A stretch of 35,294 bases of DNA from a virus. Positions within the stretch are counted from its first letter, which is position 1. The number at the start of each line of letters is the position of its first letter. This document shows positions 1 through 35,294 of this stretch, piece by piece. Location of the stretch: positions 1 to 35,294 of the IMG/VR virus record IMGVR_UViG_3300020205_002074; one strand, 5' to 3'. The notes under the pieces were generated by a model. The model saw only the letters and a list, made by a program, of their open reading frames with translations. It made no database searches and was not told where the DNA came from. The position numbers were made by a program, and so were the translations under genes.

Positions 1-1
1 A

Positions 2-670
2 GTAGACCGAATCACATATGCAACCGATACGGCAACCGCTAGTGTACGCGGTCCACTTAGTTTTGCTAGAGCTTATTTAGACGCGGCTGGTAATACAACT
101 GATGGCTGGTTTGGAGGTGGGTACTTCTTTTCAACTGTAAATCGAATAACATATGCAACTGATACTGCAACCGCTTCGGTACGTGGTCCACTTAGTGTGT
201 CTAGATACCATTCTGCCGCGACAGGTAATACAACTGATGGGTGGTTTGGCGGCGGCTATACCCCAAACGTTAGTTCAACTGTAAACCGAATCACATATGC
301 AACCGATACGGATACTGCTAGTGTTCGCGGACCACTTAGTGGGGCTAGAGCATATTTAGCCGCTACAGGTAATACTTATGATGGCTGGTTTGCCGCCGGC
401 TATGTTAGTGGCTCCGGAGGTCGTTCAACCGTAGACCGAATAACATATGCAACTGATACTGCAACTGCGTCAGTACGCGGTCCACTTAGTTTGATTAGAT
501 ATTCGCTAGCCGCGGCAGGTAATACAACTGATGGCTGGTTTGGTGGAGGGTATGGTGGTGGGACAAGTGTAGACCGAATAACATTTGCGACAGATACAGC
601 AACCGCATCGGTACGTGGTCCACTTAGTGTGGTTAGACCTTATTTAGCCGCAGCCGGCGGTATGCAATAA
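2..670 (+). CDS. Repeat-built fibre-like virion protein, 3' end only
   Basis: The reading frame is open from base 2 to the TAA at 668-670, so the gene begins upstream of the window; the ATG at 197 is an internal Met. The 222 visible residues are about five tandem units of 46-51 residues. Each unit carries the order GNTTDGWFGGGY, then STVxRITYATDT, then ATASVRGPLS; the segment between GGGY and STV varies most in length and sequence. Such short Gly/aromatic repeats resemble kelch-like or beta-propeller blades in phage fibre and other surface proteins. The role as a tail fibre or adhesin is inferred from the repeats and from the virion gene that follows. No chaperone or tip domain follows the last repeat; the protein ends in AAAGGMQ. 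Which structural fold it adopts is uncertain. Confidence 0.7.
   Translation, partial: VDRITYATDTATASVRGPLSFARAYLDAAGNTTDGWFGGGYFFSTVNRITYATDTATASVRGPLSVSRYHSAATGNTTDGWFGGGYTPNVSSTVNRITYATDTDTASVRGPLSGARAYLAATGNTYDGWFAAGYVSGSGGRSTVDRITYATDTATASVRGPLSLIRYSLAAAGNTTDGWFGGGYGGGTSVDRITFATDTATASVRGPLSVVRPYLAAAGGMQ
2..670 (+). repeat. Tandem coding repeat, about five units of 138-150 bp
   Basis: The DNA repeats follow the protein repeats. The block encoding VRGPLS recurs at about 43, 181, 322, 475 and 613. Units are diverged at synonymous positions in both the conserved and variable parts, so this is an old array and not a fresh slippage product. Confidence 0.8.
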
Positions 671-707
671 TAAATATAACATAATAACCCCATAAATTTT
701 AGTAATT

Positions 708-715
708 GATAAATA
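708..715 (+). promoter_or_regulatory. Late promoter element GATAAATA
   Basis: This is an exact copy of the element that recurs across the window. T4 late promoters consist of TATAAATA at about -13 to -6, so the predicted start is near 721, giving a leader of about 77 nt for the gene at 798. A second AATAAATA lies at 668-675. Confidence 0.65.
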
Positions 716-723
716 GTTGATAC

Positions 724-740
724 ATTCTCATACTGAGAAT
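724..740 (+). promoter_or_regulatory. 5' leader hairpin
   Basis: The perfect 7-bp inverted repeat ATTCTCA / TGAGAAT with a 3-nt loop lies at the very 5' end of the predicted late transcript. Smaller inverted repeats follow up to 775. A 5'-terminal hairpin could stabilise the mRNA; this role is inferred. Confidence 0.5.
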
Positions 741-797
741 TTATGCTGTACCCCACAGCGTAGGCCTAGAACGCCTTATAAACATAAAGGAAAAAAA

Positions 798-2012
798 ATG
801 GGACGCCCTCTAAAAATAGCAAAAGCACAAGCAGTATTAACATTAACTGACACCGTGGCGGCAACTGATGTAATAACAGTTTCCGGAAGTTTAACAACTG
901 CGGGAGTAATTGCTGGTATGCCTTTCATACCAGCAACTACTGTAGGTGGTTTAACAGGCGGTACTACTTATTATGTGTTAACTGTATTATCATCAACTAC
1001 ATTTACTGCATCAGCAACTGACCTAAGTTCAAACACCTCACAAACAGTAGTACCATTATCTGATACCTCATCACAAACCGTTAAATTAACAGTTGGTTTA
1101 GTTGGGTCAGGATTTAATAATCCACCTGGCGCTTCATATGGTGTTGTAGGTGGAAATACAAATCTATACGGAAAACAAGTATTGACAGCAGTTGCTATTG
1201 GTATCAATGGTACAGGTATACTGTATTCTGCTACAAACACTGCATATGTAACAGGTATTGGTACTGATTTGGCAAACGTACTAAGTGTAGGTTCTGTAGT
1301 TCAAGTAGCAAGTGCAAACATCAATGGCAGTACAGATTATACTACTTTGGGTTTTGCAAATACAGTAGCCGGTTTTACAACTGTTGCTGTTGCTAACACA
1401 CAAAATACAGGTAACATCATTGGTACTTCAGGTAATGCTCAAACATTGCTTGCTAACGGTACAGTAAGATTTACTGCTAATTTGGGTGGTCTAGTATCTG
1501 GTGAAGTTTATTTTGTTAAGGCAATTGCTAACGCAACTGCATTCACTGTTTCTTCAACATTGGCTGGCGCTGAAGTTGATTTGTCTAGTGCCACTGGTAC
1601 TCCAGATGCACAACAAGATGTAGTTGAATTAGTTGCAAACGCCGCAGTTGCCTCAACAGGCTCCGCATTCGTATATGCAAATGATGAAGCTGGATTTATT
1701 GTTCGTCAAAAAGGTAAAACAAAATATCTAGTAACAGGTGGCACAACAGGTTTAACCGCAGTGTGCTATACTGCTAACGTGGCAAATACAGCATTGACTC
1801 CAAACACAATGAATATATTGTCTACAAATGCAGCCAGTGGAACAGCTTATGTTCAGTCTGTAAATGATTATCAATCTATTATATTTGGTGTTGATATGGC
1901 TGCTAATGGTCTTGCTACTGGAAATCCTGGTATTATTGGCACATTTAATACAGCATATGCCGCTAATACAGAAATAGGTGATAAGCCAGTTGTAGTAATC
2001 AGTAACACTTAA
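798..2012 (+). CDS. Virion structural protein with repeated beta modules
   Basis: This 404-residue protein starts at the ATG preceded by AAAGGA at 785-790. The frame is open further up (ATG at 717), but that extension has no ribosome site and would cover the leader. The N-terminus MGRPLKIAKAQ is the type seen in cyanophage-like T4 virion proteins (recollection). Residues about 45-75 (GMPFIPATTVGGLTGGTTYY, then TTFTASATDL) and about 220-275 (GGLVSGEVYFVKAI, then TAFTVSSTLAGAEVDLSS) look like two copies of the GLxxGxxYxV...TTFTVS module common in phage fibres and sheath decorations. The protein is rich in Thr, Ala, Gly and Val with almost no Cys. It is late-expressed from the 708 element. Its exact position in the particle is unknown. 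Confidence 0.65.
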   Translation: MGRPLKIAKAQAVLTLTDTVAATDVITVSGSLTTAGVIAGMPFIPATTVGGLTGGTTYYVLTVLSSTTFTASATDLSSNTSQTVVPLSDTSSQTVKLTVGLVGSGFNNPPGASYGVVGGNTNLYGKQVLTAVAIGINGTGILYSATNTAYVTGIGTDLANVLSVGSVVQVASANINGSTDYTTLGFANTVAGFTTVAVANTQNTGNIIGTSGNAQTLLANGTVRFTANLGGLVSGEVYFVKAIANATAFTVSSTLAGAEVDLSSATGTPDAQQDVVELVANAAVASTGSAFVYANDEAGFIVRQKGKTKYLVTGGTTGLTAVCYTANVANTALTPNTMNILSTNAASGTAYVQSVNDYQSIIFGVDMAANGLATGNPGIIGTFNTAYAANTEIGDKPVVVISNT

Positions 2013-2022
2013 TAGGTAAATT

Positions 2023-2325
2023 ATGGCTGCTGCACAATTAAGTACCACTGAAAAAGATATTGCGGTATTACAAACTGAAATTAAGTATATCAATGACAGC
2101 ATTGATGAACTTAAAATCAGCGTAAAAGAAGTACATGCGTGTCTGCATAAGAACTCAGAAGAAACTCATCTTATGCTAAAAGACCTGAGTGAAGCCGGAG
2201 ATAAGGCTCATCTAGCCTTATCTTCTAAAATTTCTAGTTTAGAAAAATGGCGATGGACAATGATGGGAGCAGGTCTGGTAGTAGGGTCTTTAGGATTTGA
2301 TGCGATAGCAAAACTACTAAAATAA
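2023..2325 (+). CDS. Small coiled-coil protein with C-terminal membrane segment (XhlA/holin-like)
   Basis: A 100-residue protein, 10 nt after the preceding stop. Residues 1-74 form a charged heptad-rich coiled coil. A Trp-containing turn (KWRW) follows, then one hydrophobic segment, TMMGAGLVVGSLGFDAIA (about 78-95), and a short basic tail. This layout matches XhlA-type haemolysin/holin accessory proteins, which sit in the inner membrane and help lysis. A virion spacer role is also possible because the gene follows a structural gene and shares its transcript. The gene ends at a strong terminator. Confidence 0.5.
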   Translation: MAAAQLSTTEKDIAVLQTEIKYINDSIDELKISVKEVHACLHKNSEETHLMLKDLSEAGDKAHLALSSKISSLEKWRWTMMGAGLVVGSLGFDAIAKLLK

Positions 2326-2353
2326 AAAAAAGAGACTTAGGTCTCTTTTTTTG
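2324..2353. terminator. Bidirectional terminator between converging units
   Basis: The stem is AGAGAC / GTCTCT with loop TTAG, flanked by an A-run on the left and a T-run on the right, so it works as a rho-independent terminator on both strands. It separates the plus unit ending at 2325 from the minus Nudix gene, whose stop codon lies in the loop. Confidence 0.85.
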
Positions 2354-2753
2354 TTAATGCCGTTAATTTAGATTGTACTACATCAAAGTTTACTGTACTG
2401 AATAATCCCGGATGAAGTGGCTTTGGATATTGATTATCGCCAACCCACGCATATCCACAATGTTCGTCATTTAATAACGGGACAAATTCTTCAACAACTT
2501 CACAAAAAAATGTATGATAGATAAATGTTTTATTAACAAATTTTTGTATAGGGATTAATTTTGCAGCCTTAGGAAAAAATCCAATTTCCTCATGACATTC
2601 TCTTTCAATACCTTGCAGCAAAGTTTCATGTTTTTCTATTCTACCTCCGGGTATTCCCCAATGTCCCGGATTCCTAGAATCGGTTCGTAATAAATATAGA
2701 TACCGATTTGTTTTATTGCTATAAAAAAACACTCCGGCGGAAGTATTGCTCAT
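2337..2753 (-). CDS. Nudix hydrolase
   Basis: A 138-residue single-domain Nudix protein. The Nudix box GX5EX7REUXEEXGU is complete: GRIEKHE, seven residues, RECHEEIGF (about residues 37-59), including the metal-binding Glu residues. The family hydrolyses nucleoside diphosphates linked to another group. The actual substrate (oxidised dNTP, NAD, RNA cap or sugar nucleotide) cannot be read here. The start is taken as the ATG at 2753, because the upstream in-frame TTG at 2768 lies inside the late promoter element. There is no Shine-Dalgarno, and the ATG is 5 nt after the element, so a leaderless mRNA is predicted. It is the last gene of the minus unit. Confidence 0.85.
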   Translation of the reverse strand: MSNTSAGVFFYSNKTNRYLYLLRTDSRNPGHWGIPGGRIEKHETLLQGIERECHEEIGFFPKAAKLIPIQKFVNKTFIYHTFFCEVVEEFVPLLNDEHCGYAWVGDNQYPKPLHPGLFSTVNFDVVQSKLTALTKKET

Positions 2754-2758
2754 ACTAT

Positions 2759-2766
2759 AATTTATC
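2759..2766 (-). promoter_or_regulatory. Late promoter element GATAAATT, leaderless type
   Basis: On the minus strand GATAAATT is followed by five bases and then the ATG of the Nudix gene, so the predicted +1 is the A of ATG. It matches seven of eight bases of the window's usual element. Confidence 0.5.
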
Positions 2767-2785
2767 AATAGTATTCGCTTACTAA

Positions 2786-4162
2786 TTAAATAACTATAGA
2801 ATAGTCACCTTGATCATACCAGCCTTCAAAACTTTTCATCCAAACAGTATCATCAACATTATACCGATATTGTACATTAGTTGTAAGATTGGTTACATAT
2901 TGTACAGCGGTAGCAGCACTACTATCAAATGATACTGTCCATAAATTTGTTGAAGAAGAATATTGAATTATATCATTTGCATTAGCAATTAAATTACCCC
3001 AGGCTACTGTTGTGTTATTTGCATGTCCAATATTTTCTACAATCAAATATCTTCTGCCATTAATTGCACCCGGTAACCCTGAATTTGGCCCGGTTAATAG
3101 CGGATTAATTACACTATCAACTGGATTTAATGTATTTTGTGGCAAAGTATCAGTATCAATATTATAAATTAATAGTCTATCATCTACTGGATCAGGTACA
3201 ATTGTCCCGATAATTTCAGTATCCATATATGGATTTTGTAACCAAATTTGACTTATACCCGGGCGTATAGTACCATATACATTTAATAAACTTGACCAAT
3301 ATAATGATGTATTAGGATTTGGTGGTAAGTCTAAATCAATATTACTAGGATAAAAATCTTGATTAGCCGGTAATAATTGTAAAGAATTTCCAATTAATAA
3401 TAATTTATATCCATATGGTGTAATTTTTTGTCTGGTTCCTAATAATAAGTCATCATCTTGTATATCACTAAGGGCATTACCTTTAAAAATAGATGCAATT
3501 ATTTTTTCAACTACTCCTAATTTTTTCAATTTAGAAGCAGTGCTTATCCAAATTGGTATATAAAATTTCCAACTCAATACATCAATGGGATTTCCTGATC
3601 CTTGAGGAATACTGCGACTACTAAAAGTTAACCCATCTTGATATACCACACTTAAACTGGTCCAATCAATAAAATTATCAGTACTTTGAATTTCTAATGA
3701 AGGATTAAACAAGGTACCCAATTGCTCTATTAATTCTAATTTTTGATTGTAATTTGTAGTCCACATATCTACTGTAATACGTAAAGTATATGGTACTGGC
3801 ATTAATCTTTCAACAGTAAATGCTTGTCCTTGCGTTTGTTCATATGCTAATGTTTCACTATTGTATGTTCTTTGTCTAACATTAATTCTATCTACAAATG
3901 TAGGATCCTGCGTTCTTCGTTGATCATATTCTAATCCCGTAATATAATAAGTAATTAACGGAGCACTTGGTAAATTATTAGCACTATTGTTAGCAATAAT
4001 AGTAGCAGCTTGCCGACTACTATCACCATACATAACCGGTACTCGTACTAATATTGGATGTCCGGCAGGGTCTTTACCTTTAGTAACTTGCCAATTTGAA
4101 AATATCTTAGCAAATTGAATTAAAAATCTGCGTATCTGATTATCAGAAAAGTATTGTGCCAT
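2786..4162 (-). CDS. 15: Tail sheath stabilizer/completion protein, gp15-like
   Basis: A 458-residue protein. The N-terminal half fits T4 gp15: MAQYFSDNQIRRFLIQFAKI then FSNWQV, then LVRVPVMYGD, YYITGLEYD, RLMPVPYTLRITVDMWT and LIEQLGTLFNPSLEIQS. These parallel the gp15 blocks with FRRY, LFSNIQ, RVPITY, IYELSIFT and VEQILPYFQPHF. gp15 caps the tail tube and sheath and joins the tail to the head neck. T4 gp15 is 272 residues; here there is an extra C-terminal region of about 200 residues of unknown role. The gene lies 6 nt after the gp14-like gene on the same strand, which supports a neck/tail-terminus pair. The identification rests on motif order, not on a profile search. Confidence 0.7.
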   Translation of the reverse strand: MAQYFSDNQIRRFLIQFAKIFSNWQVTKGKDPAGHPILVRVPVMYGDSSRQAATIIANNSANNLPSAPLITYYITGLEYDQRRTQDPTFVDRINVRQRTYNSETLAYEQTQGQAFTVERLMPVPYTLRITVDMWTTNYNQKLELIEQLGTLFNPSLEIQSTDNFIDWTSLSVVYQDGLTFSSRSIPQGSGNPIDVLSWKFYIPIWISTASKLKKLGVVEKIIASIFKGNALSDIQDDDLLLGTRQKITPYGYKLLLIGNSLQLLPANQDFYPSNIDLDLPPNPNTSLYWSSLLNVYGTIRPGISQIWLQNPYMDTEIIGTIVPDPVDDRLLIYNIDTDTLPQNTLNPVDSVINPLLTGPNSGLPGAINGRRYLIVENIGHANNTTVAWGNLIANANDIIQYSSSTNLWTVSFDSSAATAVQYVTNLTTNVQYRYNVDDTVWMKSFEGWYDQGDYSIVI

Positions 4163-4168
4163 ATGTTA

Positions 4169-5875
4169 TTAGATAGGTAAAATAGGATCTGGCGAAAGTT
4201 GCAAAATAGATGACAATGGTTGACTTTGAGAAACAAATGTACCGTCTGTTAACTGCGTCTGTGCCGTGTTATTAATAAATTGTGATTGCAATGATTGGTC
4301 AGAGGCTGTATATCCAGTTTGTGTTCTAACATTTGCTGAGATTCGTATCCACAATGCACCGTCCCATCTGTAAAGTAATTGCGGAAGATAATCAATTCGC
4401 AAAAAGTAATCACCCACTTGCGGATTTGCAGGAAAACTTATACCAGCACCTGTTGGAAATCCATTTGGTGCCTCACCGGAGCCTGACATATATCCTGCAC
4501 TATAACCAAACGACCTAGGACTTGCTCTAGATATATATTGATATGCTGGATCACAGTCTGCTCTAAAATTCATTTGAGTAGAGATCGTTCCTGTAAATCC
4601 CGTCAATGTTGGGTTTTGGTCTGCTGTTGCGTAAGTATTGTCAGCAGTGCCATATGGTCCGGTTATTACTCCCTGAGACCTAGCAACAAGAATTTTATCT
4701 CCGGAAATTGGACCAGATCCACTACCTATTACTTCGGCAGGTAATTCCATACTTTCTAAACTCATCGTAACAAAGGCATCAATCGCATCAGAATTCATAT
4801 CAGCAGTCATATCCCATATACTTTTTAATGCTGTTTTTGATATTCTAATTACGGGACTAGCATTTTTATAGTTTGGATTTCTTCTCATTTGAATAGTTCC
4901 GGACACTACGACCGGTGCACCGGATGAAGTAGTGTTAACATTAATGGGAGGAGCAGGTTGTCTAAGTTTGCGAGAAAATATACCATTTTCCGAAAATTCA
5001 CCATATGTTGGTACAATATATAAATCACTTGTGTCATATCCTGTCTTAGGTAAAATCCTTGCTGCTTCATTTAATGCAGCGTTGTTGACACTAATATTTT
5101 TATTGTATGTTGCAAGTATATCTTTTAAATTATCTGCGGTATCTAATTCCCAATATAATGCGTTTGGCGGAGTAATTCCTATAGGAACATCAATTTTTGA
5201 AATATAATTTTTATCACCATATGAAATCACATAGCCAGCAGTATACACTTTTGTGCTATCCCAAATTCCAAGATAATTATCCATATTAATTGGAGCATCA
5301 AGAATTTGACTAAATTCTTCACTATCAACCAATGGCTCACATTTAATACGCCATAGATGAGGGAACCAAGTTGGACTAAATCCTTCACTAGCATAATTAC
5401 CATCAGTGACTTGCATAAATCGTTTTAACGCAACCGGAATAGTTTCTTCCAGCGGATTGTAATCTAACATATGCGGCAATTCAATAACATCACCTACTAT
5501 TAATTTCCTACCTAATAAATCAATCATATCATTATAATGTATTGTAATGAATACAATATCATTATTTAAAAATAACCCAAATTGACTTAAATCAAAATCT
5601 AAATTTTGTACATTATAATGTCCACGCAATCTATATATATCAGGGTCATATGAACGGTCCCGATTTTCTAAAAATAGCAAATCTTGAATATTATTGGGAT
5701 TTAGTGAATTATATTCCGGTTGAGTATAATCAGTAGAGGCACCCTGATTAGTAGGGCCCAAATATTTATGAACATATAAATCAGTTGATCCAACCGTAAA
5801 CATTTCTGATATTGTTTTATCAAAAAATCTATAATCATTAGATTTGGTAGGACGATATAGACTTAAGCGAGGAAT
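4169..5875 (-). CDS. 14: Neck protein, gp14-like, probable ATT start
   Basis: With the start chosen here the protein has 568 residues. The first ATG in frame is at 5803, but the frame upstream is clearly protein-like (PRLSLYRPTK, then SNDYRFFDKTISE), has no ATG, and begins at an ATT placed 7 nt after a strong AAGGAG. I therefore call ATT at 5875-5873 as the initiation codon. Residues 80-200 carry the pattern of T4 neck protein gp14: LSQFGLFLNNDIVFITIHYN, GDVIELPHMLDY, RFMQVTDG, LWRIKCEPLVDSEEF. gp14 forms part of the neck collar that receives the finished tail. T4 gp14 is about 256 residues, so the C-terminal 300 residues are extra. It is transcribed with the gp15-like gene from the late element at 5934-5941. 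Confidence 0.65.
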   Translation of the reverse strand: MPRLSLYRPTKSNDYRFFDKTISEMFTVGSTDLYVHKYLGPTNQGASTDYTQPEYNSLNPNNIQDLLFLENRDRSYDPDIYRLRGHYNVQNLDFDLSQFGLFLNNDIVFITIHYNDMIDLLGRKLIVGDVIELPHMLDYNPLEETIPVALKRFMQVTDGNYASEGFSPTWFPHLWRIKCEPLVDSEEFSQILDAPINMDNYLGIWDSTKVYTAGYVISYGDKNYISKIDVPIGITPPNALYWELDTADNLKDILATYNKNISVNNAALNEAARILPKTGYDTSDLYIVPTYGEFSENGIFSRKLRQPAPPINVNTTSSGAPVVVSGTIQMRRNPNYKNASPVIRISKTALKSIWDMTADMNSDAIDAFVTMSLESMELPAEVIGSGSGPISGDKILVARSQGVITGPYGTADNTYATADQNPTLTGFTGTISTQMNFRADCDPAYQYISRASPRSFGYSAGYMSGSGEAPNGFPTGAGISFPANPQVGDYFLRIDYLPQLLYRWDGALWIRISANVRTQTGYTASDQSLQSQFINNTAQTQLTDGTFVSQSQPLSSILQLSPDPILPI

Positions 5876-5928
5876 TTTAGTTCTCCTTGTGCAAGTTTGG
5901 GTTGACGGAATTTAAATGAAGGTAGCAT
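5863..5928 (-). CDS. Possible 21-residue leaderless leader peptide
   Basis: The first ATG after the late element at 5934-5941 is exactly 5 nt downstream, at the predicted +1. It opens a 21-codon frame that runs through the ribosome site of the gp14-like gene and ends at TAA 13 bases inside it, in another frame. The peptide is basic and reads like MLPSFKFRQPK followed by LAQGELKFLA. It could couple or tune translation of the unusual ATT start, or it could be chance. Confidence 0.3.
   Translation of the reverse strand: MLPSFKFRQPKLAQGELKFLA
5881..5888 (-). promoter_or_regulatory. Ribosome-binding site that sets the ATT start
   Basis: On the minus strand the sequence is AAGGAGAA, then CTAAA, then ATT. 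The AGGAG core is 7 nt from ATT, which is ideal spacing. No ATG or GTG lies within range in the conserved frame. Confidence 0.6.
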
Positions 5929-5933
5929 GTTAT

Positions 5934-5941
5934 TATTTATC
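5934..5941 (-). promoter_or_regulatory. Late promoter element GATAAATA for the gp14/gp15-like unit
   Basis: An exact GATAAATA on the minus strand. The predicted start near 5928 gives a leader of about 53 nt before the ATT start of the gp14-like gene. Confidence 0.65.
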
Positions 5942-5973
5942 GTTTTATGAATAACCGTTGTTAGTTTATAAGG

Positions 5974-6002
5974 TTGACATTAAATAGATTATATGTTATA
6001 AT
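5974..6002 (+). promoter_or_regulatory. Consensus sigma70 promoter with extended -10
   Basis: TTGACA (5974-5979), 17-bp spacer, TATAAT (5997-6002), preceded by TG one base upstream of the -10. All twelve core bases match the host sigma70 consensus. Predicted start is about 6009, giving a short leader with CAGGA at 6021-6025 before the ATG at 6032. This marks an early, host-polymerase-driven unit. Confidence 0.85.
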
Positions 6003-6031
6003 TACATGTAAATTTAACAACAGGATATAAT

Positions 6032-7237
6032 ATGGCTACTCGTAAAGTAAAGAAAATTGAAGTTCATTCTTTGGTAAAAGCACTGAATCCTCGTGATGCT
6101 GATACTAAATATCTGGGAGAAGAACCGTTATTTGCTGAACAACCAATTAGTGAATATCGTAATTCAGCACTAGCCCGGGCGTTGTCTTGGTATAATAGAT
6201 TTTATAACCGAAAAGATGCCAGAGACATGATGGCAACATACTTGGATATGCATGAGCGAACTGCTGATGCCAAAATACTGCGTAAAGTGTCTGACCAAGA
6301 ATTTGTATTACCTACATTTGCATGGTTATCCCGAATGACATTGCGTGGATTAGAATTGACCGAGCATGAGTCAATGACTATGGAAAATGAAATATCTAGG
6401 TTGATTGCAACTGTCAATAAACCGGAAGTTAAAATACACAGTCAAATCGGCGGTCCTGCAAAACAGACCAAAGAAGAAGTTGAATCCACTAAGAAAAATG
6501 TTCAAGAAATAATGCGTGAAAAAGCCCGAGAGGCGGCAGGTGAATTAGAAGGGATGCTAGATGAATTTCATTTAGCAGGGTCGCCAACTAAACACCTCTA
6601 TCGTCCAATAGATGAAGTTTCTAAAAAGAATGTACTGCCCCAGCATATTAGTATGCTTACTGAAGTTTGGAATAAAAAACTAAACGAAATGGAAAATGTT
6701 CTATTGGGAAAAGATAGTCAATTGGTTGATGGATATTCGCATTACAGTAAACATCAACTTAAAAACACTGTAAAATTTATTGAATTAGTATTAAGTGACC
6801 TTAACAGTTATATTTCCATTAAGAAAAGTGCTAAGGCACCTAGGGCTCGTAAAGCAATTCCAGTAGAAAAGATTGTATCTAAACTTAAATATTTAAAAGT
6901 ATTTAAAGATGCTGCAACCAAACTTGATTTAATCAGTATTAGTCCTGTAAAATTACACGGGAGTTCAGAAGCCTGGGTATATGATACTGCAAAACGCAAA
7001 CTACATCATTTTGTAGCAGATGAGTATTCTAAAACTTTTACTGTCAAAGGTAATACTTTGCTAGGGTTTGATACTGCACAAAGTGAAGTTAAGACATTAC
7101 GCAAACCTGCTGAACAACTTAATGAAATTACCGGAAGTAAGCCAATTGCTCGTAAATTTTTCAAAGATATTAAAGCAGTTTCTACTGTTCCGAATGGCAG
7201 ATTTAATTCAAGCATGATTATTTTGAAAGCATTTTAA
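6032..7237 (+). CDS. Conserved phage protein of unknown function, early expressed
   Basis: A 401-residue mostly helical, charged protein that I cannot assign to a named family. The N-terminal 110 residues include KYLGEEPLF, EYRNSALARALSWYNRFY and a helix-rich segment. The centre (about 135-190) is a charged coiled coil. The C-terminal 110 residues (DLISISPVKLHGSSEAWVYD to ILKAF) look like a compact beta-rich domain that I recall from T4-like marine phages. The ribosome site CAGGA is 6 nt before ATG. The gene follows a perfect sigma70 promoter and its stop is followed directly by the mazG ATG at 7238. Early timing suggests a role in host takeover or DNA metabolism, not in the particle; this is inference. 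Confidence 0.7.
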   Translation: MATRKVKKIEVHSLVKALNPRDADTKYLGEEPLFAEQPISEYRNSALARALSWYNRFYNRKDARDMMATYLDMHERTADAKILRKVSDQEFVLPTFAWLSRMTLRGLELTEHESMTMENEISRLIATVNKPEVKIHSQIGGPAKQTKEEVESTKKNVQEIMREKAREAAGELEGMLDEFHLAGSPTKHLYRPIDEVSKKNVLPQHISMLTEVWNKKLNEMENVLLGKDSQLVDGYSHYSKHQLKNTVKFIELVLSDLNSYISIKKSAKAPRARKAIPVEKIVSKLKYLKVFKDAATKLDLISISPVKLHGSSEAWVYDTAKRKLHHFVADEYSKTFTVKGNTLLGFDTAQSEVKTLRKPAEQLNEITGSKPIARKFFKDIKAVSTVPNGRFNSSMIILKAF

Positions 7238-7669
7238 ATGAATAACATAGATTTAAACAAATATAGTGACTTTGTAGAAGCCGTAACTAGCCAAGCCAGT
7301 AATGATTTTACTACATTTATTAGCCGTCTTGATTGGATAGACGGCGATTTAGATAACGAAAAGTTTGATCCAAAAATCAATGTTTCATTGTTACTAACAG
7401 CAGCACTAGGAATGGCCGCAGAAACCGGCGAGTTTTGTGAGATACCTAAAAAGGTTTTCTTTCAAGGCAAACCATTAAATGATGAAGCCATATTCCATAT
7501 GAAGAGAGAACTCGGCGATGTTATGTGGTATTGGATGAATGCATGTAGGGCACTTGGATTAAATCCCAATGATGTAATTGCTGAAAATGTAAATAAACTT
7601 AAATCTAGGTATCCAGGAGGCGTATTTGACGCACATTACTCAGAACATCGTAAGGATGGAGATATTTAA
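7238..7669 (+). CDS. mazG: MazG-like nucleotide pyrophosphohydrolase
   Basis: A 143-residue all-alpha NTP pyrophosphohydrolase. The metal-binding signature is present: ETGE at 62-65 (followed by E68) and ELGD at 91-94, spaced as in the MazG superfamily. These enzymes convert NTPs or dNTPs to monophosphates plus pyrophosphate. Phage versions have been proposed to affect the host alarmone pool or to recycle host nucleotides. The ATG starts at the base after the preceding stop, so the two genes are translationally coupled and share the early sigma70 promoter. It is a single short domain, unlike the two-domain E. coli MazG. Confidence 0.8.
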   Translation: MNNIDLNKYSDFVEAVTSQASNDFTTFISRLDWIDGDLDNEKFDPKINVSLLLTAALGMAAETGEFCEIPKKVFFQGKPLNDEAIFHMKRELGDVMWYWMNACRALGLNPNDVIAENVNKLKSRYPGGVFDAHYSEHRKDGDI

Positions 7670-7706
7670 GTTTTTAGATAAACCTAATTATCTAAAACAG
7701 TGTAGT

Positions 7707-7729
7707 CTGATAAATACATTATATATCAG
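7707..7729 (+). promoter_or_regulatory. Late promoter GATAAATA inside an inverted repeat
   Basis: GATAAATA is at 7709-7716, with predicted start about 7722. CTGATA (7707-7712) pairs with TATCAG (7724-7729), whose end overlaps the ribosome site CAGGA at 7727-7731. Only transcripts started upstream contain both arms. Confidence 0.6.
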
Positions 7730-7737
7730 GAACACAT

Positions 7738-8535
7738 ATGAGCATAGGCACACTAGCAAACGTACTAAGCACCCCATCCGGTCTAACACTAAATGAATTA
7801 AAAGAATCTCTTTTTGCAAATTTGCAGTATAGACTTGGTGGCGGGATAATTGATCTAGAATTAGATCCTGAGCATTTACAAGCGGCGTATAACTATGCCA
7901 TAAAAATATATCGTCAGCGGGCGCAAAATGCAACTGCGGAATCCTACATTTTAATGACAGTAGTTAAGAATGTTGACACTTATACATTGCCACAACAATT
8001 TATTAATGTTAGAAGTATTTTTAGAAGGACAGTAGGACTTGAAACTGGTCCGGGTTCTAGTTCGTTTGATCCATTTAGTAGTGCAATTTTAAATACATAT
8101 TTGCTCAATTACAATTATGCAGGTGGAATGGCAACTTATGATTTATATGCCGGCTATGTTGAATTAGCCGCTAGAATGTTTGGTGGATATGTCATATACA
8201 CATTTGATCCTGTTAGTAAAGTGTTAAGAATTGTTCGTGATCCAAAAGGAGATGGTGAAAAAGTTTTGATTTGGGCTGATGTTCAACGAACTGAAGAAAT
8301 ATTATTACAAGACCCGGGCGCCGGCGTATGGATTGGTGATTTTATACTAGCGGTACTCAAAGGTATTATAGGAGAAGCCCGAGAAAAATTTGGAACTATT
8401 GCCGGCCCCGGCGGTGGAACAAGTTTAAATGGTGCTGCCATGAAAGCGGAAAGTAAAGCCATGCAAGAACAATTAATTGAAGACTTGAAGCAGTTTGTAG
8501 ACTATTCTCAGCCCTTAACGTGGGTACAAGGCTAA
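7738..8535 (+). CDS. 13: Neck/virion structural protein, gp13-like
   Basis: A 265-residue protein of a type conserved in T4-like marine phages, usually annotated as neck protein gp13 or virion structural protein (recollection). Visible conserved blocks are SGLTLNELKESLFANLQYRL, YNYAIKIYRQRAQNAT, TYTLPQQFINVRSIFRRTVG, FDPFSSAILNTYLLNYNYAG and a C-terminus ending DYSQPLTWVQG. gp13 helps close the head-tail neck and would partner the gp14-like protein encoded on the other strand. The ribosome site CAGGA is 6 nt before ATG. The gene has its own late promoter. The name gp13 is less certain than the structural role. Confidence 0.6.
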   Translation: MSIGTLANVLSTPSGLTLNELKESLFANLQYRLGGGIIDLELDPEHLQAAYNYAIKIYRQRAQNATAESYILMTVVKNVDTYTLPQQFINVRSIFRRTVGLETGPGSSSFDPFSSAILNTYLLNYNYAGGMATYDLYAGYVELAARMFGGYVIYTFDPVSKVLRIVRDPKGDGEKVLIWADVQRTEEILLQDPGAGVWIGDFILAVLKGIIGEAREKFGTIAGPGGGTSLNGAAMKAESKAMQEQLIEDLKQFVDYSQPLTWVQG

Positions 8536-8562
8536 ATGACCTTGGATTAATGGGTGAGGACT

Positions 8563-8604
8563 AGAAACAAGGCTAACCTAAATGCTTTATATTGTCTTGT
8601 TTCT
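8563..8604. repeat. Intergenic 9-bp inverted repeat
   Basis: AGAAACAAG (8563-8571) and CTTGTTTCT (8596-8604) form a stem with a 24-nt loop between the gp13-like and dNMP kinase genes. There is no T-run, so it is not a typical terminator. A TATAAT hexamer follows at 8609-8614 without a good -35. Confidence 0.5.
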
Positions 8605-8638
8605 GTAATATAATAAGTAATTCAGGAGCATTTCAAAT

Positions 8639-9271
8639 ATGATTATTGGAATTACGGGATTGATTTCAAGCGGCAAAGACACAATTGCTGACTATCTTAC
8701 CACTTATCAAGGATTCAAACGAATTAGTTTTGCTGCTAGTCTTAAAGATTCAGTAGCAGCAATCTTTGATTGGGACCGAGAATCACTAGAAGGTACAACA
8801 AAAGCCAGTAGAGTATGGCGTGAACAAAAAGACGAGTGGTGGAGTAATCGTTTAAAAATGGATATTACTCCAAGATGGATTCTACAATATTGGGGCACAG
8901 ATGTATGTCGCAATCACTTTCATAATGATATTTGGGTAGCAAGTGTTGAACATAGGCTATTGAATTCTAAAGAAGATATTGTAATTACAGACTGTAGATT
9001 TTCTAATGAAGTTGCTGCTATCAAAAATGCAGGCGGGGTAGCGATTAGAGTGCAGCGTGGACTAAATCCTGAATGGTATGATTCAGCAATAGCATATAAT
9101 AGAGGTCCAAATGGGAATGCATCTTGGGCATTAAGCAAGATGAAATTAGATAATATGAAAATTCATGCTAGTGAATACAGTAGCGTTGGATTAAAATATG
9201 ATCATGTTATAGAGAATAACGGGACCATAGATAGTTTACATGAAAAAATAAAAAATTTAATCAACAATTAA
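8639..9271 (+). CDS. 1: Deoxynucleoside monophosphate kinase (T4 gene 1 type)
   Basis: A 210-residue P-loop kinase. The P-loop GLISSGKDT is at residues 7-15. The features of the phage dNMP kinase family follow: RISFAASLKD, PRWILQYWGTDVCR, VITDCRFSNEVAAIKNAGG and IRVQRG. It phosphorylates dNMPs to dNDPs to feed phage DNA synthesis. The start has CAGGA at 8623-8627, 11 nt before ATG. No late element lies upstream; only a -10-like TATAAT at 8609-8614 is visible, so the timing may be early. Its 3' end overlaps the converging HNH-like gene by 15 bp. Confidence 0.85.
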   Translation: MIIGITGLISSGKDTIADYLTTYQGFKRISFAASLKDSVAAIFDWDRESLEGTTKASRVWREQKDEWWSNRLKMDITPRWILQYWGTDVCRNHFHNDIWVASVEHRLLNSKEDIVITDCRFSNEVAAIKNAGGVAIRVQRGLNPEWYDSAIAYNRGPNGNASWALSKMKLDNMKIHASEYSSVGLKYDHVIENNGTIDSLHEKIKNLINN

Positions 9272-9607
9272 ATCTCCTCTTTTCCAAGTTACTTCTGTTT
9301 TTTTAACTATTTCTACACAATTCAAGCATATCGTTCTAAGATTAGATAACTCAATATGCTCAAGTTTTCCGTCAATATGAAACACAGTTAATTGGGAAGT
9401 ATATTTGCAATGAAAGCCACATAAATCACATGTGGCTTTTTTTTTGTATCCACTTTTTTGCCAACTAGGCTGTCTTGGCTTCAACTTGTTCTTTTTTCTA
9501 CCACATTCATCACATGTACTTCTATAATGTGTAACACCATTGCGTATATAATTTATAGCAGTGTGATTTTTGTTACATTTTTTGCATATTGGCCGTTGTA
9601 GTAGCAT
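9257..9607 (-). CDS. Zinc-ribbon HNH-like protein
   Basis: A 116-residue basic protein with two Cys pairs near the N-terminus (CKKC at about 8-11, CDEC at about 32-35) and a second zinc unit (CDLC at about 60-63, CLNC near residue 98). FHIDG (around residue 75) and NLRTICLNC recall the His and Asn positions of a degenerate HNH fold. Small proteins of this kind occur beside structural genes in T4-like marine phages (recollection). A DNA-nicking or DNA-binding role is inferred. The ATG is 4 nt after a late element and has no ribosome site, so a leaderless mRNA is predicted. It converges on dNMP kinase. Confidence 0.6.
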   Translation of the reverse strand: MLLQRPICKKCNKNHTAINYIRNGVTHYRSTCDECGRKKNKLKPRQPSWQKSGYKKKATCDLCGFHCKYTSQLTVFHIDGKLEHIELSNLRTICLNCVEIVKKTEVTWKRGDLIVD

Positions 9608-9611
9608 ATTA

Positions 9612-9619
9612 TATTTATT
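9612..9619 (-). promoter_or_regulatory. Late promoter element AATAAATA, leaderless type
   Basis: Minus-strand AATAAATA, then TAAT, then the ATG of the HNH-like gene. The predicted +1 falls on the start codon. Confidence 0.5.
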
Positions 9620-9659
9620 ACCAAGACCTTCAAAGGTACGGTTATCCCGACTTTTTTAG

Positions 9660-9674
9660 ATTTATGCATAAATA
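9660..9674 (+). promoter_or_regulatory. Late promoter of the tail sheath gene within a 14-bp palindrome
   Basis: CATAAATA at 9667-9674 is the probable late element. It overlaps the perfect palindrome ATTTATG/CATAAAT at 9660-9673. The predicted leader is about 46 nt and carries a small hairpin (AGGTT / AACCT) and AAAGGA before the ATG at 9726. Confidence 0.55.
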
Positions 9675-9725
9675 ATAGTATGCAAACAGGTTGTAAACCT
9701 CATAATCTTACTAAAGGAAAATAAA

Positions 9726-12700
9726 ATGGCATTAACATCACCCGGCGTAGAAGTCACCATCATTGACCAAAGTCAATATTTACCAGCACCAACAAGTTCG
9801 GTTCCTCTAATCTTATTAGCAACCGCTCAAAATAAAGCCGATGCATCTGGCACCGGTGTTGCACAAGCAACTACGCTTGCTAATGCTAATAAATTGTATC
9901 AAATAACAAGTCAGCGTGATTTAGTTAATTTATATGGCACACCATTTTTCTATTCCACCACTGCAGGTACACCAATTCAAGGATATGAACTTAATGAATA
10001 TGGATTACTAGCAGCATATTCAACTTTAGGTGTTACAAATCGTGCCTACATTTTACGCTGTGCTATTGACTTAGCCAGTTTAGTCGGTCAAACAGGTAGA
10101 CCTACTGCTAACCCAGACGATGGAACCTATTGGTTAGACAGCACTACATCAACTTGGGGTATATTTGAATTTAATGCAACAACTGCTAAATTCGTAGAGC
10201 AAATTCCAATTGTTATTAGTGATCTTGATCAGTTAACGTCCGGCGTTCCAATTCAAAGTATAGGCAATATCGGAGATTATGCAGTAAATGCAGTTCAAAT
10301 AACAACTGACCCGTCTTTTATAGACCAATATTTTTATAAAAATTCAAGTAATACTTGGGCTGGACTAGGACGAGCTGCATGGAAAGCACAATGGGCTACG
10401 GTTCAAGGAACAAACTCTCCAAGTTCACTTACTGCCGGAAATACTTTTATAATAGGTATTGCCGGATCCTACAATATTACTATAACTGTGCCAGCATCTA
10501 CTAATAACACTGTTGCTGGTGTGGCAGCAGCAATCAATACACTAGCTTATTTTAATTTAGCTGCTAGTGTAGTAAGTGGAAAACTTGAAATTTATTCTAA
10601 ACAGCAGACTGCCTCGGGTCAAGTTAACCAGTACATAACTATAGCAGTCGGGACAGGTACAGTATTGACTGATTTGGGAATTACAGCAGGAACGTATTAT
10701 CAGCCTGAAATATACTGGGGAACTTCATCTCAAATGCCATTATGGTCGGCAAGTCAAACATACCCTCATCCAACTGGATCTGTGTGGTTAAAAGCAACTT
10801 CGTCTGGTAATGGATTAACACCAGCTGTATCTAAATTTAATTCTACCACTGCATCTTGGGTAACTAAAGCAGTAACTACCGCAATGTCAGATTGGGAAAC
10901 CGCGTATGAAATAGATTCTACCGGCGGACAAGCAATTCCGGCCGGAAGTATATATGCACAATATAATTTTAACAATGAGTACTCATCTGGTCCAGTGTAT
11001 TTATGGGATCGTCTTGCTACTGGACCAACTGTAGTAACTAGTTCATTAACTACATATGCATTTGCTGCACAAACGTACACATTGTATGTTCAAACCAGCG
11101 TTCCTGGATCAAGTGCATTATCAAGTGTTTATACAGTTACTGTTCCAGTTTCTGCTACTGCTGCTACTTTTGTTACTGCTTGGGCTTCTCAAGCAATATT
11201 ATACACTCAAGCTTCAGTAAATACAGCAGGATCTATTGTATTAACTCATACTGAGGGCGGAGAAATTATATTAAATGATTTTAGCACAAGTACCGGAGTT
11301 AGTAATGGTGTAATTGCTTTAGCTGGATTTGCAGTAGGTACAAATGATAATTGCAAATACGGACCATCGGCAGTTACTGTGTTTAATGTTACACCAACCG
11401 GCGGAACAGGATCTGGTATAGGTACTATTCAGGTAACATTATCTTATAAAATATATATAGTATCCCCAACTACGTTTAGCGCGGCAGGTACTGGATACAC
11501 AGTAGGTGATGTTCTTACAGTAGTAGGTGCAAATTTAGGGGGAGTTACTACTACTAATGATTTAACGGTAAAAGTTACTTCTGTTAGCGGTGCTGGTGCA
11601 GTTCAAGGAATTACATATAACACTGGCACACCTGTTAGTACATATACAACACAATTAAGTAATTGGGTAGAATTTACATATGAAACCAATGAAGGTCAAC
11701 CAAATGTAGCACCTGCTAATAATACTAACTGGTTCTATAGCGTTACTGATCAAGTTGATATTATGGTAAATTACAACGGCGCGTGGAAAGGATATAAAAA
11801 TCAAAACTATGACGCTAATGGATTTCCAACCCCAACAGGATCAAATACAACTGACCCAGCTGGGCCATTAGTAAGTGCTACTGCACCTACTTTACAAAGT
11901 GATGGCACTGCATTAGTATACGGAGATTTATGGATCGATACTTCAGATTTAGAAATGTATCCTGTAATTAAACGTTGGCAATTAGTGGATGCAGTTGCTC
12001 AGTGGGTATTAATAGATTCTACTGACCAAGTATCATCTGACGGTGTATTATTTGCTGATGCTCGTTGGGCATTAAATGGTACCACAAATCCATATAATGA
12101 TCCTATTCCAACTATCGTATCATTATTAACAAGTAATTACTTAGATTTAGATGCTCCAAATGATGCTAATTATCCAGTTGGAATGTTGTTATTCAATACA
12201 CGCCGCAGCGGATATAATGTAAAACAATTTAAAGTAGACTATTTTAATAATACTGATTTTGCAGGTGAAACTCTCCCAACAGAAACAGATGCATGGGTAA
12301 CAGCAAGCGGGTTACGTTCTGACGGTAGTCCGTATATGGGTCGTTCTGCTCAACGTGCAATGGTTGTTCAATCATTGCGTTCAGCAATAGACACTAATAC
12401 TGATATACGTGATGAAGACAATTTCTTTAACTTAATGGCTACTCCTAATTATCCAGAATTACAACCAAATATGGTTGTGTTAAATGCTGACCGAGGCGAA
12501 ACTGGATATATTTTAGGTGATACTCCATTGGGATTATCTGATAGTGCTACTGATATTCAAGCATGGGCAACAAACGCCGCAGGTGCTACTTCTACTGGAG
12601 AAGCAGGTTGTGTTACCCGTAACACATACTTAGGATTGTTCTATCCAAGTGGCATAGCAAATGATTTGTCAGGTAATGAAGTTGTAGTTCCGGCATCACA

Positions 12701-13280
12701 TATGATGATGCGTACATTCTTACGTAATGATACTAATGCTTATCCTTGGTTAGCGGCAGCAGGTACTCGTAGAGGTACAATTGATAATGCATTAAACATT
12801 GGATATTTAAATCGTGATACTGGTGAATTCCAAACAATTAAAACACGGCTTGGTATTCGTGATGTGTTATATATTAATTTTATTAATCCAATGGTATTCT
12901 TTACTGGAGTTGGATTATTGAATTATGGTAATAAGACCTCTTTCAATTCTTCAAGTGCATTAGACAGAACTAACGTTGCTAGATTGGTTGCTTATATTCG
13001 CAGACAACTAACATTAGCAGCTAGACCGTTTGTGTTTGAACCTAATGACGCATTGACAAGACAGCAAATTGCTGGAGTTGTTGAATCATTAATGATAGAC
13101 TTAGTTGCTAAACGCGGCTTATATGACTATCTTGTCGTATGTGATGATTCAAATAACACACCGGCTAGAATTGATAGAAATGAACTTTGGATTGATGTTG
13201 CAGTAGAACCAGTTAAGGCTGCTGAATTTATATACATCCCAGTTCGTATTCTAAATACTGGAGAATTATCTGGAGCATAA
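9726..13280 (+). CDS. 18: Contractile tail sheath protein gp18 with large insertion
   Basis: The N-terminus MALTSPGVEVTIIDQSQYLP and the C-terminal half (RGETGYILGDTPL, YPSGIANDLSG, PWLAAAGTRRGTI, DVLYINFINPM, VARLVAYIRRQLTLAARPFV, VEPVKAAEFIYIPVRI) are sheath hallmarks. The sheath polymer contracts to drive the tube through the host envelope. At 1184 residues it is nearly twice T4 gp18 (659). The extra mass lies between roughly residues 230 and 770. It contains a flagellin-hook-IN-like stretch (ITITVPASTNNTVAGVAAAI, near 245-310), a second such unit near 455-540, and a fibre-type module (GTGYTVGDVLTVVGANLGG, near 600). These are probably surface decorations on the sheath. The ribosome site AAAGGA is 6 nt before ATG. 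Transcription is late and ends at the hairpin after the gene. Confidence 0.9.
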   Translation: MALTSPGVEVTIIDQSQYLPAPTSSVPLILLATAQNKADASGTGVAQATTLANANKLYQITSQRDLVNLYGTPFFYSTTAGTPIQGYELNEYGLLAAYSTLGVTNRAYILRCAIDLASLVGQTGRPTANPDDGTYWLDSTTSTWGIFEFNATTAKFVEQIPIVISDLDQLTSGVPIQSIGNIGDYAVNAVQITTDPSFIDQYFYKNSSNTWAGLGRAAWKAQWATVQGTNSPSSLTAGNTFIIGIAGSYNITITVPASTNNTVAGVAAAINTLAYFNLAASVVSGKLEIYSKQQTASGQVNQYITIAVGTGTVLTDLGITAGTYYQPEIYWGTSSQMPLWSASQTYPHPTGSVWLKATSSGNGLTPAVSKFNSTTASWVTKAVTTAMSDWETAYEIDSTGGQAIPAGSIYAQYNFNNEYSSGPVYLWDRLATGPTVVTSSLTTYAFAAQTYTLYVQTSVPGSSALSSVYTVTVPVSATAATFVTAWASQAILYTQASVNTAGSIVLTHTEGGEIILNDFSTSTGVSNGVIALAGFAVGTNDNCKYGPSAVTVFNVTPTGGTGSGIGTIQVTLSYKIYIVSPTTFSAAGTGYTVGDVLTVVGANLGGVTTTNDLTVKVTSVSGAGAVQGITYNTGTPVSTYTTQLSNWVEFTYETNEGQPNVAPANNTNWFYSVTDQVDIMVNYNGAWKGYKNQNYDANGFPTPTGSNTTDPAGPLVSATAPTLQSDGTALVYGDLWIDTSDLEMYPVIKRWQLVDAVAQWVLIDSTDQVSSDGVLFADARWALNGTTNPYNDPIPTIVSLLTSNYLDLDAPNDANYPVGMLLFNTRRSGYNVKQFKVDYFNNTDFAGETLPTETDAWVTASGLRSDGSPYMGRSAQRAMVVQSLRSAIDTNTDIRDEDNFFNLMATPNYPELQPNMVVLNADRGETGYILGDTPLGLSDSATDIQAWATNAAGATSTGEAGCVTRNTYLGLFYPSGIANDLSGNEVVVPASHMMMRTFLRNDTNAYPWLAAAGTRRGTIDNALNIGYLNRDTGEFQTIKTRLGIRDVLYINFINPMVFFTGVGLLNYGNKTSFNSSSALDRTNVARLVAYIRRQLTLAARPFVFEPNDALTRQQIAGVVESLMIDLVAKRGLYDYLVVCDDSNNTPARIDRNELWIDVAVEPVKAAEFIYIPVRILNTGELSGA

Positions 13281-13308
13281 TATAAATGTCCCTTGGGACA
13301 TTTATATT
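13279..13308 (+). terminator. Long hairpin between sheath and tube genes
   Basis: TATAAATGTCCC and GGGACATTTATA form a 12-bp perfect stem with two central T; two more A-T pairs extend it. It begins at the sheath stop codon and is followed by TTCT, not a full T-run. It could be a partial terminator or an mRNA processing or stability element that sets the sheath-to-tube ratio. Confidence 0.65.
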
Positions 13309-13312
13309 CTAA

Positions 13313-13320
13313 GATAAATA
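13313..13320 (+). promoter_or_regulatory. Late promoter element GATAAATA for the tail tube gene
   Basis: An exact element, with predicted start about 13326. The ribosome site AGGAG lies at 13329-13333 and the ATG at 13343. It gives the tube gene its own late transcript after the sheath hairpin. Confidence 0.7.
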
Positions 13321-13342
13321 CTATTAATAGGAGAAATTAAAA

Positions 13343-13969
13343 ATGGCATCAGCATCATTAACAAACATGTCCGTGGCAGCAGACGGGTCACCAGCAAACC
13401 AGGGCTTGTTAATGCCCAAACTGCAATATAGATTTAGAGTTATATTCTCAAATTTTGGAGTAGATAAGGCATCAACAGTATTAACACAACAAGTAGTAGA
13501 TTGCTCACGCCCTACTGTTACTTTTGGTGAAATTACATTGCCTATTTATAATTCAACTTTGTATTTGGCTGGTAAACCAACTTGGTCTCCTACATCTATT
13601 AATCTTAGAGATGATGCCGGAGGCGGAGTATCTAAATTAGTAGGGCAACAATTGCAAAAGCAAATGGACTTTATGGAACAAGCCAGTGCTGCAACTGGAC
13701 AGGATTATAAATTTCAAACTAATATTCAAATACTAGATGGTGGTAACGGTACCGCAGCGGTTGGTGTATTAGAAACATGGCAATTGTATGGTTGCTTTTT
13801 AGTATCTGCTAATTACAATACTTTAAATTATGCAAATAACGAGGCAGTAACAATAGGACTATCTATTAGATATGACAACGCTGCTCTTACCCCAGATGAT
13901 AAAAATGTTGGTGGAACATTTGCTCGTCAATTAGGCGGTGCATTAGTAAGTGGTGTAGGCGCCGGCTAA
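13343..13969 (+). CDS. 19: Tail tube protein gp19
   Basis: A 208-residue protein. The N-terminal part LMPKLQYRFRVIFSNFG and VVDCSRPTVTFGEITLPIYN match the T4-type tube subunit, whose beta-barrel stacks into the inner tail tube. Further support comes from the order (sheath followed by tube), the length (T4 gp19 is 163) and the central INLRDD motif. The sequence between residues 95 and 140 is longer than in T4. The ribosome site AGGAG is 9 nt before ATG. Its own promoter predicts high expression, as expected for the most abundant tail protein. Confidence 0.85.
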   Translation: MASASLTNMSVAADGSPANQGLLMPKLQYRFRVIFSNFGVDKASTVLTQQVVDCSRPTVTFGEITLPIYNSTLYLAGKPTWSPTSINLRDDAGGGVSKLVGQQLQKQMDFMEQASAATGQDYKFQTNIQILDGGNGTAAVGVLETWQLYGCFLVSANYNTLNYANNEAVTIGLSIRYDNAALTPDDKNVGGTFARQLGGALVSGVGAG

Positions 13970-13984
13970 TTAATCGTAAATTAG

Positions 13985-15202
13985 ATGGCTGGATTTTTTC
14001 AAGACTTATTAAAAGGTGCGACTGATTCAATAGGCAGTCGCACTTTTTTGCGTGATTATACCCATGCTTCTAAAACGTTTAGGTCTAACGGGTATCAGTA
14101 TGCACCAAAATTAAAATTCTTATTTCATGTGTACTTTGACATTAATACATCAGCCTATGCTCAAAATGTAAGTACTGGTGCTAATTTTGGATTGCTAGTA
14201 AAATCAGTGAGCCTTCCAAACTTTACTTTTGCAACACATGAGTTAAATCAATATAATCGTAAAAGAATTGTTCAAACAAAAATTAAATACGAACCGATTT
14301 CAATTAAGTTTCACGATGATAGTGGAACTGCTCAAGGACCTACTGCCGGGGGCATTATACACCAACTTTGGAAAGCATATTACACTTATTATTACAAAGA
14401 TGGAACTAAACCCAATGTCATTTTAAGTGGAGCAAGGGGAGCATCTGCTTTTGCTGACAATGGTCAACCAGCCGGTGCATCTAATTATAATCAACGAACC
14501 ACTTATACTCCGTCAATAACCGGAAATGATGATTGGGGCTATATAGGTGAAACCACATCATCAGCAGTTAAACAACCATTTTTTAATAATATTACTATTT
14601 TTGGATTTAATCAACATAACTATACAGCATATACTTTAATTAATCCGCTGCTTACTAAAATGGGACAAGATACTTATAGTTATTCTGAGGGCAACGGTAC
14701 TATGGAAATGTCAATGGATGTCAATTATGAAACCGTGGTATATAATGAAGGTGCAATGGATGGAAATTCCCCAGGTAATATTGTTACTGGGTTTGGTGCT
14801 GACGCCAATTATGACAGAACACTAAGCCCTATTGCTCAATTGGGTTCTAATAGTAATGTTATGGGAAAAGGTGGATTGATAGATAGTGCAGGAGGATTTG
14901 TTTCGGCACTTAAAGAAGGTAGATTACTTGATGCAGCAAAGGCAGCTACCGGAATTTATAATAATGCTAAAAATGGTCAACTACAAAAAAATATTATTTT
15001 AGAAGCACAGGGTGCAATTACTGCTGCTATCAGAGGTGCTGCAAATCCTTTAAATAATAATCCTTTTAACTTTCCAACAAAGGCTTCATCCCCTAGTGTT
15101 ATAAATACTAACGGCGTCAGCGGTCCCGGATTAGCAACTTCAACACCTATAGGCACCATATCAACTGCAGGACAACAAATTGGCGGGGGCGGTAGAGATT
15201 AA
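13985..15202 (+). CDS. Second tube-like tail protein
   Basis: A 405-residue protein. The N-terminal 250 residues show tube-fold features like gp19: APKLKFLFHVYFDINTS, LLVKSVSLPNFTF, NQYNRKRIVQTKIKYEPISI and FHDDSGT, the last comparable with INLRDD in gp19. Paralogues of the tube protein in T4 include gp48 and gp54, which start the tube on the baseplate, so a baseplate-tube junction or tail-terminal role is likely; which one is unclear. The C-terminal 150 residues are Gly/Ala/Asn-rich and flexible. There is no good ribosome site in the 15-nt gap after gp19, so expression probably depends on coupling to gp19. Confidence 0.6.
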   Translation: MAGFFQDLLKGATDSIGSRTFLRDYTHASKTFRSNGYQYAPKLKFLFHVYFDINTSAYAQNVSTGANFGLLVKSVSLPNFTFATHELNQYNRKRIVQTKIKYEPISIKFHDDSGTAQGPTAGGIIHQLWKAYYTYYYKDGTKPNVILSGARGASAFADNGQPAGASNYNQRTTYTPSITGNDDWGYIGETTSSAVKQPFFNNITIFGFNQHNYTAYTLINPLLTKMGQDTYSYSEGNGTMEMSMDVNYETVVYNEGAMDGNSPGNIVTGFGADANYDRTLSPIAQLGSNSNVMGKGGLIDSAGGFVSALKEGRLLDAAKAATGIYNNAKNGQLQKNIILEAQGAITAAIRGAANPLNNNPFNFPTKASSPSVINTNGVSGPGLATSTPIGTISTAGQQIGGGGRD

Positions 15203-15203
15203 T

Positions 15204-15566
15204 ATGAGTAAAATTTTTGACACACGCAGCCAAATGGATCAAACAGTTAGAATTTTTGATTCGTTTTATGCCTTCAATGTTAAAGTAAATGCTAGTGAAT
15301 ATGACATTGTAAATGGATATTTTACGTCAGTGTGCGCTACTAGGAATATTGCAGGAAATTTTACAGCAGTATTATTTAGAATAGCACAAGAAGAAAATAT
15401 TAATGTACTAACTTTATTAAGTTACATCCAAGGAACAAACAATAATTTAGAAATGAATCAAATTATAGCATATTATTTAAATGGGTTAAAATCTAAAACT
15501 TCACTATACGGTATAAGCAATCCTCCAGCACCTAATCAAACTATAGCAAGAAATATAGTTCAGTAA
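15204..15566 (+). CDS. Small conserved virion-region protein
   Basis: A 120-residue protein starting at the ATG 1 nt after the preceding stop. The in-frame start at 15180 would overlap that gene and is not needed. Visible blocks are KIFDTRSQMDQTVRIFDSFY, FNVKVNASEYDIVNGYF, NIAGNFTAVLFRIAQ and NQIIAYYLNGLKSKTSLYG, followed by NPPAPNQTIARN. I recall it as a conserved small gene in the tail region of T4-like marine phages but know no function. The position between a tube-like protein and gp4 suggests a virion or assembly role. Confidence 0.65.
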   Translation: MSKIFDTRSQMDQTVRIFDSFYAFNVKVNASEYDIVNGYFTSVCATRNIAGNFTAVLFRIAQEENINVLTLLSYIQGTNNNLEMNQIIAYYLNGLKSKTSLYGISNPPAPNQTIARNIVQ

Positions 15567-15570
15567 TATT

Positions 15571-16008
15571 ATGGCATCATATGCTCAAGGTTTATTCACT
15601 CCTATTAATAAACAAAAATACATAGGAAAGAATATTCCTAAATATCGTAGTGGATGGGAATTAACATTTATGACGTTTTGTGATTCAAATAAAAACGTAT
15701 TATATTGGGCAAGTGAATCTATATCAATTCCATACCGACATCCTTTTAAAGGAAGAGTAGTTAATTATATTCCTGATTTTTTTGTAGTATATCAAAATAA
15801 ATACGGAAAACAAATTGCTGAGATGGTAGAAATTAAACCTAAAAAACAAAGTATAATTGAAAGTAAAGTTGCAAGTGCAAGAGATAAAATAATTGTTGCA
15901 ATAAATCATGCCAAATGGGCCAGTGCAGTAGCATATTGCAAACATCATGGTTACACATTTAGGGTAATAACTGAAAATGAACTTTTCCACAACGGTAGAA
16001 ACAAGTAA
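15571..16008 (+). CDS. 4: Head completion protein gp4, nuclease fold
   Basis: A 145-residue protein. GLFTPINKQKYIG, YRSGWELTFMTFCD, YWASESISIPY, RVVNYIPDFFV and AEMVEIKPKKQ match T4 gp4 (head completion, formerly gp50). The pattern E (in SGWE), PD (in YIPDFF), then E-I-K (in VEIKP) is the PD-(D/E)xK nuclease active site shared with TnsA. gp4 acts when the filled head is being closed before neck attachment. Length agrees with T4 (150). The gene is 4 nt after its neighbour, with no strong ribosome site, and its stop codon abuts the promoter of gp16. Confidence 0.85.
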   Translation: MASYAQGLFTPINKQKYIGKNIPKYRSGWELTFMTFCDSNKNVLYWASESISIPYRHPFKGRVVNYIPDFFVVYQNKYGKQIAEMVEIKPKKQSIIESKVASARDKIIVAINHAKWASAVAYCKHHGYTFRVITENELFHNGRNK

Positions 16009-16020
16009 CTAAATACTTGT
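16001..16020 (+). promoter_or_regulatory. Late promoter element in a hairpin loop, leaderless type
   Basis: ACAAGTA (16001-16007) and TACTTGT (16014-16020) form a perfect 7-bp inverted repeat ending one base before the gp16 ATG. The element ACTAAATA (16008-16015) occupies the loop. Five bases separate it from ATG, so the predicted +1 is the start codon. Confidence 0.5.
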
Positions 16021-16503
16021 ATGACAAAAAAATTGCAAGCATTATTTGAGTTACCCGAAGATGAAATACAATCTCTTAGTGTTCCTATTCCAGACGGTGC
16101 AGAAGATATAACTATAGGTGCGTTAAATGCGTTAGAAAAGATAGACCAATCATTACCTCAGGTACGAGGATTAGATGCAAGTGACACTGAATTAGATGAA
16201 TTAGCACGAATGGCAGTAGATAGTTTTAAAGATTTAAGTGATTTAGGTATGCAAGTTGATAGTAGATTTAGTAGTGAAATCTTTAATGTAGCAAGCACTA
16301 TGTTAGGACATGCAATTACAGCAAAAACGGCTAAATTAAATAAAAAATTAAAAATGATTGAATTGCAGTTAAAAAAGGCGCATTTAGATCATAAAATTAC
16401 TTCAAAAGTAGAAGAAGTGGAATCAACCCCACTTGGTACTGGACATGCATTAGACCGAAATGAATTATTGAAAATGTTGAATGGAAAAACAAACAACGAA
16501 TGA
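16021..16503 (+). CDS. 16: Small terminase subunit gp16-like
   Basis: A 160-residue acidic helical protein. The N-terminal ELPEDE...SVPIPDGAED stretch and the central coiled-coil helices (LDELARMAVDSFKDLSDLGM and SEIFNVASTMLGHAITAKTA, then NKKLKMIELQLKKAHLDHKI) fit T4 gp16. gp16 forms ring oligomers that recognise concatemeric DNA and activate the packaging ATPase gp17. Length agrees with T4 gp16 (164). Unlike T4, the large terminase gene does not follow. There is no ribosome site: the ATG lies at the predicted +1 of a late promoter, and a 7-bp hairpin abuts it in read-through RNA. Confidence 0.75.
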   Translation: MTKKLQALFELPEDEIQSLSVPIPDGAEDITIGALNALEKIDQSLPQVRGLDASDTELDELARMAVDSFKDLSDLGMQVDSRFSSEIFNVASTMLGHAITAKTAKLNKKLKMIELQLKKAHLDHKITSKVEEVESTPLGTGHALDRNELLKMLNGKTNNE

Positions 16504-16509
16504 TAAATA
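16502..16509 (+). promoter_or_regulatory. Late promoter element GATAAATA overlapping the gp16 stop
   Basis: An exact element overlapping the TGA of the small terminase gene. Predicted start about 16515; CAGGA follows, then the ATG at 16529. Confidence 0.65.
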
Positions 16510-16528
16510 CACTATACAGGAATACGAA

Positions 16529-17152
16529 ATGAAAAGCCTAAAATATTATATAACCGAAAGTGTAAAGACATATGATTACACTATCAAAATTGCGGGTGAC
16601 GTTGATAAAAACTTTTTAGATATGTTTATATACAATCTAAACAAGTTTGATCCAATTAGAATTAGCGACCCTATTAAGACACCTATTCAAAAAGATCCGT
16701 ACGGGTTTCCTAATGAAAGCAATCAATCAGTAACTATAATTAAAGCAGATTTTAGATATCCAGCCACAGAGCCAATGATACAACAAATTGCTCAATTATT
16801 GGGATATAATGTTAATATGGTAAGAGTAGTATGTACTTCTTTCAATGATAGTATTAATGGTGAAACTGATGAGTACGCCAATCAAATGAAAAACAGTCCA
16901 GTACTTACGCATGAAGAAATGGAAGATCAATCAGGTTCCAGAGCAGCAAATAAAGCATACGGAGATTCATATTTAAGTTCAATTAAAGACCAAGCAAAAG
17001 GTTCAAAAATTGATATACCGTATGCAGGTAAAAGAACACCAGATAGTTTTGATCCATTCAAGCCAAATTTAGATGATAAAACGTTAGGTAATAAAAGTCC
17101 GATGACAAAAATAATTCGCCCTAAAAACCCAGCGACTGGTGCAAGAGCATAA
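16529..17152 (+). CDS. Virion-associated protein with capsid-targeting-like N-terminus
   Basis: A 207-residue protein. The start at 16529 is chosen because CAGGA at 16517-16521 and the late element precede it; the upstream ATG at 16481 lies inside gp16. The N-terminus MKSLKYYITES closely resembles the T4 capsid-targeting peptide MKTYQEFIAEA, with Glu at position 10, after which the prohead protease cuts. Residues 12-110 alternate beta and alpha like a ferredoxin fold (KTYDYTIKIAGDVDKNFL, TIIKADFRYPATEPMIQQI, GYNVNMVRVV). The C-terminal half is polar, Lys/Pro-rich and probably disordered. The family is not recognised. Its position after terminase and before the large modular protein matches where T4-like phages keep prohead core and internal proteins. 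Confidence 0.6.
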   Translation: MKSLKYYITESVKTYDYTIKIAGDVDKNFLDMFIYNLNKFDPIRISDPIKTPIQKDPYGFPNESNQSVTIIKADFRYPATEPMIQQIAQLLGYNVNMVRVVCTSFNDSINGETDEYANQMKNSPVLTHEEMEDQSGSRAANKAYGDSYLSSIKDQAKGSKIDIPYAGKRTPDSFDPFKPNLDDKTLGNKSPMTKIIRPKNPATGARA

Positions 17153-17170
17153 CCCTTAAGGAATATTAAA

Positions 17171-19924
17171 ATGAACATGTTAGATTTAATGAACAAGATG
17201 ACTGAACTTAGTGAGGCCAAGTCTACTAATAATGCGTTTACCGGAAATTGGAAAGATCCAGAAGATGCCAAGGGTAAATCTATAATTCATAAAGGTAAGT
17301 ATGGTACTGCATATCAAGGTGAGCCTGATGACTTATCTACTGATGACACTAAAAAAACTAAAAAAGTTGCACCAGCAGACGGTGAGAAACGCGGCCGTGG
17401 ACGACCTGCAAAAGGGTCAGATAGTTCAGGCAAAACAACATCACATGATACACAAACATTATCTAATTTTATGATTGGTAATAAACCAAGTAAAGCAGTT
17501 GATAAATTACCAAAAACAAAAAGTAAAACGTTGAAAGATTGGTTTGAAAGATTAGATACTGCATTAAATGAAGATGGTCAATTTACTGTAAAACCGGCTG
17601 CACCGGGCGCATCAGATATTATGGGACCTGATGGTAAAAAAATAGGAACAGCATCAACCCCGGCTGCTGCCCAAGCGGTAAAAAACGGAGAAGTAAATTT
17701 TGATAAAGAACAAGGTATGGCGGAAGGCGACATTGGAAAGCATAATAATGCTACAACAGGGTTTGCAGCGTTAGTTAAAAAACTTACACCTAAATATGGT
17801 GTTAAAGGTGCAATGCGTATTGCTGGTAGTCAACTGAAAAAAATTAAAGAAGCGGATATGCCACCCAATGATAGTCTATTCAGTCCTATTAGTGAAGGAA
17901 ACCCGTTCGCCCCTATAGTGAATTTAGTTAAAGGTGGTACTAAAGTCTTACCTAAACCCACTGGTCGACCGGGGATGCCGCCTGCTCAAGATGCCAGGAC
18001 AGATGCTGTATCCCAAGCAAGAAATGCTAAAAGAAATGCTGATGACGAAATGTGGGCAGCAAGACAAGGCACACAACCTTCAGCTGCCAGGACAGATGCT
18101 GTATCCCAAGCAAGAAATGCTAAAAGAAATGCTGATGACGAAATGTGGGCAGCAAGACAAGGCACCAAACAACCAGCATTAGAAAGCAAAAAAGGTGCAA
18201 AGCCAGACTTTTTAGATATGGACAAAGACGGTGACAAAAAAGAGCCAATGAAGAAAGCAGTCGCTGACAAAAAAGCAGGACCAAAGAAAGGTGTAAATCC
18301 TTTTGCTAAAAAGAAAATTTCTGAAGGTAAGGTAAAAGAAATTGCAATAGATTTAGAAGAAATGACGCCGGCGGAATTTAAAAAGAAATATAAAATGACA
18401 AAGGCTGAAATGGAAAAAAATATGAATACTGACACTAACGATAATAAAAAAGATGTGGCAAAAGGCTCTTTAAATGAGTTAAGCAGCAATACTCTGTCAT
18501 CTTATGGCAAAAAAGCTGAGAAGTCAAATGATAAAAAACTGGACAAAGCCGCAGGTCACTCAGAAAAAGCAACTAATTTGTATTCCAAGGGCACCTCTTC
18601 TGCTGTAGCCAAGTCATTTGACCATGAGGACAAAGCAAATAAATTGCACAATCAAGTTAACAAGCGTAATGATAGTATGGATCAAGCTGCTGGAAAACTT
18701 AAAAAGCAGATGAGCAAAGGTATGATGGAAGGCGTTCGTCATTCAGATGCTGCACATCTACGAGGTAAGGCACATGCAATGGGCGGTGAAAATTATAACT
18801 GCCGATATACACCGGGCACCAATGAAGCCAATATGTACCATATGGGATTCAAAGAAGGGCTTGATGAGTGTTATGGTCAAATGCCAATGGAGAGCTATGT
18901 CGAGGAAGAATTTACTCCGGAAGGAGAAGTTGGAAATATGCCACTAATGACTGATGAAAATTATATGATGGATGAAAGTCCTTTTAGTTGGGCTGCTAAA
19001 AATACTCCAACAGGAAAACACTTTACATTAGCCGGGCATGATTTTACAAAAACAGCGGCAGAAAGTATGAATCATATGAATCATCCGTTTATGGAATCTT
19101 TAGATAAACAATTAAATGCTTTACTTAATGACGATATTAATGAAGGAATGACTGTATCTATTTCTAAAGGTCAACAAGGTACTCCGGATTCAGTTAGTGT
19201 GTCTGCTCAAGACTCTGAGGCAGAACAATTACTTTCTATTATTAAATCAGCCGGCTTAGGCTTGTTTGGTGGCGATAATGATTCAGGCGATGAACCTTCT
19301 TCTGCTATGTCTATGCCGGGAGTTTCTATTGCTGACGGTGGTGCTGAACTTGATAGCAATATTAACGTGGTAAACGATCATGATGGTATGTTGGATTTAA
19401 TTCGCAAAATGACAGGACAAGGTCCTGCTCAATCAGATGACAACGATTATGAAAGTGAAGAACACGAACACGGTCATGATGAAGAAGAGTGTGGCGATTG
19501 CGGTAATAATCCATGTGATTGCGAGGCAATTGATGAAGCCCAAACCTCAAATCAAGCAGAATTTATGGCTACTGAAGATAATGCACCGGATTCCGGTGCT
19601 GATAACACCAATGCTGATGTCGCCGGTAATGCAGCAACTAATAGTGCAATAGCAAAATCAGACCAACAAAATCCAACAATAACAACAAATGAAGATGAAA
19701 TGGAAGAAGACTTAAATGAATCATATGCTAATAGTGCTGAAAACACATTTGAGGCTGATATAGAATTTATGACTAAGGTTATTACCGGTGGATTAAATAA
19801 ACAAAAATCAACTGGTCAATCTACTATCCCAGTCGTGGCAAGTCAAAAAAATCGTTTGGGTGAACCAATGCAAGAATCTACTGCATTACTACATGATTGG
19901 AAAAAATTAAGTGGTATTACATAA
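17171..19924 (+). CDS. Large modular acidic protein, possible internal-head polyprotein
   Basis: A 917-residue very hydrophilic protein after AAGGA at 17158-17162. It reads as a string of short modules, many beginning just after an aliphatic-x-Glu or Met-x-Glu step: LNEDG (about 131), MAEGDIGKHNN (about 183), ISEGK (about 383), LNELSSNTLSSYGKKA (about 434), MMEGVRHSDAAH (about 518), MDESPFSW (about 600), INEGMTVS (about 656), MQESTALLHDW (near the end). An AT-hook-like KRGRGRPAKG lies near 78, a calcium-loop-like DMDKDGDKKE near 349, and a His/Cys-rich acidic stretch (ECGDCGNNPCDCE) near 775. Residues 275-332 hold a recent 31-residue duplication. I recall individual modules from uncultured marine phage proteins. 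A prohead core or packaged polyprotein cleaved by the prohead protease is inferred. A terminator follows. Confidence 0.55.
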   Translation: MNMLDLMNKMTELSEAKSTNNAFTGNWKDPEDAKGKSIIHKGKYGTAYQGEPDDLSTDDTKKTKKVAPADGEKRGRGRPAKGSDSSGKTTSHDTQTLSNFMIGNKPSKAVDKLPKTKSKTLKDWFERLDTALNEDGQFTVKPAAPGASDIMGPDGKKIGTASTPAAAQAVKNGEVNFDKEQGMAEGDIGKHNNATTGFAALVKKLTPKYGVKGAMRIAGSQLKKIKEADMPPNDSLFSPISEGNPFAPIVNLVKGGTKVLPKPTGRPGMPPAQDARTDAVSQARNAKRNADDEMWAARQGTQPSAARTDAVSQARNAKRNADDEMWAARQGTKQPALESKKGAKPDFLDMDKDGDKKEPMKKAVADKKAGPKKGVNPFAKKKISEGKVKEIAIDLEEMTPAEFKKKYKMTKAEMEKNMNTDTNDNKKDVAKGSLNELSSNTLSSYGKKAEKSNDKKLDKAAGHSEKATNLYSKGTSSAVAKSFDHEDKANKLHNQVNKRNDSMDQAAGKLKKQMSKGMMEGVRHSDAAHLRGKAHAMGGENYNCRYTPGTNEANMYHMGFKEGLDECYGQMPMESYVEEEFTPEGEVGNMPLMTDENYMMDESPFSWAAKNTPTGKHFTLAGHDFTKTAAESMNHMNHPFMESLDKQLNALLNDDINEGMTVSISKGQQGTPDSVSVSAQDSEAEQLLSIIKSAGLGLFGGDNDSGDEPSSAMSMPGVSIADGGAELDSNINVVNDHDGMLDLIRKMTGQGPAQSDDNDYESEEHEHGHDEEECGDCGNNPCDCEAIDEAQTSNQAEFMATEDNAPDSGADNTNADVAGNAATNSAIAKSDQQNPTITTNEDEMEEDLNESYANSAENTFEADIEFMTKVITGGLNKQKSTGQSTIPVVASQKNRLGEPMQESTALLHDWKKLSGIT
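17992..18165 (+). repeat. Exact 81-bp in-frame direct duplication, period 93 bp
   Basis: Bases 17992-18072 and 18085-18165 are identical, separated by a 12-bp linker. The encoded unit is ARTDAVSQARN then AKRNADDEMWAARQGT. Perfect identity, including third positions, indicates a recent duplication. Confidence 0.9.
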
Positions 19925-19936
19925 GTAATATACCTT

Positions 19937-19970
19937 AAAAAAAATACCCGAGTTAATCGGGTATTTTTTT
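19937..19970. terminator. Bidirectional terminator between the modular gene and phoH
   Basis: ATACCCGA / TCGGGTAT with loop GTTAA, flanked by runs of A and T, works on both strands. It separates the plus unit ending at 19924 from the converging phoH gene. Confidence 0.9.
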
Positions 19971-19996
19971 GGAGTTAGTAATTGTACTACTAAAAA

Positions 19997-20791
19997 TTAC
20001 ACATGGTACATTTTTAATATGTCTCCTATGATTCTATGTCTGCGTATATCAGATGCATTAAAGGTACATGACTGCATACCAGCAACAGGAGAGTTGGCTA
20101 ACTTCTTTTGTAAGTCTATCAACCCATTATCAGACTGCCGTCTATCTGCTTGATCGGTGTCACCTGTAACCACAATTTTGCTACCTTCGCCTATGCGAGT
20201 TAACAACATACATGCTTGCGAAATAGAGCAATTTTGTGCCTCATCCAACACTATCCAACTGTGTTTAAAGTTTCTTCCTCGGCAAAAAGCCAATGGCGCA
20301 ATTTCTATAATTTGTTCCTCCAACATATGAGCAATTTCTTTAGTTGAATAATATTCCCGTAATACATCTAATAATGGTCTAGTCCAAGGTTCCATTTTTT
20401 GATTTAAATCGCCGGGCAAAAATCCATGTTTTTCATCATCTACTGCAACAGCGGGTCTAGTTAAAATTATTTTATCACATTGTCTAGTTCTAAGTGATTT
20501 AATTGCTGCTTGCATTGCTAAATATGTTTTTCCAGTTCCTGCAGGTCCGGAAACAACTACAATGTCTATATTATCATCTAATAATGCAATTATATATTTT
20601 TCTTGATTTATTGATTTTGGTATCAATTCTATCACTTTGGTACTAAGTTTAGATACTTTTTGCCCAGTGGCCTGGGTAAAATCTATAGTTTTAGATTCGT
20701 TTAAGTAGTAAGTATTAGTATTTGACATTTTTTTTGTGTGAGAAAAGCGTGAATCATAATCACGAACAGCGCCAGTTTTTCGTTTGCTCAA
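19997..20791 (-). CDS. phoH: PhoH-like ATPase
   Basis: A 264-residue P-loop ATPase. Walker A GPAGTGKT is at 82-89 and Walker B WIVLDEAQN at about 179-187. The PhoH motifs TRPAVAVDDEKHGFLPGDL and VTGDTDQADRR are also present. PhoH proteins are common in marine phages; proposed roles involve RNA or nucleotide metabolism, and the exact substrate is unsettled. The N-terminal 45 residues are polar and family-variable. The start has AAGGAG 8 nt upstream. The gene stands alone on the minus strand among plus-strand genes, ends at a terminator, and has a TAAATA-type element upstream. Confidence 0.9.
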   Translation of the reverse strand: MSKRKTGAVRDYDSRFSHTKKMSNTNTYYLNESKTIDFTQATGQKVSKLSTKVIELIPKSINQEKYIIALLDDNIDIVVVSGPAGTGKTYLAMQAAIKSLRTRQCDKIILTRPAVAVDDEKHGFLPGDLNQKMEPWTRPLLDVLREYYSTKEIAHMLEEQIIEIAPLAFCRGRNFKHSWIVLDEAQNCSISQACMLLTRIGEGSKIVVTGDTDQADRRQSDNGLIDLQKKLANSPVAGMQSCTFNASDIRRHRIIGDILKMYHV

Positions 20792-20960
20792 TATATATTC
20801 TCCTTAAAAAGAGCGTGAATACTCATAATATTCAATAGTATTTACAAATATTACCAATGTGTATAGTATTGCAGTATTTACTGCATATTTAATGATAAAT
20901 ATTATACTGGCTGGGATTACTTGATATTGTCACCTATATATAATTAATGATAAATACATA
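20792..20960. promoter_or_regulatory. Divergent regulatory region, phoH (minus) and the 20961 gene (plus)
   Basis: On the minus strand TGTAAATA (20839-20846) is a likely late element, about 47 nt from the phoH ATG. The repeat GTAAATACT occurs twice on that strand, 36 bp apart, the second copy inside the inverted repeat GCAGTA-TT-TACTGC (20871-20884). On the plus strand GATAAATA occurs at 20894-20901 and 20949-20956; the latter is 4 nt before the ATG at 20961. Confidence 0.5.
20949..20956 (+). promoter_or_regulatory. Late promoter element GATAAATA, leaderless type
   Basis: An exact element, four bases (CATA), then the ATG at 20961. No ribosome site precedes the ATG. Confidence 0.6.
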
Positions 20961-21566
20961 ATGAAACACGAAACCGCAGATAATTTTTTTGATGATATAA
21001 ATTTTGTAAGCATAGTTGATACTGTAAAGGGGATATTTACTAGTGATGGATCTATGGCAATATTATTAGATTATGAAAGAGTATTAGATGAATCAGATTT
21101 ATATGCTTATAAAAATTGGCAACTAGGTGAATTAGTTCAAGGTCCAACAAAAAACAAATATACTGTAAAATGTATTTTTATGTGGCCATACAAGTTAATG
21201 CCAGATCCTAGCGGCGCTAAACGATTAATGACAATTGGATGTAAACTTAAGTTTGCTAAATCTAAAATAACAGTTCCAGTAGAGGTTCATAATTATGACG
21301 ATTTTATACCGGGAACTCGGTATCCAAAATCAACAAAAAAAGAAGTATGGTTTGTTCAAATTGAAATTCCAAATGAATTGATGAATGAAATACGAGAGGG
21401 TACAATAGATTTAGCCGGTCAAGAAATTGACTTGGATGAACTTGATGATTCATATGATGATGATTTAGAAAAATCACAGACGCAAGATGACGAACCTGCA
21501 GCAGGAGGTGCAATGCCAGCAGGTCCAATGCCGGCCGCAGCACCGGCCCCGGCCCCAGCAGGATAA
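20961..21566 (+). CDS. Unknown phage protein with acidic then Ala/Pro-rich tail
   Basis: A 201-residue protein that I do not recognise as a named family. Residues 1-150 are a mixed alpha/beta domain with FFDDINFVSIVDTVKGIFTS, YERVLDESDLYAYKNWQLGE, CIFMWPYKLMPDP and EVWFVQIEIPNELM. The tail turns acidic (EIDLDELDDSYDDDLEK) and then ends in a low-complexity AGGAMPAGPMPAAAPAPAPAG. The late leaderless promoter and the location among virion genes suggest a structural or assembly role. The next ATG follows 3 nt after the stop. Confidence 0.6.
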   Translation: MKHETADNFFDDINFVSIVDTVKGIFTSDGSMAILLDYERVLDESDLYAYKNWQLGELVQGPTKNKYTVKCIFMWPYKLMPDPSGAKRLMTIGCKLKFAKSKITVPVEVHNYDDFIPGTRYPKSTKKEVWFVQIEIPNELMNEIREGTIDLAGQEIDLDELDDSYDDDLEKSQTQDDEPAAGGAMPAGPMPAAAPAPAPAG

Positions 21567-21569
21567 ATT

Positions 21570-22130
21570 ATGAATAATACTCAACTTATTAATGAAGGAT
21601 TAGATTATCATGACATGGAGGGTCAATTTGAACCCAAATTAAGCGTAGATGAATACTCGGCTAAAATGGGAGAAGATAGCGATGTAGTTACTTTAGCATT
21701 TATTATCCATAGTGAACAAGCCGGCAATGATATAGTAGATTGGTTTGAGCGTGGATATGATTGGGTATTAGATGCTAGTGTAAGCGAGGGTGAAATTGTT
21801 CCGGGAAAATATTTAGTATTCGTGGAAATGAATCGTAGAAGCACTGTACCCAACAGAATTATTACATTGTTATCTGATTTGACAACTTTAACAAATATTC
21901 CAGTTAATGATTGGACTATTTCAATTGACGATGAAGAATATGAACCAGATGTTGAGGTTTTAAAACAAGTTATAACTATTAGTCCACATGAATATCGTAA
22001 AGAAGAAGAACAAGAAGAACAAGAAGAAGGATTAAATGAAATGAGAATTCGTGCAGGATTAGAACCAAAGCAGTTCTTTGGTGAACAAGATGCCGAATTA
22101 AAAAACTTTAAGGCTATGGCAGGATTATAA
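21570..22130 (+). CDS. Unknown phage protein with Glu/Gln-rich linker
   Basis: A 186-residue protein; AGGA at 21558-21561 precedes the ATG. The N-terminus MNNTQLINEGLDYH carries a short aliphatic-Asn-Glu step like other possible capsid-targeting peptides in the window. Residues 20-135 form an alpha/beta domain (DVVTLAFIIHSEQAGNDIVD, WVLDASVSEGE, GKYLVFVEMNRR, RIITLLSDLTTLT). Residues 145-158 are nearly all E and Q. The C-terminal LNEMRIRAGLEPKQFFGEQD, then AELKNFKAMAGL, is a helical tail that could be a binding peptide. It is co-directional and tightly spaced with both neighbours. Function is unknown. Confidence 0.6.
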   Translation: MNNTQLINEGLDYHDMEGQFEPKLSVDEYSAKMGEDSDVVTLAFIIHSEQAGNDIVDWFERGYDWVLDASVSEGEIVPGKYLVFVEMNRRSTVPNRIITLLSDLTTLTNIPVNDWTISIDDEEYEPDVEVLKQVITISPHEYRKEEEQEEQEEGLNEMRIRAGLEPKQFFGEQDAELKNFKAMAGL

Positions 22131-22132
22131 GT

Positions 22133-22702
22133 ATGGCTACACTATTACCAAAAAAAACAATTATTGAAGTTCCAATTGCAACTGACGATGATGTACAGGC
22201 CCAACTAATTGCCGATCCAACTATAAAACAATTTCCAGGAAACAATGACCACACCTACTTATCAACCGGGCCTACAACATTTGGCTCACCTTCGTCAGGA
22301 GGATTCACCCCATCCAGTTCGTATAACCCATCAGCATCATCTGGCTTTGGCGGAAGCAGCATTGGAAGCGCATATACAAATCAGTCAACGACTAATCTTA
22401 CCCAAGGAGGTAGTAACGCCGCTCAGGGGGCCGACGTATTAGTAGCAAACGATAATACTGACTTCATAAATAAAAAATGGCGTCCATTAATGGCGTTTGT
22501 TTATATGTTTACATGTTTATGTGATTTTGTTTTATTCCCTGTATTGTGGAGTTTATTACAGGCAATGAGTAAAGGAACGGTAACAGTGCAATGGCAACCA
22601 CTAACATTGCAAGGTGCTGGTCTTTATCATATTGCTATGGGCGCTGTATTGGGTGTGGCAGCTTACGGTAGAACAAAAGAAAAGATCTCCGGAACTTCAT
22701 GA
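22133..22702 (+). CDS. Holin-like membrane protein (3-TM gene-transfer holin type)
   Basis: A 189-residue protein. Residues 1-110 are polar and Ser/Gly/Thr-rich (PSSSYNPSASSGFGGSS), probably disordered. From KKWRPLMAFVYMFTCLCDFV (about 118) come two clear hydrophobic segments (MAFVYMFTCLCDFVLFPVLWSLL and LYHIAMGAVLGVAAYG), then a short basic tail KEKISGTS. The order NxKWRPLMAFVY, WQPLTLQGAGLYHIAMGA resembles the three-TM holins first described for gene transfer agents. Holins permeabilise the inner membrane at lysis; a partner SleB-type hydrolase is encoded at 31.2 kb. The long soluble N-terminus is unusual for a holin. The stop codon overlaps a late element. Confidence 0.65.
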   Translation: MATLLPKKTIIEVPIATDDDVQAQLIADPTIKQFPGNNDHTYLSTGPTTFGSPSSGGFTPSSSYNPSASSGFGGSSIGSAYTNQSTTNLTQGGSNAAQGADVLVANDNTDFINKKWRPLMAFVYMFTCLCDFVLFPVLWSLLQAMSKGTVTVQWQPLTLQGAGLYHIAMGAVLGVAAYGRTKEKISGTS

Positions 22703-22708
22703 TAAATA
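22701..22708 (+). promoter_or_regulatory. Late promoter element GATAAATA before dnaJ
   Basis: An exact element overlapping the holin-like gene's stop codon; predicted start about 22714. It directly abuts the -35 of the sigma70 promoter at 22709. Confidence 0.6.
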
Positions 22709-22737
22709 TTGACTTATAGCAATTTTTCTGCTATAAT
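22709..22737 (+). promoter_or_regulatory. Strong sigma70 promoter with extended -10 for dnaJ-clpA
   Basis: TTGACT (22709-22714), 17-bp spacer, TATAAT (22732-22737), with TG one base upstream of the -10. Eleven of twelve core bases match consensus. Predicted start 22743-22746, at or just before the dnaJ ATG, which has no ribosome site. Confidence 0.8.
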
Positions 22738-22745
22738 TATTTACC

Positions 22746-23534
22746 ATGGATCATTACACAACATTAGGGGTAACTAAAAATGCTAACTCTACAGACATTA
22801 AAAAAGCCTATAGAAAATTAGCAAATCAATTTCACCCAGATAAAGGCGGAGATACTGCCCAATTTCAAAAAATTCAAGCAGCGTATGATACGTTAAGCGA
22901 CTCTTTAAAAAGACAAGAGTATGATAATCCTCAACCTGCAGGGTTTGGTGGATTTCCAGGAGGATTTAGTTTTAGTACCGGTTCAGGATTCCCTGATATA
23001 TTTGGTGATTTGTTTAGACATCATGCTCAGGCTGCTCACCGACAAGCACAAATATATAGAACCATTATGGAAATTACATTGGAACAAGTATACTCCGGTG
23101 GGCAACAATCATTGAAACTTCAATCCCCAACAGGCGTTCATATGGTAAACATAAATATACCAAAAGGAGTGACTGATGGTGCTCAAATGCGAATAGAAAA
23201 TGTAATTAAAGATGTTGTTCTTATTGTTGAATTTAGAATTCATAAACATTTAAAATTTGATAGAAATGGTAATGACTTAATATGTAATTACCCTATTTCA
23301 GTATTAGATTTGATTGTGGGAACTGTATTTCAATTTACAACTATTGCTGGCATTACACTTGAAGTTACTATACAACCCAAAACACAACCTCATATGCAAT
23401 TAAGAATGGCAGGGCATGGATTGCCAATTCTAAATTCAAATCAAGTAGGAGACCAAATACTATTGTTAAAACCATTCATACCAGATATAATTAACGATAC
23501 GATTATCAATAGCATTTTGCAACATAAAATATAG
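22746..23534 (+). CDS. dnaJ: DnaJ/CbpA-like Hsp40 co-chaperone
   Basis: A 262-residue class B J-protein. The J domain (1-62) has DHYTTLGVTKNANSTDIKKA and the essential HPD at 30-32, which stimulates the ATPase of DnaK. A Gly/Phe-rich linker follows (about 64-90: GFGGFPGGFSF). Two C-terminal beta domains with EITLEQVYSGG, NINIPKGVTDGAQMRI and KHLKFDRNGNDLIC bind client protein. There is no zinc-finger domain, as in CbpA/Sis1. The phage protein would act with the host DnaK. It starts 8 nt upstream of clpA's start region and shares its promoters. The ATG has no ribosome site and lies close to the predicted sigma70 start. Confidence 0.9.
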   Translation: MDHYTTLGVTKNANSTDIKKAYRKLANQFHPDKGGDTAQFQKIQAAYDTLSDSLKRQEYDNPQPAGFGGFPGGFSFSTGSGFPDIFGDLFRHHAQAAHRQAQIYRTIMEITLEQVYSGGQQSLKLQSPTGVHMVNINIPKGVTDGAQMRIENVIKDVVLIVEFRIHKHLKFDRNGNDLICNYPISVLDLIVGTVFQFTTIAGITLEVTIQPKTQPHMQLRMAGHGLPILNSNQVGDQILLLKPFIPDIINDTIINSILQHKI

Positions 23535-23541
23535 GAACCTG

Positions 23542-25806
23542 ATGAATAATTCGCCCGAAATTGAAAATATTATTGAACAAGCAATTGAATTTGCTAAAGA
23601 AAAAAAGCATCAATATTGTACCATAGAACATTTACTTTTATCTTTAATTAAACATACTCCATTTAAAAACTGCTTAATTAGTTTTGGAATTGATTATGAT
23701 ATGTTTTTTAATGAGTTAAATGCATATGTAGATGGATTGCAATCCATTGTAACTACAGAAGACCCAGTAGTTCCAAGGAGAACAAATTCATTAGAACGGG
23801 TAATGAATCGTAGCGTAACTCAAGTATTGTTTACTGGTCGTCGGCAAGTTACAACTATTGATTTATATTTGAGTATTGCCTCTGAGGGTAATAGTCATGC
23901 TCATTATTTCTTATTAAAGTATGGAGTCAATAAAAATGAATTTATTCAACATTGGCAAAAAACTTATAAAGGTGCGGAATATACTTCCAAATTATCTGAA
24001 AATCAAGCCGATGAAATTTTAGAAGAATATACAATTAATCTTACTAGTATAGCAAAACAAGGTAAATTAGAACCTCTAATCGGTCGTACTAAAGAAATTG
24101 ATGATATTATTAATGTTTTGGCTAAACGATTTAAATCTAATGTTCTTATGGTTGGAGATCCGGGTGTTGGTAAAACTGCAATAGTAGAAGGTATTGCCCA
24201 AGCAATTATTAATTTAGAAGTACCTGAATTTTTACAAGGACATGAATTATATTCTTTAGAAATCGGATCTTTACTCGCCGGAAGTAAATATCGTGGAGAT
24301 TTTGAAGAAAAGGTAAAACATGTTATTGATGCCCTTAATACAAAAAAGAAAGCAATTCTTTTTATTGATGAGGCTCATACAATGCAAAGTGGTGGCGGGT
24401 CTAATAACGGAAGTGTAGATTTTGCTAATATGATTAAACCTGCTATTACTAAAGGAACATTAAAAGTAATCGCAAGCACTACTTGGGAAGAATATTACGA
24501 ATCTTTTGAAAAAGATCGTGCCCTAATGCGTAGATTCTATAGAGTTTCAATTGATGAACCTTCACATGACTCTACTATTCGTATCCTTAAAGGATTGAGT
24601 ACAAGATTAAATGATTTTCATACAGTTGAAATTACTGATGACGCAATTAATACTGCTGTAGATACTGCCGATAGGTATATACATGATAGAAAAAATCCAG
24701 ATAAGTCTATTGATTTATTGGATGCGGCTTGTGCTAAACAACGTGTATTAGAAAACAAAGGCGCTCTTATTACTAAAGAATTGATTTATGAGCAAGTAGA
24801 AAAATTTACAGGTGTTCCTGCTGATAAATTAAGTGGTGACAATTTTACTAGAATTAGTACGCTAGAAGTTAATGTAAAAAGTAAACTATACGGACAAGAT
24901 GAAACTGTTGATAAAGTACTTGAACGTGTATATGTTAGTTTTGCTGGAATTAATAACGATACTAAACCTATTGCTAGTTTCTTATTCTTAGGGCCAACTG
25001 GAACGGGTAAAACTGAACTTGCTAAACTATTAAGTAAAAATCTAGAAATGCCATTACTTAAATATGATATGTCAGAATATAGTGAAAAACATTCTGTATC
25101 AAGTTTAATTGGTCCGCCCCCTGGCTATGTTGGATTTGGTGATAGTCAAGTTGGCGGTGGTAGACTTATATCTGATTTAAGTAAAAATCCACATAGTGTT
25201 ATGTTATTTGATGAAGTTGAAAAAGCACATCCGGATATATTTAATATCTTTTTACAATTACTAGATGAAGGAAGAATTACCGGCAGTAATGGTAAAATGG
25301 TAAGTTGTAAAAACACCATTATCATTATGACTAGTAATTTGGGATCAAGTGATGGTGAAAAGAATAATATTGGATTTGGTTCACAAGAAAAAACAGGAGA
25401 AGATGATAGGGCCTTAAAGGAATTCTTTAAACCAGAATTTAGAAATCGGTTAGACATGGTTTGTAAATTTAATAAACTTGACCAACTTTCTATTAAGAAA
25501 ATTGTCATTAAATTTACTGAAGAGTTGAAGAAAAGTTTAATAGATAAGCATAATATTTCATTAACTTTATCTGAAGCCGCAATTGAGCATTTGGGTGATA
25601 AAGGATATGACAATAAATTAGGTGCTAGGCCGTTAGCAAGAAAAATTGATGAACTTATTAGAGTTCCGCTTAGTAAAAAGATTTTATTTGACAAAATTAA
25701 AAATTCTAATATAACCGCAATATGTGAAAACGATGAAATTACATTTAATGTGGTTCAAAAATCAACAGCCAGGGTAAATGAAAATGGGATTATTGAAGTT
25801 AGTTAA
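23542..25806 (+). CDS. clpA: ClpA-like Hsp100 unfoldase
   Basis: A 754-residue AAA+ protein, almost the length of E. coli ClpA (758). The N-domain (1-145) has QYCTIEHLLLSLI. AAA-1 has Walker A GDPGVGKT at about 205 and FIDEAHT at about 273. AAA-2 has GPTGTGKTE at about 483 and LFDEVEKAHPD at about 555. GARPLARKI lies in the C-terminal small domain. The ClpB middle coiled coil is absent, which with the spacing supports ClpA. In AAA-2 the tripeptide IGF at 610-612 lies where ClpA carries its ClpP-docking IGL loop (ClpX has IGF), so it probably docks on host ClpP. No phage clpP is in the window. The gene follows dnaJ by 7 nt with AGGAA before the ATG. Confidence 0.9.
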   Translation: MNNSPEIENIIEQAIEFAKEKKHQYCTIEHLLLSLIKHTPFKNCLISFGIDYDMFFNELNAYVDGLQSIVTTEDPVVPRRTNSLERVMNRSVTQVLFTGRRQVTTIDLYLSIASEGNSHAHYFLLKYGVNKNEFIQHWQKTYKGAEYTSKLSENQADEILEEYTINLTSIAKQGKLEPLIGRTKEIDDIINVLAKRFKSNVLMVGDPGVGKTAIVEGIAQAIINLEVPEFLQGHELYSLEIGSLLAGSKYRGDFEEKVKHVIDALNTKKKAILFIDEAHTMQSGGGSNNGSVDFANMIKPAITKGTLKVIASTTWEEYYESFEKDRALMRRFYRVSIDEPSHDSTIRILKGLSTRLNDFHTVEITDDAINTAVDTADRYIHDRKNPDKSIDLLDAACAKQRVLENKGALITKELIYEQVEKFTGVPADKLSGDNFTRISTLEVNVKSKLYGQDETVDKVLERVYVSFAGINNDTKPIASFLFLGPTGTGKTELAKLLSKNLEMPLLKYDMSEYSEKHSVSSLIGPPPGYVGFGDSQVGGGRLISDLSKNPHSVMLFDEVEKAHPDIFNIFLQLLDEGRITGSNGKMVSCKNTIIIMTSNLGSSDGEKNNIGFGSQEKTGEDDRALKEFFKPEFRNRLDMVCKFNKLDQLSIKKIVIKFTEELKKSLIDKHNISLTLSEAAIEHLGDKGYDNKLGARPLARKIDELIRVPLSKKILFDKIKNSNITAICENDEITFNVVQKSTARVNENGIIEVS

Positions 25807-26527
25807 AAACCATACGGATTCACCGGGTATTGATTTTCATGAGTTTAGGGATATATTGTATTATGACAAATATAAATATCGTGCTAGGATATCTATTTCC
25901 GGTGTACGATATACTATGTATACAAAAACGATAGAGTCTTTTGTTAGACTGATTAATCGCACCGGAGAATATAAATCTTATTCCACTATACCACCGACTC
26001 GGCTAGCGGAAGTTAGACAAAATATAGATTCTATTTCAAATTATATTACCTATAGGAATGATATACAAAAAAACAAATTAGGTAGTGTTAGAATTGAAGG
26101 TAATCGGGTAAGTGTTTTCAGTAATGAGTTATCAGTATTACAACGGTTAACTGAACTGGGCAATATTGAAATTGATTATACCGAAGTTATTATGAGTGAG
26201 TTTACAGGAGTAAAATATTTTGTAAATAAGCCTAAATATAATTTTAGAGTGTATTTGAAGCGTAAACGAATAGAACCTTCTACGATTAAGGATTTTTCTA
26301 AGGTTATAAATAAAACAAAAGATTTATATCCTAGTTCCTCGCTTTCAGCATGGCTATTGGCAACAACCACAGGTTCTGCAAGGTTTAAGTTCTACAGTTG
26401 GCAATATAGCCATTCATCTGCTACGCATTTTATTGATTTTGATAATGAAAGTACCTTAAGTTATTTAGCATTAATGTACGGTGAATATTTGGGTCATAGG
26501 TACAAACTGGAAAAACGAATTGTATAA
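25784..26527 (+). CDS. Unknown basic protein overlapping clpA
   Basis: A 247-residue basic protein. The start at 25784 is preferred over the in-frame ATG at 25778 because AGGG at 25771-25774 is then 9 nt away; either way it overlaps the clpA end. Blocks visible are FHEFRDILYYDKYKYRARIS, YTMYTKTIESFVRLINR, KNKLGSVRIEGNRVSVFSN and KYFVNKPKYNFRVYLKRKR. Beta strands alternate with helices and the protein is rich in Tyr, Arg and Lys. It resembles no family I can name. Coupling to clpA suggests joint expression. It might be an adaptor or nucleic-acid-binding protein, but nothing in the sequence proves this. Confidence 0.6.
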   Translation: MGLLKLVKNHTDSPGIDFHEFRDILYYDKYKYRARISISGVRYTMYTKTIESFVRLINRTGEYKSYSTIPPTRLAEVRQNIDSISNYITYRNDIQKNKLGSVRIEGNRVSVFSNELSVLQRLTELGNIEIDYTEVIMSEFTGVKYFVNKPKYNFRVYLKRKRIEPSTIKDFSKVINKTKDLYPSSSLSAWLLATTTGSARFKFYSWQYSHSSATHFIDFDNESTLSYLALMYGEYLGHRYKLEKRIV

Positions 26528-26528
26528 T

Positions 26529-26556
26529 GATAAATACTCTACAATGGAGTATTTAT
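26529..26556 (+). promoter_or_regulatory. Late promoter plus RBS-sequestering hairpin
   Basis: GATAAATA lies at 26529-26536. A perfect 10-bp inverted repeat, ATAAATACTC (26530-26539) and GAGTATTTAT (26547-26556), with a 7-nt loop ends just before the ATG at 26557. The GGAG ribosome site (26546-26549) lies at the base of the 3' arm. The predicted late start (about 26542) excludes the 5' arm, so only late transcripts would expose the site. Confidence 0.75.
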
Positions 26557-26736
26557 ATGGCAAAAATAGTTACAGAATCAGTAGTACTTACTTTTAGTAA
26601 GATTGCCAAAGATTCAGACCCGGATAATTTTACAGATGATGATGTAAAATCATTATCTGAAGTTCAATCTGCTCTTATGCAAGTAGCACAAGAATTAATG
26701 GGTGATAACATTGTAGTTGAAGTAATGAGGGCATAA
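26557..26736 (+). CDS. Small conserved phage protein
   Basis: A 59-residue acidic, probably helical protein (MAKIVTESVVLTFSKIAKDS, DDVKSLSEVQSALMQVAQEL, then IVVEVMRA). The start is the ATG after the GGAG at 26546-26549; the upstream in-frame start at 26527 lies in the promoter. The hairpin described at this locus should silence it in early read-through RNA. Function is not known. It is followed at 2 nt by another small virion-type gene. Confidence 0.6.
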   Translation: MAKIVTESVVLTFSKIAKDSDPDNFTDDDVKSLSEVQSALMQVAQELMGDNIVVEVMRA

Positions 26737-26738
26737 TA

Positions 26739-27125
26739 ATGAGTCAAACTACCACTCTTATTTTATTACCACAAACAACATATGACGGGGGCGGAAATGC
26801 TAACGTATATACTGTTGTTGGAAATTCTCAGCCGGCCGCAGCGTATTATTTAGGTAATCGTGATTTACAAACAATTAATATTAATTTGACACAAGTAACC
26901 GGTAACATAGTTATTGAAGCAAGTTTAGCAACTACACCAACATCTACTGATTGGTTTAAAGTATATGAATTAGAAGCCAATATTAATGCCGCAGCCAATT
27001 CAGCACCATTAATAGCATCTAATGCATCAGTATATACAAATATTAATGGTAACTTTGTTGCAATGAGGGCAAAAGTAGTAAATTTTGCACACGGGGTTGT
27101 AAATTTTACAAAACTAAGTTATTAG
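26739..27125 (+). CDS. Small beta-rich protein, possible capsid or tail decoration
   Basis: A 128-residue protein of almost pure beta/turn composition (Asn, Thr, Ala, Val; only two Lys before residue 80). The pattern RDLQTININLTQVTGNIVIE, ASLATTPTSTDWFKVYELE, NGNFVAMRAKVVNFAHGVV, with its DWF after a TxPTxxD turn, is like the small jelly-roll or Ig-like decoration proteins of T4-like marine phages (recollection). Absence of charged helices argues against an enzyme. It is late-expressed with the preceding gene. The role is inferred. Confidence 0.5.
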   Translation: MSQTTTLILLPQTTYDGGGNANVYTVVGNSQPAAAYYLGNRDLQTININLTQVTGNIVIEASLATTPTSTDWFKVYELEANINAAANSAPLIASNASVYTNINGNFVAMRAKVVNFAHGVVNFTKLSY

Positions 27126-27127
27126 AC

Positions 27128-27952
27128 ATGAGTAAAACAATTGTAATTATGCCGGGAGGTTTTCATCCCTTCCATGCAGGACACGCTGATTTATATCAGC
27201 AAACTAAAAAAGCATTTCCCGGCGCTGATGTCTATGTGGCTGCAACTAATGACCAAAGTGAAAGACCTTTTCCCTTTTCTATAAAAGAGAAACTAGCAAA
27301 AGTAGCCGGAGTAGAGCCGGGACATTTTATTCAAGTAAAGAGCCCCTTTCAAGCAAAAGAAATTACACAGAACTATAATCCAGAACAAGATGTATTAATT
27401 TTTGTTCGTAGTGAGAAAGATAAAACAGTACCGCCCTTAGCAGGTGGAACGAAGAAAGACGGAAGTCCTGCGTACTTTCAACCGTGGACAGGAAAGAATT
27501 TACAACCATTTGGTAAACATGCTTATCTGGTATACTTAAATACAGTAAAATTCAGTGGAGGATTAACTAGTGCTTCACAGATTCGTGCTAAATGGCCAAT
27601 GTTAGATATTACTGAAAAAAGTAACATGGTAATGTCATTGTATCCGGCCGCGCATAGGAATAAGAAGTTACAAAACAATATTATACGTATGTTAGATTTA
27701 GCAATGAACAGCCAACAAGTTGTAGCAAAGCCCTCTGCTGTTAGTTTGAAACCAGTTGGAATACGTGAAAATTCAAAAATAGATAATATTACTGAATGTT
27801 TATATAAAATTAAACCACTTATTGCAAATGCAACAAGTGAACAAAAACTTAAATTATTGAATTTAATGGTTGAGGCAAAAAACCTTAATAGTAAATCAAC
27901 TACGATATTATCTAATGTGTCCGATTCTGTAGATTATATGCAGGAAAAATAA
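27128..27952 (+). CDS. Cytidylyltransferase-like (NMNAT/PPAT fold) nucleotidyltransferase
   Basis: A 274-residue protein. GGFHPFHAGH at 10-19 is the nucleotide-binding (H/T)xGH motif of the adenylyl/cytidylyltransferase superfamily (NMN adenylyltransferase, phosphopantetheine adenylyltransferase). The first 175 residues form the Rossmann-type domain. ASQIRAKWPM near 152 corresponds to the S/T-x-x-R region that contacts ATP phosphates. An added helical C-terminal part (about 200-274) includes VGIRENSKIDNITE and is not part of the catalytic fold. Many phages encode NAD-salvage enzymes, but the acceptor substrate cannot be decided here. The gene follows its neighbour by 2 nt. Confidence 0.75.
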   Translation: MSKTIVIMPGGFHPFHAGHADLYQQTKKAFPGADVYVAATNDQSERPFPFSIKEKLAKVAGVEPGHFIQVKSPFQAKEITQNYNPEQDVLIFVRSEKDKTVPPLAGGTKKDGSPAYFQPWTGKNLQPFGKHAYLVYLNTVKFSGGLTSASQIRAKWPMLDITEKSNMVMSLYPAAHRNKKLQNNIIRMLDLAMNSQQVVAKPSAVSLKPVGIRENSKIDNITECLYKIKPLIANATSEQKLKLLNLMVEAKNLNSKSTTILSNVSDSVDYMQEK

Positions 27953-27971
27953 TTCGGTAGTCCTTGTTTGA

Positions 27972-27979
27972 TGTAAATA
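27972..27979 (+). promoter_or_regulatory. Late-type element TGTAAATA
   Basis: A variant of the late element (core TAAATA kept) with predicted start about 27985 and AGAGGA before the ATG at 28006. Confidence 0.4.
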
Positions 27980-28005
27980 GTTATATCAAACTTAAAGAGG
28001 ACTTT

Positions 28006-28953
28006 ATGGTAACACGAAAAAAGAAATCAGATAATACGGAATCTAACACTATTCCAGTAGAGCAATTGCAAGAAATTGTAGAATCTATTGCTGCTACCCC
28101 AGAGGCACCGGTTGAACCATCTGCACCAGCCGCGCCACAACAAGGGCAAGTACAAGTAAACGTAGACTTTTTAAAAACTACAAGAGTTCATATCTCAATG
28201 CCATGTTACGGTGGGATGTTAACTGAATCTACATTTATGAGTTTTATTAAATGGGCAAATACTGCTAGACAACTTGGTATTGATTGGACATTAGAAACAA
28301 TGGTCAATGAATCATTAATTAGTCGTGCTAGAAATACACTAACTGCAAAGTTTTTAGATATGCCTGAAGCAACACATTTATTTTTTGTAGATGCTGATAT
28401 TGGATGGGAACCATGGCATTTGTTAGTATTACTTAATCGTGACAAAGATGTTATCGGTGGATTATATCCAATGAAAACAATGCCTATTAAATGGGTGGTT
28501 AATGGATTTGAAGGTGCTGAAGAAGGACCAGATGGATTACAAGAAGTAAGTAAAGCAGGAACAGGTTTCTTATTAATGAAGAAAAATGTATTTGAAAAAT
28601 TAAAATCACATCCTGCAGTAAAACAATACAAAAATGATATTGGACTAGATCCTAAGTACGATCAGCATTTAAAAACTTACTTTGATACTGCTGTTCGTCA
28701 AAATCGTTATTATTCTGAAGATTGGACCTTTTGTGAAAATTACAGAGACATTGGCGGTAAAATTTGGGTAGATAAACGTGTTTTGTTACGTCACAGTGGT
28801 TCTTATGTATTTTGTATGGAAAATCAAGAACATTTGATGAACACCGTTGGTCCTATGTTCGTAGAACAGGAAAAACAAAAAGCAATAGTTGCTGCAACAG
28901 CAGCCGCTGTACCCGTTACTGCCCCTGCAGGGATAGTTACATTAGCAACTTAA
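28006..28953 (+). CDS. Glycosyltransferase-like protein (GT-A fold)
   Basis: A 315-residue protein starting at the ATG after AGAGGA; an in-frame TTG at 27964 lies upstream of the promoter element and is rejected. Residues 1-50 are a polar Pro/Ala-rich linker. From VHISMPCYGG (about 61) a GT-A-like domain follows: ISRARNTLTAKFLDMPEATH, FFVDADIGW with a DxD at 129-131 for the metal-bound sugar nucleotide, DVIGGLYPMK, GTGFLLMKK, and YSEDWTFCENYRDIGGKIWV. A sugar is probably added to a protein, DNA or glycan; the acceptor is unknown. Its place among late genes suggests modification of virion components or of host surface polysaccharide. A hairpin follows the gene. Confidence 0.7.
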   Translation: MVTRKKKSDNTESNTIPVEQLQEIVESIAATPEAPVEPSAPAAPQQGQVQVNVDFLKTTRVHISMPCYGGMLTESTFMSFIKWANTARQLGIDWTLETMVNESLISRARNTLTAKFLDMPEATHLFFVDADIGWEPWHLLVLLNRDKDVIGGLYPMKTMPIKWVVNGFEGAEEGPDGLQEVSKAGTGFLLMKKNVFEKLKSHPAVKQYKNDIGLDPKYDQHLKTYFDTAVRQNRYYSEDWTFCENYRDIGGKIWVDKRVLLRHSGSYVFCMENQEHLMNTVGPMFVEQEKQKAIVAATAAAVPVTAPAGIVTLAT

Positions 28954-28971
28954 ATTATATCTAATAAGTAA

Positions 28972-28993
28972 GAAAGGCTCATAAGAGCCTTTC
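28972..28993 (+). terminator. Stem-loop after the glycosyltransferase gene
   Basis: GAAAGGCTC / GAGCCTTTC, 9 bp perfect, loop ATAA. Only CCATTG follows instead of a T-run, so it may be a weak terminator or an RNA 3'-end stabiliser. Confidence 0.6.
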
Positions 28994-28998
28994 CCATT

Positions 28999-29006
28999 GA
29001 TAAATA
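28999..29006 (+). promoter_or_regulatory. Late promoter element GATAAATA, leaderless type
   Basis: An exact element, four bases (TAGT), then the ATG at 29011. No ribosome site is present upstream. Confidence 0.6.
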
Positions 29007-29010
29007 TAGT

Positions 29011-30474
29011 ATGGATATTAAAGAATTAAATTCGTTTAAAGTGTCAGATGCTATTACATTTCATGATAACCTCAATCCTAGACTGTTTCACGGGAATAGA
29101 TTACAGCCAGCAGTTGAAAAACAATTAAAAATTATTGCTCAAGACTTTTTACAAGAATTGGGAGTATATGATATTAATGTTAAAGATATAACAATATCTG
29201 GCTCAAATGCAGCATATAGTTATACTAAGCATAGTGATTTAGATTTACATATATTAGTTGATTTATCTGAACAGCCAAATGATGAAGTATATAAAGAATT
29301 ATTTAATGCTAAAAAAACACTGTACAATGACAGTCATGACATTAAAGTTAATGGAATTCCGGTTGAATTGTATGTTCAAGATGTTGCATTTCCTGTAATA
29401 AGTTTAGGTGAATATAGTGTATTAAACAATAAATGGATTAAAATTCCAAATAAGCGTAGAAGTAATTTTGACCATACCGATGCTAAATCAAAGTATGAAA
29501 AATTAGCAAAATTAATAGAATATGCGTTACATGCTAACGATTTAAAACAAGTAAAAAATGTTTTAGAAACTATTAAAAGATACCGACAAACTGGATTAGA
29601 AAAGGGTGGAGAATTTGGCCCTGAAAATATTGTTTTCAAAGCATTGCGTAGCCAAGGATTAATTACAAAATTATACAATTTAAGAGATAAATTACATAGT
29701 AAAAAATTAAGTTTAAGCGGGATGTATCAGGAAATTGATGAAGGGTTTGATCAACCATATCCAATAACATGGGAAAAGGGTGATCATGGTGATGTTGATG
29801 CTCTTGCTAGATTACCCGATGGTACAAACTTAAGCATTATGTTTAATAAACAAGATAATATTAAACCTGATGATAAGACCTGGATGGTTGAATTTTATAG
29901 AAACAACAGTCAAGAAGTAACAGGTGAGGGTGATGCACAAAAAGTATTTGCTACTGTATTGTCTGCTATTCAACAATTTATTACAAAATACAAACCACTA
30001 AAAATATATTTCTCAGCAAGCAAATTACTTGATCCATCTATAAATTACGGTCCAGATGATGTTGTACCAAATCCAGAAAGTCGTGCTAAGTTGTATGACA
30101 GATTAGTACAGCGTTATGCCAAAGCATGGGGTTATAGGACTTTCAGAGGTGATACACATGCCTCGGTTATGTATGAATTGTCAAGAATACCAAAGCAGAA
30201 GGCTGTGGGTGAAGATTACACTGGGCAATTTGCAGCAGAAAAAACTCCAGTTATAAGTCCTTATGCCGGCATCAAGGATAATCAATATCGTGGTTCAATG
30301 TCAGAAGCTTCAGGGTATATTCCAAGTGAAAAACAAAAGAATGACCCACGCTTTAAGACCGCACTAACCGTAGATGTTAGGCCAGATGCTATCAAAAAGA
30401 ACGCAAAAGCATTTTATTGGAACACCAGTCGTGCAGGAATTCCTCCAACTGCAAAAGCAAACGGCAAAATATAA
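29011..30474 (+). CDS. Pol-beta-type nucleotidyltransferase fused to two phage domains
   Basis: A 487-residue protein. Residues 1-240 form a nucleotidyltransferase of the pol-beta superfamily: SGSNAAYSYTKHSDLDLHIL, with the GS motif and two catalytic Asp in DLDLH (76 and 78), and PVELYVQD supplying a third acidic residue. After a hinge (MYQEIDEGFDQPYPITWEKG) a second domain spans about 250-400, with PLKIYFSASK and RVKLYDR-like SRAKLYDRLVQRYAKAWGY. The last 55 residues (GYIPSEKQKNDPRFKTALTV, DVRPDAIKKNAKAFYW) form a small basic module that I recall from many uncultured marine phage proteins. It may add nucleotides to RNA or protein, or act on host tRNA; the target is unknown. The mRNA is predicted leaderless. 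Confidence 0.65.
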   Translation: MDIKELNSFKVSDAITFHDNLNPRLFHGNRLQPAVEKQLKIIAQDFLQELGVYDINVKDITISGSNAAYSYTKHSDLDLHILVDLSEQPNDEVYKELFNAKKTLYNDSHDIKVNGIPVELYVQDVAFPVISLGEYSVLNNKWIKIPNKRRSNFDHTDAKSKYEKLAKLIEYALHANDLKQVKNVLETIKRYRQTGLEKGGEFGPENIVFKALRSQGLITKLYNLRDKLHSKKLSLSGMYQEIDEGFDQPYPITWEKGDHGDVDALARLPDGTNLSIMFNKQDNIKPDDKTWMVEFYRNNSQEVTGEGDAQKVFATVLSAIQQFITKYKPLKIYFSASKLLDPSINYGPDDVVPNPESRAKLYDRLVQRYAKAWGYRTFRGDTHASVMYELSRIPKQKAVGEDYTGQFAAEKTPVISPYAGIKDNQYRGSMSEASGYIPSEKQKNDPRFKTALTVDVRPDAIKKNAKAFYWNTSRAGIPPTAKANGKI

Positions 30475-30498
30475 CTAACTTCAGTTACATGTGGGTTT

Positions 30499-30515
30499 TG
30501 ATAAATACATTATCA
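30499..30515 (+). promoter_or_regulatory. Late promoter GATAAATA within a 6-bp inverted repeat
   Basis: TGATAA (30499-30504) and TTATCA (30510-30515) flank ATACA. The element is 30500-30507, predicted start about 30513, and the ATG at 30530 follows CGGAAC. Confidence 0.6.
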
Positions 30516-30529
30516 GTACGGAACCTTAT

Positions 30530-31219
30530 ATGAAAATAACACAAATCACAGAAACTACTACTACTAGCGGAAGTATTTCCCCGGTCGCCACTGTATTAGG
30601 GGCAACTCATACACGAGGAAACCCTAGTATATATGGCGGAAAAAAAGTTAAAAGTATGTTTTCTGGTAAAAAAACTAAAGAACCATATGGTAATAGCCTT
30701 CATGAAGGCGTTGAAATTAGTGAACAAGATTTGATTATGATGCCAGGCCTAGGTAATAAAATAAATCCCGGCTTTATTAGTAAACAAGATGATAGAACAG
30801 ATAATGAAATTGCAATGGCTATAAATGATTTGTTTCAATCGGGTAGAAATGCTGAAAAAATTTATAAAATGATTGAAGGTCGTAGCGAAGAGGTAGGACT
30901 TGAGGGTTGGGTACAAGAAAAGATTATTAAAGCAAGTGACTATTTAAATACCGTTCGTGAATATTTAGAAGGACAAGAAATGTCAAATGTAGATGAAGGG
31001 CGACCGTTTAGAGGGGTTGATGGTGCATTTGACAGAGGAGATGATGAACGACATGACTTGGACAGACCAAAAAAGTGGCATGTAGTTATTGATGGAATTA
31101 TTCAATCACAAGGATTCAGTGACAGGGAAGATGCAAATATAGCCGGGCACAAAACACTTGCTGCCAATCCTAATTCTAGAGTAACTCTTAAACAAAAATG
31201 GGCGGATGACTATGAGTAA
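30530..31219 (+). CDS. Unknown protein with possible capsid-targeting N-terminus
   Basis: A 229-residue protein. The ATG at 30530 is chosen over the in-frame start at 30491, which lies upstream of the late element. The N-terminus MKITQITETTTTSGSISPVA starts with a short peptide ending ITE, followed by a Ser/Thr/Gly linker, as expected for a removable targeting peptide. GNPSIYGGKKVKSMFSGKK is a basic Gly-rich stretch. A helical central region (about 88-150) and a C-terminal beta part (KKWHVVIDGIIQSQGFSD, then AGHKTLAANPNSRVTLKQ) follow. I cannot assign a family. Its stop overlaps the next gene's start, so it is translationally coupled to the lysin. Confidence 0.55.
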   Translation: MKITQITETTTTSGSISPVATVLGATHTRGNPSIYGGKKVKSMFSGKKTKEPYGNSLHEGVEISEQDLIMMPGLGNKINPGFISKQDDRTDNEIAMAINDLFQSGRNAEKIYKMIEGRSEEVGLEGWVQEKIIKASDYLNTVREYLEGQEMSNVDEGRPFRGVDGAFDRGDDERHDLDRPKKWHVVIDGIIQSQGFSDREDANIAGHKTLAANPNSRVTLKQKWADDYE

Positions 31220-32843
31220 TATCTTTACTGGAATTTTGCTTAATGAATTATCAACTGATAAATTAGCAAAATATAAAACAGCAGCCAGTGCGGATGCTAC
31301 TAAATCTGATCAAGAAGGTAACTTCAAGCGCGGAGATAAAAGATTTAGTGGTATTGTAAAAGCAACTAATAAACAATTTGCTAATGATGCTAAAAAAGTT
31401 AAATTACCGGAAACAGTAAAAGATGATGAAGATGATGATTATGTAGAACCGCCGGAGTCCACCCTTAATAAGGCTCGCACTGCAGCCGGCATGGCGGGGC
31501 TGGCTTTAACTCCGGCACTAGCAGCACAAACGGTTGGTGCTGGAGCAAAAGCATTAAGTAACCCCGCTGTTGCAGCAACCGCCTTAAAGGTAGCGGGAAA
31601 TCTAGGGGGTAGATTGCTCCCGGCCGCAGGCGCTGCGACAAGTGGGCTCTCGTCTGCATATAGAGCAAGCATGGGTGATTATACTGGATCTGCGATTGAT
31701 GCAGCCTCAGGCGCTGCATCTTTTTGGCCGGGCTTGGGAACAGCTGGTGCACTAGCTGGTATCGGTACTAACTTAGTACGAGACAAATATAACACTGGTA
31801 GTTTTTTCCCGACTGATGAAGAAATGCGTAAAGCATACGGTAAAAAACCAGATGCACAAGTAGCACAAGCAGCAAAATCTACTGCGCCAGCAGCAGCACC
31901 AGCAGCAGCACCAGCAGCAGCACCAGCCGCAAAATCTGCCCCAACCACAAACACCAAGGGTTCTTGGCAAGAAATTTACAATTTAAATAAAACAATCATT
32001 GGGGCTAATCCCAATGTAATTAAACCGGGACAAAAATTAAAATTGCCAAACGGCACAGTATATACCGTAAAGCCCGGAGACACTCTTAGTAAAATTGCAG
32101 CACAATCGTTACAAGAATCAATTTATATGCAATATGATAATGCGCCGTCTGCCATAATGTATGGTTTACTTGAAGCTAGCCAACAATCAGCATCAATTGA
32201 TACACCAAGCGGTCGTGCAATGAGTCCACTAGAGTGGCAGGCATCATTAAGTAATAATCCTGCAGCAGTTGCCGGTGCTGCCTCTTCAAGGATTAGACCG
32301 GCTAGTGCTGCCTCTTCAAGGATTAGACCGGAAGTTGGTGCTGACCATGTAGATAGCACTGTCACTAGTAATACAGGTGACAATATGAGTAAAGCAAAAC
32401 AATCTGCTGAACAATTTTTAGGTCGTAGAATTAGCAATGACGAATGGGACCTTTTACTACGAGCAGTTACGGCTGAAGCAAGCGGCAACACAAAAGAGCA
32501 AGCCTGGGTAATGGGTGTTATATTAAATAGAGCTAGGTCAGGTCGTTGGGGAAGTAGTATCAATAAAGTATTATATGCACCAAGTCAATTTCAAGCAGTG
32601 ACTGGTACTAAGTATAATAGAAATCCAAGTTCTAACTTTACTAGAGGCCCAAATGCATCTCAACTAGCATCTATTGTAAAAGGTGCAATAGAAATATTGC
32701 CAAATGTAGACCAATCAGTAATGAATTTTACAGCGGCTAATAGTGCTGCTTATGGAAGAGGTACTAATATTAATTTTAGAAATAGGTTGTCTGCAAAAGC
32801 AGGCAGTCAACAAATTGGACAAACTATATTTGGTACAGCATAA
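31212..32843 (+). CDS. SleB-type cell-wall hydrolase with split LysM
   Basis: A 543-residue protein. ATG 31212 is preferred to 31206 because GGCGGA then has normal spacing. Residues 1-80 are polar and begin with a possible targeting step ILLNE. Residues 88-190 are Ala/Gly-rich and hydrophobic (PALAAQTVGAGAKAL, FWPGLGTAGALAGIGTNLV). An AAAP linker (225-240) precedes two LysM halves in reversed order (251-300). From RRISNDEWDLLLRAVTAEAS (406) to VMNFTAAN (510) lies a Hydrolase_2/SleB domain: AVTAEASGNTKEQAWVMGVI, LNRARSGRWGSSI, YAPSQFQAV, with E422 the likely catalytic acid. SleB enzymes are lytic transglycosylases acting on peptidoglycan. It could serve lysis, or entry if packaged. No signal peptide is seen. 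Confidence 0.75.
   Translation: MSNIFTGILLNELSTDKLAKYKTAASADATKSDQEGNFKRGDKRFSGIVKATNKQFANDAKKVKLPETVKDDEDDDYVEPPESTLNKARTAAGMAGLALTPALAAQTVGAGAKALSNPAVAATALKVAGNLGGRLLPAAGAATSGLSSAYRASMGDYTGSAIDAASGAASFWPGLGTAGALAGIGTNLVRDKYNTGSFFPTDEEMRKAYGKKPDAQVAQAAKSTAPAAAPAAAPAAAPAAKSAPTTNTKGSWQEIYNLNKTIIGANPNVIKPGQKLKLPNGTVYTVKPGDTLSKIAAQSLQESIYMQYDNAPSAIMYGLLEASQQSASIDTPSGRAMSPLEWQASLSNNPAAVAGAASSRIRPASAASSRIRPEVGADHVDSTVTSNTGDNMSKAKQSAEQFLGRRISNDEWDLLLRAVTAEASGNTKEQAWVMGVILNRARSGRWGSSINKVLYAPSQFQAVTGTKYNRNPSSNFTRGPNASQLASIVKGAIEILPNVDQSVMNFTAANSAAYGRGTNINFRNRLSAKAGSQQIGQTIFGTA
31887..31922 (+). repeat. Three 12-bp units coding for an AAAP linker
   Basis: CCAGCAGCAGCA is repeated three times exactly and a fourth, decayed unit follows. 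It encodes the Ala/Pro linker before the LysM halves; repeat number may vary by slippage. Confidence 0.8.
32275..32331 (+). repeat. Exact 27-bp in-frame duplication, period 30 bp
   Basis: Bases 32275-32301 and 32305-32331 are identical and encode AASSRIRP twice in the linker between LysM and the catalytic domain. Identity at every base suggests a recent event. Confidence 0.85.
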
Positions 32844-32853
32844 GGAATTATAA

Positions 32854-33294
32854 ATGTTAGCAGAAAATTTAAAAGTATTATTGGCAAGTGTTAACTCATT
32901 GTCCATCAAAGCACAAAACTTTCACTGGAACGTAGAGGGGGATAACTTCCCTCAATATCACGAATATTTTGGTAATTTTTATGAAGAAGTATACAGTGCA
33001 GTAGATAAAATTGCTGAATACATTCGTACATTAGATAGTTATAGTCCAGGCAGCTTAACACGCTATACTGAATTAACTATTATTCAAGACCAACTTAAAA
33101 TCCCTCGTGCTGAATTAATGTTTGTTGAATTGTTTGAAGATAATAGCAAGATGATTGAATTACTTAATCATTGCTTTAGTTCTGCTACAGAAGAAAATAA
33201 ACAAGGTATTGCTAACTTTATCGCTGAAAGATTAGATGCTCACGAAAAACATCAATGGCAGCTTAGAAGTATATTAAAAACTGCAAGAGCATAA
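32854..33294 (+). CDS. dps: Dps/ferritin-like protein
   Basis: A 146-residue four-helix ferritin-like protein with AAGGAATT before its ATG. The Dps ferroxidase ligands are all present: H24 in NFHWNV, H36 in QYHEYF, and D51 and E55 in VDKIAEYI. These lie at the inter-subunit iron site where Fe(II) is oxidised with peroxide. Dps proteins form 12-mers that store iron and can coat DNA. There is no long basic N-terminal tail, so DNA binding by the tail is unlikely. A phage copy could protect replicating or packaged DNA from Fenton damage or hold iron during infection. It lies 10 nt after the lysin gene. Confidence 0.85.
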   Translation: MLAENLKVLLASVNSLSIKAQNFHWNVEGDNFPQYHEYFGNFYEEVYSAVDKIAEYIRTLDSYSPGSLTRYTELTIIQDQLKIPRAELMFVELFEDNSKMIELLNHCFSSATEENKQGIANFIAERLDAHEKHQWQLRSILKTARA

Positions 33295-33319
33295 TATATA
33301 TTTACCATAAGGAATTACA

Positions 33320-33739
33320 ATGCGATTTTATGAAATAGAACCTAGATCCAGTACTGAGAAACAATTTGACCTTATTGAGAGTATGGTTGAAAGTTTTGCA
33401 AAACATCATAACATTGACAGCGAGATAATATGGGAAGATTTAGAATCAGTAGATGATTATGAATTATTAACTGAAGCCGCGGCATGGAGAACCAGTAAAG
33501 GAAAAAGTAAAAAAGGTGGATTAAATGCTAAAGGCGTAGCAAGTTATCGTAGAGAAAATCCCGGTAGTAAGTTGCAAATGGCAGTTACTACTAAGCCAAG
33601 CAAACTAAAGCCGGGCTCAAAAGCAGCTAAACGTCGGAAATCATTTTGTGCAAGAATGGGCGGTGTTAAGGGCCCAATGAAGAAACCTAATGGCAAACCC
33701 ACACGTAAAGCCTTGGCTTTACGTAAATGGAACTGTTAA
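33320..33739 (+). CDS. DUF6321-like small basic protein with cleavable-looking N-terminus
   Basis: A 139-residue protein with AAGGAATT before its ATG, the same leader as the dps gene. Residues 1-50 are acidic (MRFYEIEPRSS to VDDYELL). The sequence then reads LLTEAAAWRTSKG, where an aliphatic-x-Glu step meets the basic domain: KGKSKKGGLNAKGVASYRRE, NPGSKLQMAVTTKPSKLKPG, KAAKRRKSFCARMGG, ending ALRKWNC. This basic part is the DUF6321-type module (recollection), about 85 residues with roughly a quarter Lys/Arg, which would suit DNA or RNA binding. An acidic propeptide removed at TE/A by a prohead protease is inferred. The TAA overlaps the next ATG. Confidence 0.7.
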   Translation: MRFYEIEPRSSTEKQFDLIESMVESFAKHHNIDSEIIWEDLESVDDYELLTEAAAWRTSKGKSKKGGLNAKGVASYRRENPGSKLQMAVTTKPSKLKPGSKAAKRRKSFCARMGGVKGPMKKPNGKPTRKALALRKWNC

Positions 33740-34368
33740 TGAAAGCGAATGAAATCACGATTGATGGCTCTAGCCCTTTGGTTGAATTCAGCAAGACCGA
33801 TTTAGGTATACACAAAGAATTAAAAGACAAAGGATATATTCCCATTGGACAACCAGGTGTAGACCAAACTGCATATATTGAACCAGGCAGTGGCTTAATT
33901 CTTAAAATATTTGGGACTCGTCCAGGAAGTAAAACTTTTACAAAAGATCAAAAAATGTTTTTTATCTGGGCTAAATTTTGTATGGATAATTCAACAAATC
34001 TTTTTTTGCCTAAGTTCTTTGGATATGAAAGCTTCACTTATAAAGATTCATTATATTTACAAATTCGTAATGAGAGATTGCAACACAATCCTAAATTAGG
34101 TCGTGCGATTGCTAAACTAGGAGAATATGCCGGTATTGGTTCTATGGATGAACGTAGCACACTAAATTATTTTATAAAAACACAGCGTAATCAATATGGA
34201 ATACTCATACAAACAATTGGCAAAGAAAATGTAATACCGTTGTTAAATACACTAAGCGACTTATATAAAATTGCCAGTAAAAAAGGATATATGTGGGACC
34301 TACACTCAGAAAATGTTATGACTAGAACAAATGGATGGCCAGTGATCAATGATCCCTGGACTATATAA
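33739..34368 (+). CDS. Small protein-kinase-like (phosphotransferase) protein
   Basis: A 209-residue protein. The ATG at 33739 overlaps the previous stop (TAATG); an earlier in-frame ATG at 33727 is inside the previous gene. Kinase-fold hallmarks are visible: a beta strand with Lys in SGLILKIF (K56), YMWDLHSENVM (187-193) matching the catalytic loop HxDxxxxN/DLHxxN of aminoglycoside-phosphotransferase-like kinases, and PVINDPW (D205) as the metal-binding DFG equivalent. The glycine-rich loop is short. The lobe sizes are reduced compared with typical 260-300-residue kinases, so it may be a minimal or inactive kinase. N-terminus MKANEITIDG. The substrate is unknown. Confidence 0.65.
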   Translation: MKANEITIDGSSPLVEFSKTDLGIHKELKDKGYIPIGQPGVDQTAYIEPGSGLILKIFGTRPGSKTFTKDQKMFFIWAKFCMDNSTNLFLPKFFGYESFTYKDSLYLQIRNERLQHNPKLGRAIAKLGEYAGIGSMDERSTLNYFIKTQRNQYGILIQTIGKENVIPLLNTLSDLYKIASKKGYMWDLHSENVMTRTNGWPVINDPWTI

Positions 34369-34371
34369 TAC

Positions 34372-35175
34372 ATGAGAGCCGCTGAATTTAACGAAGGTAT
34401 TTACCCTATTCCGGCTGGGCAGTTCCGGGGTGGGAAGAGTTCATTGGAGATACCCCGAAATTTTAAAAACACTTCAACTAAGTTGCCCGGGGGTAGCGGA
34501 TTTGTGTACACTATTACACCAAGTGGGTATACCACAGAAATAACCATTTGGGATCCCAAAGGACCAGATTATATCAATGCAGCACCCCAGCCTGTTAGGA
34601 AACCCAGAGAAGCACATTGGGCATTTACTGATCGTGTGAAGAATTGGAATAATTCCAAAATTGCCCCCGGACAATTGATTGGTAAACTTGAGATATCATC
34701 AGTAAGATGGTTTCCATTACCCAATGCAGTAGCAGTTGAGGTTATCACTGTTGATGAAGACTATCGAGGTCAAGGTATTGCCAAGGCATTGTATGGCATT
34801 GTATTAACTATCATGAAACTGCCATTGGTTGCTGGCGATTCACAAACACCCGGCGGTCGTATAAATTGGGTTAGTCTTGCCAGTATACCCGGTGTTGAGG
34901 TGAAAGGTTATGTGGGTTTAGAAAAGTACGAACTAGCCCCTAACATGCCTTCACAGGCTAAACGAACTGAAATAAACATTGATACCATCATGGGACAACT
35001 AGGGGGCGATTATATTGGTCAATCACCTACTGGGCACCTCATGTTCTTTGCCTTTGACGTACAACCTAACACAACGGGAAAAGAATTAGAAGCGTATGTT
35101 AAAACTAACATGAGTAAAATATACGGGGACACTAAATTTCGTGCTGGCCTATATGCAACCTGGAGCGGAGCATGA
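34372..35175 (+). CDS. GNAT N-acetyltransferase-like protein
   Basis: A 267-residue protein starting 3 nt after the preceding stop. N-terminus MRAAEFNEGIYPIPAG. Residues 105-165 carry the GNAT core: AVAVEVITVDEDYRGQGIAK, with RGQGIA as the acetyl-CoA pyrophosphate loop (motif A, R/QxxGxG/A), then ALYGIVLTIM. The substrate-binding part (SQTPGGRINW and beyond) and a C-terminal domain (IGQSPTGHLMFFAFDV) are longer than in minimal GNATs. It could acetylate a host or phage protein, a polyamine or an antibiotic-like amine; this cannot be decided. The stop TGA overlaps the ATG of the next gene. Confidence 0.7.
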   Translation: MRAAEFNEGIYPIPAGQFRGGKSSLEIPRNFKNTSTKLPGGSGFVYTITPSGYTTEITIWDPKGPDYINAAPQPVRKPREAHWAFTDRVKNWNNSKIAPGQLIGKLEISSVRWFPLPNAVAVEVITVDEDYRGQGIAKALYGIVLTIMKLPLVAGDSQTPGGRINWVSLASIPGVEVKGYVGLEKYELAPNMPSQAKRTEINIDTIMGQLGGDYIGQSPTGHLMFFAFDVQPNTTGKELEAYVKTNMSKIYGDTKFRAGLYATWSGA

Positions 35176-35294
35176 GAGCCACAGAATTTATTGTTGAAAC
35201 TGCCATGATGGGCAAGATTGCAGACTCGGGCAAAATTATTCGCATCTTGAAGAAAGCACACACTGTGCCATTCAGTGATGAAAAAAACTGGTTG
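35172..35294 (+). CDS. Start of a further gene with capsid-targeting-like N-terminus, cut by the window end
   Basis: The ATG overlaps the previous TGA (ATGA). Forty-one codons are visible with no stop before the window ends. The N-terminus MRATEFIVETAMMGKIADSG begins almost like the preceding protein (MRAAEF) and ends its first nine residues in FIVE, very near T4 FIAE. The rest (KIIRILKKAHTVPFSD, EKNWL) is helical and basic. The family is not identifiable from this fragment. Confidence 0.6.
   Translation, partial: MRATEFIVETAMMGKIADSGKIIRILKKAHTVPFSDEKNWL

Follow-up and report, generated by a model that had tools for sequence, protein, structure and literature searches.

We concluded that the 917-residue protein encoded at 17,171–19,924 of the window, a 35,294-base virus fragment, is probably a polyprotein that a T4-like jumbo phage targets to its head as an internal (or core) protein and that is cut by the prohead protease. 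The protein, P0001, would enter the assembling prohead through a short helical N-terminal tail resembling a capsid-targeting sequence; a C-terminal tail resembling the one on the gp22-type scaffold probably also brings it there. During head maturation, a gp21-type protease would cut P0001 after the Glu of Phi-x-Glu steps (Phi, hydrophobic), before Ala, Gly or Ser. These cuts would remove both tails, about 15 residues each, and release small beads, perhaps as many as a dozen or so, along with acidic or basic pieces that are disordered. Part of this material may be retained in the head until it is ejected together with the DNA. Phages would swap the beads as cassettes, and some of this exchange would take place right at the cut sites.

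The ATG of the reading frame is preceded by an AAGGA stretch. The features of P0001 are given below in window coordinates, with a slash marking each predicted cut.

17171..19924, + strand: P0001 open reading frame, 917 residues, ATG start, open throughout
17171..17215, + strand: N-terminal tail, residues 1–15, MNMLDLMNKMTELSE/A, helix 3–13 and then the first predicted cut
17387..17416, + strand: AT-hook-like KRGRGRPAKG, residues 73–82, conserved in the family
17570..17572, + strand: predicted cut after E134 (LNE/D, Glu 95% conserved), in a low-pLDDT linker
17585..17683, + strand: bead 139–171, predicted beta-beta-beta-alpha, pLDDT about 84
17708..17728, + strand: linker EQGMAE/G, residues 180–186, predicted cut after E185; DNA GAACAAGGTATGGCGGAAGGC
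17762..17839, + strand: helical bead 198–223, then predicted cut after E227 (IKE/A, Glu 100% conserved)
17894..17896, + strand: predicted cut after E242 (ISE/G), 39% conserved
17989..18174, + strand: two tandem 93-nt copies of a 31-residue helical unit, ARTDAVSQARNAKRNADDEMWAARQGTQPS
18215..18244, + strand: DMDKDGDKKE, residues 349–358, Ca2+-loop-like (DxDxDGxxxE) as judged from its sequence
18323..18427, + strand: predicted cut after E385 (ISE/G, 95% conserved) and the module starting there, KVKEIAIDLEEMTPAEFKKKYKMTKAEMEKNM
18728..18883, + strand: predicted cut after E520 (MME/G) and RMF-like bead 521–571
18974..19072, + strand: predicted cut after E602 (MDE/S) and bead 603–634
19094..19096, + strand: predicted cut after E642 (FME/S), 96% conserved
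19142..19249, + strand: predicted cut after E658 (INE/G, 100% conserved) and module GMTVSISKGQQGTPDSVSVSAQD...IIKSAG
19487..19525, + strand: Cys cluster ECGDCGNNPCDCE, residues 773–785, in an acidic disordered region
19535..19537, + strand: predicted cut after E789 (IDE/A), 100% conserved
19718..19720, + strand: predicted cut after E850 (LNE/S), 79% conserved
19874..19921, + strand: last predicted cut after E902 (MQE/S) and C-terminal tail STALLHDWKKLSGIT

The AT-hook-like stretch, D-x-D-x-D loop, Cys cluster and 31-residue duplication named in a preliminary description of this DNA were all present. Within the AT-hook-like stretch, K73, G75, G77, R78, P79 and K81 are invariant or nearly so in the family, and the tandem copies (17989–18081 and 18082–18174) are 94% identical. 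The module around DMDKDGDKKE is PHROG 24078 (match 338–369, E 7.7e-6); this 32-residue module was the single PHROGs match to P0001. Pfam gave zero matches for the whole protein, and when 50,697 phage records were searched by tblastn (low-complexity filter on), neither P0001 nor its C-terminal part as query returned anything. The description of the protein as acidic held for residues 500–900; residues 1–500 are net basic.

The genes around P0001, on the same strand, belong to the tail and head-completion sets of a phage with a contractile tail. The order in the window is sheath (9726), tube proteins (13343 and 13985) and head closure (15571), followed by PhoH, two virion proteins, a holin-like protein, DnaJ and a ClpA/B-type ATPase. 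The upstream 160-residue gene at 16021–16503 occupies the position expected of the small terminase, as which it had first been read; hhalign against the T4 gp16 profile gave 0.5%, which lends that assignment no support. The neighbours also bear on the idea that P0001 is an early or late regulatory DNA-binding protein that acts in the infected cell and has nothing to do with the head. The conserved AT-hook-like stretch and the Cys cluster speak for such a protein, but the same-strand tail and head-completion genes speak against it, as do both tails and the site pattern, which match head proteins, and we regard it as very improbable.

Several other features of this region were recorded. The tandem tube-like proteins (13343–13969 and 13985–15202) follow an 1184-residue sheath, an arrangement also seen in other T4-like jumbo phages. 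DnaJ and the ClpA/B-type ATPase lie at 22746–25806, and ClpX-, DnaK- and ClpS-like proteins were also read by eye at 121928–126155 of a related 143-kb contig (G001). A 144-nt repeat (about 3.6 copies, 72% matches) lies within a WFGGGY-type repeat protein beside the tail genes (130–651), and a LysM / cell-wall hydrolase gene contains a CAG-type repeat and a perfect 30-nt duplication (31887–31931 and 32275–32331).

Central to our reading is the pattern of Glu sites. The x-Glu steps reported earlier at module starts proved to be real and more specific than stated, taking the form [LIM]-x-E followed by A, G or S: P0001 contains 11 of these against 2.3 expected. When the first position was widened to [LIMFV], there were 13 (the strict sites) against 3.4 expected; for both forms, none of 1000 shuffles had a count as high. 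Control motifs in P0001 were flat, whether the hydrophobic residue was placed at P2 (4 vs 2.3) or P4 (2 vs 2.3) or Asp was substituted for Glu (1 vs 2.6). An [LI]-x-E-type motif is the specificity of the T4 prohead protease gp21, which is known to cut T4 gp22 into several pieces (PMC9026906). T4 gp22 itself had 8 [LIM]xE[AGS] sites against 1.6 expected (0 of 1000 shuffles), and the T4 tail, baseplate and terminase proteins gp6, gp7, gp16, gp17 and gp18 showed no enrichment of this motif.

The pattern extended to the P0001 family. Across 56 non-redundant relatives we counted 418 sites against 129 expected; because family members are related these counts are not independent, and the single-protein test on P0001 is cleaner. 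With the hydrophobic residue at P2, P4 or P5 instead, counts were 0.90, 0.99 and 0.32 times the expectation, and replacing Glu by Asp, Gln or Lys gave 0.33, 1.67 and 1.50 times. The residue after Phi-x-E was A, G or S in 59% of cases with L, I or M at P3, versus 26% where P3 was other than L, I, M, F or V. Conservation of at least 80% was found for 8 of the 13 site Glu residues vs 9 of the 55 others (p = 0.002). The first and last sites lay at a median of 15 residues from the N-terminal and C-terminal ends, respectively. E15, the first predicted cut of P0001, is 98% conserved, and all 56 relatives have a Phi-x-E within residues 7–40; going by its sequence, the N-terminal tail may work like a capsid-targeting sequence.

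AlphaFold, supplied with the 56 sequences, modelled the chain at low overall confidence (mean pLDDT 56); the parts predicted well were beads at 139–171, 198–223, 273–329, 385–418, 483–568 and 603–634 and end helices at 3–13 and 902–913. Strict sites were in or beside low-confidence linkers in 11 of 13 cases, and 9 of the 13 linkers contained a strict site vs 5.5 expected (p = 0.008). Strict sites E520 and E562 were inside predicted helices, and a cut at E562 would split the RMF-like bead. These two helical sites, and the fact that most insertions and deletions fall away from sites, would suit a P0001 that remains an uncut multivalent hub in the virion or infected cell, its Phi-x-E steps being helix ends or linker grammar. 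Against this, the motif needs Glu, a hydrophobic residue exactly at P3 and A, G or S afterwards, and within the same genomes it is likewise over-represented in the gp22-like scaffold and is the mark of T4-type N-termini (see below). An uncut hub therefore seems improbable to us.

Only one bead of P0001 matched any known fold. Folded alone, bead 521–571 reached pLDDT 86, and its best four PDB matches were all ribosome modulation factor (RMF; 9iot, 6h4n, 4v8g, 2jrm), with Z of 8.3–5.9 vs 2.8 for the next match; TM was 0.73 at about 19% identity. Two RMF chains also appeared in an unguided structure search with the whole P0001 chain. Sequence searches gave weak support: Pfam RMF (PF04957) found one of 16 members at E 0.005, and hhalign of the bead against E. 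coli RMF gave 8.9%. Following the structure match, we accepted that the bead, as modelled, has the RMF fold over its whole domain. Helical matches for residues 267–338 (talin, calmodulin partners and others) were discarded as ordinary two-helix matches.

In viral contigs, queries with the whole protein and with its C-terminal part found first 21 relatives and then 206; the 56 non-redundant members formed the analysed family. Full-length relatives span 667–1157 residues, with both ends in common and a mosaic middle. By sheath and ClpA, the closest isolates are the T4-like jumbo phages Phosso, PA5oct/MIJ3 and Atu_ph07, and a gp21-type prohead protease is present in all of them. The aquatic 'moraphages' (PMC12619734), jumbo phages with ClpA, PhoH and a prohead protease, were considered as a group to which the present phage might belong. 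The slot syntenic to P0001 holds different proteins in Phosso and Atu_ph07, and in MIJ3 an acidic 498-residue protein lacking clear sequence similarity to P0001.

The window is a 35-kb fragment from which gp21 and the other head genes are absent; we infer the gp21 of the present phage from relatives. PF03420 and PF07068 had no match in the first seven contigs, and query A1 had none in 14 contigs, all of these being fragments. Three long contigs carrying the P0001 family encode gp21 (E 1e-92 to 1e-95). One 348,701-base relative (G015) has portal (Portal_T4, 2e-103), acidic core protein, gp21 (98540–99166), gp22-like scaffold and gp23 (Gp23, 5e-98) in T4 order, and LAE/S, conserved in three relatives, is a candidate site of propeptide cleavage in its capsid protein. 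This head block is >200 kb along the contig from the P0001 homologue, at odds with the earlier placement of P0001 among prohead core genes. That positional argument finds no support; the proposal that it accompanied, of a scaffold or internal protein of the prohead being cut into many pieces after Glu, draws independent computational support from the motif, its conservation, the relatives' head genes, the shared tail and the between-bead position of the sites.

When open reading frames were ranked by site enrichment, the gp22-like scaffold came first and the P0001 homologue third among 340 in G015, and the homologue came first among 153 in G001. The C-terminal motif [KR]x?L[AS]G[IL] occurred in just two of the 340 G015 frames, the scaffold and the P0001 homologue (0.10 expected). 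A blastp search of the 56 members against all collected open reading frames gave no scaffold match, the tail motif alone being common to both. This gp22-like tail, a site density as in gp22 and an acidic, disordered second half are all consistent with P0001 being a second prohead core or scaffold protein like T4 gp67, gp68 or gp22, whose peptides leave the head and whose modules have no host function; T4 core fragments mostly do leave the head (PMC9026906). Such a purely structural role is nonetheless harder to reconcile with the full-head-block relative, whose genes next to gp21 already include those for an acidic core protein and for a gp22-like scaffold, with a fast-changing mosaic, unusual for a size-determining scaffold, and with folded beads, one of them of RMF fold. 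We consider it unlikely, if the most serious of the alternatives. The mosaic make-up of P0001 and its RMF-like bead would instead favour cargo over core peptides that leave the head.

Other genes of these phages begin like a T4 internal head protein. T4 ipIII starts MKTYQEFIAE/A, and genes of the relatives start MRAKEFIVE/A, MRATEFITE/E and MRSLKQYITE/S. Starts of this type were found in 7 of 153 (G001) and 10 of 340 (G015) open reading frames vs 1 of 694 and 3 of 1381 internal Met positions. The candidates in the window were as follows.

16529..17152, + strand: upstream neighbour of P0001, start re-set to MKSLKYYITE/S, T4 IPIII-like N-terminus
21570..22130, + strand: structural protein, N-terminus MNNTQLINE/G
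30533..31219, + strand: protein with N-terminus MKITQITE/T; orthologues in L021/L022 carry a P0001 module
34372..35175, + strand: GNAT acetyltransferase, N-terminus MRAAEFNE/G, candidate internal head enzyme

Rows of genes with IPIII-like N-termini (MRAxEFIxE) were seen at 69274–78770 of G001 (L026/L027) and at 30533–35175 of the window. Their products include GNAT, kinase-like, ParB-like and metallopeptidase-like proteins, which are candidate injected enzymes, and some are fused by QGVAEG or NEFITE joints.

Modules of P0001 also move between genes. Module 386–419, which follows ISE/G, is inserted exactly at NSL[TI]E/G of another gene in two other phages (L021/L022), the recipients being the orthologues of window gene 30533–31219. 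In the family, 21 of 211 insertions had both ends within 2 residues of a strict site vs 1.4 expected. We rejected the stronger statement that modules are always bounded by sites, since most insertions and deletions do not follow them.

One joint recurs as DNA. The P0001 linker GAACAAGGTATGGCGGAAGGC (17708–17728, EQGMAEG) is one mismatch from a dispersed 21-nt cassette, GARCAAGGTGTGGCGGAAGGC, and is the sole near-match to it in the window. The cassette occurs in at least 120 viral stretches (matches at L138–L257), in frame as E-Q-G-V-A-E-G of a long open reading frame in all 136 matches listed, and conservation around it stops at its 21 bases. Among the matches listed there were up to five copies per frame, the contigs being T4-like viral, and 8 of 10 long cassette-carrying contigs encode gp21. 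At QGVAE sites in loci not chosen by cassette DNA, 12 of 17 had the identical 15 bases, for which G001 codon usage predicts 0.27%. Bacterial and archaeal genomes totalling 257 billion bases gave two matches only, and phage isolates gave none covering most of a 30-nt query containing the cassette. Of 293 distinct linker occurrences, 130 pairs were alike on one side only and 1 pair on both; with anchors 45–60 residues from the linker the pattern reversed, 10–35 pairs being alike on both sides. The point where protein similarity breaks is thus the joint itself. With the k-mers in common use, a 21-nt repeat is unlikely to give rise to chimaeric assemblies. The cassette may represent a new kind of linker. 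In the 153,585-base viral contig L204, a P0001-family protein has four QGVAE joints, and one of its modules, with a joint on both sides, stands between two copies of the AT-hook region.

A broader reading is that an uncultured clade of T4-like jumbo phages builds internal-head polyproteins of interchangeable effector beads in which the linker EQGVAE/G, cleavable by the prohead protease and conserved as DNA in the 21-nt GARCAAGGTGTGGCGGAAGGC, is also the recombination joint, such that new cargo is spliced in, packed, freed and injected; P0001 would contribute one such joint and an RMF-like bead that silences host ribosomes. We offer this tentatively and think it somewhat doubtful as a whole. 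T4 is the model of head maturation, with a few core proteins cut up and a few internal proteins losing a short tail, and the same protease grammar appears scaled up in P0001. What appears new relative to the T4 scheme is that one gene supplies many swappable small products. If true, cut sites would reveal the packaged and injected proteins of uncultured giant phages, the repeated EQGVAE/G joint would show how such cargo could be assembled, and the RMF-like bead would point to the ribosome as a concrete host target.

Among known systems, P0001 is like T4 gp22, gp67 and gp68 in having L/I-x-E sites far above chance, and its relatives encode a gp21-type protease and gp23 as well as a scaffold like gp22. 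Its C-terminal tail is like that of the gp22-like scaffold of its own clade, but beyond this tail there is no sequence homology to gp22, and P0001 is three times longer, is a modular mosaic with folded beads and lies outside the head gene block. The T4 internal proteins IPI, IPII and IPIII and Alt carry a 10-residue capsid-targeting sequence; P0001 has a short helical N-terminal tail ending in a predicted Phi-x-E/A cut, and a start very close to that of IPIII occurs in further genes of these genomes (MRAKEFIVE/A vs MKTYQEFIAE/A). The T4 internal proteins are small single proteins, whereas P0001 has many modules, many predicted internal cuts and a C-terminal tail. In head proteins of phiKZ and SPN3US, cuts are made after Glu behind a short motif, as predicted for P0001 (AXE in the prohead cleavages of SPN3US; PMC10052503), long propeptides are cut several times and internal proteins are ejected. 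P0001 differs in that its P3 residue is hydrophobic as in T4, not Ala, and in its bead-linker-bead layout without a long tail propeptide. Polyvalent proteins of phages and plasmids (PMC5512222) similarly join many unrelated modules in one polypeptide and are probably delivered with the DNA; their domains are large effector enzymes, mostly without prohead-protease sites between them, in contrast to the small beads of P0001 with a site at most joints. Lastly, RMF (PF04957) shares its fold with bead 521–571, a likeness of predicted fold in a bead that sits inside a long protein.
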